Below are positions 1 through 64,000 of a DNA stretch of 64,000 bases, in pieces. The notes under the pieces were generated by a model that was not told the origin of the DNA, searched no databases, and saw nothing but the letters and a program-made list of their open reading frames with translations. This DNA is from Hymenobacter convexus (lineage in GTDB: Bacteria; Bacteroidota; Bacteroidia; Cytophagales; Hymenobacteraceae), in assembly GCF_030580955.1 (NCBI RefSeq), contig NZ_JAUQON010000006.1, forward strand, positions 310,001-374,000. The letters run 5' to 3'. A program made the translations under genes and the position numbers. Position 1 is the stretch's first letter. Every line of letters begins with the position of its first letter.

Positions 1-1458
1 GTCCTCGGTTTGTAAGGTGGTAGTGGCCGTTTTCTGGCTGTACGTGCCGCCGATGCTGAGGCTGGCCGTGCGGCCGATTTTGGCGAAGCGGTGGCGCAGC
101 AGCAGGTCGCCGCCGGTGTTCAGGCCCTGGTTTTCGCCGGTGTAAGTGCTGTTGATGCGGCTTTGCTCGGTACCGCGGCGGCTGGTGATGCCGTTGAGCA
201 AGCTGTTGGAATTGTTGGTTTGCGAGCTGAACCGGGGCCGGAACAGGATGGAGTTGGCCGAGTCGATTTTGTGCTCCAGCCGCAGGTTGAAGCGGTGGTT
301 GGTGTTGAGGCTGCGGCCGATGGCGGCCTGGTTGTAGCGCGTGTTGGCCGTGTCGACGTAGTAGCGCTGGGTGGTGCTGCTCAGGGCGTTGTTGGCGTGG
401 TTGAAGAAGTAGCTGGCCGAGAGGTCGGTTTTCTTGTTCCAGTTGTTCGAGTAGTTCAGGCCCGCCGCATTGGTGGTCGTGATGCCGCCGCTCTGGTTCA
501 CCAGAAAGTCGCCGGCGTTGCCGCCGTTGCCGCCGCCGCCCCCGCCGGCGCGGGCACCCCCACCCCCACGGCCGCCGCCGCCGGAGTTGGAGTTGCCCAC
601 CACGCCCAGCAGGTCCTCGGTGCCGAAGTTCTGCTCGTTCACGTTGTTGCTCTGGGCCAGCACGGCCACCCGTTGCGCGCCGTTGAACTTATTGATGTTG
701 CCGCTGGCCTTGTAGTGGTCGGGGCCGGCGCCGCCCACCACGCGCCCAAAGGTGCCGTTGCGGAATTCAATCTTGGTCACAATGTTGATGGTCTTGGTCG
801 TATTGCCATCGTCGAAGCCCGAAAAGCGGCTCTGCTCGCTGCGCTGGTCAAATACTTCCACCTTGTCCACCATTTCGGCGGGCAGGTTTTTGAGCACCGC
901 GTCGGGGTCGGTGCCGAAGAAGGGCTTACCATCTACCAGTACCTGGGCCACATTTTCGCCCTGGGCCTGAATCTTGCCGTCGGCCCCGCGGGCCACGCCG
1001 GGCATCTTCTCCAGCAGGTCGCCGGTGGTGGCGTCGGGGTTGGTTTTGAAGGCGCGGGCGTTGAACTGGGTGGTGTCGCCCTTCTGCACGCTTTGGGCGG
1101 CGGCGCCCGTCACCACCACGCCTTTGAGTTGCACGCCACCCGTTTGCAGGGCCAGCGTACCCGTCTGCACGGGCGTGCCGCTCACCGTCAGGGCCTGGCT
1201 CAGCTTGGCGTAGCCCACAAAGGAGGCATCGAGCACGTAGCGCCCGGCGGCCACGTTGTCGAACTGAAACTTGCCGTCGGCGTCCACGGCCGTGCCGCGC
1301 TTCACCGAGTCGGGCAAGTGAATGAGCAGCACGTTGGCCCCGATGAGCGGCGACTGGTCTTTGCCATCGGCCACGCGGCCACTCACCGTGGTGGGCGCCT
1401 GCGCCCGGGCCGCGCTCAAGCTCAGCAGCAAGAGAAGAAACAGGAAAACGTGCCGCAT
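1..1458 (-). CDS. TonB-dependent receptor-like outer membrane protein (3' end outside window)
   Basis: The first 486 codons are present; the C-terminus lies beyond base 1. The protein begins with a signal peptide (MRHVFLFLLLLLSLSAARAQ). A carboxypeptidase-regulatory-like beta-sandwich follows (about residues 25-105), then a plug-like domain (about 110-235, with LVDGKPFFGTDPDAVLKNLP) and the start of a beta-barrel. This matches the large Bacteroidota family of TonB-dependent receptor or outer-membrane-beta-barrel proteins, often annotated as OMP_b-brl_3. A glycine-rich tract at about residues 290-315 interrupts the barrel and is seen as a C-rich stretch near 519-583. The ATG at 1458 is chosen because it puts the signal peptide at the very N-terminus. 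The substrate cannot be told, and no SusD partner is visible. Confidence 0.85.
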   Translation of the reverse strand, partial: MRHVFLFLLLLLSLSAARAQAPTTVSGRVADGKDQSPLIGANVLLIHLPDSVKRGTAVDADGKFQFDNVAAGRYVLDASFVGYAKLSQALTVSGTPVQTGTLALQTGGVQLKGVVVTGAAAQSVQKGDTTQFNARAFKTNPDATTGDLLEKMPGVARGADGKIQAQGENVAQVLVDGKPFFGTDPDAVLKNLPAEMVDKVEVFDQRSEQSRFSGFDDGNTTKTINIVTKIEFRNGTFGRVVGGAGPDHYKASGNINKFNGAQRVAVLAQSNNVNEQNFGTEDLLGVVGNSNSGGGGRGGGGARAGGGGGGNGGNAGDFLVNQSGGITTTNAAGLNYSNNWNKKTDLSASYFFNHANNALSSTTQRYYVDTANTRYNQAAIGRSLNTNHRFNLRLEHKIDSANSILFRPRFSSQTNNSNSLLNGITSRRGTEQSRINSTYTGENQGLNTGGDLLLRHRFAKIGRTASLSIGGTYSQKTATTTLQTED

Positions 1459-1542
1459 AGAGATAAGTAAAGCGCTGAAAATAAGTCTGACGGCAATCCG
1501 TCGGGCAAGGTTCGATAATCGAAACAATCGATTGTGTAGCCT

Positions 1543-2184
1543 CTACTTCTTGCGAAGCAGCAGCAGCCCATCGCGCAGGGGCAGAAAAACCGGCTCCACG
1601 CGCGCATCCCGGGCTATTTTGTCGTTGAAAGCTCGAACCAGGGGCGTATCCTTATCGCCGGTTTTCAACGGGTGTTCGGGCAGCACCTTGCCGCCCCACA
1701 GCACGTTGTCGACGATGAGCAGCCCGCCCGGCCGCACCTGTTCAATGACGGCTTCAAAGTACGCGTCGTTGTTGCGCTTGTCGGCGTCAATAAAGACCAA
1801 GTCCCACACTTCATCGACCAAGCCCGGCAAAACATCGAGCGCCGCGCCGATATAGAGCTGAACCTGTGCCGTAAGGCCCGCCGCCGCCACGTAGCGCCGA
1901 ATGCGCGCCTCCCGCTCCGGGTCGATTTCGATGGTGTGCAACTGGCCATCCTCCGCCAACCCTTCGGCCAGGCATAAGGCCGCGTAGCCGCAAAACGTGC
2001 CGATTTCGAGGATGCGCCGGGGACGCATCAGGTGGCTGAGCATGCTCAGGAAGCGGCCCTGCAGGTGGCCGCTGCTCATGCGCGGCATCAGCAGCTGCAG
2101 GTGGGTTTCGCGGGTGAGCTGGGCCAGCAGCGGCGGCTCGGGCACGGTGTGCAGCTCGGCGTAGGTTTGGAAGGGGTCGGTCAT
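1543..2184 (-). CDS. O-methyltransferase, class I SAM-dependent (family 3)
   Basis: A 213-residue Rossmann-fold methyltransferase. The SAM-binding motif I is LEIGTFCGYAALCLAEGL (about residues 60-77), followed by the acidic HTIEIDPE loop, the FIDADK metal-binding segment and the VDNVLWGGKV motif. These are the hallmarks of the catechol/caffeoyl-CoA O-methyltransferase family 3, which includes YrrM/TrmR. TrmR methylates 5-hydroxyuridine at position 34 of tRNA; other members act on small catechols, so the substrate is left open. It lies 75 bases downstream of the SRA gene on the same strand and may be the last gene of that operon. Confidence 0.9.
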   Translation of the reverse strand: MTDPFQTYAELHTVPEPPLLAQLTRETHLQLLMPRMSSGHLQGRFLSMLSHLMRPRRILEIGTFCGYAALCLAEGLAEDGQLHTIEIDPEREARIRRYVAAAGLTAQVQLYIGAALDVLPGLVDEVWDLVFIDADKRNNDAYFEAVIEQVRPGGLLIVDNVLWGGKVLPEHPLKTGDKDTPLVRAFNDKIARDARVEPVFLPLRDGLLLLRKK

Positions 2185-2259
2185 AGATTTACTAATGGGG
2201 CGTTCGGGAAGTCGCTGCAGAGGTACGCGGAGGTTTTTGCGGCAGGACGCAGAACTGTT

Positions 2260-2712
2260 TTATCCCAGCAGTGGCCGCAGCCGAAATATGTACACCTGAA
2301 AGCCTGATTTTCCCGGTCCGTAGCTGGAGCTCATCACCCGATACAGGCCTTCGTAGCGGTACACCTCCAGCCCGCCGTCCTCGGCGGGCACCTTGCGCAG
2401 CACCCGCACGGGCCGGCCAGTTTCGACGCTTCTCAGCAACGCCAGGATGCCGGTGGTGGCCACCTGGTCCATGATTTGGCGGCCGGTTTCGGGGTCGCGC
2501 CCGCCGTTGCCGGAGTACAGGATTTCTTCTTCGCCGAAGTCATCCTCCTCGTATTGGCCGGCCAGCACAATGCTTTCGGCGCCCAGCAGCGGGGTACCGC
2601 ACACGCCAGCCCGGCGCGGCCGGTGCACGCCGCTCAAGGACAGGTCGATGCGGTTGCGGAAGGTGTCGCCGGGCCGGTAGGTGCCTGGGTGGCCGAAAAC
2701 GGGGACTGGCAT
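2260..2712 (-). CDS. Stand-alone YDG/SRA domain protein
   Basis: The 150 residues are almost entirely one SRA (SET and RING associated, YDG) domain. It shows FGHPG near residue 6, GVHRPRRAGVCG, GAESIVLAGQYEED, the NGGRDPETGRQ loop, DQ, and a C-terminal YEGLYRV segment. SRA domains bind 5-methyl- or 5-hydroxymethylcytosine by flipping the base. In bacteria they are usually fused to an HNH nuclease (modification-dependent restriction), but no nuclease domain is present here or in the neighbouring genes. It starts 4 bases after the hydrolase stop, so it is probably co-transcribed with the M16 peptidase and the hydrolase. Family assignment is firm; a restriction or epigenetic role is inference. 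Confidence 0.88.
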   Translation of the reverse strand: MPVPVFGHPGTYRPGDTFRNRIDLSLSGVHRPRRAGVCGTPLLGAESIVLAGQYEEDDFGEEEILYSGNGGRDPETGRQIMDQVATTGILALLRSVETGRPVRVLRKVPAEDGGLEVYRYEGLYRVMSSSYGPGKSGFQVYIFRLRPLLG

Positions 2713-2716
2713 GAGC

Positions 2717-3691
2717 TTAGCGGTTTAAACAGGTTTGCAGCCACTGAACACATTCGGGCGCATCCACTATCGACCAGGAGTGAGGAAACGGGCGCCCGTT
2801 CGTTCTTCCCTTACCGGTAGTTTCAATATACTCGGCGCGGGTGTTGCCTTGGCGCTGCAGGCAAGCCACCAGTTGCCGGAGCATCACCGCGTTCAGGTCT
2901 TCGAGTTGCATGCTAGCGCAGAAGTGCCACCGCCAGAAGGCCATATCCGGCTCACAATACATCCGCACGGGTGTGGCCGCTAGCCGGGCCAGGTTGCCGC
3001 CGGTCGGGCTGGTATTGATAAAAGCCGAATACTGCTGGTACACGGTCGGAAATTGCTCCGGCGAGCCGCCGAAGGCACGCCCCAGCGTTTCAAGCAAGGA
3101 ATGCCCTTCGCGCACGAGCAAGGAGCTGCAATTCTGGTCGATGCGACGTTGGCCCATGTGCCACAAGTTGGCCAAATCGGCGGGCGGGTCTACCCCAAAA
3201 ACGGCCTTCACCCGCCACGTTTGCCGGGTTGTATCGAGCAGCAGTGTCTCGGCATACGCCAGCGCAAGCTGCCCGCCGGCCGAGAAGCCGCCGATGCACA
3301 GGTTACGGCCCGCAGCGGGATATTGCCGCGCCACCCGGCCCAGTACCTGCCCCAGCAAGCGCATCCCAGCCGAATCCAGGTGCAAGCGGTTGTTCAGCGT
3401 CGGCACCACGGCCACGAAGCCCGCACGAGCGGCGTCCTGGGCTAGGTCCGTTTCCTTCAAAACCCGCTCGGCGGGGCCGCCGAAGCCCGGCAATAACAGC
3501 AAGACCCCGCGCGGCGGGCCCGTCGGAGCCAACGAGTAGTAAGCAAGTTCTTTGGCGTGTTTGCCGTTCCGGTAAAGGTCGGCGGGGTCCGTTGGCTGCA
3601 CGCGCTGCCGCTGCACGGTTTGCGCGGTCGCCGGGGCCGCCAACGCAAAAAGCACTAGTAACCAAACCGCTACACCGCTCATCCTGCGCAT
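2717..3691 (-). CDS. Secreted alpha/beta hydrolase
   Basis: A 324-residue protein with an N-terminal signal peptide ending near ALAAPATAQ, so it is probably exported. The alpha/beta hydrolase fold is seen as LLLLPGFGG (oxyanion strand), the nucleophile elbow GGFSAGGQ (Ser about residue 133), an acid in YCEPDMAFW, and a C-terminal histidine in FPHSW. This arrangement resembles the dienelactone hydrolase and secreted esterase group; the substrate is unknown. The start lies 3 bases after the stop of the M16 peptidase and the stop lies 4 bases before the SRA start, so the three genes form a tight operon. An internal ATG three codons downstream is also possible as the start. Confidence 0.8.
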   Translation of the reverse strand: MRRMSGVAVWLLVLFALAAPATAQTVQRQRVQPTDPADLYRNGKHAKELAYYSLAPTGPPRGVLLLLPGFGGPAERVLKETDLAQDAARAGFVAVVPTLNNRLHLDSAGMRLLGQVLGRVARQYPAAGRNLCIGGFSAGGQLALAYAETLLLDTTRQTWRVKAVFGVDPPADLANLWHMGQRRIDQNCSSLLVREGHSLLETLGRAFGGSPEQFPTVYQQYSAFINTSPTGGNLARLAATPVRMYCEPDMAFWRWHFCASMQLEDLNAVMLRQLVACLQRQGNTRAEYIETTGKGRTNGRPFPHSWSIVDAPECVQWLQTCLNR

Positions 3692-3694
3692 TGC

Positions 3695-4933
3695 TTACTT
3701 CCCTTCCGGCACGTATTGCAACACGCTCAGGTGGTCCTCGGTCAGCACCTCGTTGGCCATGTCCTGCAATTGCGCGGCCGAAACGCGCTCGATTTTCTCG
3801 AAAATCTCGCTTAGCGGCTCCACACGGCCCAGGTCGAGGGTGCTTTTGCCGAGCAGTTGCATCAGGCCGCTGTTGCTTTCCTCGCTCATGGCCAGCTGGC
3901 CCATGAGCTGGTGCTTGGCCGTATGCAGCTGGTTGGTGGTGAGGGACTTTTCACGCAGCAGCTTCAGCTCCTTTTGCACCAGGCCCAGCGTGCGGTTGAG
4001 CTGCTTGCCCTCGGTGCCAAAGTAGATGCCAAACAGGCCGGTGTCGGTGTAGGGCGAGTAGGTGCTGTCGATGGTGTACACAAGGCCGTACTTCTCCCGC
4101 ACGGCCAGGTTCAGGCGCGAGTTCATGCCCGGCCCGCCGAGGATGTTGTTCAACATGAAAAACGGGATGCGGCGCGGGTCCGTCAGCGCGTAGGCCGGGC
4201 CGCCCACTAGGCAGTGCGCCTGCGAAATGGGCCGGGTTTCCGTCTGCGTTTTGCGGGCGTAGCTGCCCACCGCGCGGCGCACCCGCGGCCCGCGCCGGGC
4301 CGGCAGCGGCGCCAGAAACTTGTCGGCCAGCTTCTTCACCGCCTCAAACGGCAGGTTGCTCACCGAGCTGAACACCAGCCGGTCGGTGCGCATCTGCTCC
4401 TGCAAAAAGGCGTGGAAATCGGCCGTTTGGAACCGGCTCACGCTCTCGCGGGTGCCCAGGATGTTGACACCCAGCGGGTGGTCGCCGAAAATCACGGTGT
4501 CAAAATCGTCGATGATGGCATCCTCGGGGGCGTCCTGGTACATGCTCATTTCTTCCAGAATCACGCCCCGCTCCTTCTCCACCTCGCGGCCCGGAAACAC
4601 GGAATTGAACGTGAGGTCCGTCAGCAGCTCAAATGCCCGCTCGAAATGCGTGCTGAGCAGCGCGGCGTAGAAGCAGATTTTCTCCTTAGTGGTGTAGGCG
4701 TTCAGCTCGCCACCCACCGTTTCGAGGCGGTTCAGAATGTGAAAGCTCTTGCGCTTCTCGGTGCCTTTGAAGGCCATGTGCTCCCAGAAGTGGGCCAACC
4801 CCTGCTGATGCGGGGCCTCATCGCGCGAGCCGATGTCGAGCAAAAACCCGCAATGCGCTATTTTAGTGTGCGGTACCTGCTTGTGTAAGAGGCGGATGCC
4901 GTTAGGATATTCGTGAATGTGATAATCGAGCAT
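3695..4933 (-). CDS. M16 family zinc metallopeptidase (processing protease-like)
   Basis: A 412-residue single-unit M16 peptidase. The inverted zinc motif HFWEH is at residues 48-52 (two His ligands and the catalytic Glu), and the distal glutamate ligand is E127 or E128 in GVILEEMSMY, at the expected 74-76 spacing. N- and C-terminal M16 lobes are both present, including the R/Y pair region RLNLAVREKYGLVYTI that cradles substrate. No signal peptide is visible, so it is cytoplasmic or periplasmic by unknown means. The open frame extends to 5011, but that extension reads into a dispersed palindromic repeat, so the ATG at 4933 (MLDYHIHEYPNG) is preferred. It is the first gene of the peptidase-hydrolase-SRA operon. 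Confidence 0.9.
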   Translation of the reverse strand: MLDYHIHEYPNGIRLLHKQVPHTKIAHCGFLLDIGSRDEAPHQQGLAHFWEHMAFKGTEKRKSFHILNRLETVGGELNAYTTKEKICFYAALLSTHFERAFELLTDLTFNSVFPGREVEKERGVILEEMSMYQDAPEDAIIDDFDTVIFGDHPLGVNILGTRESVSRFQTADFHAFLQEQMRTDRLVFSSVSNLPFEAVKKLADKFLAPLPARRGPRVRRAVGSYARKTQTETRPISQAHCLVGGPAYALTDPRRIPFFMLNNILGGPGMNSRLNLAVREKYGLVYTIDSTYSPYTDTGLFGIYFGTEGKQLNRTLGLVQKELKLLREKSLTTNQLHTAKHQLMGQLAMSEESNSGLMQLLGKSTLDLGRVEPLSEIFEKIERVSAAQLQDMANEVLTEDHLSVLQYVPEGK

Positions 4934-4951
4934 AAGTAATGCAAAGGTACC

Positions 4952-5046
4952 GTAGCGCGGACTTTGTAGTCCGCGTCCCAAAACGATATTGTTATAAATG
5001 ACGCGGCACAAACGACGCGAAACGCGGACTACAAAGTCCGCGCTAC
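4952..5046. repeat. Dispersed palindromic repeat, family A (REP-like)
   Basis: Two 25-base arms (4952-4976 and 5022-5046) are perfect inverted copies, 45 bases apart. Each arm is itself a small hairpin, CGCGGACT-TTGT-AGTCCGCG. The right arm supplies the last codons and stop of the glycosyltransferase gene. A second, degenerate member lies at 15186-15283. This looks like a REP/BIME-type mobile palindrome and could also act as an RNA hairpin between the two genes. Confidence 0.8.
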
Positions 5047-6063
5047 ATCAACCGGCAAGGTGGCCAGTAGTTGCCCCACTTCAATGCCGTAGGCGCAGCG
5101 AAAGTGCCCCAGCGGGCAGGCGCCGTGACCGTGCAGCCCGCAGGGCCGGCAGTCCAGCGGCTCCCGGGTTTCGACCACGAACGAGGTCGGCGCTAGTGGC
5201 CCAAACCCAAACGCGGGCACCGTGCTGCAAAACACTGCCGTGACGGGCGCGCCCACCGCCGAACACAGGTGCATGGGGGCCGAGTCGTTCACGTAGTTCA
5301 TCACGGCCCCGCGCATGAGGGCCGCCGAGGCCAACAGGCCGATTTTACCGGCAATGCTGACCACGTTTTCGCGCCCGCTGGCGGCGGCCAGGCGCTCGCA
5401 GGCGGCTACGTCGGGCGGGCCGCCCAGTAGGTACACCCGCACCTTCGGGGGCAATGTGGCCAGCAGTTCCAGCCACTTGGCTTCCGGGTATTGCTTGGTG
5501 AACCAGACCGAGGTAGGTGCCAGGCAGATGTAGGGCCCGGCCGCCGCGTAGCCCGCTACCGCCGCTTCATCGGCCGCCGACGGGTACAAGCGCGGCGGTA
5601 CCAGTGGCGTCGGCACGGCTTTGCTCAGCAGGCGCAGGTTGCGTGTCACTTCGTGCGTCCCGTCGCCGATGTGGTGCGGCACGCGGCGCGTGAAAAACCG
5701 GCTGAGCGGGTTTTTGGCAAAGCCCACCCGCTCCTTCGCTTTCGAAAAAGCGGTGAGGAAACCCGTGCTGGCGAAGCGTTGCAAGGTCACGACACGGCCG
5801 TAGTGCGCGGCCCGAATCTGGCCCAGCAAGTCCCACAGGGCGGCGTATTTGCGGTGCTTTTTGTCCCAGATGAGCACTTGGCGCACGTGTGGGTGGCCGG
5901 TCAGCAGGCCTTCGTTGCCGCGCCGCACCAGCACATCCACGGGCGTAGCGGGCTCGGCGTGGTGCAGGTATTCCAGCAGCGCCGTCATCAGGATGACGTC
6001 ACCGATGAAAGCGGTTTGGATGAGCAGCGTGGCTTGGGGCGAATCGGGCATGGGGTAGCGCAA
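5029..6063 (-). CDS. Glycosyltransferase family 9 (ADP-heptose:LPS heptosyltransferase-like)
   Basis: A 344-residue GT-B glycosyltransferase of family 9. The N-terminal lobe contains LLIQTAFIGDVILMTALLEY, the conserved opening of WaaC/WaaF proteins. The C-terminal lobe has CLAPTSVWFTKQYP (nucleotide-sugar lobe) and the family motif NDSAPMHLCSAVGAPVTAVF. Such enzymes add heptose to lipid A-core sugars at the inner membrane; many Bacteroidota members transfer other sugars, so the donor is uncertain. The C-terminal CRPCGLHGHGACPLGHFRC cysteine cluster is also common in the family. The last codons (DVARTL) and the stop are supplied by the family A palindromic repeat. An alternative start is ATG at 6051. 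Confidence 0.88.
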   Translation of the reverse strand: MRYPMPDSPQATLLIQTAFIGDVILMTALLEYLHHAEPATPVDVLVRRGNEGLLTGHPHVRQVLIWDKKHRKYAALWDLLGQIRAAHYGRVVTLQRFASTGFLTAFSKAKERVGFAKNPLSRFFTRRVPHHIGDGTHEVTRNLRLLSKAVPTPLVPPRLYPSAADEAAVAGYAAAGPYICLAPTSVWFTKQYPEAKWLELLATLPPKVRVYLLGGPPDVAACERLAAASGRENVVSIAGKIGLLASAALMRGAVMNYVNDSAPMHLCSAVGAPVTAVFCSTVPAFGFGPLAPTSFVVETREPLDCRPCGLHGHGACPLGHFRCAYGIEVGQLLATLPVDVARTL

Positions 6064-6236
6064 AATTACGCCGGGCCAGCCACCTTCAGCAGCGGCTGTT
6101 GCACTGTTCAGCCCAACGCCTACCTTTCAGCCCGGTTCTAGCCTGTGTAATTATTGGCTGGGCCTGTAATCTTTGGTCCGATTCATCGATTCAGGGGCTG
6201 CAGAATGCTTCACCAATCATTTTTTCTACTCTGCTT

Positions 6237-8174
6237 ATGCTTTTAGTCATTACCGTTACCTTGGCTTACACCTTGTTCGGCATCCTCATCGGCCTGCTGC
6301 TGCTGGTGCTGCTGGCCAAATCCTTACTCGGCATCGTCGTCATCGGCGAGATGCAGGTGGGCGTGGTGGCCAAAAAATTCTCGCGCCGCAACCTGGCCGC
6401 CGGCCGCCTCATCGCCCTCGAAGGCGAGGCCGGCTACCAGGCCGATACGCTGGCCCCGGGCTGGCATTTCTTCCTCTGGCCCTGGCAATACGACGTCACC
6501 AAAGAGCCGGTGGTCATCGTGCCGCAGGGCGAAATCGGCCTGGTAGTGGCCAACGGCGGCGAGCCCATCCCGCCCAGCCACATTCTGGCTCGCGAAATCG
6601 ACTGCGACAACTTCCAGGATGCCCGCGCCTTTCTCACCAAGGGCGGCGAAAAAGGCCGGCAAATCGGCATGCTCACGGCCGGCACCTACCGCATCAACAC
6701 GGCCCTGTTCACGGTCATCACCCAGCGCACGGCCGCTACCATGGGCATGCGGCCTGAGGAATTGTTCATCTACCGCGTGGCGCCCGACGCGGTGGGCATC
6801 GTCACCACGCTCGACGGCGTGCCCATCACGCCCGGCGAAATTGCCGGTCCGGTCATTCCCAACCACAACAACTTTCAGGATGCGCAGGCCTTCCTCTCGG
6901 CCGGCGGCAGCCGCGGCCTGCAGGAGCAAATTCTGCTGTCCGGCTCCTGGAACCTGAATCCCTGGTTTGCCCGCGTCGAGCAGGTGCCCATGACGGAAAT
7001 TCCCATCGGCCACGTCGGCGTGGTCATTTCCTTCGTGGGGCGCCCGGCCGTGGACGTGAGCGGGGCCGATTTCACCCACGGCAACCTCGTGGAAGTGGGC
7101 CACAAGGGCATCTGGGCCACGCCGCTCTACCCCGGCCGCCAGCCCCTGAACACGCACATCATGAAAGTGGAGCTCATGCCCACCACCAACATCGTGCTCA
7201 ACTGGGCTGTGCGCACCGAAGCCCACCACTACGACGACCATTTGAGCAGCATCACGGTACGCTCGCGCGACGGCTTCTCCTTCAACCTCGACGTGGCCCA
7301 GATTATCCACGTCGGCGCGCTCGACGCGCCCCGCGTCATCTCCCGCGTAGGCTCGATGAAAAACCTGGTCGACCACGTGTTGGAGCCCATCGTGGGCAAC
7401 TACTTCCGTAATTCCAGCCAGGAATTCACCGTGCTCGACTACCTCACCAACCGCGCCGAGCGCCAGCGCGAGGCCTCTGCCTACATCCGCACCGCCCTGA
7501 GCGAGTACAACGTGCAGGCCGTCGACACGCTCATCGGCGACATTGTGCCCCCGGCCCAGCTCATGACCACCCAGACCGACCGTAAGCTGGCCGAGGAACA
7601 GAAGAAAACCTACGAGGTGCAGCAGGCCGCCCAAACCCAGCGCCAGGCCCTGGTGCGCGAAACCAGCATCGCCGACATTCAGAACTCGCTCGTGCAAAGC
7701 GAGCAGGGCGTCAACATTGCCGAGCTGCAAGCCAATGCCCAGGTGAAAAAGGTGCGCGGCGAAGCCGAAGCCGCCAAGTTGCGCGCCGGCGGCGAGGCCG
7801 AAAGCACCCGCCTCCGCGCCATTGCCGATTCCGAAGCCACCCGCCTGCGCGGCGTGGGCGAGGCCGAAGCCATTCGCGCCATCGGTAACGCCAAGGCCGA
7901 AGCCTACCGCGTGGGCGTCGAGGCCTTGGGCACCCGCGAGTTCACCGGCCTGCAGCTGATGCAGATTATCGGCGACCGGCAGGTGAAAATTGTGCCCGAG
8001 GTGCAGGCCAACGGCGGCGGCACCGGCGCGGGCGGCGGGCTGGTCGAAGCCCTCATCGGTCTATTGGCCCAGCAGCAAACCGCTCAGCTGACTAACACTG
8101 CTCCAGCGGCTACTCCTCCCCTACCGCCAAACGCGGCACAACCCTCAGCTTCTTCCGAATCGAAAGAGCTATAG
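6237..8174 (+). CDS. Flotillin/SPFH (band 7) membrane scaffold protein
   Basis: A 645-residue SPFH protein. A single hydrophobic segment at residues 1-25 (MLLVITVTLAYTLFGILIGL) anchors it in the inner membrane. A long SPFH/band 7 region follows (about 30-430), then an alanine- and glutamate-rich coiled coil (about 480-590, with EAEAAKLRAGGEAESTRLRA and related repeats), and a proline-rich tail. This is the flotillin plan, and bacterial flotillins organise membrane microdomains. The SPFH part is longer than in classic flotillins and contains duplicated-looking stretches (the DNFQDARAFL and NNFQDAQAFL segments). The frame opens at 6099, but the ATG at 6237 places the membrane segment at the N-terminus. 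Confidence 0.88.
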   Translation: MLLVITVTLAYTLFGILIGLLLLVLLAKSLLGIVVIGEMQVGVVAKKFSRRNLAAGRLIALEGEAGYQADTLAPGWHFFLWPWQYDVTKEPVVIVPQGEIGLVVANGGEPIPPSHILAREIDCDNFQDARAFLTKGGEKGRQIGMLTAGTYRINTALFTVITQRTAATMGMRPEELFIYRVAPDAVGIVTTLDGVPITPGEIAGPVIPNHNNFQDAQAFLSAGGSRGLQEQILLSGSWNLNPWFARVEQVPMTEIPIGHVGVVISFVGRPAVDVSGADFTHGNLVEVGHKGIWATPLYPGRQPLNTHIMKVELMPTTNIVLNWAVRTEAHHYDDHLSSITVRSRDGFSFNLDVAQIIHVGALDAPRVISRVGSMKNLVDHVLEPIVGNYFRNSSQEFTVLDYLTNRAERQREASAYIRTALSEYNVQAVDTLIGDIVPPAQLMTTQTDRKLAEEQKKTYEVQQAAQTQRQALVRETSIADIQNSLVQSEQGVNIAELQANAQVKKVRGEAEAAKLRAGGEAESTRLRAIADSEATRLRGVGEAEAIRAIGNAKAEAYRVGVEALGTREFTGLQLMQIIGDRQVKIVPEVQANGGGTGAGGGLVEALIGLLAQQQTAQLTNTAPAATPPLPPNAAQPSASSESKEL

Positions 8175-8192
8175 AAGCATAAGGGAATAAAA

Positions 8193-8290
8193 AGAACGTC
8201 ATGCTGAGCGCAGCCGAAGCATCTCTACCACGAGAGTAGTTATTAACTCTTGCGGTAGAGATGCTTCGGCTGCGCTCAGCATGACGTTCT
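8193..8290. repeat. Dispersed palindromic repeat, family B, between convergent genes
   Basis: Perfect 37-base inverted arms at 8193-8229 and 8254-8290 with a 24-base spacer. The core GTCATGCTGAGCGCAGCCG is shared, with variation, by repeats at 26684-26781 and 31308-31349. It lies between the convergent flotillin and lrp genes and could serve as a bidirectional transcription barrier, but there is no U-tract typical of a terminator. Confidence 0.85.
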
Positions 8291-8337
8291 GCTTTGTGCG
8301 CGGCTTGTTGGGCAGCCGTTTTCTTGTCCGGCCAGCC

Positions 8338-8802
8338 CTATGTCAATTGCGTGGGGCGGTTCACTACTTCTTCCAGCGAAATGAGCGTTTCAGTGCGCTC
8401 GATGCCGTCGATAGGTTGAATGCGGTCGTGGAGCACGTCGCGCAGATGCTGGGTGTCGCGGCACACGAGGCGGGCGAACACACCGTAGGCCCCGGTGGTG
8501 AAGTGAATGCTCACCACCTCCGGAATTTCCTTCAACTGCGTCACCACGCTGGTGTACACCGAGCTTTTCAGCAGGTAGATGCCCAGGAAGGCACTCACGC
8601 CGTATCCAAGCTTCTGATAGTCAATGCGCAGGGTAGCGCCCTGCACAATGCCGATTTCTTCGAGCCGGGCCATGCGCACGTGCACGGTGCCGCCCGAAAC
8701 GTTGACTTTGCGGGCGATTTCCGTGTACGGCATTTTGGCATCCTGAATCAACAGGTTCAGGATGTTACGGTCGGTGTCATCAAGTTCGTAATTTCTAGCC
8801 AT
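8338..8802 (-). CDS. Lrp/AsnC family transcriptional regulator
   Basis: A 154-residue regulator with the typical two-part layout. The N-terminal winged helix (residues 6-60, LDDTDRNILNLLIQDAKMPY then EIARKVNVSGGTVHVRMARLE) is followed by an alpha-beta RAM/AsnC effector domain (about 75-145). Such proteins form dimers or octamers and respond to amino acids. The target is not evident: the neighbours are a flotillin gene (convergent) and, beyond 400 bases of noncoding DNA, a dsbD-like gene. A consensus -7 box lies 29 bases upstream. Confidence 0.93.
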   Translation of the reverse strand: MARNYELDDTDRNILNLLIQDAKMPYTEIARKVNVSGGTVHVRMARLEEIGIVQGATLRIDYQKLGYGVSAFLGIYLLKSSVYTSVVTQLKEIPEVVSIHFTTGAYGVFARLVCRDTQHLRDVLHDRIQPIDGIERTETLISLEEVVNRPTQLT

Positions 8803-9211
8803 TTTTTGCAGGAGTGTATTGAATGCTTTACAAAATTAAGGTGTTAATATTAATTTTATTGCAAATTTTGAGTTGAACCACAAAAATATTTGCACCACCT
8901 CAGTTCTCCTCTTACATTTGTCACAATCCAAGGCAGAAGGCCACGGCGCAAAGGTTGCAAAAGATGAGCTTGCAAAGAAACGGAGTATCTCCGGCCTAAT
9001 TGCAAGCTACCCCCCTCAAACAGGGCCGGTTATTTTCGCAGCTGCCGTGGTTGGATACGGAGGAGAAGAGGGGAAAACGAGGCAGCGCATCTGGGTGGGT
9101 GCGCGCCTCACACAAGTGAGAGGCGACCTCTGGGTGGGGGTCGCCTCTTCGTGGTTTAAAACGATTGCGGAAACAAGCTACCTCTGAAAACTAGAGGGTT
9201 AGCACGCGGCA
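8803..9211. other. Noncoding region with a direct repeat and hairpin
   Basis: No convincing gene is seen; an open frame at 8873-9187 lacks gene-like composition. The right half contains two copies of a TCTGGGTGGG segment (about 9091 and 9130), the second inside a 10-base-pair hairpin (arms 9119-9128 and 9139-9148, AGAGGCGACC/GGTCGCCTCT). No U-tract follows, so it is only a weak terminator candidate; a structured RNA cannot be excluded. Confidence 0.4.
8831..8838 (-). promoter_or_regulatory. Probable -7 box of the lrp-like gene
   Basis: On the minus strand this reads TAATTTTG, a perfect match to the Bacteroidota TAnnTTTG -7 element, inside an AT-rich stretch (8815-8875). A TTTG about 23 bases upstream could serve as the -33 element, slightly further away than the ideal. 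Confidence 0.5.
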
Positions 9212-11449
9212 TTAGCGGGTCGCTACGGGGGTGCGCTGGCTCTGATATTGCTTCACGCCCGCTTCCAGATAGGCGCTGAATTTGGCCACGTCGGGCTCGT
9301 AGGCAATGGGAGCCAGCAGCGGCTTGTTGGTGGCGTCATCGGGGTTGAGCAGCACGTAGTACGGCTGGGCGTTGGCGTTGAATTTGCTAATCTGGAAGTC
9401 CAGATTCTGCTCGCCGATGCTGGTTTTCTGGCGGTTGTCGCGCGGCGAGGTGTACCAATCGGTAGCGGGCAGGGTCGTCTTATCGTCGGCATAGAGGGCC
9501 ACCACCACGTACTTCTCGCGCAGCTGGCGCAACACTTCTTCGTGCGACCACACATCGGCTTCCATGCGGCGGCAGTTGCCGCAGTTGTGGCCCGTGAAAT
9601 CGACGAAAATCGGCTTGCCCTGCTGCTTAGCGCACTTGATGGCTTCCTGCAGAGTGAAGTAGCCATTCAGGCCCAGCGGCAGTTCCAGAATATCGGCGTA
9701 ACGAGCAGGGTCGCAGTTGTCGGCCCCTGCGACCGGCGTGACGGGCAGGGAGGTGCCGGCCGTGGCTAGGTTGAAATCGTGGCGCGTAGCGGGCGGCACA
9801 ATAGCCGACAGCGTAGGCAGCGGCGCCCCAAACAGGCCCGGCACCAGGTACACAGCGAACATAAACGCCACCATCGACAGCACGAGGCGCGGCACGCTCA
9901 CGTGCACCGTTTCGCTGTCGTGGGGCAGCTTTATTTTGCCCAGCAGATAGAATCCCAGCACGGCGGCCAGCACTATCCAGATGGTGAGGAATAGCGGGCG
10001 CGGCACCAGGCCCCAGTGGTAAGACAAGTCGGCGGAGCTCAAAAATTTAAACGCCATGCCCAGCTCCACGAAGCCGAGCACCACCTTCAATACGTTCAGC
10101 CAGCCGCCCGAGCGGGGCAGGGACTTGAGCCAGGTAGGAAACAAGGCAAAGACGATGAACGGCAGGGCAAAGGCCAGCGAAAAAGCCAGCATGCCCAGCG
10201 TGGGCCGCAGCAACTCGCCATTGGCCGCCGCAATAGCTACCGAGCCCACGATGGGCACCGTGCACGAAAACGACACCAGCACCAGCGTGGCCGCCATGAA
10301 GAACAGTCCCGTCCAGCCGCCCTTATCGGCCTGTGCATCGGCCTTGTTCACCAAAGCCGAGGGCGCGTTGATTTCAAACAGGCCCAGAAATGACAGGCCG
10401 AACACGATGAAAATGAGGAACGAAATCACGTTCGGCAGCCAGTGCGAACTGATGAAATTGGCCGCGTCGGCTCCAAACAGCAGACTGAGCAACACCCCGG
10501 CGCCGGTATAAATGGCCATAATCGAGAGGCCGTAGCCGCAGGCCATGAGTACGCTGCGGCGCCGCGTGCCGCCCATGTTGGTGAAGTACGACACCGTCAT
10601 GGGCAGCATCGGGTACACGCAAGGCATAATCACGGCCAGCAGGCCGCCGCCGAATGCCAGCAGCAAGTACTGCCACAGCCCCAGGCCCGCGCCGCCCGCC
10701 TGGTTGGAGGGGGTGGCCGCCGCCACGGTGGTGGCGGGAGCCGCATCGGGCACCTGAATGCTGGGGGCAGTTGCTACGGTTGCTGCGGCTGCCGGCTGAG
10801 CGGGAGTAGCCAGGGCAGTTGCCTGCGTTGCCGTATCAACAGCGGCGGCGGGCGCGGTGGCTACTTCGGTGGCGGCAGGGGCTGTCGTCACCGAAGTAGC
10901 TTTAGTTGGTGCATCGGCGGGGGGCACCACGGCGCCGGTGGGCTTGGCCGGGGCGGCAGTGGCGGCGCCCGTCACGGTGAGGGGGCCGAAGGTGAGAGTT
11001 TCGTTGCCGGGCACGCAGCGGCCGTCGACGGTGGTGCAGGACTGATAGTCGGCGGTGCCGCTGATGGTGAGCGGGCCGGGCTGCAATATTTTGATGCGCT
11101 GGCGCATCTGGCCGGTTTTTTCCCAGAACGCTACTTCGCCTTTAAATACTTCGTCCTGCTCGTGGTGTGACTTGATGGATTGCAGCTTGCCCACCAGGGC
11201 GTAGCCCGGGCCGGGCTTGAAGGCCATGGTGAAAACGACGGGGCCGACTTCGTCGCTGAAATCGGAGGCGTAGAGGTGCCACTTGTCGTCGATGCGGGCG
11301 TTGATAATCAGCTCGACCTCCTCGCCTACTTTGGCGGTGGGCTTGCTGAGGGCGGTGGTCAAGTGCGTGGGCGTCAGGATTTGGGCGCCGGCTGACGTAG
11401 CCAGCCCCAACCAGAGCAACAAGAATTTAAGTATCCGGGAAGTATTCAT
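9212..11449 (-). CDS. DsbD-type thiol:disulfide interchange protein
   Basis: A 745-residue protein with the three-part DsbD plan. A signal peptide and an N-terminal DsbD-alpha-like domain (about 25-165, with paired cysteines in SCTTVDGRC) come first. An Ala/Pro/Thr-rich linker of about 90 residues and an eight-helix cytochrome c biogenesis transmembrane domain follow, with the redox cysteines in MPCVYPMLP and FSCTVPIVG. The protein ends in a periplasmic thioredoxin domain whose active site is CGNC (near residue 620). It would move electrons from cytoplasmic thioredoxin to periplasmic proteins. The Ala/Thr linker is unusually long and low in complexity. The ATG at 11449 is preferred over the longer frame because the signal peptide starts there (MNTSRILKFLLLWLGLATSAGA). 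Confidence 0.92.
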   Translation of the reverse strand: MNTSRILKFLLLWLGLATSAGAQILTPTHLTTALSKPTAKVGEEVELIINARIDDKWHLYASDFSDEVGPVVFTMAFKPGPGYALVGKLQSIKSHHEQDEVFKGEVAFWEKTGQMRQRIKILQPGPLTISGTADYQSCTTVDGRCVPGNETLTFGPLTVTGAATAAPAKPTGAVVPPADAPTKATSVTTAPAATEVATAPAAAVDTATQATALATPAQPAAAATVATAPSIQVPDAAPATTVAAATPSNQAGGAGLGLWQYLLLAFGGGLLAVIMPCVYPMLPMTVSYFTNMGGTRRRSVLMACGYGLSIMAIYTGAGVLLSLLFGADAANFISSHWLPNVISFLIFIVFGLSFLGLFEINAPSALVNKADAQADKGGWTGLFFMAATLVLVSFSCTVPIVGSVAIAAANGELLRPTLGMLAFSLAFALPFIVFALFPTWLKSLPRSGGWLNVLKVVLGFVELGMAFKFLSSADLSYHWGLVPRPLFLTIWIVLAAVLGFYLLGKIKLPHDSETVHVSVPRLVLSMVAFMFAVYLVPGLFGAPLPTLSAIVPPATRHDFNLATAGTSLPVTPVAGADNCDPARYADILELPLGLNGYFTLQEAIKCAKQQGKPIFVDFTGHNCGNCRRMEADVWSHEEVLRQLREKYVVVALYADDKTTLPATDWYTSPRDNRQKTSIGEQNLDFQISKFNANAQPYYVLLNPDDATNKPLLAPIAYEPDVAKFSAYLEAGVKQYQSQRTPVATR

Positions 11450-11662
11450 TCGTGCTAGATAGCCAGCCCCCAAGCGTGCGGGGCGGGATGGGTAATAACC
11501 GAAAAAGCTCGGTTCTCGTTGCAGCATTCGCCTCTGAAGGCACTAAGCACCCGCCGCAACTGGTGGCCGCAGGTTTGGTTTAGGCCTCACAAAATAAGGT
11601 TGGGCTGATGACAAATAGATGAGGCAAAAGTTCATCGAGCCAACTACCTGCGCCAAACTGCG

Positions 11663-11670
11663 TACTTTTG
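11663..11670 (+). promoter_or_regulatory. Probable -7 box of the CNNM/CorC gene
   Basis: TACTTTTG matches TAnnTTTG exactly and sits 46 bases before the ATG at 11716. The longer open frame (TTG at 11668) would begin inside this box, which supports the downstream start. No clear -33 element is seen. Confidence 0.45.
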
Positions 11671-11715
11671 AAGCATAATGGCCTCCAGACCGACCGCGTC
11701 GCGGGGGCCGCCGAC

Positions 11716-13050
11716 ATGGGTTTAAAAATACTAATCACCATTCTGCTCGTTTTGCTGAATGGCTTTTTCGTCGCCGCCGAATTCTCCCTCATCCGGGTCC
11801 GAATGTCGGCCATTGAGATTAAAGCGAAGGAAGGCAGCCGCCTGGCCAAGCTGGTTCTGAGCATCCTTCACAACCTCTACGCCTACTTGTCGGCCACGCA
11901 GCTGGGCGTCACCATTGCTTCCCTGATATTGGGTGCCGTGGGTGAGGAGGTCACCACCGAACTCATCAAGAGCGTGGTGGAGAAGTCGGGCTTCACCATT
12001 GCCCCGGCCGCCGCGCACACGCTTTCGGTGGTTATTGGCCTCATCATCATCACCATTCTGCACGTACTGTTTGGCGAGCTATTTCCGAAGGCCTTGGCTA
12101 TCCAGCGCTCCGAATCGGTGAGCATGGCCCTGGCCCTGCCGCTGCGGATATTCTACTACGTGACGCTGCCGCTGACGTGGTTTTTGTCGAAGGCCTCCAA
12201 TTTCATGCTGGGCCTAGTGGGCGTCACCAACCTGCACGGCACCGAAGCGCACACTTCCGACGAGCTACGCCTGCTGCTGGACCAGAGCAAGGAGAGCGGC
12301 GAAATTCAGGACTCCGAGCACGAGCTGATTGAGAACGTGTTCCAGTTCAACGACCGGATGGTGAAGCAGATAATGGTGCCCCGCACCAAGCTTTCGGCCC
12401 TGGACGTGAACGCGCCGGCCGACCAGATTCTCGACATCATCTTCACCGAAGGCTACTCGCGCCTGCCGGTGTACGAGGGCAACATCGACAACATCGTGGG
12501 CGTGCTCAACGTGAAGGACCTGCTGCCCATCATCCGGCGGCAGGAGCCCGTGGAGCTGGCCCGCATCATGCGGCCGCCCTACTTCGTGCCCGAAACCAAG
12601 AAAATCAACCGCCTGCTGCGCCAGTTCCAGCGCAAGCACATTGTGATGGCCATCGTGAGCGACGAGTTCGGTGGCGTGTCGGGCATCGTCACCATCGAGG
12701 ACATCATGGAGGAGCTGGTGGGCGAAATCCAGGACGAGTACGACAACGAGGTGCCCGTGGTGGAGAAGGTGGCCGAGGATGAGTACCGCGTGAACCCCGC
12801 CACGCCCATTTCCGACGCCAACGAGTACCTCCCCTTCCCCCTGCCCGAGGGCGAAGACTACGAAACCGTGGGCGGCCTGCTCAACGTCATCTACGGCAGC
12901 ATCCCCGAGGTGGGCGACGTGGCCGTGCTCGACCCCTACGAATTTCGGGTGCTCCAACGCTCGCGCCGCGCCGTGGAGCTGGTGCAGCTACGTGTGACCA
13001 CGCCCACCGAGCGCGAAGCCCCGCGCGGCGAACTGAGCGACGAGCTGTAA
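11716..13050 (+). CDS. CNNM/CorC-HlyC family transporter (DUF21, CBS pair, CorC_HlyC domains)
   Basis: A 444-residue membrane protein. The CNNM/DUF21 transmembrane domain (about 1-190) opens with LLVLLNGFFVAAEFSLIRVR and holds the GELFPKALAIQRSE signature. Two CBS domains follow (about 210-330, with IMVPRTKL and SDEFGGVSGIVTIEDIMEELVGEI), then a C-terminal CorC_HlyC/transporter-associated domain (about 345-435, YETVGGLLN). Members are linked to magnesium or cobalt efflux; the older name hemolysin is misleading. It is convergent with the gamma-carbonic anhydrase gene, and a shared terminator separates them. Confidence 0.93.
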   Translation: MGLKILITILLVLLNGFFVAAEFSLIRVRMSAIEIKAKEGSRLAKLVLSILHNLYAYLSATQLGVTIASLILGAVGEEVTTELIKSVVEKSGFTIAPAAAHTLSVVIGLIIITILHVLFGELFPKALAIQRSESVSMALALPLRIFYYVTLPLTWFLSKASNFMLGLVGVTNLHGTEAHTSDELRLLLDQSKESGEIQDSEHELIENVFQFNDRMVKQIMVPRTKLSALDVNAPADQILDIIFTEGYSRLPVYEGNIDNIVGVLNVKDLLPIIRRQEPVELARIMRPPYFVPETKKINRLLRQFQRKHIVMAIVSDEFGGVSGIVTIEDIMEELVGEIQDEYDNEVPVVEKVAEDEYRVNPATPISDANEYLPFPLPEGEDYETVGGLLNVIYGSIPEVGDVAVLDPYEFRVLQRSRRAVELVQLRVTTPTEREAPRGELSDEL

Positions 13051-13065
13051 CGCCACTTAAAGTTC

Positions 13066-13100
13066 AAAAAGCCTGCCTGTTATCTCAGACGGGCTTTTTT
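13066..13100. terminator. Bidirectional terminator
   Basis: AAAAAGCCTGCCTG and CAGACGGGCTTTTTT pair (two G-U pairs) around a 6-base loop. Both flanks carry A/T runs, so it can end the convergent CNNM and gamma-carbonic anhydrase transcripts. Confidence 0.85.
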
Positions 13101-13125
13101 GGATTTTAAGACTCAAAGTTTAGCT

Positions 13126-13635
13126 TTACAGCCAGCTGGCGTAGGTCTGATAATTAGCAGCTGTTCGCTTCAAGCCTTCGCGCTGCGCTTCCGTCACAGG
13201 CTTGATTTTTTTGGCTGGTACGCCGGCGTAGAGGAAGCCGGGCTCGCACACGAAATTTTCGAGCACCACGGCCCCGGCCGCGATGATGCAGCCCGTGCCC
13301 ACCACCGCGTGGTCCATCACGATGGCGCCCATGCCGATGAGCACATCGTCGGCCACGGTGCAGCCGTGCACCAGCGCCCGGTGCCCGATGCTCACGCGGC
13401 TGCCGATGCTGAGGGGCGCTTTTTGGTATGTGCAGTGCAACACGGCCCCGTCCTGGACGTTGGTCTCATCGCCGATGCGGATGCTATGCACGTCGCCCCG
13501 AATCACGGCCGTGAACCAAACGGTGCACCGCGCGCCCAGCACCACATCGCCAATAATGGTGGCGTTGTCGGCCACGAAGCAGTCGGCCGGAATTTGCGGA
13601 AAAATGCCGTGAACGGGTAATACGAGGGCGGGCAT
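13126..13635 (-). CDS. Gamma-carbonic anhydrase family protein (left-handed beta-helix)
   Basis: A 169-residue trimeric left-handed beta-helix protein with repeated hexapeptides (VIGDVV, VHSIRIGDETNVQDG, VLHCTYQKAPLSIGSRVSIGH). Metal-ligand candidate histidines occur in LHCT, IGHRALVHG and MDHAV, as in the CamH/YrdA/PaaY branch. Members of this branch often show weak or no carbonic anhydrase activity, so the reaction is uncertain. The frame is open to 13686, but the ATG at 13635 (MPALVLPVHG) gives the usual length for the family. The gene diverges from the small membrane protein that follows. Confidence 0.92.
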   Translation of the reverse strand: MPALVLPVHGIFPQIPADCFVADNATIIGDVVLGARCTVWFTAVIRGDVHSIRIGDETNVQDGAVLHCTYQKAPLSIGSRVSIGHRALVHGCTVADDVLIGMGAIVMDHAVVGTGCIIAAGAVVLENFVCEPGFLYAGVPAKKIKPVTEAQREGLKRTAANYQTYASWL

Positions 13636-13704
13636 AGCGATACAAGAGTTAGTTCGGCCGTAAATATGCGGCCGTTTATGGTTCAACAGCTTGTTTCTTA
13701 TCCC

Positions 13705-14199
13705 ATGCTTTTTCAGGAACGTCAGCTTTTTATCCGCCGCTGGTGGCCGCTGCTGCTGACGCCGGCCGTGGTAATTATCACGCTGGTTTGGCTACTGCCG
13801 GCCAAGCCCTTTCGCGCCGACTGGTCGGCCGTGGTGGCAGGTGTGGTGGTACTACTGAGTGTCTGCCTGCTGCTCACGCTACGCCTTGAAACGCGGCTGG
13901 ACGCGGCCGGGGCTCACTACCGCCTGTTTCCGCTGCAATGGACCTGGCGCTCCCGGCCCTGGGCCTCAATCGCACAGGCCTACGTACGCGCCTACGACCC
14001 GCTGGGCGAGTACGGCGGCTGGGGCCTGAAAGGCCGAAGCAGCAACCGCGCCCTCAACATCTCCGGCGACCAGGGCCTGCAGCTCGTGCTACGCGACGGC
14101 AACCGCCTGTTGCTGGGCACCCAGCGCCCCGCCGAAATCACCCAGGCGCTGGGGCAACTGGCGATACCCGGCTTAAGCACGGTGGCGCCTGCGGCTTAA
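13705..14199 (+). CDS. Small membrane protein with PH-like C-terminus
   Basis: A 164-residue protein with two transmembrane helices near the N-terminus (about residues 10-30 and 45-65). A soluble beta-rich tail contains EYGGWGLKGRSSNRALNISG and LQLVLRDGNRLLLGTQRP. This layout resembles bacterial PH-like (YdbS/DUF6141-type) membrane proteins of unknown function. Starts at 13666 and 13678 are also in frame. Its stop codon shares the bases TTAA with the stop of the convergent radical SAM gene. Confidence 0.65.
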   Translation: MLFQERQLFIRRWWPLLLTPAVVIITLVWLLPAKPFRADWSAVVAGVVVLLSVCLLLTLRLETRLDAAGAHYRLFPLQWTWRSRPWASIAQAYVRAYDPLGEYGGWGLKGRSSNRALNISGDQGLQLVLRDGNRLLLGTQRPAEITQALGQLAIPGLSTVAPAA

Positions 14200-15179
14200 A
14201 CGCCAATAAGCCGCTTCCAGGTGCCTTTCTCCCAGTTATACTTGAGCGTGCTCGGCAGCGCCTGCCAGAAATATTTGCTGGTTTCGACCGCGAAGCTGGG
14301 CTGCATGTAGCAGTTGATGGTGCAGCCCTCGCAGGCCGGCAGGCGGCCTTCGAGCGCGGCCAGGCGCTGGGTTTCGGGCGCGTTGTAGAGGTCGAACAAC
14401 TGGCCCTCGATGGGGAATTTCTGCTCGCCGAGGTGGTAGCAGGGCAATACTAACTCGTTGCTTGGCGAGATGACCAGCGTGGTGCTGGCGGCCCGGCACA
14501 CGGGCGCGGCCACATGGTTGCCGCCGTCGCGCCGCAGCTGAATGAAGGCTTCGTTCAAATACACGCCCTTGCGCTTGCCAAAAGCCGAGAGGTAATCCAG
14601 TTCCTCGGGCGTAAGCTGCTCGCCGGTTTCCACGTCGCCGTACTCGAAGGCGGGGTTGAGGATGAGCACGAGGCCGTTGGGCTGGGTAATGTCGCGGTAC
14701 ACGGCTTCCAGGTCCTTCAGGTTTTTGCGGAATACGGTGAAGAGAATATCCGGCCGCTCGCCCAGCTCTTTGGCCACCCGAATGCTTTCGAGCACGAAAT
14801 CGTAGCAGGCCACGCCGCGGCCCAGGTCGTGCGTATCGCGGTCGGCCGAGTCGAGCGAAAAGTGCAGCATATCGACCTTGCCGCGCAGCTTTTCGGCATT
14901 TTTGGGGTAGAGCAGGCCGTTGGTCGTCACGGTGGTGATGAAGCCCATTTCCCGCGCCAGCCCCAGAAACTCGGGTAGCTGCCGGTGCAGCAGCGGCTCG
15001 CCGCCGGTGAAGTCAATCACCGACACGCCCAACCGCTTGAGGTCGCGCAGGTTCTGTGTCACGTCCTCGAGCGTGATGTAGGGCGAGGGCTTCTCCCAGA
15101 TGTCGCAAAACGCGCACTTCGCATTGCAGCGGTAGGTGACGTAGTAATTGCAGAGAACGGGGTGCTTGACGAGGCGCAT
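14196..15179 (-). CDS. Radical SAM protein with SPASM-like C-terminal cysteines
   Basis: A 327-residue radical SAM enzyme. The 4Fe-4S motif CNAKCAFC gives C18, C22 and C25, followed by the DFTGGEPLLH strand, TTNGLL, and LHFSLDS of the partial TIM barrel. A C-terminal cysteine group (APVCRA, LPCYHLG, ACEGCTINCYM) resembles an auxiliary Fe-S or twitch domain. Related proteins mature peptides, heme or hopanoids, but nothing nearby identifies a substrate. It ends tail-to-tail with the preceding membrane protein gene, and its start abuts a family A palindromic repeat. Confidence 0.88.
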   Translation of the reverse strand: MRLVKHPVLCNYYVTYRCNAKCAFCDIWEKPSPYITLEDVTQNLRDLKRLGVSVIDFTGGEPLLHRQLPEFLGLAREMGFITTVTTNGLLYPKNAEKLRGKVDMLHFSLDSADRDTHDLGRGVACYDFVLESIRVAKELGERPDILFTVFRKNLKDLEAVYRDITQPNGLVLILNPAFEYGDVETGEQLTPEELDYLSAFGKRKGVYLNEAFIQLRRDGGNHVAAPVCRAASTTLVISPSNELVLPCYHLGEQKFPIEGQLFDLYNAPETQRLAALEGRLPACEGCTINCYMQPSFAVETSKYFWQALPSTLKYNWEKGTWKRLIGV

Positions 15180-15185
15180 GGCGGG

Positions 15186-15283
15186 AGCGCGGACTTTTAG
15201 TCCGTGCGTGAACTGACTTTCAACCGCGGACTACCTAGCACGCACCTGAATGGTTTTCAACTCGCGGACTAAAAGTCCGCGCT
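15186..15283. repeat. Dispersed palindromic repeat, family A, second copy
   Basis: Inverted 19-base arms at 15186-15204 and 15265-15283 carry the same core as the element at 4952-5046 (GCGCGGACTTTTAGTCCG). A third partial core, CGCGGACTACCTAG, lies between them, so this copy looks like two or three units with decay in the middle. It separates the radical SAM and endonuclease III genes. Confidence 0.75.
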
Positions 15284-15289
15284 ACAAAG

Positions 15290-16063
15290 CTAATGCGGCA
15301 GCTTGCCCCAGGCGGCCGGGTCCCACTGCGTCGGCGTGGAGGCCAGCGCCTCAGTAGTAGCCTCCCCATAATGCTCCTGGTAATAATTGCAAAAGCCCTT
15401 CAACGGGCACCGCGCACAGTTCGGCTTCAGGAAAAAGCAAATCTGCTGGCCGTGCCAGTAGTTGTGCTTATGGAAGTTGAACAACGTTTCCCCATCGGCC
15501 GGCAACAGGGCCAGCAGCACGCTGTGCGCCTTCTCCACCGACACCTTCGGCCCCAGGAAACCTACCCGCTGCGCCACCCGGTGCACATGCGTATCGACGG
15601 GCAGCACCGGCTTGTGGTAATTGAAAAGTAGCAGCAGCGAGGCTGTTTTCAGGCCAATGCCGGGCATATCCGTGAGCCAGGACATGCCTTTTTCCGTGGG
15701 CCAGTCGGCCAGGAAATCCAGGTCGAACGGCCCGCCTGTTTCGGCCTGAATGCGCCGCAGAATCTCCTGAATGCGCGGCGCCTGCGTATCGGGCCAGCGC
15801 GTGGTTCGGATGGCGTGGGCCAGCTCCTGGGTGGGCGCGGCCTCCACGCCGGCCCAGTTGCCGAAGGCTTCCAGCATGCGGTCGTAGGCCAATTCCTCGT
15901 CGGCGTGGGTGGTGCGGTGCGACAACACGGTTGAAATCAACTCCCGCATGGGCGTGCGGCGCGGCTCGGGCGGCAGGTGGCCGTAGAAATGGTCGAGAAT
16001 CTGGTGGTCGGCCCAGGCTTTTTCAGCGGCCGATGAGGTGTAGGTAGCGTCGGGAGAAGGCAT
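15290..16063 (-). CDS. Endonuclease III-like DNA glycosylase/AP lyase
   Basis: A 257-residue HhH-GPD base-excision repair enzyme. The helix-hairpin-helix is MPGIGLKTASLLLL, with the catalytic lysine K139 and the catalytic aspartate D157 in PVDTHVHR. The C-terminal Fe-S cluster motif is complete: C209-x6-C216-x2-C219-x5-C225, exactly the Nth spacing. Both catalytic residues are present, so it should act as a bifunctional glycosylase and AP lyase on oxidised pyrimidines. It is about 40 residues longer than E. coli Nth at its ends and may be a paralogue rather than the main Nth. The upstream ATG at 16078 is a possible alternative start. Confidence 0.88.
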   Translation of the reverse strand: MPSPDATYTSSAAEKAWADHQILDHFYGHLPPEPRRTPMRELISTVLSHRTTHADEELAYDRMLEAFGNWAGVEAAPTQELAHAIRTTRWPDTQAPRIQEILRRIQAETGGPFDLDFLADWPTEKGMSWLTDMPGIGLKTASLLLLFNYHKPVLPVDTHVHRVAQRVGFLGPKVSVEKAHSVLLALLPADGETLFNFHKHNYWHGQQICFFLKPNCARCPLKGFCNYYQEHYGEATTEALASTPTQWDPAAWGKLPH

Positions 16064-16127
16064 TCGGGTTGTACCCAAGGCCCCGCTACAAGGTTGCTTT
16101 GGCGCGCCAGTTCAGGCTCCAAAGCAT

Positions 16128-16160
16128 AAAAAAAGGCCGCCTAACCGGGCGGCCTTTTTT
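16128..16160 (-). terminator. Rho-independent terminator
   Basis: AAAAAAAGGCCGCC and GGGCGGCCTTTTTT pair around a short loop. It sits just after the glycine-zipper OmpA gene (stop at 16200) on the minus strand, and is nearly identical to the one at 17489-17522. Confidence 0.85.
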
Positions 16161-16199
16161 AGTTGAATACCGGCTGCGCTTGCCGCAGCCGGCTTTGTC

Positions 16200-16916
16200 T
16201 TACAGCTGGCCTTTTTTGGCGGCCTTCTGCATTTTCTCGTTGGCGAAAATGGCCACTTCCACGCGGCGGTTGGCGGCTTTGCCGGCTACCGTGCTGTTGT
16301 CGCCCACGGGCTGGCTCGAGCCGTAGCCTTTGGCCTGAATGCGGCCGGAGTCAACACCCTGGGCCTGAATCTCATTCGACACGGCCTGCGCACGGCGCTC
16401 CGACAGGGGCTGGTTGATGGCGTCCGAGCCCGAAGCATCGGTGTGGCCTTCAATCAGCACGTTGGTGTCGGCGTACTTCTTGAGGGTGGCGGCCAGTTGG
16501 TCGATGTTGCCGGCCGCTTCCGGGGTCAGGCTCGACGAATTAGTGCCGAACAGGATGCCCGAAGCAAAGGTAATTTTGATGCCTTCGCCCACGCGCTCTA
16601 CCGTGGCGCCTTCCAGGTCGCGGCGCAGCTCGGCGGCTTGCTTGTCCATTTTGCGGCCGATGAGGGCCCCACCGGCACCACCCACCACAGCGCCAATGAT
16701 GGCACCCTTGGCCGTGCCCGACTTGCCGCCAATCAGGCGGCCCGCCACGCCGCCGGCCACCGCGCCACCCAGGCCGCCAATGAGGCCGCCTTTGAGGGTT
16801 TTGCTCATGCCTTTGGGCTTATCCGTCGAAACGGTCGAAGTTTGGGCCTGCGCAAAATTGTTTACCAACAGCAGCAGGGCCAGCAGAAATGTGAGGGACG
16901 AACGAAGAAATTTCAT
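16200..16916 (-). CDS. OmpA family protein with glycine zipper
   Basis: A 238-residue envelope protein. A signal peptide (residues 1-23, ending NNFAQAQ) is followed by a glycine-zipper hydrophobic segment (about 35-85, GGLIGGLGGAVAGGVAGRLI). A C-terminal OmpA peptidoglycan-binding domain covers about 115-225 (VLIEGHTDASGSDAINQPLS, then SERRAQAVSNE and NRRVEVAIF). It probably links the outer membrane to peptidoglycan. Its length and order match the paralogue at 17568-18314, from which it differs by lacking a lipobox. The ATG at 16916 starts the signal peptide. Confidence 0.9.
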   Translation of the reverse strand: MKFLRSSLTFLLALLLLVNNFAQAQTSTVSTDKPKGMSKTLKGGLIGGLGGAVAGGVAGRLIGGKSGTAKGAIIGAVVGGAGGALIGRKMDKQAAELRRDLEGATVERVGEGIKITFASGILFGTNSSSLTPEAAGNIDQLAATLKKYADTNVLIEGHTDASGSDAINQPLSERRAQAVSNEIQAQGVDSGRIQAKGYGSSQPVGDNSTVAGKAANRRVEVAIFANEKMQKAAKKGQL

Positions 16917-17034
16917 GTTTAAAAAAGGGTTTGGATAAAAGAGGCCAGCCACAGGCGCAACTGGAGCAATGAGGCGGCAAGTACGCTATTTGCAACCACC
17001 TTGCCAAACTATTCAGGCTCGGCCGTACGACCAC

Positions 17035-17070
17035 AAAAAAAGGCCCTGTCGTGAAGACAGGGCCTTTTTG
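17035..17070 (-). terminator. Rho-independent terminator
   Basis: AAAAAAAGGCCCTGTC and GACAGGGCCTTTTT pair around GTGAA. It lies 30 bases past the stop of the 92-residue glycine-zipper gene. Confidence 0.85.
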
Positions 17071-17100
17071 TTCGAAACAATTACCGGGCCGCGCTCCGGC

Positions 17101-17379
17101 TTATTTCTTGTTGTGGTAGGCGTTGTAGCGGGCCGGGTCTTTCTTCTTGTCTTTGTTGCGGCCAATGAGGCCGCCGCCCACCACGCCGGCCGCACCGCCA
17201 ATCAGGGCGCCCTTGCCGCCGCCCAGCACCGCGCCGGTCACGGCACCGGCTCCACCGCCAATGGCCGCGCCTTTGGCCTTATTGCTCCAGCCCTTCTTGG
17301 GCGTTTGGGCCTGAGCGGCCGAACCGGCCAGCATCAAAAAGGCCATTACCAACAGGAAATATATTTTGAAAGTCTTCAT
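17101..17379 (-). CDS. Small secreted glycine-zipper protein
   Basis: A 92-residue protein: a signal peptide (MKTFKIYFLLVMAFLMLAGSAAQAQ), a glycine-zipper segment of about 45 residues (AAIGGGAGAVTGAVLGGGKG and onward), and a lysine-rich basic tail (NKDKKKDPARYNAYHNKK). It resembles the zipper part of the two flanking OmpA genes without the OmpA domain, so it may be a truncated or sister paralogue. The function is unknown; the zipper suggests membrane insertion or oligomer formation. The ATG at 17379 begins the signal peptide. Confidence 0.85.
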   Translation of the reverse strand: MKTFKIYFLLVMAFLMLAGSAAQAQTPKKGWSNKAKGAAIGGGAGAVTGAVLGGGKGALIGGAAGVVGGGLIGRNKDKKKDPARYNAYHNKK

Positions 17380-17488
17380 GACGAAAGTTGATTTTGAATG
17401 AAAAACAGAAACAACGGGAGTTAAACGAGGACGTGCGCGCAGAGGTTTTGTCATTATTACTTCCGCCGGTTCCAGCCAGAAAAAATCT

Positions 17489-17522
17489 AAAAAAAGGCCG
17501 CCCAATCGGGCGGCCTTTTTTT
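17489..17522 (-). terminator. Rho-independent terminator
   Basis: AAAAAAGGCCGCCC and GGGCGGCCTTTTTTT pair around AATC. It ends the 248-residue OmpA lipoprotein gene (stop at 17568) and is nearly identical to the terminator at 16128-16160, consistent with duplication of gene plus terminator. Confidence 0.85.
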
Positions 17523-17567
17523 AAGTTCAACCCAAGCTGCAAAGCAGCGTGGGAGTCAGGGCGTGGT

Positions 17568-18314
17568 TTACAGGCGGCCTTGCTCGGCAGCCTTTTTCAT
17601 CTTCTCGTTGGCATAGATGGCAACTTCTACACGACGGTTGGCCTGCTTGCCCTCGGGCGTGGTGTTGTCGCCCACCGGCTGGGTCGAGCCGTAGCCCTGG
17701 GTGGTGATGCGGCTCGACGCAACGCCTTTGGCAATGGTGGAGTTGGCCACGGACTGGGCCCGGCGCTCCGACAGGGGCTGGTTGATGGCGTCGGTGCCGG
17801 AGTTGTCGGTGTGGCCTTCAATCAGCACGTTGGTGTCGGGGTATTTTTGGAGCACGGCAGCCATTTTGGCGATGTCGGCTTCCGAAGCCGGACGCAGCGT
17901 AGCCGAGTTGGTATCGAACAAAATGCCCGAATCGAAGGTAATCTTGATGCCCTCGCCTACGCGCTCTACGCGGGCGCCTTTCATGTCGGTTTGCAGTTCA
18001 GCCGCAGCTTTGTCCATCTTGCGGCCGATGATAGCGCCGGTGGTGCCACCCGCGGCAGCGCCCACAATGGCGCCAATGGCCGTGCCCTTGCCGCCGCCCA
18101 GCAGGCCGCCCACTACGCCGCCCAGCACGGCCCCGCCACCGGCGCCCAGCAGGCCGCCCTTGGTGGTTTTGCTCATGCCCGTTTTGCGAGCGCCGGTGCC
18201 GTTATTGGTCGAAAGGTCGGGCTGGGTGGTGCTGGCTTGCTGCGAGGTGGCGCAGGAGCTAAACAGTAGCACGAAGGCCATCAAGACCGAAAGAAGGGAT
18301 TTGGAGGTGTTCAT
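17568..18314 (-). CDS. OmpA family lipoprotein with glycine zipper
   Basis: A 248-residue paralogue of the gene at 16200-16916. It has a lipoprotein signal with lipobox LFSSC (Cys about residue 21), a glycine zipper (about 48-95), and an OmpA domain (about 125-235, VLIEGHTDNSGTDAINQPLS, then NRRVEVAIY). The lipobox suggests outer-membrane lipid anchoring plus peptidoglycan binding, a Pal-like role. No Tol genes are nearby. Confidence 0.92.
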   Translation of the reverse strand: MNTSKSLLSVLMAFVLLFSSCATSQQASTTQPDLSTNNGTGARKTGMSKTTKGGLLGAGGGAVLGGVVGGLLGGGKGTAIGAIVGAAAGGTTGAIIGRKMDKAAAELQTDMKGARVERVGEGIKITFDSGILFDTNSATLRPASEADIAKMAAVLQKYPDTNVLIEGHTDNSGTDAINQPLSERRAQSVANSTIAKGVASSRITTQGYGSTQPVGDNTTPEGKQANRRVEVAIYANEKMKKAAEQGRL

Positions 18315-18350
18315 GAAATGAAGAATTGGTGAATATGCAGCCTTATACGG

Positions 18351-18385
18351 GAAAAGCCCGCTCCGGTATCGGAAACGGGCTTTTC
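18351..18385 (-). terminator. Terminator-like hairpin upstream of the OmpA lipoprotein
   Basis: GAAAAGCCCG and CGGGCTTTTC pair around a 15-base loop. It lies between the accD stop (18426) and the OmpA start (18314), so it most likely ends the accD transcript. Confidence 0.75.
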
Positions 18386-18425
18386 AAGAAGTGTGCCGAA
18401 AGCAAAAAACGGCCCTCGCAGCGCG

Positions 18426-19328
18426 CTAATGGGCTTTTGTGGCGGTGCGGCGGGCTTCGCGCTGCTCGGGGGCGGCGGCCGGAACCGGCCGGAGCATGCC
18501 CAGCAGGTCGGCGAGGCGCTGCTTCATCTCGCGGCGGTCCACGATGAAATCAAGGAAGCCGTGCTCCAGCACAAATTCGGCGCTCTGGAAGCCCTTGGGC
18601 AGGTCTTTGCCGATGGTTTCCTTGATGACGCGCGGCCCGGCAAAGCCGATGAGCGCGCCCGGCTCGGCAATGTTAAAGTCGCCCAGCATGGCAAACGAGG
18701 CCGTGACGCCCCCCGTGGTGGGGTCGGTGAGCAGGCTTACGTAGGGCACGCCGGCTTCCGAAAGCAGGGCCAGCTTGGCCGAGGTTTTGGCCATTTGCAT
18801 CAGCGAGTAGCCGGCTTCCATCATGCGGGCGCCGCCGGAGCGCGAAATCATGAGGAACGGCGTGCGGGTTTGGCGGGCGTAGTCGATGGCGCGGGCAATT
18901 TTTTCGCCCACCACCGAGCCCATCGAGCCCCCGATAAACTTAAAATCCATGGCGGCTACCACCAGCGGCTGGCCCGCCGATAGGCCGTGGGCCGTGCGCA
19001 CGGCATCTTTCAGGCCGGTATTGCGCTCGGTGGCAGCCACGCGCTTGGGGTACTCCTTGGTATCGACGAAGTGCAGCGGGTCGCCCGACGTCAGGTTGGC
19101 GTCGAGCTCGGTGAACTGGCCGCCGTCGAAGAGAAACTCGAAGTAGTCGGCGGCGTCGATGCGGTCGTGGTGGTTGCAGTTGCTGCACACGAACAAATGG
19201 CGCTTGTGCTCGGCCATGGTCACCACGGTTTTGCATTCGGGGCACTTGTGCCAGAGGCCATCCGGGGTTTCTTTTTTCTGCTCGGTGGGGGTCACAATGC
19301 CCTTTTCTACGCGCTTAAACCAGGCCAT
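18426..19328 (-). CDS. accD: Acetyl-CoA carboxylase, carboxyltransferase subunit beta
   Basis: A 300-residue cytoplasmic enzyme subunit. The N-terminal four-cysteine zinc ribbon is C29-x2-C32-x15-C48-x2-C51. The crotonase-fold carboxyltransferase core follows, with [20 protein letters not shown] and [19 protein letters not shown], the signature segments of AccD. With AccA it transfers the carboxyl group from carboxybiotin to acetyl-CoA, the first step of fatty acid synthesis. accA is not in the window. It follows the aldolase gene on the same strand after about 165 bases. Confidence 0.97.
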
Positions 19329-19493
19329 ATATCGTTAGCTGTGAGCTGTTAGCGGGTGGCTAGTAGCTTTAAAATACATTGGATGAGCCGCTGGCTTCGG
19401 GCTGGCGGCCATTGATAAACAGGGCGTCAAAGATAAGTCAAACGCGGCGCCTGTCGATGCTGTGCGAGCGGAAGGCGGCGGCCCGTCCGCTAT

Positions 19494-20540
19494 TTACGCG
19501 AGCGTGATTTTTTCGTCGAGGTATACATCCTGAATGGCGTGGAGCAACGCTACCCCTTCTGCAAAAGGCCGCTGGAAAGCTTTGCGGCCCGAAATCAGCC
19601 CCTGCCCCCCGGCGCGCTTGTTGATGATGGCCGTGCGCACGGCGGCTTCCAGGTCGCCGGCCCCGAGGCTTTCGCCGCCTGAATTGATGAGGCCGATGCG
19701 GCCGGCGTAGCAGTTCAGCACCTGGTAGCGGGTCAGGTCGATGGGGTGGTCGGTGCTGAGGGTATCGTACATGGCCGGAAAGGTTTTGCCGAATTTCAGG
19801 GTGCGGAAGCCGCCGTTATTTTCGGGCAGCTTCTGCTTGATGATGTCGGCGCCCATGGTCACGCCCAGGTGGTTGGCCTGCCCGGTGAGGTCGGCGGATA
19901 CGTGGTAGTCCTTATCGGCGGTTTTGAAGGCGTTGTTGCGGGTGTAGCACCAGAGCACAGTGGCCAGGCCCAGGGCGTGGGCCTCCTCAAAAGCCCGGCT
20001 GACTTCGATAATCTGGCGGTTGCTTTCCTCGGAGCCGAAGTAAACGGTGGCCCCCACGGCGGTAGCGCCCAGGTCCCAGGCCTGCCGCACCGAGCCGAAC
20101 ATAATCTGGTCGAACTTATTGGGGTAGGTCAGCAGCTCGTTGTGGTTGATTTTGACCACGAACGGGATTTTGTGCGCATACTTCCGGGCCACCGTGCCGA
20201 ACGTGCCGAAGGTGGTGGCTACGGCGTTGCAGCCGCCTTCCAGAGCCAGCCGCAGGATGTTTTCGGGGTCGAAATACATCGGGTTCGGGCCGAAGGCGGA
20301 GCCGGCGGTGTGCTCAATGCCCTGGTCGACGGGCAGCATGCTCACGTAGCCGGTGCCGGCCAGCCGGCCGTGGTGATACAGCGCGCCGAGGCTGCGCAGC
20401 ACCTGCGGCGGGCGGCTACCGGGCCCGAAGCTGCGGTCCAGAAAGTCGGGGCCGGGGGCGTGCAGCAGTTCCTTGCTCACCACGGCCGTGTAGGCGAGCA
20501 GGGCTTCGTTCTCAGGACTCAGGGACAGGGAGGCAGCCAT
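19494..20540 (-). CDS. Fructose-bisphosphate aldolase, class I (DhnA type)
   Basis: A 348-residue archaeal-type/DhnA class I aldolase (FbaB-like). Characteristic segments are [14 protein letters not shown], the [14 protein letters not shown] strand that carries a conserved lysine, and [20 protein letters not shown] for phosphate binding. It forms a Schiff base with fructose 1,6-bisphosphate (or a related ketose) in glycolysis and gluconeogenesis and needs no metal. An ATG ten codons upstream (20570) is possible, but [14 protein letters not shown] is the more usual N-terminus. Confidence 0.93.
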
Positions 20541-20704
20541 GCGGAACGGGGTGAAACAGGAAGAAGACAACCAGCCAACGCGCGCCGGGTGGTGTAAGCA
20601 AATATAGCCCGCAAAGGAGGCAGAACGGGTTTTTAGGGGGCCAGACGCGCATTAAGCGCTACCTTGCCCTGCCAACGCGGCCGGGCAGTCCGGCCGCCGA
20701 TGGC

Positions 20705-21751
20705 TTGGCCTGGTGCCCTTTTCTGCCCGTGAAACGCTTCTCCCCTGCCCTGCTGGGCCTTTCGCTGTTAGCTGCCTCCACCCTCAACGGCTGCGTGACG
20801 GCCCGCAAATACGACGACCTGAGCGCCCGCCAAAAAGCCGACGCCCAAGGCAAAGACGCCGCCGAGCGCCAGCTCCGCAGCACCACTGCCGAGCTGCAAA
20901 AGGCTTCCGACGAGTTGGCCCAGCTCCGCCTCACCCAAAAGCGGCTGGTGAACGACTCGGCCGAAACCGGCGCCGCCTACCGCAAAACCCGCACCCTCTA
21001 CAACGAGCTCAACAACAGCTACGACAAGCTACTCAAAAACAGCGACCGGGAGCTGGCCAACAAGTCTTCCGACTACAACAAAGTGGCCAAGGACCTGGCC
21101 CGCCGCGAAGCCGAGCTGGGCGAGCTGGAAACCACGCTCCAGAAAAGCAAAGCCAACAATGACCGCCTCGCCGCCGACCTGAAAACCCGCGAAGCCCGCC
21201 TCACCGAACTTACCCAGGCCCTGGCCGACAAGGACAAAGCCGTGGACGACCTGAAAGCCCGCGTGAGCAAGGCCTTGCTCAGCTTCAGCGGCAACGACCT
21301 GCAGGTGAAGCTCAAGGACGGCAAGGTATATGTGTCGCTTTCCGAGCAGCTGCTCTTCAAATCGGGCTCCACGAAAGTGGACCCCAAAGGCCAGGAGGCC
21401 CTGAAAAAGCTGGCCACCGTGCTCCAGGAGCAGAAAGACGTGAACGTGGTGGTGGAAGGCCACACCGATAACGTGCCCATCCTGCGCGGCACGGCCGGCA
21501 TGACCGACAACTGGGACCTGAGCGCCCTGCGCGCCACTGAAATTGCGCGCCTGCTCACCACCAGCGGCGTGTCGCCGGAGCGCGTCACCGCCTCGGGGCG
21601 CGGCCAGTATGTACCCGTGGCCGCCAACGACACGCCCCAGAACAAGGCCATGAACCGCCGCACCGAAATCATCCTCACCCCCAAGCTGGATGAGCTGTTT
21701 CAGATTCTGGGCAGCAATTCGAGCACGCCGGCCGCACCCGCTGGCAAATAA
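20705..21751 (+). CDS. OmpA family lipoprotein with periplasmic coiled coil
   Basis: A 348-residue lipoprotein. The lipobox TLNGC is at about residue 30 of the longest frame. The GTG at 20729 gives a tighter signal peptide (KRFSPALLGLSLLAASTLNGC) and may be the true start. A long coiled coil (about 40-195) rich in Lys/Glu/Ala/Leu follows. The OmpA domain (about 225-335) shows VVVEGHTDNVPILRG, TDNWDLSALRATEIARLL and NRRTEIIL. The coiled coil would span the periplasm to the peptidoglycan, as in MotB- and PomB-like or Lpp-OmpA proteins. Confidence 0.9.
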   Translation: MAWCPFLPVKRFSPALLGLSLLAASTLNGCVTARKYDDLSARQKADAQGKDAAERQLRSTTAELQKASDELAQLRLTQKRLVNDSAETGAAYRKTRTLYNELNNSYDKLLKNSDRELANKSSDYNKVAKDLARREAELGELETTLQKSKANNDRLAADLKTREARLTELTQALADKDKAVDDLKARVSKALLSFSGNDLQVKLKDGKVYVSLSEQLLFKSGSTKVDPKGQEALKKLATVLQEQKDVNVVVEGHTDNVPILRGTAGMTDNWDLSALRATEIARLLTTSGVSPERVTASGRGQYVPVAANDTPQNKAMNRRTEIILTPKLDELFQILGSNSSTPAAPAGK

Positions 21752-21849
21752 GGAGTTAAGCAAGGGAAGAGGCCTGATTTTTGCTGCCTGAGAAGTGCGG
21801 CAATTCGACGGTCGGAGGCCGGTGGCTCATCCTTTCTTTTCTCTCCCTT

Positions 21850-23289
21850 ATGTTTTCAATTTTCCGCTTTCGCAGTCTGTCTGCCGTCCTTTTTTTGTGG
21901 CTGGGGAGCGTCTCCGTGGCCTGGGCTTCGCATGCGCTGGGCGCCGACATTAGCTATGAATACGCCGGCACCGCGGCCAGTCCCGACCAGTACCATGTCA
22001 CAGTGCGGCTGTTCCGGGACCTGGGCTCGCTGGTTGATGACCCTTTCGTGACGTTGACTTGTGGCCGCAACGGCTGTGGTACGGCAACATCCGGCAGCTT
22101 CACCGTGACGGTGCCACGCACCAGCAGCACAACGATTTCGGCGAGTTGCAACAGCACCCCCATCAACTATGCGCTCAGCACGTACGATGGCCTCGTGCAG
22201 CTGCCACCAGCCAGCTGGACGCTCAGCCTCGATACGCAGAACCGAGCCTCGGGCGTGGCAAATATCGCCAACTCGCAGCTGCAAAGCATCTTCGTAAAAG
22301 CGGCGCTGAACAGCACCAGTGGCCTCCTCAATTCCTCGCCCCGCTTCCTCGTCGACCGCCTTATTCAGCTCACCAGCTCGCAGGCCCAGCAGCGCTACAG
22401 CATCGGAGCGTTCGACAGCGATGGCGATTCGCTGGTGTACCAGTTGGTGCAGCCCCTCGCCAGCCCGACGCCGACGGCCTTGTGCGGTACGCCCACCACG
22501 GGCGCCATTGCGCCACAATTCCAGGCCAACGCCGCTACCGGCGAGTTGCTTACGGTGGCCGGTCCCACGCAGCAGGGCCGCTACGCCCTGGCCGCCCGCG
22601 TCGATGAATACCGCCGCCTGAACGGCACCTGGCAACAAATCGGGAGCATCACCCGCGACATGACCTACTTCGTACTGGCTGGCAACAACCAGGTGCCGGT
22701 TTTCACCCGCGTGGCGCTGGCCAGCGCGCCCAGCGGCCAGCTATTGGGCCAGACCATCCGCGTCAATCCGGGGACCCAGCTGGCGCTCCGGCTCACGGCC
22801 ACCGACCCCGACGCCGGCCAGACGCTGACCCTACTTGGCAGCACTGCCGGCACGGTGCCCGGCGTCACGGTTCAGGACTTGGGCGGCGGGCAGGCCCAAC
22901 TGAACTGGCAGGTGCCCGCCATGCTCCCCCCCGGCCGTTATCAGCTGGCCGCTACGGCGCTCGACAACTACTGCGCGGCACCGGCATTCACCGTGGCGAC
23001 TATTTCGGTGCTGGTGACGCAACAGGTGCTGGCCACTACCACACAACAGCCGCTGGCACAAGCTCCCTTCCCGGTGCCGTTCAGCGAGGTGGTGCGGTTT
23101 CAGTTTGCGGGGCCGGGCGTCCAGCCCGTCATCATCACCGATGCCTTGGGCCGCACTGTGGCGCATCTCGAAACGGCTACCGATGGCCGCGTGGCGTGGC
23201 AGCCCGCCGCGGCTTTGCCCGCCGGCCTCTACTTTGCCCGGAATGCGGCGGGCACGCAGGTGGCACGGCTGCAGTACAGCGGCAATTAA
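21850..23289 (+). CDS. Secreted surface protein with type IX C-terminal sorting domain
   Basis: A 479-residue exported protein. It has a signal peptide (ending about VAWASHALG) and an N-terminal domain of the ADISYEYAGTAA...YHVTVRLFRDL type that recurs in Bacteroidota adhesins and gliding-related proteins. An Ig-like fold follows at about 285-390 (TDPDAGQTLTLLG). The last 75 residues form a type A sorting domain (PVPFSEVVRFQF, ITDALGRTVAHLE, LPAGLYFAR). It should pass the outer membrane by the type IX system and be held on the cell surface or released. Paired cysteines (CGRNGCG) suggest a disulfide. The ATG at 21850 begins the signal peptide. Confidence 0.85.
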   Translation: MFSIFRFRSLSAVLFLWLGSVSVAWASHALGADISYEYAGTAASPDQYHVTVRLFRDLGSLVDDPFVTLTCGRNGCGTATSGSFTVTVPRTSSTTISASCNSTPINYALSTYDGLVQLPPASWTLSLDTQNRASGVANIANSQLQSIFVKAALNSTSGLLNSSPRFLVDRLIQLTSSQAQQRYSIGAFDSDGDSLVYQLVQPLASPTPTALCGTPTTGAIAPQFQANAATGELLTVAGPTQQGRYALAARVDEYRRLNGTWQQIGSITRDMTYFVLAGNNQVPVFTRVALASAPSGQLLGQTIRVNPGTQLALRLTATDPDAGQTLTLLGSTAGTVPGVTVQDLGGGQAQLNWQVPAMLPPGRYQLAATALDNYCAAPAFTVATISVLVTQQVLATTTQQPLAQAPFPVPFSEVVRFQFAGPGVQPVIITDALGRTVAHLETATDGRVAWQPAAALPAGLYFARNAAGTQVARLQYSGN

Positions 23290-23317
23290 GCGGTCTGGCA
23301 AACATACCGAACGCCTA

Positions 23318-23359
23318 AAACGAAAAGGCCATTCAGCATGCTGAATGGCCTTTTCGTTT
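23318..23359. terminator. Perfect 42-base palindromic terminator between convergent genes
   Basis: The sequence is an exact palindrome centred between 23338 and 23339 (arms begin AAACGAAAAGGCC), with A and T runs at each end. It serves both the type IX substrate gene and the convergent TonB receptor gene. Confidence 0.88.
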
Positions 23360-23373
23360 ACCAATCGAAATGA

Positions 23374-26145
23374 TTACAGCGTGAAATTCAACCGTCCGAA
23401 GTAGAACGCACCGTTGAAGCCGAACTGGTTGGAGTTGTAAGGGAAGCGGCCGCGGTTGGTGGCATCCAGCGTCGAGTAGGCCAGGTTCTGCTCGTTGTTG
23501 TTAGGGTCCTGGTAGAGGCGGTCGGGGTACACGTTGAACAGGTTGTTCACGCCCACGCTCAGGCCGATGTTCTTGATAACCTGCGCGCTGATGGTCAGGT
23601 CGGTCACCCATTTGGCCGAGAAGGTCTGGTCGATGAACGAGCGGGTGGGGTCGGCGTCTTTGGTTTGCACCTCGCCGAAGCGCACGGTGCGCAGGTTCAC
23701 GCCGAAGATTTTGTAGCCGTAGTCGGCGCTGAGGTTGATTTTACTGCGGGGCTGGCCGTTTTCGAGGCGGGCGCGCTGGGCGCGGTCGAAAAGCGTGTTT
23801 TGCAGGCTGGCGTTGTTGTCGATAAAGGCGGAGCTGTTGAAGCTGCGCACCAGCGTTTCGTTGAAGTTGGCGGCGGCCGTCAGGGTCAGGCGGCTGTCGG
23901 GGCTGAGGGTGAGGCGCTCGTTGGCCACGATGTCGATGCCCTGGGTGCGGGTGTTCACGGCGTTGGCGAAGAACTGCACGCCCTGCACGGGGTTCTGGCC
24001 GGGGCGCTGGTTGGCGGTGAGAATGCCCGCCACCACGGCATTGCCCCGGCTGAACTGCGAGCTAAGGACAATCCGGTCGCGGATGTCAATCTGGTAGGCA
24101 TCCACCGTCAAGGTAATGGTTTTCAGAATGCGCGCCGTGAGGCCCACGCTGTAATTGGTCGATTTTTCCTGCTTCAGCGAGCCAATGCCGAAGGCTTTGG
24201 TGATAGGGTCGTCGTTGTTGGTGGTCAGCACTTCGCGCAGCTCGCCGCTGGTGAACTGGGTGCTGGAGTTGGTGAAGTAGCGCTGCTGCAGCGAGGGCGC
24301 CCGAAAGCCGTTGCTGAGGGCCCCGCGCAACGCCAGCCCGTTGAGAATGCTGTAGCGGGCAGCCACTTTGCCGCTCACGTTGGAGCCAAAGTCAGAGTAG
24401 CGCTCGGCCCGGCCGGCCACGTCCACCAGCAGCTTATCGGTCAGGTCACTCTCCAAATCGATATAGCCCGACACGTTGTTGCGGCTCTGGTTCAAGGCAT
24501 CAGACGGCCGGTAGCCAGCAAATCCCTGCGAGCCGGCGGCGGCCGGCGTGCCGTTCACCAAGCGCGGCCCGAGGATGTAGGAACCCGATTCGCCGGCGTT
24601 AATCTGGAAATTATCCACCCGAAATTCGCCGCCAAAAGCCACGTTCAGCGTCGCCAGCGGGCCTATTTCGGTGAATTTGCGGGTGAAGCCCAGGTTGGTG
24701 GTATTTTGCTGGAAAGCCAGCTGGCCGGCGTAGAAGCTGGTGGGGCTGGTGCCCGCTGGCAGCGAGGCGTTGAGGGTATTGGTGATGTCGTAGTCGAGGG
24801 CGTTGCGGCCGTAGGTATTGCTCAAATCGGCGGCGAAGCCCAGCACCTGGCCGCGCAGGCCCATGATGGCCGAGCCATCGTTCACGGTGCTGTTGATGAA
24901 GGGCAAAAAGCCGTTCGGGTAGATGCTGGCATCGGTTTGGGTCACCTGCGTGGGCAGCCGGTAGAGCGCGCCCGAGCGGCCCGTGCGGCGCGTGAGGCCA
25001 CCCGCAACGTAGGCTTCGAGACCAATGCTGGGGGCCAGCGTGTAGGCCGCGTTCACGAAGCTGCCGTAGGTGCGCGTGTCGGCGCTGCCCACCCGGATGT
25101 CGCGGCGATTGAAGCCGTTTTGGGCCACCAGGGCGTTGTCGCGTGCCTTCAGGTCGAGCTTTTGCGCGTCGCTCAGGCCGCCGGGGTAGGCGCCGCCGCT
25201 GGTGCCTAGGTAGATGAGCGGGGCCGTGTCGGCGCCGCTGCGGTCCACAAAGCTGCGGTTCGAGAATTGCCCGCTCACGTTCACGAAGCCCCGGCGGCCG
25301 AGGCCAAAGCCCAGGTTGGCATCGGCCTGGAAAAGCTGGCCGTCGCTCTTGGCGGTCTGGCCGGCGGTGCTGCTCACGCTCACGCCGGTGGTGTCGTCCT
25401 TCAACTGGATGTTGATGACGCCGGCAATGGCGTCGGAGCCGTACTGGGCGGCCGCGCCGTCGCGCAGCACCTCAATCCGCTTGATGGCGGCGGGCGGAAT
25501 CACGTTCATATCGGTACCCACCGAGCCGCGCCCGGGCGTGCCGTTGATGTTGACGAGGGCCGAGGTGTGGCGGCGCTTGCCGTTCACGAGCACCAGCACC
25601 TGGTCGGGGCCGAGGCCGCGCAGGGTGGCGGGGTCCACAAAATCGGTGCCGTCGGTCACGGTCTGGCGCGTGCTCTGGAACGAGGGCGCTATGTAGGTCA
25701 GAATCTGGGTGACGTCGGTTTGGGCGTAGGCCTTGATTTCGCGGGCCGAAATCACGTCCACCGGCGCGGTGGTGAGGATGTTGGAGCGGCCTTCGGTGGC
25801 GCGCGAGCCCGTCACCACCACTTCGTTCAACTCGGTCTGGTTGGCGGCGAGGCGAATTTCAAGGCTGGTGCGGCCGTTCAGCGGTACGGTTTGGGTGAGC
25901 GAGCCCACGGCGGAAAATACCAGCGTGGCCGTGCCGGGCACGTTACTGAGCGAAAAACGGCCGTCGCCGTCGGTGCTGGTGCCATTGGCGGTGCCTTGCT
26001 CCAGCACGGTCACGCCGGGCTGGCTTTGGCCCGCGGCGTCGAGCACGCGGCCGGTTACGGTGAGGTTCTGGGCCCAGGCGGCGGCCGTGGTCAGCCACAA
26101 AAGCAGCGCCAGCAGCCCGATTCGGGTAGTTGTTGCGTGTGTCAT
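23374..26145 (-). CDS. TonB-dependent receptor
   Basis: A 923-residue outer-membrane receptor. After the signal peptide (MTHATTTRIGLLALLLWLTT) comes a carboxypeptidase-like beta-sandwich (about 28-105). The plug domain (about 115-230) carries LNEVVVTGSRATEGRSNILT and VLVNGKRRHTSALVN, and a 22-strand barrel ends in YFGRLNFTL, with the terminal aromatic residue region recognised by the BAM complex. Such receptors import siderophores, cobalamin or oligosaccharides; without a SusD partner the ligand is open. The frame extends to 26292, but the ATG at 26145 starts the signal peptide. A long AT-containing noncoding region lies upstream. Confidence 0.92.
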   Translation of the reverse strand: MTHATTTRIGLLALLLWLTTAAAWAQNLTVTGRVLDAAGQSQPGVTVLEQGTANGTSTDGDGRFSLSNVPGTATLVFSAVGSLTQTVPLNGRTSLEIRLAANQTELNEVVVTGSRATEGRSNILTTAPVDVISAREIKAYAQTDVTQILTYIAPSFQSTRQTVTDGTDFVDPATLRGLGPDQVLVLVNGKRRHTSALVNINGTPGRGSVGTDMNVIPPAAIKRIEVLRDGAAAQYGSDAIAGVINIQLKDDTTGVSVSSTAGQTAKSDGQLFQADANLGFGLGRRGFVNVSGQFSNRSFVDRSGADTAPLIYLGTSGGAYPGGLSDAQKLDLKARDNALVAQNGFNRRDIRVGSADTRTYGSFVNAAYTLAPSIGLEAYVAGGLTRRTGRSGALYRLPTQVTQTDASIYPNGFLPFINSTVNDGSAIMGLRGQVLGFAADLSNTYGRNALDYDITNTLNASLPAGTSPTSFYAGQLAFQQNTTNLGFTRKFTEIGPLATLNVAFGGEFRVDNFQINAGESGSYILGPRLVNGTPAAAGSQGFAGYRPSDALNQSRNNVSGYIDLESDLTDKLLVDVAGRAERYSDFGSNVSGKVAARYSILNGLALRGALSNGFRAPSLQQRYFTNSSTQFTSGELREVLTTNNDDPITKAFGIGSLKQEKSTNYSVGLTARILKTITLTVDAYQIDIRDRIVLSSQFSRGNAVVAGILTANQRPGQNPVQGVQFFANAVNTRTQGIDIVANERLTLSPDSRLTLTAAANFNETLVRSFNSSAFIDNNASLQNTLFDRAQRARLENGQPRSKINLSADYGYKIFGVNLRTVRFGEVQTKDADPTRSFIDQTFSAKWVTDLTISAQVIKNIGLSVGVNNLFNVYPDRLYQDPNNNEQNLAYSTLDATNRGRFPYNSNQFGFNGAFYFGRLNFTL

Positions 26146-26800
26146 AACAAGAAAAGAGGGGAATGAAGCGGGATTCCGGCGGCCACACGGGCATTTCAAA
26201 CCGAATAATCCCAGGAAAAAGAAAAGCCACAGCAGCCATCGGCGGGAACCGCCTACGAGGCAGCCCCAACGCCAAAAGGCATCCACCAACACTCAATAAA
26301 GTATATATACCAGAAATACCTAAAAGGTTATTGCGCAGCTACCCGGCGGCAACTGGGGCGCCGGGGCATATTCCCGCATTTTTCTGGTTTGGCATTCGGC
26401 CGGGTAAGGAAACGACATCCTACCGGCTAACGCCCTATTCTACCCACAACAGCAACAGCACCCTGCCACGGCGGCACACATGGGCACCGGCAGGCTGGCA
26501 AGGTTGGGGGAAAAGCTGGTGGAAGCCAGCCGATTTCCCAGGGAAGGAGCGGCTGCGAGGGTTTGTATCACGGGGCAAAAATAAAGTCGGATTCCGGTAC
26601 CACGACTGCGGGCCGGCATCGAGCGGGTATAAGCGGCGGGCGCGAAAAATGTTTCCAAAGCAGCTTTGCTATTCAAAAACGCCGTCATCCTGAGCGCAGC
26701 GAAGGACCTTATCACGCTTGGAGCAGTAACTGCTGCAACTCATTCTATCGTGACAAGGTCCTTCGCTGCGCTCAGGATGACAGACGGTTTTGCAGAATCG
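26146..26800. other. 655-base noncoding region with an inverted repeat
   Basis: No supported gene. An AT-rich patch (about 26297-26315, on the minus strand containing TATATATACTTTATT) may hold the promoter of the TonB receptor gene. The right part holds the family B palindrome described separately. Confidence 0.5.
26684..26781. repeat. Dispersed palindromic repeat, family B
   Basis: Perfect 27-base inverted arms at 26684-26710 and 26755-26781, with core GTCATCCTGAGCGCAGCG. The 44-base spacer contains an 11-base dyad GCAGTAACTGC. The core resembles the widespread bacterial GTCATCCTGAGCG intergenic repeat. Confidence 0.85.
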
Positions 26801-27790
26801 TTATCGCTCCCACCAGCGCGAGTTGAGCGGGCCGACAGCCGCATCCACGCGCTGGCCGGGGGCGGGCAGCAGCAGCGACACTTGGGGGCCAGCGGCTTCG
26901 AGCAGGCGCTGCACGGGCTGCCGCCAGGCATGAAACGCCAGGTTGAATGTGCCCCAGTGCAGGGGCAGCAGCGGGCCGCCGCCCAGCAGCCGGTGCGCCA
27001 CGAGGGCCTGGTCGGGGCCGAGGTGGATGTCGGCCCATTCGGGGTCGGAAGCCCCGATTTCGAGCATCACCAAATCGAACGGACCGTAGGCCTCCCCTAT
27101 CTGACGAAACCCCTCGTCGAGCGGGCCCGAGTCGCCGCCAAAAAACACCTTATGCATCGGCCCCAGCAGGCACCACGAGGCCCACAGCGTGTCGTTGCGG
27201 GTGAGGCCGCGGCCCGAGAAGTGCCGGGCCGGCGTGGCCACCAGCGTGAAATCGGGCGCCAGTGCGGCCTGCTCCCACCAGTTCAGCTCGGTGATTTTAT
27301 TACTCGCCACGCCCCAGCGGCGCAGGTGCGCGCCCACACCCAGGGGGCAGAAAAACGGCACGCTCGTGCGGCCCAGCACGCGAATGGCGGCCGGGTCGAG
27401 GTGGTCGTAATGGTCGTGCGAGAGCACCACGGCGTCCAGCTTCGGCAGCTTATCGAGCGGTAGCGGCGGGGCGAAAAACCGCTTCGGGCCCATCAACTGC
27501 GAGGGCGATGCCCGCTCGCTCCACACCGGGTCGGTGAGGAGGCGGCGGCCGTCGATTTCGAGCAGCAGGGTACTGTGGCCCAGCCAGGTAGCCCGCAGCG
27601 CATCGGCGGGCACGGGCGCGGCCAGTGCGGCGGCATCGGCCCGGAAAGGACCGAGCGGCTTCCGGGGCTCGCGTTCGGCTTTTTCAAACAGCCAGCGCTT
27701 CAGCAGGGCGCCGTAGCCGGAGGGCGGGCTGACGGAAGTCGGAATAGCGTTCTGGTAAACTTTGCCGTTGTGGGGGGCTTGAAGCTGCAT
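26801..27790 (-). CDS. Metallo-beta-lactamase-fold hydrolase (UlaG/NAPE-PLD-like)
   Basis: A 329-residue enzyme. The zinc-binding motif HDHYDH gives H125, H127, D129 and H130. Further ligands are in TPARHFSGRG and GGDSGP, and a C-terminal histidine is in LLPLHWGTFNL. The sequence THLGHST-like start (ATWLGHSTLLLEIDG) and overall layout match the group that includes UlaG and N-acyl-phosphatidylethanolamine phospholipase D. It is probably cytoplasmic, since no signal peptide is seen. The substrate is unknown. Confidence 0.9.
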   Translation of the reverse strand: MQLQAPHNGKVYQNAIPTSVSPPSGYGALLKRWLFEKAEREPRKPLGPFRADAAALAAPVPADALRATWLGHSTLLLEIDGRRLLTDPVWSERASPSQLMGPKRFFAPPLPLDKLPKLDAVVLSHDHYDHLDPAAIRVLGRTSVPFFCPLGVGAHLRRWGVASNKITELNWWEQAALAPDFTLVATPARHFSGRGLTRNDTLWASWCLLGPMHKVFFGGDSGPLDEGFRQIGEAYGPFDLVMLEIGASDPEWADIHLGPDQALVAHRLLGGGPLLPLHWGTFNLAFHAWRQPVQRLLEAAGPQVSLLLPAPGQRVDAAVGPLNSRWWER

Positions 27791-27869
27791 GAAATGGGGG
27801 CTGAAAAACAGCCGCGTTCGGCGGCTTGCTCGCGCAGACGCAGCAACAGCCTACATATTTTGGCCGGGC

Positions 27870-28598
27870 CTAGCGCAGCCGGTAGGCCAGCCCCAGGCGC
27901 AACACGCGCGCATACACCTGCCGGCTGCCGCCTACTAGGCCGCCCTGGTAGTTGAGCAGGCCGTGCGAGTAGCTGGCGTTGAAACCCAGGCGCTGGTACC
28001 ATACCGTGGCATCGGCCCGCAGGCGCGCATCGAAACGGTTGAAGGCACGGTGGTCCACATCGGTGCTCCAGGTGGCGCTGCCGTTGTAGTCGAAGGAGCC
28101 GCTTCCTTTTTCCCGGAAGTTAAAAACGTATGCCACTTCGGGCCCGGCCAAAACGTCCACGTTCAGCTTACCGGCCCCGAAGCGATGACCGAAGCCCAGA
28201 AAGCCCGTCAGGTTGTGGGTTTGCAGGGCCGTGCTGCCGTCAGCGCTGTAAGAACCGACATAAGAGCTATAAATAGGAATTGCCCCCGATAGCGCGGTGA
28301 TGTTGGTGCGGCTTTGCAGCCACTCATACCCGAGGTCGAAAGCCAGCAGGCCATTGCGCGCACTCACCCGCTCGGCGCGGCCACCCAGGGCCACGCCCAC
28401 GCCCCAGCGGCTGCCGTACGGGCTGTTGGTGTAGCTGGCCCCCGGAAAATCAGTGTAGTTGATGAAGGAGGTGCTTTGCGCATCCGGCCCGCCAAAACGC
28501 GACAAGCCCACGCCCGCCCGGGCCTGGATTTCGGTGTGCTGCGCGGCTACCGGCGCCGCCAGGGCCAGCAAAGGCCACAGGAGTAGATACTTTTTCAT
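27870..28598 (-). CDS. Outer membrane beta-barrel protein (PorT/porin-like)
   Basis: A 242-residue secreted barrel. The signal peptide (MKKYLLLWPLLALAAPVAAQ) is followed by alternating amphipathic strands (GVGVALGGRAERVSARNGLL, LTGFLGFGHRFGAGKLNVDV) and ends LRLGLAYRLR, typical of small outer-membrane barrels. The function is unknown. The frame is open to 28769, but the ATG at 28598 gives the signal peptide. Confidence 0.8.
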   Translation of the reverse strand: MKKYLLLWPLLALAAPVAAQHTEIQARAGVGLSRFGGPDAQSTSFINYTDFPGASYTNSPYGSRWGVGVALGGRAERVSARNGLLAFDLGYEWLQSRTNITALSGAIPIYSSYVGSYSADGSTALQTHNLTGFLGFGHRFGAGKLNVDVLAGPEVAYVFNFREKGSGSFDYNGSATWSTDVDHRAFNRFDARLRADATVWYQRLGFNASYSHGLLNYQGGLVGGSRQVYARVLRLGLAYRLR

Positions 28599-28702
28599 CA
28601 GAAATGGAAGGAATTGGCCCCGCCGCTGCGCGCGCCGTGCTCCCCCATGACCGGCCATCCCGCCCAAAAGTTGCGTCGCCACTTTCCCTACTTGGCCTCT
28701 AA

Positions 28703-28745
28703 AATTAAACGGCCCCAACGCTACGGGTGAGCGTCGAGGCCGTTT
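28703..28745 (-). terminator. Probable terminator of the 219-residue outer membrane gene
   Basis: AAACGGCC (28708-28715) pairs with GGCCGTTT (28738-28745), with an inner GCT/AGC pair. On the minus strand it is followed by TTTAATTTTAG. Confidence 0.65.
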
Positions 28746-28765
28746 GGCTTTAGGGCATTGAAAAA

Positions 28766-29425
28766 TCAAAAATCAGCCTTCACGCCCAGCGCCAGCGTCA
28801 GCAGCTGGCCGAAGCCCAGGCCGCCGTTGCGGTTGTTGAGCCAGCTGGCCAGGTACAAGTCGTTGCTGCCCAACTCGTAGTACACCGAAATTTTGCGCGG
28901 CTGGCCCGTGGCGGCCACCGGCGGCGCCAGAAACGTGAGGCGGCTGCCCAGCAACGGGCCATAACGCGTATCGGTCGAAAACCAGTAGTAATCGGCCGAA
29001 TACTGGCCCTTCAGCTCGTCGTTGAGAGTGCCGTGGGTGTAGCTGAAATAGGCACCCACCGTGAGCGGCACCACCTGAAATTTCTCGCCCACCGGCAGCC
29101 GGAACGGCGAGTACATAAACTTCAACGAAGCCAGGCTGAGTGTGGAGCCGGCGTAGTGCTTGGGCACGTAGCCGATGAGAATGTCGGTTTCAAGCCGGTC
29201 TTTCGCGAATTCGTAGCCGGCGCCGGCAGCCACCATGCCCAGGCCGCCGCCGGTTTGCAGCATCAGGTGCTTGGGTCGAAACCACTTGCGCTCGGTAGTG
29301 GCAGCGGGCGGCGTGGCGGCCGGGGCCGGCGTAGCGGCAATGGCAGCTGTAGTATCCGCCGGAGCGGGGGCAGCATTGGCGGCCAGCGCGGCCAGCAGCA
29401 GGGTCGGGAGAAAAAGCTTTTTCAT
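28766..29425 (-). CDS. Secreted outer membrane protein, function unknown
   Basis: A 219-residue protein with a signal peptide (MKKLFLPTLLLAALAANA) and an Ala/Pro/Thr linker. The barrel-like part contains LMLQTGGGLGMVAAGAGYEF and ends GQLLTLALGVKADF. It starts on the last base of the metallophosphoesterase stop codon (TAATG), so the two are translationally coupled and may work together in the envelope. No known family was recognised. Confidence 0.75.
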   Translation of the reverse strand: MKKLFLPTLLLAALAANAAPAPADTTAAIAATPAPAATPPAATTERKWFRPKHLMLQTGGGLGMVAAGAGYEFAKDRLETDILIGYVPKHYAGSTLSLASLKFMYSPFRLPVGEKFQVVPLTVGAYFSYTHGTLNDELKGQYSADYYWFSTDTRYGPLLGSRLTFLAPPVAATGQPRKISVYYELGSNDLYLASWLNNRNGGLGFGQLLTLALGVKADF

Positions 29426-30255
29426 TAGAACTTGACCCGTTTGATGCGAAACTGCTTGTCGCCCCACACCGTCACCACCATGTAGTGCCGCTCCGAAAAG
29501 GCGTCGGAATTCACGTAAGTCACGCCGTCTTTGTAGGGCTGCGTGATGCTGAAGGAGTGGTTGTGGCCGTTCATCTCAAACACCAGGTTCTGGGCTTCGG
29601 CCAGGGCGCGCACGTAGGGCTGGCGCAGGGCGGGGTCGAAATCGTCGTTGGTGGGCGGCACGTGGCTGATGACCACCTGGCGGCGGGCGCCGTCGCGGTT
29701 GGCCAGTTGGGGGCGCAGCCAGCCCATGTCGGGCGCCGTGCCGTCGAAGTTGTATTCGCGGCCGTTGGTGTCCACCATGATGAACTTGGTGTCGCCGTAC
29801 ACAAAAGAGTAATTGTAAGCCCCGAAAATGTGGCCGTAGGTGGGGCGGCCGTTGCCCACCAGGTCGTGGTTGCCGATGACCGTGACGTAGGGCACCGTCA
29901 GGCGGCGCAGCTTCTCGTCCACCCACTGCATTTCGCGGGCCAGGCCGAAATCGGAAATATCGCCGGCCACCACCAGAAAGGAGATGCCGGGCTGCTGATT
30001 GGCGCTGGCCACCAGGGCTTCGGCTTCATCGTAGAACTGCTGCGAGTCGCCGGTGAAGATGAAGCGCAGCGTGTCGCCGGCCGCCAGGGGCTTGGCCTGC
30101 AGCCGGGCCAGGTTTTTCTCGGTGAGGTTGGTAAATTCTTCGGGGACGCGGTGGTCGTTGGGACTGAACTCGATGAGGTTACAGCCCCCCAAACCCAGCA
30201 GCGCCAGCGCGGGCACTACCCGCGCCCGGCGATACAACTTGGTAAAAGTAAGCAT
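29425..30255 (-). CDS. Metallophosphoesterase lipoprotein
   Basis: A 276-residue calcineurin-like phosphoesterase. The metal-binding blocks appear in order: FTGDSQQ, VVAGDISDFG, VIGNHDLVG, VISHVPP and MNGHNHSF. A lipobox GLGGC puts the acylated cysteine at residue 25, so it is anchored in a membrane facing the periplasm. The substrate is unknown; such enzymes act on phosphoesters of nucleotides, lipids or proteins. It is the first gene of a two-gene operon. Confidence 0.9.
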   Translation of the reverse strand: MLTFTKLYRRARVVPALALLGLGGCNLIEFSPNDHRVPEEFTNLTEKNLARLQAKPLAAGDTLRFIFTGDSQQFYDEAEALVASANQQPGISFLVVAGDISDFGLAREMQWVDEKLRRLTVPYVTVIGNHDLVGNGRPTYGHIFGAYNYSFVYGDTKFIMVDTNGREYNFDGTAPDMGWLRPQLANRDGARRQVVISHVPPTNDDFDPALRQPYVRALAEAQNLVFEMNGHNHSFSITQPYKDGVTYVNSDAFSERHYMVVTVWGDKQFRIKRVKF

Positions 30256-30435
30256 AGCAAAAAGCCTATCTCGGAAGGCCGATAAAAAACCAGAATTAAA
30301 ACAGAATCATGCCTTAAACCCCCGCCACGCAGTAAGGGTTGGCATTTAATCCGCTTTTAATTCGGTTTCAGGGCAATACGCTCGCGGCAGCGTCCAGCCC
30401 TGCGGCCACTAGTGCCGCGCCTGGCGGAGCGCTGC

Positions 30436-31278
30436 TCAGCCCATCACGGCCACTAGGTTCAGGGCGGCTTTTGCCAGTTGCGCATCGCCCGCCAGCTGCA
30501 CCAGCGGCTCCGCTTCAGCCGGGCTCATCCCTTTGGTGAACAGACGCCACGCCACGTCGGGCGGCAGGGTAATTTCGGCGCTGGATGCCGCCGCGGTAGG
30601 TGGCGCCAGTTGCCAGGCTTCGGCCGTTTTGAGCAAATCCCAAGTGCCGCCGCCCTCGATGCCCACCCGCACCCGCGTGCCCGCCGGCGCCGTCACCGCG
30701 CGGTAGGCGTGCGGCAAGCCGCGCAGCAGCGTTTCAATGAAGGGCCGAAACAAGGCCGGCGTCATCAGCGCGTCGGTCTGGCCCACGGCAGTCCGGATTT
30801 GCTGCTGGTGGTGCCACTTTTCGGTGTAGTCGCGGGCAATGTGAAACCAGTTCAGCGACTCGGCCTCGCCGGCCCAGGCCACCGAAAACGCGGCCGGCGC
30901 CCACGGGTCGAGGGTGCGCAGGTAGGCGGTGTATTCGGCGCCCGACTGGGCTAGCAGGTCCGTCAGCACGGCCGGGCTCAGGCGGCGGGCGGCCCGCACC
31001 CAGTCGGCATTCAGGCGGTTGAGGTAGGCCACGAGGCCGGCGTAGGAAAAGTCGTCGGGGGCTTCGCCAAAGTAGCCGTCGCGCAGCATGGAGAGAGTGC
31101 GGAGGTTACCGTCGAGCAGGTGGGCGGCTACGTCCTTCACCGTCCAAAGCCGGGCCAGGGTGGGCCGCTGCCAGTCGTCGGGCGCGAGGGAGCGCAGCAG
31201 CTCCAGCAGCAGGCGGTCCAGTTCGGCAAAGAGCGGCCGGGTTTCGATGGGGATGGGCGGGGCTGACGTCATGCCCAA
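30436..31278 (-). CDS. Maleylpyruvate isomerase N-terminal/DinB-fold protein
   Basis: A 280-residue protein. The N-terminal four-helix metal-binding domain (about 15-165) has LWTVKDVAAHLLDGN and WFHIARDYTEKWHHQQQI, which give three candidate histidine ligands (H53, the FHIARD histidine and the KWHHQ group). The C-terminal part (about 185-275) resembles an SCP2-like or MDMPI C-terminal domain. It fits the TIGR03083-type thiol-dependent (mycothiol or bacillithiol) transferase family; Bacteroidota often use bacillithiol. The reaction is unknown. ATG at 31272 is an alternative start. Confidence 0.82.
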   Translation of the reverse strand: MGMTSAPPIPIETRPLFAELDRLLLELLRSLAPDDWQRPTLARLWTVKDVAAHLLDGNLRTLSMLRDGYFGEAPDDFSYAGLVAYLNRLNADWVRAARRLSPAVLTDLLAQSGAEYTAYLRTLDPWAPAAFSVAWAGEAESLNWFHIARDYTEKWHHQQQIRTAVGQTDALMTPALFRPFIETLLRGLPHAYRAVTAPAGTRVRVGIEGGGTWDLLKTAEAWQLAPPTAAASSAEITLPPDVAWRLFTKGMSPAEAEPLVQLAGDAQLAKAALNLVAVMG

Positions 31279-31307
31279 TTATAGCGAGTATGGTTGAAAA
31301 GTGGGTA

Positions 31308-31349
31308 ATTGAACGTCATGCTTCGGCTGCGCTCAGCATGACGTTCAAT
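31308..31349. repeat. Dispersed palindromic repeat, family B, short copy
   Basis: Inverted 15-base arms at 31308-31322 and 31335-31349 (ATTGAACGTCATGCT) with a 12-base loop CGGCTGCGCTC. The same core is found at 8193-8290. It lies between the DinB-like gene and the LytTR regulator gene. Confidence 0.8.
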
Positions 31350-31375
31350 CCGTTCCTTCAACCAACCAGCCCCCG

Positions 31376-32113
31376 CTACAAACTCAGCAGCTCGCGGAAG
31401 CGCTGCGACTGCTGGCGCGATACTTCCACCACCTCGCCCCCGCCGCGCAGCGTCAGGCGCAGGCTGTGGCTGAACCAGGGTTCGACGCTTGCCACAAAGT
31501 TCAGGTTGATAATCTGCTGGCGGTTGGCCCGGAAAAACACCTTCGGGTCGAGGCGGGCTTCGAGCTGGGCCAGCGTGCGCGGAATGAGCGGGCGGTGCTG
31601 GTCGAAGGAAATCTGGGTGTAGCTGCCGTTGATTTCAAAGAGCCGCACCTCGGCCAGCCGCACAAACCAGCACCGCTCCCCGTCCTTCACAAACACCTGG
31701 TCCTGCTCGGTGAGCGGGGCGGCGGGCGGCGCAGTTTCCGGCGCCGGGCGGGGCGCCGGAGCCGGCAGCTGGGCCCGCACCTTGTCGAGCGCCGCGGCCA
31801 GCCGGGCTTCCTGCACGGGCTTCAGCAGGTAATCAAGGGCGTTGACTTCGAAGGCGCGCAGGGCGTGGGCGTCGTAGGCGGTGGTGAACACCACGGGCGG
31901 TGCCGCGTCCAGCGTGGCCAGCAGTTCGAAGCCGGTTTCGCCGGGCATGTGGATGTCGAGCAGCAGCAAATCGGGCCGCTGGGCGGCGATTTGCACGCGG
32001 GCCTCGGCCGCGTCGCGGGCTTCGCCGGCCACTTCCACGTCGGGGAAGGCTTCCAGCAGGCGGCGCAGCTCGGCGCGGGCCAGGCGCGAATCATCAACCA
32101 GCAGCACTTTCAT
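31376..32113 (-). CDS. LytTR-family response regulator
   Basis: A 245-residue regulator. The receiver domain (1-120) has the acidic pair VDDSR, the phospho-acceptor D53 in LLLLDIHMPG, and the conserved lysine in YLLKPV. After an Ala/Pro linker (about 122-150) a LytTR DNA-binding domain (about 150-242) has FVKDGERCWFVRLAEV and FFRANRQQIINL. Its ATG overlaps the kinase stop by one base (TGATG), so kinase and regulator are translationally coupled. The longer frame to 32803 is the antisense of the kinase gene and not real. Confidence 0.95.
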   Translation of the reverse strand: MKVLLVDDSRLARAELRRLLEAFPDVEVAGEARDAAEARVQIAAQRPDLLLLDIHMPGETGFELLATLDAAPPVVFTTAYDAHALRAFEVNALDYLLKPVQEARLAAALDKVRAQLPAPAPRPAPETAPPAAPLTEQDQVFVKDGERCWFVRLAEVRLFEINGSYTQISFDQHRPLIPRTLAQLEARLDPKVFFRANRQQIINLNFVASVEPWFSHSLRLTLRGGGEVVEVSRQQSQRFRELLSL

Positions 32114-33291
32114 CAAGGGGTGAATGAGTAAATGGGGGAATGAGCGGCGGGGTGCGTGGCAGGGCTGAGGGCCTGGCCCGGTGGCGCAAAAGCGAGGACG
32201 GGCAGGCGCAGCGTCGCCAGCACCGCATCGGCCGCGGCGGGCTCGTTTTCCAGGCGGAATTCCGCCACCGGGCCAAACGCCTGCGTCAGCCGCTCGCGCA
32301 GGCCGCGCAGGCCCAGCCCGCTGCCGGCCACCGCCTGCTCCGGGGCGTAGCGCCCGGTGCTGCGCACCGTGAGGCAGAGCCAGCCGGCGGCGTCGAGCTG
32401 GGCCGTGAGGGCCACGAAGCCCCCGGCCGGCCGCGGGGCCACGCCGTGCTTGATGGCATTCTCGACCAGCAGCTGCACCGTGAGGGGCGGCAGCGGGGCG
32501 GCCCGGGCGGCGGGGTCCACGTCGAGGGAATAGCGCAGCCGGTCTTCCAGTTGCAGGGCTTCCAGGGCCAGGTAATCGGCCACGATTTCCAACTCCTGCG
32601 CCAGCGGCACCAGCGGCGTGGCGCTGTGCTGCATCACGTAGCGCAGCAGCTCGGCCAAGTGGGCCAGGGCCTGGCGGGCGCGGGCGGGGTCTTCGCTCAC
32701 CAGGCCCCGGATGTTGTTGAGGCCGTTGAACAAAAAATGCGGGTTGAGCTGGGCCCGCAGCGTGTTCAGTTCGGCCTCGCGCACGGCGGCGGTCAGGCGC
32801 CACTTTTCAATCTCGGCCCGGCGCGAGCGTTGCAGGTAGTGCCAGCCCACGTAGGCCGCCGCCCACAGCGAAAGCAGGATGCTGATGTTCAACGCATAGC
32901 CCAGCTGCTCGCCCCAGCCCGGCGGCCCCTGCCCCGCAATTGACCGCGGCAGCACCAGCCGCGCCACCAACCCAATCACCAGCACGCAGCCCACGGACAA
33001 GGCCGCGTTGGCAAGCAGCAGCCGGCCCAGCAGCGCCAGCGGCGGCCGGGCCAGCCAGTTGCCGCGCCACAGCAGCTGCCGCAGCACGTGCGAGGCCCCC
33101 AGGGACGAGGCCGCAATGATGCCGCTCATCGCCCCGAACACCCAGGCCGGCGTGTGCCCGTTTGCCGGCACAAACACCCGGAAAATAATCAGATTGAACA
33201 GGCCGTACAGCGTCCAGGCCAGCACCTGGGCGCGCCAGTAGTAGCGGCCCGGCGGCGAGGGCCGCGACGAAGGCAAGCTAGTTTTCAGCAT
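32113..33291 (-). CDS. LytS-type sensor histidine kinase
   Basis: A 392-residue inner-membrane kinase. Four transmembrane helices lie between about 22 and 150, followed by a short coiled coil. The His_kinase domain has the phospho-acceptor H185 in QLNPHFLFNGLNNIRG, and the HATPase region carries LLVENAIKHG and GSGLGLRGLRERL. There is no separate extracytoplasmic sensor domain, so it probably senses through its membrane part. It partners the LytTR regulator encoded immediately downstream. The ATG at 33291 lies inside the end of the upstream membrane protein gene (14-base overlap). Confidence 0.93.
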   Translation of the reverse strand: MLKTSLPSSRPSPPGRYYWRAQVLAWTLYGLFNLIIFRVFVPANGHTPAWVFGAMSGIIAASSLGASHVLRQLLWRGNWLARPPLALLGRLLLANAALSVGCVLVIGLVARLVLPRSIAGQGPPGWGEQLGYALNISILLSLWAAAYVGWHYLQRSRRAEIEKWRLTAAVREAELNTLRAQLNPHFLFNGLNNIRGLVSEDPARARQALAHLAELLRYVMQHSATPLVPLAQELEIVADYLALEALQLEDRLRYSLDVDPAARAAPLPPLTVQLLVENAIKHGVAPRPAGGFVALTAQLDAAGWLCLTVRSTGRYAPEQAVAGSGLGLRGLRERLTQAFGPVAEFRLENEPAAADAVLATLRLPVLAFAPPGQALSPATHPAAHSPIYSFTP

Positions 33292-33880
33292 AAGCCAGGG
33301 GCTGAAAAAGGCGTTGGTTCTGGCGATAAGAGCGCACCAGCAGCGCCGCCAGCACCGCCAGGCACACGGCCACGAAAACCGCAATGAGGTAGTGCTGGGC
33401 CGGCGCCAGGCGCAGCCCCAGCAGCAGGCAGCCCACGCTTATCACCCCGGCCATCACGGCGAAGGCCGGTGCCCGGTAAAACCAGGCATAGGGAAAGAAA
33501 TGGGCGCCCGTGACGATGCCGTAGGCCATGAGGAAGTGCTGCGGGTAGCGGCCGAACATAAACATCAGCAACGGGAAGTAGAAGAGTTGCGCAAAGTTCA
33601 GCCACAGCCCCAGCGGCTGCAGGGGGTTGTGCGGCAGCGTCCAGGTGGTGCGCAAGGGCTTCGAGAGCAGGCGGGCTAGCGGCAAGGTGAGCGCCCCCAC
33701 AAAGAAGGTGATGAAGCCGCTGCGGCTGGCCGAATTGGGCAGCAGCCACACCCTGGCAATGGCGGCCCACACCAGCGTGGCGGCCACAATAAAGTCCAGG
33801 CCGTTCTTGGCTTTCACGGACACTTCCAGCCGGAGTTGGTTCAGAACAAGGGCGGGGCTAACGGCAGCGGGCATGAGCAA
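33278..33880 (-). CDS. Multi-pass membrane protein, DUF7010-like
   Basis: A 200-residue protein with about five or six transmembrane segments (for example FVGALTLPLARLL, FYFPLLMFMFG and LIAVFVAVCLAVLAALLV) and short loops. The layout resembles the DUF7010 family of unknown function; that assignment is tentative. It overlaps the kinase start by 14 bases, so it is likely the first gene of the LytS/LytTR operon and may be an accessory sensor. Alternative start ATG at 33874. Confidence 0.7.
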   Translation of the reverse strand: MLMPAAVSPALVLNQLRLEVSVKAKNGLDFIVAATLVWAAIARVWLLPNSASRSGFITFFVGALTLPLARLLSKPLRTTWTLPHNPLQPLGLWLNFAQLFYFPLLMFMFGRYPQHFLMAYGIVTGAHFFPYAWFYRAPAFAVMAGVISVGCLLLGLRLAPAQHYLIAVFVAVCLAVLAALLVRSYRQNQRLFQPLAYAEN

Positions 33881-33907
33881 TGGCGGAAAAGAGAAAAGCG
33901 CACGAGG

Positions 33908-34861
33908 TTACTTGCGGGCCGCGTAGTGGGCCTGCAAAAATGCGTCGGCCTGCTGGAAAAACCAGGCTTTGTCGTCGTACATCACAAAGTGCTTGCCGGC
34001 CGGCGACATCTCGATGCGGTGCTGCGGCAGCTTGGCGTACTGCGCCTCAAAAATGGCCTGCGTCGAGGCCAGGGTGGCGCCGTAGGGCTGGTAGGCGGCC
34101 CAAGTGCCCAGCACCAGCGCGGGCTGCCGCACGGCCCCAAGGTCGGCGCGCAGGTCGGTGGTGTAGAGCTCGTACATGGCCTGGGCCACGCTGGCGGGGT
34201 CCGACGCCTGGCCCCAGCGCGTCACCAGGGCTTGGTGGGCCGTGTCAGTCACCATGGTGGCCACCATTTGGCGCTGCTGGGCCAGGGGCATCCGGCCGGC
34301 GCTCATCTGCTGGCGCATGCCCTGGGCCATGGGGCGGGCGGCTTCGGCGGTCAGGGCCGGGTTTTGCACGGCGGCCAGGAAGGGCAGCGAATCGAGAATG
34401 ACGAGCGGGCCCACGGCGTTGGGCTGCGTGGTGCTCAGCCACAGGCCCATGAAGCCGCCCAGGCTGTGCCCGATGACGGCGGGCCGGTCGAGCTTCTGGG
34501 TTTTGACGTAGGCCAGCAGCTGGTCGCGCACGGCGGGCAGCAAGCCGGCCGCCGGGCCGCCGGCCACCGGCGCCGCGCCGCCAAAGCCGGCGAGGCTCAG
34601 CACGTGGCATTGGTAGCGGCTTTGGTAGTGAGCCACTGTCTCGTCCCACACCGCGCCGGGGCAGGTCAGGCCCGGAATCAGCAGCACGGGGCGGCCCTTG
34701 CCCACCACGCGCACCGTGAAGCTGGGATGGGCGGCGGGGTTATCCACAGGGGTGGAACTGGCGGCCCGGGCGGCGGGCCGTTCGGCCGCAACGGCCGGTT
34801 GGGCCAGGGCCACGCCGAGCAACAGGGCGGCAAAAGGACGGCGGAGGGCAGCGTAATTCAT
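33908..34861 (-). CDS. Secreted alpha/beta hydrolase
   Basis: A 317-residue exported enzyme. The signal peptide (ending VAAERPAA) is followed by the alpha/beta hydrolase core: LLIPGLTCPG oxyanion loop, nucleophile elbow VIGHSLGGFMG, and a C-terminal histidine in PAGKHFVMYDD. Reading starts at the ATG at 34861; the frame to 34918 adds no signal-like sequence. The substrate is unknown. It lies upstream of the LytS operon on the same strand, about 28 bases away. Confidence 0.88.
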   Translation of the reverse strand: MNYAALRRPFAALLLGVALAQPAVAAERPAARAASSTPVDNPAAHPSFTVRVVGKGRPVLLIPGLTCPGAVWDETVAHYQSRYQCHVLSLAGFGGAAPVAGGPAAGLLPAVRDQLLAYVKTQKLDRPAVIGHSLGGFMGLWLSTTQPNAVGPLVILDSLPFLAAVQNPALTAEAARPMAQGMRQQMSAGRMPLAQQRQMVATMVTDTAHQALVTRWGQASDPASVAQAMYELYTTDLRADLGAVRQPALVLGTWAAYQPYGATLASTQAIFEAQYAKLPQHRIEMSPAGKHFVMYDDKAWFFQQADAFLQAHYAARK

Positions 34862-35000
34862 GGCGTTGGAGTGGTTTGGGGTGATTGATGCCTCAAACCT
34901 ACCCCACTCCTTTCCCATCCAAAAGGCAATTTGGACGAACGGTTATTTAGCGCCGCGAACGGGCGCAAACCCGGCCGAGCCCAACGCCCCGGCACGCAAA

Positions 35001-35025
35001 TGCCCCGGAGCACTCCCCCGGGGCA
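35001..35025 (-). terminator. Weak terminator hairpin after cystathionine gamma-synthase
   Basis: TGCCCCGG (35001-35008) pairs with CCGGGGCA (35018-35025). On the minus strand only TTT follows, so this is a weak candidate. Confidence 0.4.
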
Positions 35026-35050
35026 CGGCTTCAAGCCAAGCGGCGAAACG

Positions 35051-36190
35051 TTAGCCAATGGCCTGGGCCAAATCGTCAATCAAATCCTCGGCGTCCTCAA
35101 TGCCCACGCTCAGGCGAATGAGTGAGTCGCTCAGGCCCGACTTGCGGCGCTGCTCGGCCGGGATGCTGGCGTGCGTCATGGTAGCCGGGTGGCCGCTAAG
35201 GCTTTCCACGCCGCCCAGGCTTTCGGCCAGGGTGAAGTATTTGAACTTCTCCAGCACAGCAATGGCGTCTTCCTGCTTATCTCCTTTCAAAACAAAGGAA
35301 ATCATCCCGCCGAAGTCACGCATCTGCTTGGCCGCCACGGCGTGGTTGGGGTGGTTTTCAAAGCCGGGCCAGTACACGCGTTCCACTTTGGGGTGCTGGC
35401 GCAGGTACTCGGCCACGGCGCGGCCGTTTTCGCAGTGCCGCTGCATGCGGATGTGCAGCGTCTTTAGCCCGCGCAGCACCAGGAAGCAGTCCTGCGGGCC
35501 GGGCGTGCCACCGCAGGCGTTCTGGTAGAAGCTCAGGCGCTGGTGCAACTCGTCGTCGTTCACCACCAGCGCGCCCATCACGGTGTCGGAGTGGCCGGCC
35601 ATGTACTTGGTCAGCGAGTACATCACGATGTCGGCCCCCAGGTCCATCGGGGTTTGCAGGTAGGGCGTGCTGAAGGTGTTGTCGACGGCCAGCAGGGCGC
35701 CGCACTCCTTGGCCACGGCGGCGGCGGCAGCAATGTCGATGACGTTGAGCAGCGGGTTGGTGGGCGTTTCCACCCAAATTAGCTTGGTTTTCTCGCTGGC
35801 CACGGCGCGCACGGCGGCCATGTCGTGCATGGGCACGAAATGGAATTTGATGCCGAATACCTCGTACACTTTCGTGAAGAGGCGGTAGCTGCCGCCGTAG
35901 AGGTCATTGGTCGAAATCACCTCGTCGCCGGGCTGCAGCAGCTTCATCACGCAGTCGATGGCGGCCATGCCGGAAGCGAAGGCGATGCCGTGCTTGCCGT
36001 TGTCGAGGGCGGCCACGGCGTCCTGCAGCTGCGAGCGGGTGGGGTTGTGGGTGCGCGAGTACTCGAAGCCCTGGTTTTTGCCGGGCGAGGTCTGCACGTA
36101 GGTCGACGTCTGGTAGATGGGGGTCATGATGGCCCCGGTGGCGGGGTCCGGGTGCACGCCGGCATGAATGGCTTTGGTGGCGAATTTCAT
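35051..36190 (-). CDS. Cystathionine gamma-synthase/lyase (PLP-dependent)
   Basis: A 379-residue Cys/Met-metabolism PLP enzyme. The active-site lysine is K195 in YSLTKYMAGHSD, with HAGVHPDPATGAIMTPIYQT at the N-terminus, and YSRTHNPTRSQLQ and GMAAIDCVMKLL for phosphate binding. The family interconverts homoserine or cysteine derivatives and cystathionine in methionine synthesis or reverse transsulfuration; sequence alone does not separate synthase from lyase. The frame extends to 36277, but MKFATKAIHAG at 36190 is the standard start. A hairpin lies in the leader at 36220-36251. Confidence 0.92.
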   Translation of the reverse strand: MKFATKAIHAGVHPDPATGAIMTPIYQTSTYVQTSPGKNQGFEYSRTHNPTRSQLQDAVAALDNGKHGIAFASGMAAIDCVMKLLQPGDEVISTNDLYGGSYRLFTKVYEVFGIKFHFVPMHDMAAVRAVASEKTKLIWVETPTNPLLNVIDIAAAAAVAKECGALLAVDNTFSTPYLQTPMDLGADIVMYSLTKYMAGHSDTVMGALVVNDDELHQRLSFYQNACGGTPGPQDCFLVLRGLKTLHIRMQRHCENGRAVAEYLRQHPKVERVYWPGFENHPNHAVAAKQMRDFGGMISFVLKGDKQEDAIAVLEKFKYFTLAESLGGVESLSGHPATMTHASIPAEQRRKSGLSDSLIRLSVGIEDAEDLIDDLAQAIG

Positions 36191-36219
36191 GGTGATGGTG
36201 GGAATTGGTCTGGGATGAG

Positions 36220-36251
36220 CCAAGCGCCGGACTAACGCCCGGGCGCCTTGG
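36220..36251 (-). promoter_or_regulatory. Leader hairpin upstream of cystathionine gamma-synthase
   Basis: On the minus strand CCAAGGCGCCCGG pairs with CCGGCGCTTGG (two bulges), 30 bases before the start codon. It could affect translation. It does not match a SAM riboswitch that I can recognise. Confidence 0.3.
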
Positions 36252-36364
36252 GCCGGCAAGTTACGGAAGCCAGCCAAGGCACGGCCGAAACGCTGGCCGC
36301 CGGCTATATTCGTCGTTTGGCTACCTCATAACCCTCAACCTTTTACCCGCTGCCAACCTTTCCC

Positions 36365-37276
36365 ATGAGAAAACCGCTACTCTTCCTTTCCTTGCTGCTG
36401 GCTTTCGGCACCGCCCTCGCCAAACCCAAGGCCAAGCCCATCCTCACCGCCGCCGATTCGGTGGCCATGTGGCGCGCCGCCGAAAAAGCCTACGTCGATT
36501 CCGTGAATGCCACCCTGCACTACCAGCAGGGCCACATCGTGCTGCCCGGCGGCATCGGCGAGCTCACCGTGCCGCGCGGCTTCCGCTACCTCGATTCGGC
36601 CCAGAGCCGCCGCGTGCTGGTCCAGCTCTGGGGCAACCCCAACGGCGAAAGCCTGGGCATGCTCTTCCCCGTCGACCGCGGCCCCGTGGACCGCAACCAC
36701 TGGGCCTATTCCATCGATTTCGACGCCATGGGCTATGTGAAGGACGATGACGCCGACGATATCGACTACAACGACCTGCTGATGGAAATGCAGGACGACA
36801 CCCGCGAAAACAACCGGGAGCGCGAAAAAGCCGGCTTCGACCCCGTCTACCTGCTGGGCTGGGCCGCTAACCCTTACTACGACAAAAACACCCACGCCCT
36901 GCACTGGGCCAAGTCCCTGCGCTTCGGCACCGACACCGACACGGTGCTCAACTACAACGTGCGCCTGCTCGGCCGCAAAGGCGTGCTCATTCTGAACGCC
37001 ATCGGCGACCCCAGCCAATTGGCCGAAGTCAAAGCCAGCATTCCCGGGCTGCTCTCCAACGTCACCTTCACCAAGGGCCAGCAGTACACCGACTTCGACG
37101 CCGGCCTCGACGAGGTGGCCGCCTACACCATCGGCGGCCTGGTGGCGGGCAAGGTATTGGCCAAAGTGGGGCTGTTTGCTGTCATCCTCAAATTCTGGAA
37201 GCTGGGCATGCTCGCCATTGCGGGCGCTTGGGCGGCCATCAAGCGGTTTTTCGGCTTCGGCAGCAAAGAAGCGTAG
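36365..37276 (+). CDS. DUF2167 membrane protein
   Basis: A 303-residue exported membrane protein: signal peptide (MRKPLLFLSLLLAFGTALA), a conserved periplasmic domain (about 50-245), and two C-terminal transmembrane helices (about 250-298, with LVAGKVLAKVGLFAVILKFW). The GELTVPRGFRYLDSAQSR and LGWAANPYYDKNTHALHWAK motifs are the DUF2167 signature. Its function is unknown. The gene stands alone. Confidence 0.88.
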   Translation: MRKPLLFLSLLLAFGTALAKPKAKPILTAADSVAMWRAAEKAYVDSVNATLHYQQGHIVLPGGIGELTVPRGFRYLDSAQSRRVLVQLWGNPNGESLGMLFPVDRGPVDRNHWAYSIDFDAMGYVKDDDADDIDYNDLLMEMQDDTRENNREREKAGFDPVYLLGWAANPYYDKNTHALHWAKSLRFGTDTDTVLNYNVRLLGRKGVLILNAIGDPSQLAEVKASIPGLLSNVTFTKGQQYTDFDAGLDEVAAYTIGGLVAGKVLAKVGLFAVILKFWKLGMLAIAGAWAAIKRFFGFGSKEA

Positions 37277-37351
37277 CCGCCCGCCCCGGCGGCGCGTAAA
37301 GGCAGCATAAAGGCAGGGCCCTGCCCCTGCGGGGCCTTACCTTCGCTGCCT

Positions 37352-38074
37352 ATGAAATTTCTGCGCGAGCTTTTTCAAAAAAACTTCTCCACGCTGCTGT
37401 CCATGGTGCTGCTGGTGGCCGTGCCGTTGCTGGGCAGCTCGTCGCTCACGTTTGTGCTCTACCGCAACCAGCAGTTTCTCGAAAACCTCACCACTGCCCA
37501 AAGCCTGCTCTACTTCGTCATCGTGGGCGTGGCCATGGCCTTTTCGCTGGTCAACACCACCGCCGTGGTGCTCATTACGGGCTTTTATTTGGGCTGGAGC
37601 GGGTTTCCGGGCATGGTGGTGGCCTATGCGCTGGCCGCGCTGGTGGGCTACCAAATTGCCACCACCCTCGACCACGGCAAGATGCTGGCTTTCCTCAGCC
37701 ACTTCCCCAAGGCCGACGCCGTGATGAAGGAGCTGAAAACCGACAGTTGGCAGCTCATTTTCCTCACCCGCGTGTCGCCCGTCACGCCGTTTGCCCTGAT
37801 GACGTTCATCCTGGCCATTATGCGGGTGCGGCGCGGGCCCTTTCTGTTTGCCTCCATTGCCGGCATGCTGCCGCGCAGCCTGTTCTTCTACTGGCTGGGC
37901 ACGAAGGCGCAGGACGTCTTCACGCTGCTCAAAGACCCCGGCACCGGCACCACCGGCAAGCTGCTGCTCCTAGCGTTGGTGGCGCTGTCATTCTTCGGCC
38001 TCTACTATATTTTCAACCACGCACTCAAGCGGGCCCTCCACAACAGCGCCGCCGACACAAAAAAGCAGCCTTGA
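37352..38074 (+). CDS. VTT/DedA-type membrane protein (TVP38/TMEM64-like)
   Basis: A 240-residue protein with about six membrane segments and the VTT domain (SNARE-associated/DedA). The conserved GFYLGWSGFPGMVVAYALAA and LTRVSPVTPFALMTFILAI loops lie at about 75-165. Family members are linked to phospholipid scramblase or flippase activity and membrane stress. It follows the DUF2167 gene after 75 bases on the same strand. Confidence 0.85.
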   Translation: MKFLRELFQKNFSTLLSMVLLVAVPLLGSSSLTFVLYRNQQFLENLTTAQSLLYFVIVGVAMAFSLVNTTAVVLITGFYLGWSGFPGMVVAYALAALVGYQIATTLDHGKMLAFLSHFPKADAVMKELKTDSWQLIFLTRVSPVTPFALMTFILAIMRVRRGPFLFASIAGMLPRSLFFYWLGTKAQDVFTLLKDPGTGTTGKLLLLALVALSFFGLYYIFNHALKRALHNSAADTKKQP

Positions 38075-38130
38075 TTCTGAGCCGCTTGCGTGAAAATCGA
38101 AAAATTATTGCCAAAAAACTCGCAGCGGGC

Positions 38131-38162
38131 TTGTGAAGCCGGTTTTTCTCTCCCTACCTTTG
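38131..38162 (+). promoter_or_regulatory. Promoter of tRNA-Arg
   Basis: The -7 box TACCTTTG (38155-38162) is a perfect TAnnTTTG match, with TTG at 38131-38133 as a -33 candidate (21-base gap). It lies 21 bases before the tRNA. Confidence 0.6.
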
Positions 38163-38182
38163 TGCTCCCAACACGGGAAAAG

Positions 38183-38256
38183 GGTTGTGTAGCTCAATTG
38201 GATAGAGCATCTGACTACGAATCAGAAGGTTTAAGGTTCGACTCCTTACACGACCA
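38183..38256 (+). tRNA. tRNA-Arg (anticodon ACG)
   Basis: The acceptor stem GGTTGTG/CACGACC has one U-G pair. The D arm is GCTC...GAGC, the anticodon arm TCTGA-CTACGAA-TCAGA gives anticodon ACG (38217-38219), and the T arm is TAAGG-TTCGACT-CCTTA. The CCA end is not encoded. Length is 74 bases. A tRNA 3' end is a common integration site, and the mobile element begins just downstream. Confidence 0.97.
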
Positions 38257-38260
38257 CTAG

Positions 38261-38296
38261 AAACCGCTCTCACGATACTGTGAGGGCGGTTTTTTG
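38261..38296 (+). terminator. Terminator of tRNA-Arg
   Basis: CCGCTCTCAC pairs with GTGAGGGCGG around GATACT, followed by TTTTTT. Confidence 0.85.
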
Positions 38297-38420
38297 CTTT
38301 TCGGGGAATGTTGGAGGGCATGAAGGGCCTGTATCAAGCCATTTCAGTAGCAAAGGCGAGTCAAGTGGTTTGCTTTTCTTGTGGGCTCCGCCTAAGTTCT
38401 GTCCTGTAGGATGATAAAGA

Positions 38421-38450
38421 GTTTACTTCGTCTACATTGTTGTATCTTGC
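38421..38450 (+). promoter_or_regulatory. Element promoter (GTATCTT class)
   Basis: TTTAC near 38421 and TATCTTGC (38443-38450) are separated by about 18 bases, close to the Bacteroidota -33/-7 layout. The sequence ACATTGTTGTATCTTGC is shared with other element promoters. It lies about 22 bases before the GTG start at 38473. Confidence 0.5.
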
Positions 38451-38472
38451 AAGTACAGCATACCTCTAAACA

Positions 38473-40308
38473 GTGGCAGAAGTAAACGGAGAAAATTCAG
38501 TGCCGAGAGGCGTGGCCGGGACCGGGGCCAGTTTCATACTCGGCCGTACCGGGCCGGACGCCCTCTCGCTGCTCGAAGCCGGCCGCCGCTCGTCGGCCAT
38601 TGCCGCGCAGCAGGAAGCCAACCGCCAAGCCAAGCGGGTTGAGCAAGACGCGAAGGATTACCACGACTCGGTAAAGTACGAGCAAAGTGGTTCGCCGTAC
38701 TTCGCCCAGCAACTGAACGAGAAGGTATATAAGCCCTTTGTGGGGGAGCTGCGAGGCATCTACGAGAAGCGCGACCTTGACCGGATGGGGCGGCAGATGG
38801 CAGCGGAGCCGTTGAAGCAGCGGGTTGGAAATGAAACGAAGCAGTCCGACGCGAAAACGGCCTACCTGAACGATGCCATCAGGAAGTATCAGAACGACCC
38901 GCTCTACAACGCCAAGTACGCCACCGAGCACCTAGCCAAAGCCCTGCGCGGGAAGGATGGCTCCGGCCTGCTCCCCTCGGAGTTTGACGAGGAAGCGTGG
39001 AAGGCGGGCCTGCTCGGCGACCACCAGCTTTATAACGAGAAAGCGGTGATTGACCACACCACCAAGGGCCTGTTTCCCATCATCAGCCAGAAGATTGCCG
39101 AGGCCGGGCAACTCGGAGGCCAGCACACGGCCGATACTGTGCGCGGGCGCCTCGTGGCCTTCGACGGCAAGGGTCACCCCATGCTCAACGCCGATGGCAG
39201 CCCCAAGCTCAACCTGACCGCCGACATGGACAACCTGCTCGACAGCGACCCGCTATTCAAATTAAAGACAGATGCTCGTGTGGCGGCCTACGACGCGGAA
39301 CGCCAGAAAAGCATTGAGGCCAACGCCGCCGACCCTACCGTTCCCGTGTTGCCCATTATGACGCGGCGCGGGCATCACGCGCAAATGGTTGGCCCGCTCG
39401 CGTTCTACGACACGACCAAAGATGAAGGACTGAACGCACTGGTGCCCCGCAATCGCGCCGCCGCCAAAGACAACCCCAACAAGGTGGTGGTGAGCGACTA
39501 CGCAGGCGCCCGCCAGTCGGACTACGTACACCCGATGCGCGGCCAGGTAACTAACCACTACGCCGAGGTGGGCCAGAGCTTTGGCAGCGCAGCCAAGCCC
39601 TACGTGGAGGTGTCTGTTCCCACGGCCAACATGACCATCATCGGCCAGGATGGCAAGCCCACCGACACCAACCACATCAAGGGCGGCGGCAATACGAAGG
39701 TGAAGGCGCAAACCCGCTCCTACGTGCTCTACACGAAGTCCGGCAAGCGCCTCGGGCGGCCCGAAGCATTTGCCACCGACCAGGAGGCGGCCGACTACGC
39801 CCTGAAAATTGCCCGCGAATACCCCAAGCCCCAGGACCTTGAATTGCGGGTGGAAGGACGCGGAATCGTTGAGGACGCCGCGCGCACAGCAGGCGACGGT
39901 TTGGGCGGGCTCGGGGGCGCTCCGTTGGTGTACCAGCCAGCGAAAAATCGAGGCGAAACCGGAAAAATGGCGCCTGATAATTCAGTTGCCAAAACCGAGC
40001 GCACGGTGCTTTTCCCCATCACCCAGGAAGCCGACGAGCAGTTGGCCCGCGCCACGGGCGGCAAGTGGAGCCACTACAAGCCCTCCCCGGCCCAAGCCGC
40101 CCTGCTGCGCGAGGTAACCAAGCGCGGCGGCAAGTTCGTGAGCCCCTACAGCCACGCCCAACGCGAGGCCGAGAAAGCTACCAACCCCAAAACCAAGCCC
40201 CAGCGGCCGGCCTTCCTGAACGCGCCCACTACGGGCCAGAAAGCCAAGAAAGTCACCAACAACAAAACCACCAACGCCGCCGCCGGTAATTCGGGCGGGA
40301 TGCTCTAA
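38473..40308 (+). CDS. Phage-type protein of unknown function, 611 residues
   Basis: A GTG start follows a good promoter. The protein is hydrophilic and Ala/Lys/Glu-rich, with a basic region (QQEANRQAKRVEQDAKDYHD) near the N-terminus that may form a coiled coil, and a Lys/Thr/Asn-rich tail (KKVTNNKTTNAAAGNSGG). No membrane segment or known domain was recognised. Its stop lies 3 bases before the start of the 2978-residue gene, so the two are surely co-transcribed and may act together, for example as virion or injected proteins. This role is inferred from position only. Confidence 0.8.
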   Translation: MAEVNGENSVPRGVAGTGASFILGRTGPDALSLLEAGRRSSAIAAQQEANRQAKRVEQDAKDYHDSVKYEQSGSPYFAQQLNEKVYKPFVGELRGIYEKRDLDRMGRQMAAEPLKQRVGNETKQSDAKTAYLNDAIRKYQNDPLYNAKYATEHLAKALRGKDGSGLLPSEFDEEAWKAGLLGDHQLYNEKAVIDHTTKGLFPIISQKIAEAGQLGGQHTADTVRGRLVAFDGKGHPMLNADGSPKLNLTADMDNLLDSDPLFKLKTDARVAAYDAERQKSIEANAADPTVPVLPIMTRRGHHAQMVGPLAFYDTTKDEGLNALVPRNRAAAKDNPNKVVVSDYAGARQSDYVHPMRGQVTNHYAEVGQSFGSAAKPYVEVSVPTANMTIIGQDGKPTDTNHIKGGGNTKVKAQTRSYVLYTKSGKRLGRPEAFATDQEAADYALKIAREYPKPQDLELRVEGRGIVEDAARTAGDGLGGLGGAPLVYQPAKNRGETGKMAPDNSVAKTERTVLFPITQEADEQLARATGGKWSHYKPSPAQAALLREVTKRGGKFVSPYSHAQREAEKATNPKTKPQRPAFLNAPTTGQKAKKVTNNKTTNAAAGNSGGML

Positions 40309-40311
40309 TAC

Positions 40312-43300
40312 ATGGCCGAACTCTACACCCAGGACACTCCCGCCCAGGAACCCACCACCCCGACTGCACCGCCCGACTTCAAGGCCAAGCGCAGTAAATT
40401 CCTAGCCAAATTTACCGAGCTTGATGGCGGGGAACCGCTGGACGACGCCAAGTTGGAGGCCATTCTGACCGACGACACGAAGCGCGACGAGTTCGTGCAG
40501 TACGTGGGCCAACTCAATCCGAAGTTCAAGATGAGCGGGCAGGAGCTAACGGATGCCCTCGGCTATAAAAAAAAAGTGCAGTCCGTCGATGGTGGGATGC
40601 CCTCTGCCGCTACGCCGGGGACTGCCTCAGTGGTGGCAAATGGTCTGCCGGGCGATAGGCCGTTTGAGCAAGTAGCCACTGACGCCGCGCCCCTGCCCGG
40701 GCTTACTCCCGCCCAGCCCTACGACGCCTTGGCCGCCCTCAACGGTGCGCCGGATGCCACCGAGCAAGTATTCCCGGCTTCGTTCACCGGCCCGCGCCCG
40801 GCGGGCACCTACCAGAAGCGCGAGGACTCGGGCACGGTGGCCGAGGGCACCGAATACCTTTCCCCCGCCTCGCAGGCCGGCCAGCTCAACCCCGAGCAGG
40901 CACCAGCCGCCCCGCAGGAATCGTTTCTCTCGGCCTTGGGCAAGAACATCGGCAACATTCCCGGCGACCTGGTGCGCGCAGGCGGCAACGCCCTCGACTA
41001 CCTCGGCGACGTTAACCAGAAATACCTTACCCCCAAGTCCGACGTGGCCCCCGGCTACGAGGACGAAGTGGGCGTGGTCACCGACAACAAGCCCTCGGAC
41101 CAAATGGGCGCGACGATGCGGGACGCGGGCGAGAGCATCAAGTTCAAAATCGCCGACAACGCCCGCAAGAGTGTGCTGGACGACCCCACGAACGGCGCGG
41201 CATGGGGCAACCTACTCGGGCAGGGCGCAAACTCCATTGTACAGGTTGGCGCGGCATCACTGGCAGGCGGGCCGCTGGGTGGCGTGACGATGGGCGGCGC
41301 GCTCGGCATTAGCTCCACCAAGGATGCCGCCCGTCAGGCCGGGCTGAGCGAAACCGAGGCCATGTACACGGCCACCGCCCTCGCTCCGATTCAGGGCGTT
41401 TTGGAAGAAATGGGCGCGGGCATCATCACCAAGAACAAGGCCATCACGGGGCTACTCACCAAAACCATCGTGGGCCGGGCACTGGCCGAGGGCGGCGGCA
41501 AGCTCACCCAATCGGCCCTCGCCAAGTCCGTGGCCGCTATTCTGCCGGGCGTGGTGAAATCCGCCGCCAGCCACGGCGCAGGCGAGGCCGTGACGGAGTT
41601 CCTGCAAGGGGAGGCCGAAGGCATTGCCCAACTCACGGCGGATAAGGTGCGCGGCAACAGTTCAGCCCCAGCCGGTAAGGGCCGCTACGGCACCACGGCT
41701 TACGACGCGCTCGTGAAAAGCCCGCTGGAACAGGCCATCGGTGGCTTCGCAGCCGGTGGGCTTGCCAGCACCGCCTTCCACGGCGAGCACCCCCCCGAAG
41801 CCCCGGCCGACGAGCAAGTGGTACAGCGCCGTCGCGCGCCCGAAGGCACCGCCCCCATCACCGCTGACCGCCCGGCCGCCCGGCTGCTGGGCAAGGCCGT
41901 GGTGGTGCGCGACGACGCAGGCATGACCCAGCTAGGCAAAATTCACCACGTCACGGGCACAGGCGAGAACCGCGCCATCATCGTGCGCGATACAAACGGC
42001 AAGCTCAGCAAGCACGCCCAAAGCAACGTTTTCACTACCTCTCCAACCAAAGCTCCTACCCCGGCTCTACCCGCCACCCCACGCACTGACCCCGGGCCTA
42101 CCCGCGACCCGATTCCAACCAACTCCCGCCCGCAAGCAGCCGAAACCCAAACTGTGAATTTCACAGAAAGGGCAGACGTAAGCGCGGGCGGGAATAGTGC
42201 AGTAAGCGGCCCCACCTTGGGCGAGTTGGTGCCTGAGTCTGCCACCGAGGCCGCGCCGCTCGACCTGAATATGGGCGGGCAGCCAGTACGAGCTTTTCGT
42301 AATGCCGAGGGCGACGTGGAGCTGCACCACGCCGACGGGCAAATCAGCGTGCTCGACAAAGGCCAACAGTTCGACCACCCGGCCACCGACTTCCTGCTGG
42401 ATGCCACGCCGACTGCTCCCCAATCTCGCGGCGCAAAAGTGAGCCGCGAGAATAACGCCAAGCCAAGCGCCATCAAGCCCGGCGACACCGTGAGCGTGGG
42501 CGGGCTCGACCTGCCCATCGAGGACGTGACGCGCAACGCAGCCGGCGAGATTGACGCCGTGATGGTGACGGGTAAGAACGGCAGCCGCATCATCGTAGCC
42601 AACAACCCCGACGGCAAGGCCGCCCTGGCTGAGCTGAACGCCCGCGAAGTGATGACGGGAATCCCGTCATCACTGACAGTCAATAACTTATCAGAAAGTA
42701 ACCCCGACTCACAACCAACTGAACCACAGGGCCAAGTCAAAAGTGAGCCGGCTAAACCCGTGCCCACCTACGGCACGCCCAGCGCCAACCGGGAGGCCGG
42801 AGCGTTCCAAAAAGACGGGCGAACCTACACCCGCCAGGAGCCCATCGGTTCCCGTGCCGTTCAGGGCAGAGCGTCCACGGCCACCTTTGCCGACGGGGTA
42901 AATGTCCCCGTGCGCTACGCACTCATCGAAGCCGACGAGTTGCAACCCTCGCACACCGGGGGCAGCCAAAACCTCAACCACTTTCTTCCCGAGGCCCAAC
43001 CCAAAAACCGCAGCGCCGCCTTCGACCAAGCCAGCCAGGTAGCGATTGACAACATCGCCGCCAACCCCGACGTGGCCCAGCTCGCGCAATCCCCCACCGC
43101 GTATGCCGGGGCGCCCATCATCAACGGCCGGGGCGAAATCATCCAAGGCAATGGCCGGGGCGAAGGCATCCGGCAGCACTACCGCCAGGACGGCAAGGCT
43201 TACCGCAAGGGCGTTCTGAAAGAGGCGCAGGCCGTGGGCATCGACCCCGCGCAGGCCGCCGCCATGAAAAAGCCCGTGCTTGTGCGAATCGCCGACGTGA

Positions 43301-46300
43301 GCGACGCGAAAGCACGCGAGCTAGGCAACTACACCGCCGCCGACACCGAGAGCGGTGGGACGCGCCGTTTGGACGTGAAGCAGGCAGCCGGGCGCATGGA
43401 CCCCGAAGCCCGCGCCGACCTCGGCCGCTTGCTCACCCCGCCCGAAGGCGGCACCCTGACCGAAGCCATCCGCGCCAACGAGGGAGCCGTGCTGCGCTTC
43501 CTGCAAAAGCACCGCCTCGCCAACACCACCCAACTCCAAACCCTGTTCCGGCCCGACGGCACGCTGACCCCGAACGGCGTGGAAGACATTACCGCCCTCC
43601 ACCGTCAACTGCTATTCGCGGAGGGCGACCCCAACCTGCCCGAGCTGTTCCAGGAGCTGCCCGCCGCCGCGCAGAACGGCCTAGACCGCGCCGCTGGCTA
43701 TCTGGCCGGCGTGGCTGACGAGAAAAGCCTGACGCCTGAAATTCAGAACGCCATTGCCGGCGTCCACGAGTACCGCAACAGCGGCGCGTCGTTCTCCATC
43801 TGGACGCGCACCCCCAACCTGTTCGCCCCCGACGGGCAGCGCACCCCCGCCGAGCGGTATTCCCCGTTGGAGCTGGCCCTGATTAAGTTGCTTGCCGAGG
43901 AAAAGCGCCCGACGCACATTGCCAAGGCGTTTGCGCAGTACGCCTACGCCGCCAACGGCAACCCCTCCACCCTGTTTGACCCCACGCCCGCGCTGAGCCG
44001 GGCCGATGCCGTACAAAAAACCTTCTCCGTAACCGATGAAAACCCCCAAAACACCCCAGGAGCGCAAGGCGCGACTCGACCAAGTGCTGCCGACGGGCGA
44101 CCCGCGCCATCCCCGACACGAGGAATGGAAGGCCCGGCAGAAAACGCACAGCGCACCACACAACCTGATGCTGCAAATCCTCAACAGCCAGGACGAAACA
44201 CGCCCGCAGAACAACTAGACAGCCCCGCCGCCAAGCGTCAGGCCGCCCTCGACAAGATTAAAGCCCGCCGCGCACAACAAAACGGCCCGACCAGCGTTAG
44301 CGAAAAATTCACCCAAGATTATAAACTCCGTGAAGGCGAACCCGAAAGCATCCGAGAAACCGGCCACCAAGCCCTCGCCGCCGCCGAAAAAGCAGGTCGT
44401 AGAGGGAAAGGGCGGCTTCTGCCCACAGACGGGAATGATAGTGGAGAGCTTCGCCCCCTACGAAATGACGCCAACCCCGGCGCCCCGCTCAACCGGGCGG
44501 CGGCGGAAATAACCCAATCCGACATATCCGCCGACCTGCGCGACAAGGGTTCGGCCGTCTTCGTGGGGCGCATCATCAAGACCGTTAAGGACTTGGCAAC
44601 AATGGCACAGGTCATGCGTGACCCGCGCTGGGAAACATTCAAGTATTACTTCGTCAAGAAGCTGGCCGATGGCAGCGAGGAAATCGTGGGCGAGAGCACC
44701 ATGTCGGCCCGTATGCCCGGCACCGCGCCCGGCTTCCCGGACGCTTCCCAGCGCGGCGGCGCCTCGGCGGCCGACTGGCTAAAGCAGCAGATGGCCTCCC
44801 ACGGGGCAGACGGTTACTATTGCCAGCACAACCACCCCTCGGGCAATACCGGCGCCTCGCAGGCTGATATTGATTTTACCCAGTTTGTTGTTGAGAACGT
44901 GCCCGGCTTCAAGGGGCACATAATCATCAATCACAAGAGATACGGCCTGATAACTGCCAGTAAAGTAGGCGGCAAGACAACGCTGTACGTGGAGGAATCC
45001 AAACTCCTTCCCGGCGCGTGGAGCAACGAAACGTACTCCTTCACCGAAGACCCGCTACTTCAACCCTCGATACCCGGCCCGTTGCTGGGGCGCAACATTA
45101 CCAGCGCGTTGGACATGGCACGCCTGAGCAAAGAATTAGAGCAACGCAAGGACATTGTGCATCTGGTTGGACGTGGCACTAATGGGCGGGTGAAGGCCAT
45201 TGGTCGGATGCCGTTGGCAACGCTCGTGGGCTACGCCAAATTAGGGACTGCACCCGGCCGGGCACGCGGCGAGGCGGCGATTCGCAAGTTTGCGCGGGAC
45301 ACGGGCTCGCCCCACGTTATCCTTGTCAACCTGCCAAAGCCCAAAGGCAAGTTTGCGGCTTACATGGACAAGCCGAAAGACGGGGCCTATATCGCTCCTA
45401 ATGAGTACAACATAAGGTCGCTGATTGAAAAAGGCGTGCTATTCGACGCGCTGGACGTTACCGGCAAAACGTTGCGCGGTGAGATAAGTCAAGACCCCTT
45501 CGGAAAAAAAATTAGTGCGGACTGGATTGGACCAACGCCCGTTCCCCGTGTGTGGGAGGAATTGGCACCCTACGGCGTTTCCGACGAGGACATGGCCGAC
45601 TACCGCACCGTGTTGGAGAGCTACGCTGACGAAGGCGTGGTGAGCGGCAAGGAAATGCGCGCCCGCTTCCGCACCGACGTTGGCACTGAGGCCGAAACCG
45701 GCGTGAGCAACGAAGCCCTGAAAGCCATGGTGAGAGAGGTGCAGCAGAGCGCCGGCATCGTGCCCAAACTGAAGCCTGGCAAACAGGCGCTAAAGGCCCG
45801 CAAGCACGCCGAACGCTACGACCAAGCCACCCGCGAGAGCTTCACCGAGGACCAGGCCAAGTATATGCCCCGCAGGGTCGTAGAGAATCGTGCAGATGCC
45901 GACGCCTACATTCGGCAGGTGGGCATTGAGAACGCCTACGCCGTGGCACTGGACCGCCCCGAAGGCATCAGCGCGGCCGACCACATCGAGATTCAGGAAG
46001 CTGTGGCCGTGGCCTACCGCAAGCTGAGCGACGAGGCGCGCAAGGCTGGCAACCCCGAGCAGGGTGAGGAATTTTGGCAGAAGTCGAAGGACGCCCGCGC
46101 AGCTAAGGCAAACAGGCTGACCGAAGCAGGCCAGAGCCTTGCACAAGTAGCTGGCTTTGTAGCCGATGACCCCGACAGTGTGTTGGATTTGGCTATAAAG
46201 GAAACCGAAAAACTCCGCAAACCTAAGCTGGCAAAGGCTGAGAAAGCCGGTGCTCGCGTGGCCGACATTGCCACCCGTGAGCGCCAGTCGGCCATGAAGG

Positions 46301-49248
46301 AGGCCCTGAAAGCGCCCGCCGTTCAGAAAGCGCGGGAGGCTGTGACAGCCCCGAAAGCCCAGCTTGCGCCGGTTGAGAAGCCAATTGTGGAACCCACTGG
46401 TTATGGCGCTTCTAATCGTTTTTTCACAAAAGCCAAAGCTGCTGAGGCCCGCGCCGCCCTGCGCAAGTTGGGTCTGTCGAGCTTTATTCCGCCCGAACTT
46501 ATCCACCTCGTCGGCTATCACTTGGAAGCCGGCACCCGTGGATTTGCCGACGTGAGCCGCAGAATCACGCGAGAAATCGGCGCACGTTACAAGGACTTGC
46601 TGCCCGCCGCCTACCAGACTGCCTGCGAACAGTTCGTGGCAAAGGGCGGCAAAAACGAGGGCTTCACCGAGCCCGCCGAAGTAGCCGCGTTGGTGGCCCC
46701 TGGTGCCGTGCGGAAGGGCATGAAGTCGCTCGGCACGACCTTGGATAAGATAGCCCGTGAGCAGGCCGCAGGCATTGGGCCTAAAGGAAAGACGCTGGCC
46801 GAACGCTTCGCCGCCGAGGCGGCCCTTGACCCGAAGGACGCGGCCACTTACGCCGCCGCCATCGAGAAGGAGTTCACCGCGCAGGTACACGCCCGTAAGG
46901 CCAAGCTGCGCACTCGCATCCTGACCTTCTCAACGCGGGTGCTTTTGGGCCGCAACGCCGCAACGGCCGTGGATAAGCTGCTCAACACCCTGAACCTGGC
47001 GGTGGACCCTACCAGCGCCGCCGACTTGTTGAAGGCCCAGCTCAAACTCCCGAACATCACGCCCGAGCAGGCCGACAAGTTCGTGAAGCTGGCCGAAGCC
47101 GTGCGCAACGCCAAGCCCGGCAACCAACGCGCAGACCGCGTGCAAGACCTGATGCGCGAGCTGGGTCGGTTGGAGGACGTGGATTGGAGCACCGCCGCGC
47201 AGGCCATGTGGTTCGCTAACACCCTGAGCGGCCCGCTTACTCACGTTACGAACGTGGTCAGCAACGCCCACCAAGGGATTGCCGAAACCGCCATTTCCGT
47301 GCTTCATACATGGGCGAGCACCGGCTCCCTGAAAGCCGCCACCGGCCCGCTGCGGGGCGTCGGGCGGGCACAGCAACGAGCATGGGCCGAGGCTGCCCGC
47401 GTGGTGAAAACCGGATATTCTGGCCCCGGCAATGAGAAGTTTGACGCTGGCGGCAAGAACTATCTGGAAAACAAGCAGTTCTCAGGCATTGCTACACCGC
47501 TGAACTCGTTGAAATACGTGCAGCGGGCACTCGTGGCCGAGGACAACTATGCTTCGTACACCTTGCAGGGCCTGAGGGCGTGGGAGGTTGCTATCAAAGA
47601 AGCCTACCGCGAGGTGCGCAAAGACTCCGGCCTGAGCGGCGAGAAGCTGAACAGCGCCGGCCTCTATGAACGGGCATACTCTGCTGCCCTCGGCAAGCTG
47701 TACGGCATTGACGGGCTCCACGCCGCCGCCGATAGCCAGGCCGACGCGGAGAACCTGACCGGCAAAGCCAAGCAGGCCCGCGTGATGGAACTCGTGAACG
47801 AAGCCGTGCAGTCACGCCTCGACGGGTGGGAGCAGCAGGCCGAAAGCGAAGGGCTCGCGGGCCTCGACAAAGCGCAACGGGTTGGAGAATTGCAGCAGGA
47901 GGCCATGCCCGCCAATATTGTCGCTGACGCTCAGCAGTTCGCCAAGGAAAACACGTTCAACGATGGACTACCTGGCACCGTGGGAGCGTTCGCCAGCCTC
48001 GTTGGCAAGGTCGGGGATATTCCCGTTGTCGGCCTGCCCATCCTGCGCATAGTGGCCCCCTTCACGCGCATTGCCGCCAGCGTACTTGACCGCCACCTTG
48101 ACTACACCGCATGGGGCTTGGTGCGTGCCGTTCGCGGCAGCCACGGTCCCAAAGAGTTTGGCGGTGGCAAGCACTTCCGCGAGCTGACCGTGGAGCAGCG
48201 GCAGAAAAGCGCCACCCGCGCCATCCTCGGCACCGTCGGGGCGCTCACCCTCTACGGAATGGCAAGGGCCGGGCAAATTGTCCTGACCGGGGGCTACCAG
48301 AACGACAAAGACAAGGAAGAACAGGAGCCCGAGTACAGCATCAAATTTCCCAACGGCTTGTTCGTAAGCTACAAGGGCTGGCCCGTGGAACTGGAACTTG
48401 CCACCATCGGCAACCTGCTTGACTATGACCGTCGGCAGGCCAAGAAAGGCAAGCCGGCCGGTGACGGGAAGCGCATGGCCGTGGCCCTCGCGTTGATTGC
48501 CCAATACTCGGCGAGCGTTGGCCCGTCTACCGGGTTAGACCAGTTCACCAAGGGCATCCTCGACGCCTCGCGCAGCCCCGACCAGAGCATGAAGTACTTC
48601 GCACGCTTCGGGGCCAACGCCGCCAAGAACATGGTGCCGCTCGCGGCCCTTGACGGACAGATGTTGCGTGGATTCAATATCCTACGCGGCGAGAACGTGA
48701 AGGAAACCGTTTCCGATGATGCGTGGTCGGCCGCGCACAATTCCTTGGTCGGTGATTTGCCTTGGCTGCGCGACTCGGCCGAAGATGCGATTGACGTGTT
48801 CGGCCAGCCAATGCGATTGAGCAGTACGCGCCTGTGGGGCTTCCTCCCCGAAGAACGCACCCCGGCTGACCAAGCCAACCTCGACTTCCTGGCTGAGCGC
48901 GGGCTGATGCCGAAGCGTTGCCGCATCACCGACCCCTCGCTGAGCATCTTCGACGGCCAGAAGCAGCGGCCCCCGTCGGGGGCGGAGTTCAAGGTACTCA
49001 TGGTGGCTCGCGGAAAATTCTTTCGCGACGGGTTGCGGGCCGCTATGCTCAAACCCAGCGAAGCCCCCGGCCTGCCTACCGCCACGCGCAACGCGATTCT
49101 GGCAGCCGGCTCGGACGCAAATATGACCCTGCGGGAGATGCCCGCCGCCCTCGCGCAGAAGGTGGTGCAGCGCCTCCGCAAGAACTCGATAGCAGCGGGC
49201 AAAGAGGCGGTACTTGCCGCGTATCAGCCGAAGCCGCCCATTAAGTAG
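40312..49248 (+). CDS. Giant polyvalent protein with ParB-like and RadC/JAMM domains
   Basis: A 2978-residue multidomain protein. The N-terminus (1-190) is Pro/Thr-rich and a Gly/Ala-rich hydrophobic segment lies at about 300-490 (VQVGAASLAGGPLGGVTMGG). A DdrB-like ParB domain spans about 820-1240 (NGRGEIIQGNGRGEGI). A RadC-type JAB/JAMM domain lies around 1450-1560 with H1506-x-H1508-x7-S1516-x2-D1519 in the HNHPSG motif, so its metal site is intact. A related stretch at about 1600-1700 lacks the ligands. A long C-terminus (about 2030-2978) contains two likely membrane segments near 2560-2680. This is the architecture of polyvalent proteins of phages and conjugative elements, often delivered with the DNA. 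Two small genes may be nested at 44036 and 44330. Confidence 0.85.
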   Translation: MAELYTQDTPAQEPTTPTAPPDFKAKRSKFLAKFTELDGGEPLDDAKLEAILTDDTKRDEFVQYVGQLNPKFKMSGQELTDALGYKKKVQSVDGGMPSAATPGTASVVANGLPGDRPFEQVATDAAPLPGLTPAQPYDALAALNGAPDATEQVFPASFTGPRPAGTYQKREDSGTVAEGTEYLSPASQAGQLNPEQAPAAPQESFLSALGKNIGNIPGDLVRAGGNALDYLGDVNQKYLTPKSDVAPGYEDEVGVVTDNKPSDQMGATMRDAGESIKFKIADNARKSVLDDPTNGAAWGNLLGQGANSIVQVGAASLAGGPLGGVTMGGALGISSTKDAARQAGLSETEAMYTATALAPIQGVLEEMGAGIITKNKAITGLLTKTIVGRALAEGGGKLTQSALAKSVAAILPGVVKSAASHGAGEAVTEFLQGEAEGIAQLTADKVRGNSSAPAGKGRYGTTAYDALVKSPLEQAIGGFAAGGLASTAFHGEHPPEAPADEQVVQRRRAPEGTAPITADRPAARLLGKAVVVRDDAGMTQLGKIHHVTGTGENRAIIVRDTNGKLSKHAQSNVFTTSPTKAPTPALPATPRTDPGPTRDPIPTNSRPQAAETQTVNFTERADVSAGGNSAVSGPTLGELVPESATEAAPLDLNMGGQPVRAFRNAEGDVELHHADGQISVLDKGQQFDHPATDFLLDATPTAPQSRGAKVSRENNAKPSAIKPGDTVSVGGLDLPIEDVTRNAAGEIDAVMVTGKNGSRIIVANNPDGKAALAELNAREVMTGIPSSLTVNNLSESNPDSQPTEPQGQVKSEPAKPVPTYGTPSANREAGAFQKDGRTYTRQEPIGSRAVQGRASTATFADGVNVPVRYALIEADELQPSHTGGSQNLNHFLPEAQPKNRSAAFDQASQVAIDNIAANPDVAQLAQSPTAYAGAPIINGRGEIIQGNGRGEGIRQHYRQDGKAYRKGVLKEAQAVGIDPAQAAAMKKPVLVRIADVSDAKARELGNYTAADTESGGTRRLDVKQAAGRMDPEARADLGRLLTPPEGGTLTEAIRANEGAVLRFLQKHRLANTTQLQTLFRPDGTLTPNGVEDITALHRQLLFAEGDPNLPELFQELPAAAQNGLDRAAGYLAGVADEKSLTPEIQNAIAGVHEYRNSGASFSIWTRTPNLFAPDGQRTPAERYSPLELALIKLLAEEKRPTHIAKAFAQYAYAANGNPSTLFDPTPALSRADAVQKTFSVTDENPQNTPGAQGATRPSAADGRPAPSPTRGMEGPAENAQRTTQPDAANPQQPGRNTPAEQLDSPAAKRQAALDKIKARRAQQNGPTSVSEKFTQDYKLREGEPESIRETGHQALAAAEKAGRRGKGRLLPTDGNDSGELRPLRNDANPGAPLNRAAAEITQSDISADLRDKGSAVFVGRIIKTVKDLATMAQVMRDPRWETFKYYFVKKLADGSEEIVGESTMSARMPGTAPGFPDASQRGGASAADWLKQQMASHGADGYYCQHNHPSGNTGASQADIDFTQFVVENVPGFKGHIIINHKRYGLITASKVGGKTTLYVEESKLLPGAWSNETYSFTEDPLLQPSIPGPLLGRNITSALDMARLSKELEQRKDIVHLVGRGTNGRVKAIGRMPLATLVGYAKLGTAPGRARGEAAIRKFARDTGSPHVILVNLPKPKGKFAAYMDKPKDGAYIAPNEYNIRSLIEKGVLFDALDVTGKTLRGEISQDPFGKKISADWIGPTPVPRVWEELAPYGVSDEDMADYRTVLESYADEGVVSGKEMRARFRTDVGTEAETGVSNEALKAMVREVQQSAGIVPKLKPGKQALKARKHAERYDQATRESFTEDQAKYMPRRVVENRADADAYIRQVGIENAYAVALDRPEGISAADHIEIQEAVAVAYRKLSDEARKAGNPEQGEEFWQKSKDARAAKANRLTEAGQSLAQVAGFVADDPDSVLDLAIKETEKLRKPKLAKAEKAGARVADIATRERQSAMKEALKAPAVQKAREAVTAPKAQLAPVEKPIVEPTGYGASNRFFTKAKAAEARAALRKLGLSSFIPPELIHLVGYHLEAGTRGFADVSRRITREIGARYKDLLPAAYQTACEQFVAKGGKNEGFTEPAEVAALVAPGAVRKGMKSLGTTLDKIAREQAAGIGPKGKTLAERFAAEAALDPKDAATYAAAIEKEFTAQVHARKAKLRTRILTFSTRVLLGRNAATAVDKLLNTLNLAVDPTSAADLLKAQLKLPNITPEQADKFVKLAEAVRNAKPGNQRADRVQDLMRELGRLEDVDWSTAAQAMWFANTLSGPLTHVTNVVSNAHQGIAETAISVLHTWASTGSLKAATGPLRGVGRAQQRAWAEAARVVKTGYSGPGNEKFDAGGKNYLENKQFSGIATPLNSLKYVQRALVAEDNYASYTLQGLRAWEVAIKEAYREVRKDSGLSGEKLNSAGLYERAYSAALGKLYGIDGLHAAADSQADAENLTGKAKQARVMELVNEAVQSRLDGWEQQAESEGLAGLDKAQRVGELQQEAMPANIVADAQQFAKENTFNDGLPGTVGAFASLVGKVGDIPVVGLPILRIVAPFTRIAASVLDRHLDYTAWGLVRAVRGSHGPKEFGGGKHFRELTVEQRQKSATRAILGTVGALTLYGMARAGQIVLTGGYQNDKDKEEQEPEYSIKFPNGLFVSYKGWPVELELATIGNLLDYDRRQAKKGKPAGDGKRMAVALALIAQYSASVGPSTGLDQFTKGILDASRSPDQSMKYFARFGANAAKNMVPLAALDGQMLRGFNILRGENVKETVSDDAWSAAHNSLVGDLPWLRDSAEDAIDVFGQPMRLSSTRLWGFLPEERTPADQANLDFLAERGLMPKRCRITDPSLSIFDGQKQRPPSGAEFKVLMVARGKFFRDGLRAAMLKPSEAPGLPTATRNAILAAGSDANMTLREMPAALAQKVVQRLRKNSIAAGKEAVLAAYQPKPPIK
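44036..44218 (+). CDS. Possible nested small gene (60 residues) inside the giant gene
   Basis: It lies in the +1 frame relative to the giant gene. The predicted protein is basic and hydrophilic (MKTPKTPQERKARLDQVLPT at its start). By my count about 47 of 61 third positions are G or C, against about 27 of 61 in the giant frame over the same bases, although the giant frame is GC3-rich on both sides. This suggests that the small frame is, or was, coding. Its ATG overlaps an ATGA in which the third frame would stop. No homologue recognised. Confidence 0.4.
   Translation: MKTPKTPQERKARLDQVLPTGDPRHPRHEEWKARQKTHSAPHNLMLQILNSQDETRPQNN
44330..44512 (+). CDS. Second possible nested small gene (60 residues) inside the giant gene
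   Basis: A GTG-started frame in the same alternative frame as the gene at 44036. It encodes a Lys/Pro-rich N-terminus and a segment GGFCPQTGMIVESFAPYEM. Third-position GC is about 78 percent, against about 57 percent for the giant frame there. The giant protein reads as a low-complexity linker at this point. Alternatively, compensating frameshifts have occurred. No homologue recognised. Confidence 0.35.
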   Translation: MKANPKASEKPATKPSPPPKKQVVEGKGGFCPQTGMIVESFAPYEMTPTPAPRSTGRRRK

Positions 49249-49299
49249 TCCACCCCGGCCCGCGTCAGTATCGGCGCGGGCCACCACCAATACAACCCC

Positions 49300-49869
49300 A
49301 TGTTTCAGACCATCCCCGCCGACAACCGTTTGGCCGCGCTGCTTAATCAGTACATTACTCACCTTCAAGAGATTGCCGAGCCGTTGGCCCCGCGTATCAG
49401 CCTCCGAACCCTGCGCTTCGTGGGCGACTCCCCTTCTTTCCCGACTGCATCCGGCATCTACTACCATTGCCGGGTCGTGGCCGCTGCCCTGGTGAACCTA
49501 CACGACGCCTACGTGGGGGCCATTGCCGTGCTCGAAAACGTGGAATCGCCCGAGGTGCTGCGCCAGCGGGTCGCGCAATACTTCGCTTCGCCTGACTCTG
49601 TGCAGGAGCGCATCGGAAGCGCAAGGCCCGACGACCTGCCCAACCTGAGCGAGCTGCTGCAATTCGCCAAGCAACAGGCGCGGGCACTCGGCCTGACGCG
49701 CTTCGGCGGCGGGGTGGTGTTCAAAGCCCTGCCGTTTGGGGTTGCCGACAAAGTGAGCAGGCTGATAGCAGATGGCGTTTGGTGGTGCGAGCTGTTCGGC
49801 AAGGCCGAGAGCGCCGCCGACTTCGAGCGACTAGCCCATGCCCTGCGCAAGTCAACCGGCATCATCTAA
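49300..49869 (+). CDS. Phage-type protein of unknown function, 189 residues
   Basis: A 189-residue soluble protein, mostly alpha-helical (LAALLNQYITHLQEIAEPLA, AAALVNLHDAYVGAIAVLEN). It begins 52 bases after the giant gene on the same strand, so it is probably the last gene of that operon. No domain recognised; GC3 is high, like the giant gene. Confidence 0.75.
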   Translation: MFQTIPADNRLAALLNQYITHLQEIAEPLAPRISLRTLRFVGDSPSFPTASGIYYHCRVVAAALVNLHDAYVGAIAVLENVESPEVLRQRVAQYFASPDSVQERIGSARPDDLPNLSELLQFAKQQARALGLTRFGGGVVFKALPFGVADKVSRLIADGVWWCELFGKAESAADFERLAHALRKSTGII

Positions 49870-49924
49870 TCCACAATGGCGTAACTGCTTTTGCAAAATG
49901 CTTTGCATTGTAGAACTTATTTCT

Positions 49925-49942
49925 ACATTGTCGTATCATTTG
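49925..49942 (+). promoter_or_regulatory. Possible element promoter, GTATC class
   Basis: ACATTGTCGTATCATTTG resembles the motif upstream of 38473 and 54254. It lies about 82 bases before the helix-turn-helix gene at 50024. It lacks the exact CTTG end, so it is the weakest of the set. Confidence 0.35.
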
Positions 49943-50023
49943 AATTTTTATCCGTACCTTTATGGAGTCAAAAGCACCTGATTTCAGGTGACCGCGATTT
50001 CAAAACCCAACCCTTCCTACCCT

Positions 50024-50473
50024 ATGTTACACACAACCCATCAGCTCATAGGCGAATTTGCTTGCCAACTTCCGCCCGACTTCGACCTGAATAATTGGAT
50101 TGAGCAACGCGCCGATTCTAGGGCCAATCAAAAACTCGAAGCCCTCTTATTGCAACAGGAGCAGGAGCGCGAGCGAGCCGTGCGCCGCAGTTCCAGCGAA
50201 ATGGCCGAGCGATACGGCGTCAGCCTGAAGCGTATTCAGGAGTGGGCGCGCAACGGCATTTTGAAGGCGGAACGCCCCACGGGCGGCTTCGGTCACTGGT
50301 CTTACCTAACCGGCCCGTGCGATGATGCCGTGAACCGCCTGCGCCGGCCTGACGGAACCATCAAGGGGAGTTGGAGGGGCGTGGGCCACACAAACAAAAA
50401 GGCGCGTAGTGACCCACACCACAAAAAAGCAGGGGCCGCCGAAGCGAACCCCGACCAACCCCTGACTTTGTAA
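50024..50473 (+). CDS. Helix-turn-helix DNA-binding protein
   Basis: A 149-residue protein. A MerR/excisionase-like winged helix-turn-helix lies at about 45-95 (SSSEMAERYGVSLKRIQEWARNGILKAERP), and the tail is basic (NKKARSDPHHKKAGAAE). It may act as a regulator or recombination directionality factor. The frame is open from 49988, but MLHTTHQLIGEF at 50024 is the first ATG with a clear upstream region. It precedes the Rha gene by 61 bases. Confidence 0.7.
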   Translation: MLHTTHQLIGEFACQLPPDFDLNNWIEQRADSRANQKLEALLLQQEQERERAVRRSSSEMAERYGVSLKRIQEWARNGILKAERPTGGFGHWSYLTGPCDDAVNRLRRPDGTIKGSWRGVGHTNKKARSDPHHKKAGAAEANPDQPLTL

Positions 50474-50534
50474 TGCGCTTGCCAGCAACACAAAGTTCGG
50501 CATAAATCAACAAAACCCCACAACCCCAAGCCGA

Positions 50535-51308
50535 ATGACCCAAGTAGTACCCAAACCCAAGAAGAAAGCCGCACTCAAGCCCACGGCCGACACGCTCGTT
50601 CGCAAAAGCCCGACGACGGGCAACCCCATTACCGACTCGCTGAAAGTGGCGGCTGGGTTCGGGAAAACCCACGGCAACGTCCTGCAAGCCATCGACCGAA
50701 TGGAGTGCGATGCCACATTCTCACGAATGAATTTCCATTCGTCAACTTACACCGACGGGCGGGGCAAACAACAACGCTTCGTGGTAATGACCGAGGCGGG
50801 CTTTACCTTCCTCGTCACTGGATTCACAGGGAAGCGGGCGGCAATTTTCAAGCAGGGCTACATCGCCCAGTTTGAGAAGATGAGGAGCGAGCTTGCTCTC
50901 CGAAACCAGCCCATCAATCTTGCTGAGCATACTGAGCGGGCTATACAATTATCTAATTCTAAGGCCGCCAACAAACTAAATTTTGAAACAGGAGGCAAAG
51001 GCGGTGCAATTGGGTACAGCCAGCGCAGTTGCGAAATCCACACGGGCAAACGGCCCAACGTTATTGTGGCACAAGCGCGGGCGGCGGGCCTTCCGACCAA
51101 GTTTCTCAAATCGGCTAAGGAGGTCCTGCGCCAGACGCAGCCCGCCGTTGCTTGCTGCATGTCACTTGCAGACAGCCTATTACTTCGGGGCATCCCTATT
51201 GACGAGGCCGCTGTCGTGACCAAAAAGGCAACACCGCTATTTGCAGGGCTAATAGGATTAGGCATTGGCATACAGCAACTCGACCCCAGCGCAAAGCGCA
51301 TTCGCTAG
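50535..51308 (+). CDS. Rha family phage regulatory protein
   Basis: A 257-residue protein. The Rha (phage pRha) domain covers about 28-115, with VAAGFGKTHGNVLQAIDRM, MNFHSSTYTDGRGKQQRFVV, MTEAGFTFLVTGFTGKRAA and FKQGYIAQFEKM, all characteristic. The C-terminal part (about 130-257) is helical with no known family recognised. Rha proteins of phages such as phi80 and P22-like phages act in lysogeny or interfere with infection of strains lacking IHF. It lies upstream of the polymerase-like gene. Confidence 0.88.
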   Translation: MTQVVPKPKKKAALKPTADTLVRKSPTTGNPITDSLKVAAGFGKTHGNVLQAIDRMECDATFSRMNFHSSTYTDGRGKQQRFVVMTEAGFTFLVTGFTGKRAAIFKQGYIAQFEKMRSELALRNQPINLAEHTERAIQLSNSKAANKLNFETGGKGGAIGYSQRSCEIHTGKRPNVIVAQARAAGLPTKFLKSAKEVLRQTQPAVACCMSLADSLLLRGIPIDEAAVVTKKATPLFAGLIGLGIGIQQLDPSAKRIR

Positions 51309-51425
51309 TGGTGAGCGACGACAACCAGCCGACTTACACTCCGCCATACTTTCTGGTTTGTAGCCACAAGGGAAACTCGTGTCCAAAATGTAACAGTTGT
51401 TACGGGCCTTTAGGCAAATAGACTG

Positions 51426-52904
51426 ATGATTCAACAGCAATTTCTTGTGCCATCCAGCATCGACATACCCGCCATACTTTCTGGCTTGGGGTACAGCGAA
51501 CGGTACATTTACGACCACCAGGACAAGTTCAATTACATTTTGCACCTCATAGAGGAACGCAAGGTGTTCGACTCGTCCATTGAATCAGGTGGATATTCAT
51601 GCCTTCACCTTGACACAGTGCGCTCGGTCATTGGAAGTCGCTATGCTAGCGAGGTTATTAAAACCCTGCTACGGAAGGGAATCATCCAGTGCGACGGGAA
51701 GAAGCTGTACGGCGACTACGGGTCTAAGTCCTATGGCTACCGCATCCACCCAGACTTTGAGTCGAAGGCAATCCTGCGAAACGTTTTCAAGGATGAAACA
51801 ATGGGCAAGAAGCTACGCGAAAGAGCACTCAGTTACAAGCAGAGGCATTCAAGGTCGCTCAGGTGGAAGCACCTAACAAAGCTGCGCATACGCACAACAG
51901 AAGCGCTAGAACACATAGATGCCAAACTCAACGCATCCCTTGACATACTCGACAGCCACCAAACGGAAACACAGGTGCCGATGCTCAGAGAAAACAGAAA
52001 GGCCATAGAGGAAGCGTGCCAAAAAATAACAGAGGCTTTCAGGGAGCAGGAACAAGGGGAAAGGAAGGAAAGAACCCCCACACCCACACCCTACTCCCTT
52101 ATTCCGCTACAATTGATAATAAATGCCACGCTTAGCCATGATAATCAATGTGTTAATCTTGACAAATACCTGCGAAGCTTGTTGTACGGCAAGTATAATA
52201 GTGACCTGCGCAGCATTCAAAAACTAGCAGTGAGCGATTTCTTTATTGAGCAGCCAGACCCTGAGAGCCGCGTTTTCACAAACCTAAGCAACCTAAGTGG
52301 ACACCTTCGCCAGTTCCTCTACCACTCGGAGCATGTACGCAAAGAATTGATTAATCTGGACATTCGCAACAGCCAGCCTTACCTGTTCTCCCTGCTGCTT
52401 ATGGATAAATACCGTGGAGGCATCGTACCCGACAGCGTGTCTCACTATATCGCGCTCACCGCCAATGGAGAGTTCTACGAACACATGATGGAGCTGATGG
52501 GCCTTCCATTGGATTCTACCGACAAGGCCCAGCGTATCGCCTTTAAAAAGAGGTTTTTTGCTACTCTGTTCTTCTGCAAAACCCAAACTTCAAAAGCAAG
52601 CGCCGAAGGCAAGGTGTTCCGCGCTCATTTCCCCGAAGTCGCCGCTCTAATCGACCTCTACAAAGAGCGGGGTTACGAGCAGTTAGCCATCACGATGCAG
52701 CGCAGAGAGGCAGGCGTTATTCTCAAAACAATCTCTGCTCAACTCGCACAAGAAGGCATCTGGCACGCCACCATCCATGATTCGGTAGTTGTACTGAGAG
52801 AGCACCAGGAGAACGTGAAGGCGCTGATTATTCAAGCGTTTTTAATTAGTGTGGGCGTGGCGCCCACCGTGAAACCAGAGCAATTGAATCCGTATTTCGT
52901 ATAA
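51426..52904 (+). CDS. Minimal family A-like polymerase (putative replication protein)
   Basis: A 492-residue protein. Residues 1-230 are helical and basic with no family recognised; the rest resembles the fingers and palm of family A polymerases. Motif A is LDIRNSQPYLF (D312). The motif B helix has R370-x3-K374-x3-F378-x3-F382, the spacing of R754-K758-F762-Y766 in the O helix of E. coli Pol I. Motif C is ATIHDSVVV (H451-D452), like the HDS of T7 RNA polymerase and the HDE of Pol I. The SRVFTNLSNL...LRQFL stretch (281-298) fits the conserved segment before motif A. There is no exonuclease domain. It sits next to an origin-like repeat array, which suggests a role in replication. Assignment is by motif only. 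Confidence 0.6.
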   Translation: MIQQQFLVPSSIDIPAILSGLGYSERYIYDHQDKFNYILHLIEERKVFDSSIESGGYSCLHLDTVRSVIGSRYASEVIKTLLRKGIIQCDGKKLYGDYGSKSYGYRIHPDFESKAILRNVFKDETMGKKLRERALSYKQRHSRSLRWKHLTKLRIRTTEALEHIDAKLNASLDILDSHQTETQVPMLRENRKAIEEACQKITEAFREQEQGERKERTPTPTPYSLIPLQLIINATLSHDNQCVNLDKYLRSLLYGKYNSDLRSIQKLAVSDFFIEQPDPESRVFTNLSNLSGHLRQFLYHSEHVRKELINLDIRNSQPYLFSLLLMDKYRGGIVPDSVSHYIALTANGEFYEHMMELMGLPLDSTDKAQRIAFKKRFFATLFFCKTQTSKASAEGKVFRAHFPEVAALIDLYKERGYEQLAITMQRREAGVILKTISAQLAQEGIWHATIHDSVVVLREHQENVKALIIQAFLISVGVAPTVKPEQLNPYFV

Positions 52905-53483
52905 CTAATGCGGCAATGTGCTGGCCTCTTTACTTTTCGCCCATCCTTGGCCGCCTTACCCATCAACAGGCGGTTTACATTGCGCTCAACCATCCAATCA
53001 AGCCCTCAGCGGCCGGCCCTTCATTGGGTTGGCCGTTTTTAGTTGCCACAATACTGTAACGTCTTCGCCTTATTTCCATACAATGCAGATTCAGTTCACT
53101 ACTTTGTTGTAACATACCGACCATCCTGGCTGCCTTGTCACTTAACCTGCGGTTTAGTCTCCCCTGAAACGAGGCAATCCACCAACGGTGGATTCCACCT
53201 CTCATGGATTCCATCAACGGTGGATTGTGGTGCAATTCCTGCCCACAAAGTCCAACTACCGCTATCCGTGGTAAAAGTGGCGGCAGTTCAATCGGCACAA
53301 TTTTACGCCGACCTCACCGAGCCTTAACATCAGCCTTAACATTTTGCATTATCCGCCTTAACATTTTGCACTTTACGTACTTAGGTTAACCAAAAACCAA
53401 CCTACGCATGGTTTCTGTCACAGTTATCCCGGTTTTGTGGCCTTCCCTTGAGTTTATGCCACAGTTACTCGCCGACCCTATCC

Positions 53484-54088
53484 GCACTACGCTCCGAGGG
53501 ATGGAGCACTACGCTCCGAGCCCCCTTGGAGCGATACCCTCCGGGCTATCCGCGATACCCTCCGAGGGGATGGAGCGATACCCTCCATGCCCCAACTCAG
53601 ACCTTACCGAAGTGGTAACGTTACCTTACCGAAGTGGTAATGTTTGAAAGTGGTAAAAAGTCCTCAAAAGTGGTAAAAAAGAATTTACCAGTTTGGTAAA
53701 AAGTGGGCCAGAGGGTAAACATGCGGTTGACCGGGGGTAATCAATTTGCACTATTCCGCAATGTTTACCCTAAACAATTTGCATTATCGCGGAATGATTA
53801 CCCTTGTCTGAGGGAGGGGGGTTTAAAGGGGGGTTAAGCGGGGTGCGTAAGGGGGGTTAGAAGGGGTGCGTAACCCCAGCGGGTCGGGCAGGGTGTGCTA
53901 GGGGGGGGGGGGGGTAGGACAGGGTGTCCCACGGGGTAGGACCGGGTGTCCCGACTCGACCACTATGGACACCCTGTCCCAAGGGTATGGACACCCTGTC
54001 CCGAGTGGCAGGGGTGCCGCACTACGCTCCACCCCCTCCCCACTACGCTCCACGGGGTAACCGTTGGTTAAGGGGTAACCGTTGGTTA
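53484..54088. repeat. Helically phased iteron arrays, likely replication origin
   Basis: Several repeat families occur, mostly at 16-25 base spacing. GC(A/G)(C/A)TAC(G/C)CTCC occurs at 53484, 53506, 53531, 53552, 53575, 54019 and 54040. GTGGTAA-type iterons lie at 53612, 53634, 53650, 53670 and 53693. GGACAGGGTGTCCC-type copies are at 53917 and 53939, and their inverse TATGGACACCCTGTCCC is at 53964 and 53986. GGGGTAACCGTTGGTTA occurs at 54054 and 54072. A dyad (GGGTAATCA at 53735-53743 and TGATTACCC at 53795-53803) encloses ATTCCGC/GCGGAAT. This is the look of an iteron origin beside a replication gene. Function is inferred. Confidence 0.6.
53810..53960. repeat. G-tract-rich stretch with a run of 14 G
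   Basis: Several runs of three to six G lie on the plus strand (for example GGGAGGGGGG at about 53811) before a run of 14 G at 53901-53914. It could form G-quadruplexes or cause polymerase pausing. The exact length of the G run may also be affected by sequencing. Confidence 0.5.
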
Positions 54089-54163
54089 CGGCGCCGGAAC
54101 TGACAGTCGAGCTTAAAAATCTCGCGGTGCAAGAATGTTTCGCCAGATTTATTTGTTGTAAAC

Positions 54164-54194
54164 TTTGTAAATCGTTGATAATGTTGTATCTTAG
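54164..54194 (+). promoter_or_regulatory. Element promoter of the 49-residue HTH gene
   Basis: TTTG (54164-54167) and TATCTTAG (54187-54194) are 19 bases apart, a near-perfect Bacteroidota promoter. It belongs to the GTATCTT group shared by other element genes. It lies about 60 bases before the ATG at 54254. Confidence 0.6.
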
Positions 54195-54253
54195 CCTATC
54201 ATTTAGACGCAACAACAACGAGAAGCCTATCACTCACGCTCCTTCCACACATC

Positions 54254-54403
54254 ATGGCAACCAACGCAATTCCAGCCGGCCTTCTCCGCGCTTCCTCATA
54301 TGCCAAGGCGAATAACATGAGTCGCCAACAGGTGTACCGTTGGATTAATAATGGCATGCTTACTAGTCGTGTAATTGATGGCGTATGGTTCGTTAAACCA
54401 TAA
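54254..54403 (+). CDS. 49-residue helix-turn-helix protein
   Basis: A short gene, ATG to TAA, encoding a MerR/excisionase-type HTH (MSRQQVYRWINNGMLTSRVI, then GVWFVKP). The recognition-helix pattern, short wing and size match excisionases and small DNA-binding phage proteins. A good promoter lies upstream. It may act as an excisionase, but no integrase was recognised, so a regulatory role is equally possible. Confidence 0.75.
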   Translation: MATNAIPAGLLRASSYAKANNMSRQQVYRWINNGMLTSRVIDGVWFVKP

Positions 54404-54460
54404 CTGGCTTAATGCGGCGGATTGTATAACCCGGCCAGCACAACCAACCCCACTGTCTGG

Positions 54461-54517
54461 AAAGCCATAGCTTTCAGAATAAAAGCAATTGCTTTCCCAG
54501 CGGAAGCAATTGCTTTT
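54461..54517. promoter_or_regulatory. Triple palindromic operator upstream of the 119-residue gene
   Basis: Three near-identical dyads lie 21-22 bases apart: AAAGCCATAGCTTT (54461-54474), AAAAGCAATTGCTTT (54481-54495) and GAAGCAATTGCTTTT (54503-54517). Two of the three share the inner palindrome AAGCAATTGCTT. The two-turn spacing suggests co-operative binding by a dimeric repressor. The gene begins at 54563. Confidence 0.6.
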
Positions 54518-54562
54518 GTCTTATCCTGTTTCTACCCCATTCCCCACTCCAACCAGCACGTT

Positions 54563-54922
54563 ATGAACCTTTACCAAACCGCCGCCCCCGATTGCCAGCT
54601 CATTCATCAATCCATCGACTATGCCGGCGCGGGACTGCAATGGTCAATTGTATTCGATTGCTACGTAACGCAAGTGGGCGACCACTGGCTGTGCGCCTAC
54701 CCGTCGGCAGAGTACAGTCAGGCGGTATCCGTGTTTCTAACCTGTGACGAGGACGTGTTGATGGGCATGAAGGTGAAGGGTAACGCCGGTCTGCGGCGGG
54801 CCATTACCAAAGCACAGCGCCTCATCGACGCCCGCATGGAACTGGCCGAGTGCGAGGACATGGACAACCTGACCGAACGCCTCGGGATGGGCCGAATGTT
54901 CGGAACCGTGGCATTTGCTTAG
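54563..54922 (+). CDS. Phage-type protein of unknown function, 119 residues
   Basis: A 119-residue protein with aromatic and acidic residues (CYVTQVGDHWLCAYPSAEYS) and a C-terminal helix (KAQRLIDARMELAECEDMDN). No domain recognised. The ATG at 54563 is chosen because the upstream frame reads through the triple operator. It is likely controlled by that operator. Confidence 0.65.
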   Translation: MNLYQTAAPDCQLIHQSIDYAGAGLQWSIVFDCYVTQVGDHWLCAYPSAEYSQAVSVFLTCDEDVLMGMKVKGNAGLRRAITKAQRLIDARMELAECEDMDNLTERLGMGRMFGTVAFA

Positions 54923-55435
54923 CATTTGCTAGACTGTTGCTAGGCCAAATCCAACGGACGTTGAGAAAAAGGCCAACGAAACGTCAACGAAAGTAAGGGT
55001 GCTTACCTGTGGAGTAAGTACCCTTACAAATTCGGGTAACCAAACTGTAACCGACCTTACAAAACCCCACTTAGACACGGTTTCCAACCCGAGGGTAGAA
55101 AGGGTTTCTAACGGGTAGGGTTATCACCGTGACAAGGCTCGCATAGCTAACCACACAAGCCCAACCACGAATCAACCAGTACTTAACCATCAAATCAACC
55201 ACCCAAAACCGGCCGCAACCCCAATATATCCAGCTATTTACGCGCCGATTTCGCCCCAGCCCAACCACCAAGTCAACCAGCACCTAACCACAAGTCAACC
55301 ACCCGTTAATGAGCGCAATTTTGCGCCGATTGCGCTGGATTTTTGAAATAATGGGTGTAGGTGTGAACGACTACTAGAAATAATCCATGTACCTACACCT
55401 TTCTGCCGCGCCTAGTTTGTAGGCGTTTCGACCCC
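54923..55435. other. 513-base noncoding region with a long imperfect direct repeat
   Basis: No gene is seen. A 45-base imperfect direct repeat (55160-55204 and 55260-55304) and short G/C-rich pairs such as GCGCCGATTTCGC and GCGCCGATTGCGC lie here. Possibly a second regulatory or partition region. Confidence 0.5.
55160..55304. repeat. 45-base imperfect direct repeat, 100 bases apart
   Basis: Copies at 55160-55204 and 55260-55304 share CCCAACCAC, TCAACCAG, TTAACCA or CTAACCA, and TCAACCACCC in the same order. Each also has internal near-repeats of TCAACCA, so the region resembles a binding-site array. Confidence 0.6.
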
Positions 55436-55783
55436 ATGCCCAAAGAAACACCTGCTGATTACGAACTACTTATATCTTTTGCCGCCCCAAAGGCCTTGCG
55501 TCAGACAGCCGCCAAATTCAATGTGTCCACTGGGGCAATAAGGGTCGCAAATGCTATCATTTACCGCGAATCATGCGGCGTTTTCACCAGTTCCGGCCAA
55601 CTACAGACAGCAAAGACCGCCAGCAAGACCCTGCTCCGCGCCAATATTGCGGAACTGATTAAGGCTGGGCTGGTGGTTCGCACCCGTGGGCCGTGGCTGC
55701 GCCTGACCCTGACCGGCCTTGGCGTGGGGCACACCTTCGCCCGCCAGCTCCGCGAGGTAACGCAAGCCCTCCGTCGAGCCTAA
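55436..55783 (+). CDS. Winged helix-turn-helix regulator, 115 residues
   Basis: A 115-residue protein with a MarR-like helix-turn-helix at about 20-90. The recognition region is KTLLRANIAELIKAGLVVRT and the beta-wing is RTRGPWLRLTLTGLGV. It lies 89 bases before the 211-residue XRE-like gene on the same strand, with a palindromic operator between them. Confidence 0.6.
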   Translation: MPKETPADYELLISFAAPKALRQTAAKFNVSTGAIRVANAIIYRESCGVFTSSGQLQTAKTASKTLLRANIAELIKAGLVVRTRGPWLRLTLTGLGVGHTFARQLREVTQALRRA

Positions 55784-55790
55784 CCCGGTA

Positions 55791-55812
55791 TTGCAGAAAT
55801 ATTTCTCTGCAA
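55791..55812. promoter_or_regulatory. Palindromic operator upstream of the XRE-like gene
   Basis: TTGCAGA (55791-55797) and TCTGCAA (55806-55812) are inverted, and AGAAATATTTCT (55795-55806) is a perfect inner palindrome. A weak -7 box TACTTTCG lies at 55840-55847, 25 bases before the start codon of the XRE-like gene. This fits autoregulation. Confidence 0.5.
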
Positions 55813-55871
55813 TCCTGTTACAAATTCGCCCCCGTCCTATACTTTCGCCCGGCAATCAATCGCAGAAAGCC

Positions 55872-56507
55872 ATGCCCAAAGTACTCATCAACCAACCGGA
55901 GAAGCCCGCAAAACGCGAGAATAAATTCCCTGTATTCGTCCGGGATGCCGACGGCAAACGGCAGCGCCGCCTACTGCCGCTCAACCAGCGGCAGCGCGAC
56001 AAGGTCAGTCAGTGGGAAATCGACTACCGCTTCGTGCGGGAGGTCGAGCGCATGGAGCGCGACGGCCGCGTGGAGAAGCGCATCATCCTAGAGCGGGACT
56101 GCGGCCTGGAAAACGGCGCGGTGTCGGCGATTCGGGCCGGGATGCGGGGCGTGTCCCCGGTCAACATCAAGCGCCTGTTCGAGCAATACCGCTGCGACTA
56201 CAACTACATACTATTCGGCTCGAACATCGACCTTGAACTCAGCAAGCCCTACATCCCCGGCGTCGGCCGGCTCAACATCCACGAGCCCTACTACAACCGC
56301 TACCAAGCCCCGGCGCGGTGGCGCGTGGGCGCCCGGCCCGAAACCCTGACCCCGCACCCGCTGGGCGACAAGGACAAGAAGTGGAGTTCTTATTACCCAG
56401 ATGACCCAGATAATGAATTGTGGACTGCTCCCCCTAGAATGAGCGTCGCTGACTTTATGTCTTTGAAAGGCCGGGATTCTGATAGCGAAACCGAAGCCGA
56501 CGAGTAA
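55872..56507 (+). CDS. XRE-like DNA-binding protein
   Basis: A 211-residue protein. A Cro/CI-type helix-turn-helix lies at about 70-120 (ILERDCGLENGAVSAIRAGM, then SPVNIKRLFEQYRCDYNYIL), followed by a Tyr/Pro-rich acidic C-terminus that ends MSLKGRDSDSETEADE. The same ending is found in a fragment at 57536-57610. It is a candidate master regulator of the element. The frame is open from 55791, but the ATG at 55872 follows the operator and promoter. Confidence 0.7.
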   Translation: MPKVLINQPEKPAKRENKFPVFVRDADGKRQRRLLPLNQRQRDKVSQWEIDYRFVREVERMERDGRVEKRIILERDCGLENGAVSAIRAGMRGVSPVNIKRLFEQYRCDYNYILFGSNIDLELSKPYIPGVGRLNIHEPYYNRYQAPARWRVGARPETLTPHPLGDKDKKWSSYYPDDPDNELWTAPPRMSVADFMSLKGRDSDSETEADE

Positions 56508-56523
56508 CAAGACTCAACCACAC

Positions 56524-56552
56524 AAAAGGCCGCCATATTTGGTGGCCTTTTT
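56524..56552 (+). terminator. Terminator after the XRE-like gene
   Basis: AAAAGGCCGCCA and TGGTGGCCTTTTT pair around TATT. Confidence 0.85.
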
Positions 56553-56609
56553 ATTTATCGCATAAACTAAATAAGGAACTACATTAGTCGCTCACTAAAC
56601 TCAGTAACC

Positions 56610-57383
56610 ATGTCGATGCAGCTTGCGATATTCAAATACGAAGACAAGGAAGAGGAACAACCCTTAAGCGAGTTGACCACGATAGATATTGATGGCGAAC
56701 CGTGGTTTGTTGCGAACGAGATATGCGCGCTTCTGGACATCAAAAATCCGCGAGATGCTGTTGCGTCGCTTGATGATGACGAAAAGCTAGTGTCGGCTTT
56801 ACCGACATCAGGCCAGGTCAGAAATGTTAACATTGTGAATGAAAGTGGTTTATACACGCTCATTTTTCGCAGTAACAAGCCGAGCGCCAAGAAATTTCGC
56901 AAGTGGATTACCAATGTAGTGCTGCCCACTATTCGCAAAACGGGTGCTTTTGGGGTGCCTAGGAGCCCCCTCCCCATATTTGTCACTCGTTACAACGATA
57001 ACTGGGACCGCACCTCACGAGGCCACTTTTCAGTTATCAGCGAACTGTTCATCCGCCTTTATGGTCGTTTTGAGCAAATAGGGTATCGCATCCCCGATAA
57101 GGCATTTGCAACGGGCGCCGAAATTCGCCCTGACGTGAGTGTGGGCCGGGGGTTCTCGGCATTCTTAACCGCGCATCACCCATCCGTGGCCGACAACTAT
57201 ACCAGGTACTCGCACCGCTTTCCCAACGGCAGCGAAGTGCAGGCCCGTCAGTACCCCAATGAATTATTGCCACTATTCATTCAGTACATTGATAATCATT
57301 GGCTGCCTAATAGCGCACCTAAGTATTTCCTAGACCGCGACAGGGCCGCGTTAGATTACCTACCCAAACTGTTGGAAAGGTAA
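56610..57383 (+). CDS. Bro-N domain antirepressor-like protein
   Basis: A 257-residue protein. The Bro-N domain (about 22-115) has PWFVANEICALLDIKNPRDA, DEKLVSALP and VNIVNESGLYTLIFRSNKP, then AKKFRKWITNVVLPTIRKTG. The C-terminal half (about 130-257) has a separate conserved-looking fold with IRPDVSVGRGFSAFL, ARQYPNELLPLFIQYI and YFLDRDRAALDYLPKLL, which I could not name. Bro-N proteins act as phage antirepressors or in defence, including abortive infection proteins such as BstA (which uses a KilA-N domain). Confidence 0.82.
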   Translation: MSMQLAIFKYEDKEEEQPLSELTTIDIDGEPWFVANEICALLDIKNPRDAVASLDDDEKLVSALPTSGQVRNVNIVNESGLYTLIFRSNKPSAKKFRKWITNVVLPTIRKTGAFGVPRSPLPIFVTRYNDNWDRTSRGHFSVISELFIRLYGRFEQIGYRIPDKAFATGAEIRPDVSVGRGFSAFLTAHHPSVADNYTRYSHRFPNGSEVQARQYPNELLPLFIQYIDNHWLPNSAPKYFLDRDRAALDYLPKLLER

Positions 57384-57535
57384 AACCTGCCCTACGATAT
57401 AACGGGCCCCAGGTCTGTAACTAATTGATAGTCAAGCATAGTCAATATAAAAGCTCTCTAATGCCTTCCCTTGGTCTTCCTCGGGGCCTGTTCCTCGTCC
57501 AAGAAGCAAGACCCAACTCCTGGCCTTGCACGTAG

Positions 57536-57610
57536 AACTTGGTGTTTTTTGCAGACCTCATGTCGCTAAAGGGCAAGGACGAGCCCGCCGAGGACAAAGA
57601 CGACGAGTAG
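57536..57610 (+). pseudogene. Fragment of an XRE-like gene paralogue (3' end)
   Basis: The reading frame ends FADLMSLKGKDEPAEDKDDE followed by a stop, close to the ADFMSLKGRDSDSETEADE ending of the gene at 55872-56507. A stop at 57533 lies upstream, so only the last 24 codons remain. This looks like a decayed copy of the regulator gene, separated from its relative by the Bro-N gene. Confidence 0.6.
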
Positions 57611-57658
57611 AGGAAAGCCCTGCGCCAATGAGGATGCGGGGCTTTACTTTGGTATTCC

Positions 57659-58387
57659 TCACGTAGCGGAGTTAAGCCATTTATTGAGCTGCGGCGCGTC
57701 AGGCGGGAGGTAGCCTAGCGCGTCGAACGGGCTGACGCCCGACTTTATGGCGGCCCGCAACGGACTGCATAACTCAAAGAATCCGGCTTGCTCCATCGCC
57801 GCCAAAATGTGCTTACTGTATTCCCGGCCGAAAGCCATCACTGTCCACCCACCCATTCCCAAGGAGAGGCAACTGGCTTCTGCGTCGAACTTAATGGGCT
57901 GGCTGAATCGGTGCTCCCAGCCTTCGTAGGTGGGGCCAAATATGCCCTCGGGCAGCTCGTAGCCATGTTGCATATACACGTTCTGCAATAGCTCGCGCAA
58001 ATGCAGTTCATCAGGGGTTGGAGGCGGTGAATGCTCCGGCTCCGGCGCAACGGGCGGCATTTCGGCTGTATAGAAATCAATCGAATCCTGCTGGCCTTCG
58101 TTGTCACGAATAGAGGCACACGCCCCGATGGCCGCGTACAACTTCACCACTCGCTCGTCGTCGTCCATCCCCTTTATGTTGGCAAAAATATCCGCCGCCA
58201 ATGCCCGGCCCCAGCTAAACACCACCATGCCAGGGTCACCCATTGAGAGGGTCCGGCTAATGGCCTCCGCTACCACTTCTAACGGGTGCTCGTCGGTGCA
58301 TAGTCCAGGGTAAAATCGCAATGCTTTGCGCGTGGCCTCGACCAGCGCAGGGTGATTTTCGGGGGGCGAGTAAGTCGCTAAGTTCAT
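57659..58387 (-). CDS. Protein of unknown function, 242 residues, opposite strand
   Basis: A 242-residue protein on the minus strand, unlike all its element neighbours. Hydrophilic, with a Pro/Glu-rich linker (PPVAPEPEHSPPPTPDEL) and two putative helical domains. No family recognised. Its position, opposite orientation and own upstream region suggest cargo (a moron) expressed from the integrated element. The ATG at 58387 is preferred over 58402 because it follows a GTATCTTG box (minus strand, about 58391-58398). Confidence 0.55.
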   Translation of the reverse strand: MNLATYSPPENHPALVEATRKALRFYPGLCTDEHPLEVVAEAISRTLSMGDPGMVVFSWGRALAADIFANIKGMDDDERVVKLYAAIGACASIRDNEGQQDSIDFYTAEMPPVAPEPEHSPPPTPDELHLRELLQNVYMQHGYELPEGIFGPTYEGWEHRFSQPIKFDAEASCLSLGMGGWTVMAFGREYSKHILAAMEQAGFFELCSPLRAAIKSGVSPFDALGYLPPDAPQLNKWLNSAT

Positions 58388-58567
58388 TCTACAAGATACC
58401 ACGCAAAACCTCTACACGGCCGATGGTCAAACATTGAATTCTGTCAATCTCATTGCATTTGTAATCACACTTAGCATGTTACAAGAATGTAGCAATTTCT
58501 TCTAACAATTTAGTAACTATCAACAAGTTAACTCCAAAATAGTTAAAACACATTAGAAAGTGTGCGA

Positions 58568-58575
58568 TACCTTTG
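58568..58575 (+). promoter_or_regulatory. -7 box of the 161-residue gene
   Basis: TACCTTTG is a perfect TAnnTTTG match 27 bases before the ATG at 58603. The longer frame would begin with a TTG at 58573 inside this box, which argues for the ATG. Confidence 0.55.
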
Positions 58576-58602
58576 GCCCACACCAAATCCAAACGCACTA
58601 GC

Positions 58603-59088
58603 ATGAAAGCACCTAAGCTTACAGCAACACCCTACTTGCACAAAAAAGAAGATGACGTTGAATATCATCGTGTGTATGTGCGCCTTAAAAAAGGTAGTAG
58701 AGTCGCCACTTTTTATTCTGGTTTAGAGGCAATGATATGGCATTGGGACGACAAGGGAACAATAGTCAATCCCACATGGATAAATAATATGAATGAGGAC
58801 TATATGGCTGAGAATAACCACCTAGCAGAGCTTTGCTTGATGGCTTTTTACATCGAGGAGATATATCCTGAATTAGATGTAAAAGGCATCAGCGAAATGC
58901 TCCGTGAGCCTGAGTACGGAATGCTGGTGAAACTAGGTGCCCAAGCACAAGTTGCCAAGTGGTCCCGCACCAGCATGCCAAATGAATCAGATAAATATCA
59001 GTCAAACGAAAAAGAGATTCAGCGATTAGGGCAGCTAGTTACCCAATTAGAGCACATTGTAAAAGAACTTACAGCTAAAGTCTCTTAG
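58603..59088 (+). CDS. Protein of unknown function, 161 residues
   Basis: A 161-residue protein with lower GC than its neighbours. The N-terminal part (about 15-50) reads VYVRLKKGSRVATFYSGLEA then MIWHWDDKGTIV, faintly like the arm-type DNA-binding domain of Bacteroidota integrases, but no catalytic domain is present. The C-terminus (about 130-160) is a likely coiled coil (EIQRLGQLVTQLEHIVKELT). No firm family. Confidence 0.6.
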   Translation: MKAPKLTATPYLHKKEDDVEYHRVYVRLKKGSRVATFYSGLEAMIWHWDDKGTIVNPTWINNMNEDYMAENNHLAELCLMAFYIEEIYPELDVKGISEMLREPEYGMLVKLGAQAQVAKWSRTSMPNESDKYQSNEKEIQRLGQLVTQLEHIVKELTAKVS

Positions 59089-59228
59089 GTAGTGTTAACA
59101 GTCAACGTGAGCTTTGTCAGCAATGATGGCCTAGCTCCTACGCTGCAAGCACCATACCTAGCTACGCCGGCCACGGCCGCCCTTTTAGGAGTTGCAAATA
59201 CCGTTCCATATGTGGAAATTGATAACGC

Positions 59229-59268
59229 GATGGTCCGACCCTTGACAAGTCGGGCCATGGTTTTTTAT
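59229..59268 (+). terminator. Terminator after the 161-residue gene
   Basis: GATGGTCCGAC pairs with GTCGGGCCATG (G-U pair) around CCTTGACAA, then TTTTTT. Confidence 0.75.
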
Positions 59269-59290
59269 GGCAATTCTTCCCTCCAGATGT

Positions 59291-59300
59291 AGTATCTTGG
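59291..59300 (+). promoter_or_regulatory. Element promoter, GTATCTT class
   Basis: AGTATCTTGG, preceded by GATGT, matches the GTATCTTG motif seen before 38473 and 54254. It lies 25 bases before the ATG at 59325. No clear -33 at ideal spacing. Confidence 0.45.
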
Positions 59301-59324
59301 AGAAGCAACACCGCCTCTGCCTGA

Positions 59325-59978
59325 ATGCCCGAAAACAAACAATCTGGCCGCACCATTCGCGGCGCTACGACGCCCACCACAACCGGCTCCTATGACGGCG
59401 CCACCACGCCCCAGCTTCACGGCAAGGGCAGCAACAAGACGGCGGAGTTCTTGTCTGCGATAGACCCGAATGACCCCGGCGCGCAGGGCTTCTACCGCGA
59501 GGCCCTAACCATTCCCCACCCGCTCGAACCGACCAAAAGCATCACCTACGGCGAGGTGCAGCAGATGATGAAAGGCCCGCAGAAGGCGGCCGTCCTCGAA
59601 GCCTATCGTGCCGCCAACCGCTTGCCCCAGGCTCCCACGCCCGCCGCCTACGAGCAGGCCGTGTTCGACCAAGCCAAGCAGCAGCTCATGGAGCGCGGCG
59701 CGGCCAACCCCGGCGTTTACGCTTTCCCTGACGCGGCCGTGAACGCCCTCCGCGCCCCCACTACGGCCCGCCTCATCCGGTCAGGCAATTTTGCCGCCAG
59801 TGAGCAGCCCGGCCAAGTAGTCAACCCCGCCATGCTTGCCCAACGCGCCGCCGAATTGCCGGCCGAGGAAGTCATGGCCGCCCCCGGTGTTCCTGTGCGC
59901 CTGATTCGCAACCCCACCCCACCCGTACCCACCGCTCCGACCCCGCGCACAATTCGCGGTTCCTACGCCAGCCGTTAA
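59325..59978 (+). CDS. Phage-type protein of unknown function, 217 residues
   Basis: A 217-residue hydrophilic protein, Pro/Thr/Ala-rich, with the tetrapeptide TIRG near both ends (RTIRGATTP and RTIRGSYASR). The middle is helical (AAVLEAYRAANRLPQAPTPA, FDQAKQQLMERG). No known domain. GC3 is high, like the giant gene. It may be a virion or scaffold-like protein, but this is a guess from composition. Confidence 0.65.
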   Translation: MPENKQSGRTIRGATTPTTTGSYDGATTPQLHGKGSNKTAEFLSAIDPNDPGAQGFYREALTIPHPLEPTKSITYGEVQQMMKGPQKAAVLEAYRAANRLPQAPTPAAYEQAVFDQAKQQLMERGAANPGVYAFPDAAVNALRAPTTARLIRSGNFAASEQPGQVVNPAMLAQRAAELPAEEVMAAPGVPVRLIRNPTPPVPTAPTPRTIRGSYASR

Positions 59979-60002
59979 TTCCCTCCTGTTTTCTGCACGA
60001 AG

Positions 60003-60031
60003 CCCGGCCAGTAATAAAGGCCGGGTTTTTT
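60003..60031 (+). terminator. Terminator after the 217-residue gene
   Basis: CCCGGCC and GGCCGGG pair around AGTAATAAA, followed by TTTTTT. Confidence 0.85.
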
Positions 60032-60289
60032 GTGCCCAATGGGGCCGAAAATTGTGCTGTGCCCATGATGTTTGACCAAGGGGGCTGCCGACAGAAGGCC
60101 ACGGTTCACGGGCAATCCGAATCCCCAAACCCGGTCCCCTCCAAACGCTTGCCGGTGGGGGTGTCGGCGAATAAACAGCTTCTTTCTATTGGCTCAGCCT
60201 GCCACCCGTCAGCAGGGCAACGGGCGGGGCACTGGTAGGTAGGGTGCGGGCAACGATGACGGCAAGGGCAAGAGGGCAAAGGCAGCGAG
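60032..60289. other. Noncoding region near the right end of the element
   Basis: No supported gene or clear repeat. Composition does not favour the open frames present. Confidence 0.4.
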
Positions 60290-60463
60290 GTGTTCCCGCT
60301 CATCGAATACGCCCGCCACAACGGCACGTACTACGTGGGCAGCCGCACCGGCCAAGCCTTGCCCGAGGTCGATGCATGCAGCGCCTACGAGGTCGTAGCC
60401 GTGAACACGGAAATGGCTTGGGAACTCGCCGGCCGTTGGGCTGACAACGCCTGCCTGAACTAA
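60290..60463 (+). CDS. Small gene or gene fragment (57 residues)
   Basis: A GTG-started frame encoding FPLIEYARHNGTYYVGSRTG then AYEVVAVNTEMAWELAGRWA and ending NACLN. Third positions are rich in G and C, so the frame looks coding. It is short, and an upstream TGA lies at about 60256, so it may be a fragment of a larger phage gene. No family recognised. Confidence 0.4.
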   Translation: MFPLIEYARHNGTYYVGSRTGQALPEVDACSAYEVVAVNTEMAWELAGRWADNACLN

Positions 60464-60472
60464 ACCACCGAC

Positions 60473-60503
60473 TGCGCCCCAATCAGCATTAGACTGGGGC
60501 GCA
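60473..60503 (+). terminator. Hairpin after the small gene
   Basis: TGCGCCCCA (60473-60481) and TGGGGCGCA (60495-60503) pair perfectly. No strong U-tract, so only a probable terminator. Confidence 0.5.
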
Positions 60504-60587
60504 CAGGGCCGCGACACTTTTACCGCCTCCGGCTGCGTTGTAGCCGCTCGAAGTGTTGTCCAGCATTCGGTAATCGGCCACGCGCAA

Positions 60588-60625
60588 AGCCCCTCCCGGT
60601 TTGTTCCGTGGAGGGGCTTTTGTTT
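60588..60625. terminator. Terminator near the element's right junction
   Basis: AAAGCCCCTCC and GGAGGGGCTTTTGTTTT pair around 13 bases. It could end transcripts from the element or from the truncated DUF4297 gene, which it directly follows on the minus strand. Confidence 0.7.
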
Positions 60626-60646
60626 TAAACTAATCGCAACGACACG

Positions 60647-61036
60647 CATACCTGCGCTCACGCGGGCGGCATCGTCCCGCAACAGGCTGGGGATGGAGCC
60701 CGGGGCGGCGGTGGCCGTCGTGATGAGGGCCAGCCGGGTGCGCAGGGGGTCCCACTGCTGCTTCTGCAACAAGTCGCCCCAGACCCGAAGCGTCTTCCAC
60801 CAGTCGGTGCTGCGATTCGACAAGACCGCCTGCCGTTTGGTGCTCAGGTGGTGCTTGAGCTGCTGGAGTTCGGTCGCCGTCGCGCTTTGCATCTCCACGT
60901 CGTCCAGCCCTTCCAGGATGAGGGCGGACTCTTCGCCATAGGCCGTGAGCAGGGCGTAGAGCGCATACTGGGCTTGGTAGAGGTAGCTCAACGCCTGGGG
61001 ACCGGCAGCGGCTGAAAAGGAAGCACTCATGTGCAT
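60647..61036 (-). pseudogene. DUF4297-like defence nuclease, N-terminal fragment
   Basis: About 130 codons remain. The N-terminus has AGPQALSYLYQAQYALYALL, then ALILEGLDDVEMQ, LQQLKHHL and DWWKTLRVWGDLL. This is the pattern of the DUF4297/Cap4-type nuclease domain (PD-(D/E)xK fold, with D/E in GLDDVE and the lysine in QLKHH) found in CBASS and ABC-three-component defence systems. After LLRDDAARVSAGM the frame runs into unrelated DNA at about 60,647, so the gene is cut. It lies downstream of the RHS immunity gene on the same strand. Confidence 0.55.
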
Positions 61037-61075
61037 GATAGGTAGAAGCAGAAAGCTGTTCGCGTGTATTATTGC

Positions 61076-61471
61076 TTATTCGCTAAAAGAAATGCATATA
61101 TAATCGTATGAACTTTTAAAATCGGTGAAGTACTCAACTACCATCCCATTGTGCGTGATGCGCTCTTGAAGACTATTAAGTCCAGTTAAGTGTATGAATG
61201 CGCGCTTGAGCAAGCTGTAGTCAGGGTCAGCATATCTACTGGACACGTTTATGTTTTTTAGAAATTGATTATGAAAAACGTAGTTACAAGCCAAGTTCAT
61301 ATCTGGCTGATTATCAACTGGCACAAATGAGAATGTTTTCCAATTTTCATTATCAACAACCAAAGTCAGTTTGCCTTTTTGCTTGATTTTGATTAACGAG
61401 TCTTGGGACGTTGATGCGTCAAATTTTTCGTTGTAGATGATAAACTCACCCTTAAAGATGTTGATTGTCAT
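61076..61471 (-). CDS. Probable immunity protein for the RHS toxin
   Basis: A 131-residue protein, AT-rich, unlike the GC-rich RHS gene. It has MTINIFKGEFIIYNEKFDAS at the start, mixed beta and alpha structure, and no signal peptide. The ATG overlaps the RHS stop by four bases (ATGA), the usual layout of toxin and immunity genes in polymorphic toxin loci. Family unknown; the role is inferred from position and composition. Confidence 0.65.
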   Translation of the reverse strand: MTINIFKGEFIIYNEKFDASTSQDSLIKIKQKGKLTLVVDNENWKTFSFVPVDNQPDMNLACNYVFHNQFLKNINVSSRYADPDYSLLKRAFIHLTGLNSLQERITHNGMVVEYFTDFKSSYDYICISFSE

Positions 61472-64000
61472 GGGGTCACAAATGGAGTAACAGCGCCTTT
61501 TTGTGCAACTTGCTGCAAGTTTGGGATGTAAAGTTGAGGTAATCCTCCTACACCATGTTGAGGATTTGCATAAGTCGTGCCCATTGCGGCAGGAGTTTCG
61601 CTGGTTATCGTATAAGCAGCGGTTGTAGGACGGTAGCCGTGAACAGGGTGCGGGCCCACTTGTAGGCCCTGGGAAAATTTTGAAGCACTACCCCCAGCCC
61701 TTTGTAGTCCTCTGCTAGTAGTGGCAAAATTGCCACCACCAGGCTCCCCTGCGTGGACTACTGTACCCGGCTTAAGGGTCACATCACGCCATTTGTCTAC
61801 CCCCGGATAATTGCCTTTTCCTTGCCAACCAGCAGCTTGTTGTGCGGCGGTGGGCTCACTAGCCGCAGCAGGAGCTAAAGAAGCAGCCTCGCGAGCAGCG
61901 CCTGAAGCCGCTCCCCCCATAGCAAGATTACCCAACGTTGTAAGAGTACTAAAGCCAGCCTGTTGGTATTCATTGCGATTAACGGTATGCCCTTCCAAAG
62001 TAGTAGCATTTCCTCTATCAAAAAAACCAGTAGCATAAACGTGAGCGTCATTGGCGACATTATAGAGTACCCGAGCGGCCAATCCTATCCCTTCTCCACC
62101 CGGGAGGGTACTCACTACGTCAATAGCGGTGGACAATTTTTCTGCCCTATTAGGCTGATGTTGACTAATGGTGCCGACCACAGCAGGGTCAGGAGGCGGG
62201 CAGCCGCCAGGGCAGCGTCCATTAGCATCCGCATAGCGCACAGCATTGTCGTAACCAAAGGAATAAGGTGTCCAAGATTCCTGTCCGTTTTCAATTTCTG
62301 GGTCTACGGCATGCCACTGGCCAATCTGGTAGTCGAAGAAGCGCCAGTCTTGGTGGTTCCAGTTCAGTCCCAGGTCGGCCTGGAACTCCTTGCCGTTGAA
62401 CTTGTACTGGCTCAACGACTTGATGCCCGGCGAGGCGTAGTTGGCCCCGGCCAGGTCCAGGCCGAAGGGGTCGTACTGGTTTTCCTGCACTTGCAGGCCC
62501 TGGCGGTGCTCGATGGTCACGTCGTCGAAGTACACATCGGCGGCGCTCTCGTTGCCCACGTACACGCTCACGTAGCCGTTCTGCTGGATGATGAATGGCC
62601 GGATGTTAAGCGAATCGTAATTATTAAGTGCCGTGCTTTGTAGCTGGACGGTAATGGGCGACCCCACAAGCACCGAATCCTCGTTGAACACCAGCATACG
62701 CAAGTACCCTTTAGGTACCCCACCCGGCAATTGCGTCAGCGCCATAGCCAATGGAGCCGCGTTCAGCCCTACCTGCAATAAGGGCAAAGCTCCGCGCCGT
62801 GAGCCATCGGGCCCCGCTGGGACGCCCGTTGCGGGGGCGGGTTGCAACAGAGAGGCAATGAAGCCGACCAGCGAGAAGGCAGAGTTGCTGCTCGTGGCTT
62901 GCGGGTAGAGACCGAAGGCCGTGGCGCGCACCGTGTCGCCCTTCTGCACGGCAAACTGGGTGAGCGGCCCTAGCGGAGTCGGGCCCACCTGCGCGCCGGG
63001 GGTAGCGGGCACGGCATGAGGTGCGGCGTTGAGTAGGGCCACGTAGCTGCCGGTGCGGGCCATGTTGCGCCCCCCTACATTGCTCACGTTTTGGGCTACG
63101 GGCGAACTCACGCTTAGCGAATCAAACTGCTGGCTTTCGCGCCTGTGTATGGTGGAGTCTTGTTCAAGCGTGGCGTCCAGCGTACGGACATGACCAGAGC
63201 GGTAAGCCATGCGCATGTTGCCCAGGTGGTCTTTAAAAGTGAACTCGCGCTCGTAGCGCACATGCCACTGCCGGGCCGCGTCGCGTTGCGCAAAGCGTAG
63301 CACCCGGCCCTCGGCGTGGGGGAAGAAGCGCAACGAGTCCTGCTCGTATTGGTAGGGGCCCAGGTAGTCGGTGCGCAACGTCGGCTTGCCGCTTTGGTAG
63401 ACCAGCTTGGCCACCTTCTGTCCGGCGGCCGTGTAGCGGAATACAATACTATCGCCCCCGATGCCGAAATGAATCTGCCGGGGCAGGTTCAGGTGGTTGT
63501 AGGCGATGCCTGTGATGCCCTTGTTGCGGTCCTGCGTCAGGTTGCCGTTGGCGTCGTAGAGGTACTCTTGGACCAGGTGTGTGCCGCCCTCCTGAAAGTC
63601 GCCCGCCAGCGAGGTAGGTGCCCCCTCATAGCCGCGCGGACGGGGCAGTTGGTTGCCTGTCACGTTGTCGTTCACAGCTTGCAGATGGTTGCCGACATAG
63701 GCGTAAAGCAGGTTGTCCACCGGCCCGAATTGCTTCGTCGTGGCATGGGTGGCGTTGGCCAGCAGGCCCCGGCGGCGCAGGGTCAGCAGGTTGCCGTTGT
63801 CGTCGTAGCTGGCAAAGGAAAGGCGGTAGTTATCGAACTCGCCCGTCCACGCCCCCGTGGTGTTGGTCAGCCCCCCGGTGCCCGCCCGGGCCACGAAGTC
63901 GCCTTGCAGCAGGCGGTTGAGCGGGTCGTACACGTAGCCGTAGGCCCGGTGCACGCCGTCGCGGCCCCGCCAGGTCTGGCCCGTCAGGTTGCCGTTGTAC
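61468..64000 (-). CDS. RHS repeat-associated core protein with C-terminal toxin (5' end outside window)
   Basis: An RHS protein whose N-terminus lies beyond base 64000; the frame stays open to the edge. RHS/YD repeats include YGYVYDPLNR, YDANGNLTQDRN and YDDNGNLL. The RHS core ends at YDPFGLDLAGANY, YKFNGKEFQADLGLNWNHQ, WRFFDYQIGQWHAVDPE and the YGYDNAVRYADANGR-type boundary. The last 120 residues are a different domain (KWRDVTLKPGTVVHAGEPGG, YIPNLQQ), possibly related to TNT or ADP-ribosyltransferase-type NAD-targeting toxins. Contact-dependent delivery is likely; the toxin activity is inferred. The stop overlaps the immunity gene start. Confidence 0.85.
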   Translation of the reverse strand, partial: YNGNLTGQTWRGRDGVHRAYGYVYDPLNRLLQGDFVARAGTGGLTNTTGAWTGEFDNYRLSFASYDDNGNLLTLRRRGLLANATHATTKQFGPVDNLLYAYVGNHLQAVNDNVTGNQLPRPRGYEGAPTSLAGDFQEGGTHLVQEYLYDANGNLTQDRNKGITGIAYNHLNLPRQIHFGIGGDSIVFRYTAAGQKVAKLVYQSGKPTLRTDYLGPYQYEQDSLRFFPHAEGRVLRFAQRDAARQWHVRYEREFTFKDHLGNMRMAYRSGHVRTLDATLEQDSTIHRRESQQFDSLSVSSPVAQNVSNVGGRNMARTGSYVALLNAAPHAVPATPGAQVGPTPLGPLTQFAVQKGDTVRATAFGLYPQATSSNSAFSLVGFIASLLQPAPATGVPAGPDGSRRGALPLLQVGLNAAPLAMALTQLPGGVPKGYLRMLVFNEDSVLVGSPITVQLQSTALNNYDSLNIRPFIIQQNGYVSVYVGNESAADVYFDDVTIEHRQGLQVQENQYDPFGLDLAGANYASPGIKSLSQYKFNGKEFQADLGLNWNHQDWRFFDYQIGQWHAVDPEIENGQESWTPYSFGYDNAVRYADANGRCPGGCPPPDPAVVGTISQHQPNRAEKLSTAIDVVSTLPGGEGIGLAARVLYNVANDAHVYATGFFDRGNATTLEGHTVNRNEYQQAGFSTLTTLGNLAMGGAASGAAREAASLAPAAASEPTAAQQAAGWQGKGNYPGVDKWRDVTLKPGTVVHAGEPGGGNFATTSRGLQRAGGSASKFSQGLQVGPHPVHGYRPTTAAYTITSETPAAMGTTYANPQHGVGGLPQLYIPNLQQVAQKGAVTPFVTP

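Follow-up and report, generated by a model that had tools for sequence, protein, structure and literature searches.

A polymerase-like gene in an element integrated at tRNA-Arg

The DNA analysed here is a 64-kb window (64,000 nucleotides) of the Hymenobacter convexus genome, of which positions 38258–64000 form the left part of an integrated element; the remainder, integrase included, lies beyond the window. The integration site is a tRNA-Arg(acg) gene (38183–38257, plus strand), whose last 15 bp at the 3′ end recur at the far end of the element (C15:385889–385903, equivalent to window position 75889 and outside the window). This repeat lies directly beyond a tyrosine integrase gene on the minus strand (C15:384478–385719), and delimits an element of ~37.6 kb.

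The gene under study (51426–52904, plus strand) has an ATG start and an in-frame stop upstream, and encodes a polymerase-like protein of 492 residues. Directly upstream is a Rha-type phage regulator (50535–51308, plus strand), and a noncoding repeat array follows downstream. Other plus-strand genes of the element encode a 2978-aa polyvalent-type protein (40312–49248), with a weak RadC-like match and a ddrB-like ParB domain of the type reported from phage-type polyvalent proteins (PMC5512222); a 161-aa protein with a weak terminase-small-subunit match at E 2e-4 (49988–50473); and a BRO-N antirepressor-type protein (56610–57383). A protein encoded on the minus strand (60209–61036) has a weak Cap4-nuclease-like match, at E 0.001 under the Pfam cut-off, and its gene is possibly an element-borne defence gene. 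From window position 61468 on, two very large ORFs of 2179 and 1267 aa (C15:371468–381838; L033:7468–17838, minus strand) match LRR, PA14, DUF6443 and RHS-repeat families and resemble a polymorphic surface or secreted cargo protein. The parts of the element that were scanned showed no recognisable helicase or primase. The sole Terminase_6N match in the genome is on a different contig, so the element appears phage-derived or satellite-like, not a complete prophage of that type. The phage-like mobile setting proposed for the gene in a preliminary description of this DNA, made from the sequence by itself, is thus borne out by the tyrosine integrase and the phage-type genes.

The protein is predicted to contain a Pol I-type palm

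Attempts to identify the fold from sequence alone failed with Pfam, NCBIfam, PHROGs and the PDB: by phmmer and profile searches the 492-aa protein had no Pfam, NCBIfam or PDB match, the PDB profile search returning noise only. The DNA_pol_A model PF00476 did not match it either, and reached one of 27 family members at E 0.013; in a scan of the bacterium's own genome the same model found the host Pol I alone, in one canonical copy. No exonuclease family of Pfam or NCBIfam was matched, in line with the earlier description of the protein as exonuclease-less.

The AlphaFold2 model was of high confidence (mean pLDDT 90.1, pTM 0.87). In a Foldseek search of the PDB with this model the leading matches were Pol I-type polymerases (best E 3.1e-7, probability 1.0), and by VIA the best match had a Z of 14.2 and an rmsd of 4.4 over 270 aligned residues, spanning model residues 143–491. 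Apicoplast Pol, Pol theta, T7 DNA polymerase and Klenow aligned at Z 12–14 over 270–300 residues, and together the polymerase matches cover model residues from about 130 to 492. No T7-type or mitochondrial RNA polymerase was among the Foldseek and VIA matches listed, though one may be present elsewhere. The structure prediction that had been proposed as a check thus returned a Pol I-type palm. An HMM alignment to the host Pol I pairs R370/K374/F378/F382 with RRKAKTVNFGIIYG, Q425 with PIQGTAAD and H451-D452 with VHDE; as it scores weakly (E 0.046), the case for kinship to Pol I is a structural one.

The palm/fingers region comprises residues ~270–492 (52233–52901, plus strand) and includes R282, D312, K374, Q425 and H451-D452. 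The motifs D312, R370-x3-K374-x3-F378-x3-F382 and H451-D452 lie where they had been placed by eye. We aligned homologues in two sets, of 27 and 25 sequences, that extend down to ~20% identity. Residues R282, D312, Q317, Y351, K374, E428, H451 and D452 are invariant in both, among them the three (D312, K374, D452) singled out beforehand for this comparison, and R370 is retained in 22/27 and 23/25. Invariance across such divergent homologues indicates that the motifs are not due to chance and are under strong constraint. With a Pol I-type palm/fingers and a conserved motif A Asp, motif B R-x3-K and motif C His-Asp, the protein falls within the family A fold superfamily. Model and alignments support the earlier description of a minimal family A palm that keeps its catalytic residues and has no exonuclease. 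Like DNA polymerase I (PF00476), the host enzyme included, it has the palm/fingers fold and motifs A, B and C; unlike it, it has no exonuclease domains and no PF00476 match, carries a winged helix, and has a D-x4-Q motif A and HDS in place of HDE.

A predicted winged-helix domain precedes the palm

For the N-terminal half, previously left unassigned, the model suggests a winged helix (residues 1–~120; 51426–51785, plus strand) followed by a helical region (about 123–268). When residues 1–126 were folded alone, the secondary structure was as in the full model (pLDDT 85). The VIA neighbours of this domain are winged-helix proteins, among them Fur, LexA, the C-termini of MCM and ORC, and, at Z 5.5–5.9, the RepA-type plasmid initiators 4pql, 5kbj and 1hkq. 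With Z values of 5.5–7 overall and weak Foldseek E-values, the winged-helix class is a reasonable assignment that implies no particular family. The likeness to winged-helix plasmid initiators (RepA, Rep) is accordingly at the generic level of a winged-helix N-terminus; those proteins show no sequence match to ours, which matched no known Rep family in Pfam or NCBIfam, and here the domain is fused to a PolA palm. The domain may bind DNA.

The family is a branch of the divPolA2 superfamily

It had been suggested that the enzyme could be poorly described, but it has described kin, being remotely related to the phage group divPolA2. In the divPolA2 proteins, which are small PolAs of phages, the palm is intact, a 3′ exonuclease is lacking and the N-terminus forms a globular domain of unassigned kind; functions as repair enzymes or RNA polymerases have been suggested for them (PMC11348598). 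In our full-text literature search they appeared just in that paper and its preprint. The published divPolA2 proteins are contained in PHROG 4756 (phrog_4756). We built an aligned divPolA2 profile from seven sequences, members and relatives together, and profile–profile comparison with the polymerase-like family gave E-values of 4e-10 and 2e-12; the latter alignment covers residues 62–485 and with them the second half of the winged helix. Compared directly, the 492-aa protein reaches PHROG 4756 at E 0.014, which is at threshold level (true members score 2e-91 and 3e-64), and is therefore homologous to the published proteins by profile–profile comparison and not a clear single-sequence member of the PHROG. 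Foldseek against predicted viral proteins also reached divPolA2-bearing phages (Barba, Aeromonas 2L372X); two phage proteins ranked closer, one of which carries the name putative DNA polymerase I.

Within the divPolA2 superfamily the polymerase-like proteins thus form a distinct branch, and divPolA2 is their closest described group. In both, a separate N-terminal domain stands before a small family A palm that lacks an exonuclease. They differ in sequence, with 17% identity in the profile alignment, and in distribution, divPolA2 occurring in phages of Vibrio, Rheinheimera, Aeromonas and other Gammaproteobacteria, whereas the present family is found on tyrosine-integrase elements, a plasmid and huge phages, mainly of Bacteroidota. 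They differ also in motif C, which is always HD[S/A] in the present family, and in the N-terminus, read here as a winged helix. In profile alignment, the second half of the winged helix matches the N-terminal region of divPolA2 (L070 and L064, from Rheinheimera and Vibrio phages), and on this sequence likeness the divPolA2 N-terminal domain may be a winged helix too.

Homologues are sporadic and associated with mobile elements

At E <= 0.001, homologues occur in 29 of 149 genomes of the host's relatives. The family is sporadic, being present in 34/291 genomes of the order and 17/395 across the phylum. Fifteen loci lie in named Bacteroidota genomes (Hymenobacter, Pontibacter, Rufibacter and several Flavobacteriaceae) and 12 homologous loci in IMG/VR; the viral relatives were detected only when an alignment of close relatives served as query, a viral-contig scan with the single 492-aa protein giving no match. 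The genome that holds the window carries a second copy of the gene, 27% identical (G000:C17:198208–198822; L002), ~10 kb from another tyrosine integrase.

In a set of 29 copies from 16 genomes, a Phage_int_SAM_5 integrase lies within 10 kb of 10 copies, against 0.54 expected (Poisson P 4e-10), and within 25 kb of 15 against 1.3 expected; the copies are not fully independent, and these P values are indicative. On the named genome contigs an integrase lies <=2.4 kb from the gene in 8 of 15. A terminase is present on 4 of 6 viral records. Some relatives belong to uncultured phages of 595–735 kb; on giant-phage-type contigs a ~1,290-aa protein is encoded near the gene (L057:10783–14661, L055:3478–7374), and that of L057 has no Pfam match. 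In a search of 27 related loci for tRNA att repeats none were found, so that the element in the window is the only one delimited. One relative resides on a circular plasmid of Hymenobacter qilianensis that also encodes ParA and an annotated replication initiation protein, and the polymerase-like gene is therefore not the sole Rep there.

The downstream repeat array

The noncoding array downstream of the gene (53178–54089, plus strand) is a candidate cis region of short, mostly two-copy tandem repeats and many perfect hairpins, for example GGAGC-ACTAC-GCTCC. The density of repeats reported here earlier was confirmed: the 64-kb window as a whole has 13 tandem-repeat rows, of which 8 fall in 53178–54088, and the single strand folds better than 20 of 20 shuffles (z −6.9). 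The further proposal that this DNA is a replication origin found no support. The sequence had no match in 88 related genomes, and the hairpin type GGAGCNNTACNCTCC occurs nowhere else in the bacterium's own genome. Beside the homologues, most loci have short intergenic gaps with few or no tandem repeats, with a few tandem repeats at L043 and L052. There is no DnaA box near the array, and a search for Rfam families within it lent an origin no support.

The array may be an origin, or equally an operator or terminator array. As far as the repeats themselves are concerned, we think it nearly an even call that they form a regulatory or terminator-hairpin array and not an origin. The hairpins comprise several unrelated sequences, each present about twice in tandem, and not one iteron; this composition, the lack of a DnaA box and the restriction to this locus all favour a regulatory array, as does its position, with the polymerase-like gene on one side and a short HTH-like ORF (54254–54403) on the other. 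Its strong structure and repeat density, in noncoding DNA next to a replication-type gene, speak against it. The short ORF, directly past the array, was read by eye as encoding a small HTH (excisionase-like) protein and had no PHROG match.

Possible roles of the protein

Since the host has its own Pol I, the function of the polymerase-like gene is expected to be specific to the element and not a replacement. The likeliest reading, to which we give about an even chance, is a catalytically intact-looking, exonuclease-less enzyme that joins a winged helix to a PolA palm and would serve phage-like integrative elements as initiator-polymerase or accessory polymerase. After excision of the element, the winged helix would dock the enzyme on element DNA; the palm would then make or extend a primer, or fill in DNA or gaps, and so start or support replication of the excised element. 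Several observations count against this reading. The H. qilianensis plasmid has another Rep, the scanned parts of the present element yielded neither helicase nor primase, the repeats do not accompany the gene at other loci, winged helices also occur in regulators, and the active site departs from that of Pol I in having Ser in motif C and Phe in motif B.

The same exonuclease-less palm would suit a repair or translesion, gap-filling polymerase of phages and integrative elements with no part in initiation, a reading that we consider rather unlikely. The other Rep on the H. qilianensis plasmid agrees with it, and a repair role has been proposed for divPolA2 on the grounds that those phages own a replicative PolB (PMC11348598). 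Against it, a winged helix would suggest sequence- or structure-directed loading, close relatives adjoin integrases, and the neighbours that were scanned included no recognisable repair gene.

The active site bears on a further reading, in which the protein would act as a single-subunit RNA polymerase or primase and supply the element with RNA primers or transcripts. In the alignments motif C reads HDS in 25/25 and 24/27 sequences, Ser standing in for the third carboxylate of the Pol I motif (HDE), and Ser at this position is typical of T7-type RNA polymerases. Motif A reads D-x4-Q-P-Y/F, with no evident counterpart of the Glu steric gate found in Pol I. With this motif C and no such gate, a preference for either dNTPs or rNTPs would be conceivable. 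An RNA polymerase function was raised for divPolA2 as well (PMC11348598). We nonetheless hold this reading to be improbable: the best structural matches are DNA polymerases, with no T7-type RNA polymerase among the matches listed, the motif B Tyr is replaced by Phe, and no T7-type N-terminal domain was seen. That the palm is catalytically dead and kept as a DNA-binding regulator, as the winged helix and the regulator-rich neighbourhood (Rha, BRO) might suggest, is very hard to credit, given that even very divergent homologues all keep the catalytic Asp, Lys and His-Asp, which would be needless in a dead enzyme.

Pipolins, the piPolB elements, offer a parallel to an initiator-polymerase of this kind: they are integrative, have a tyrosine recombinase and encode their own primer-independent family B polymerase (PMC7385651, PMC9710591). 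The present element likewise is integrative, with a tyrosine recombinase and its own polymerase, but that polymerase has a family A fold, and the element is accordingly no pipolin. More speculatively, and with little confidence, we suggest a family-A counterpart, in which Bacteroidota integrative elements and temperate phages would replicate with their own origin-binding winged-helix/PolA enzyme, perhaps with a primase-independent start.

The work adds a sizeable group of likely polymerases that go unnamed in the models of Pfam and NCBIfam. It connects the obscure divPolA2 proteins of phages with giant phages and with elements integrated in chromosomes, and suggests that the N-terminal domain left unassigned in PMC11348598 could be a winged helix. 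Should the protein initiate replication, initiator and polymerase would be united in one polypeptide, possibly a new enzyme for DNA amplification.
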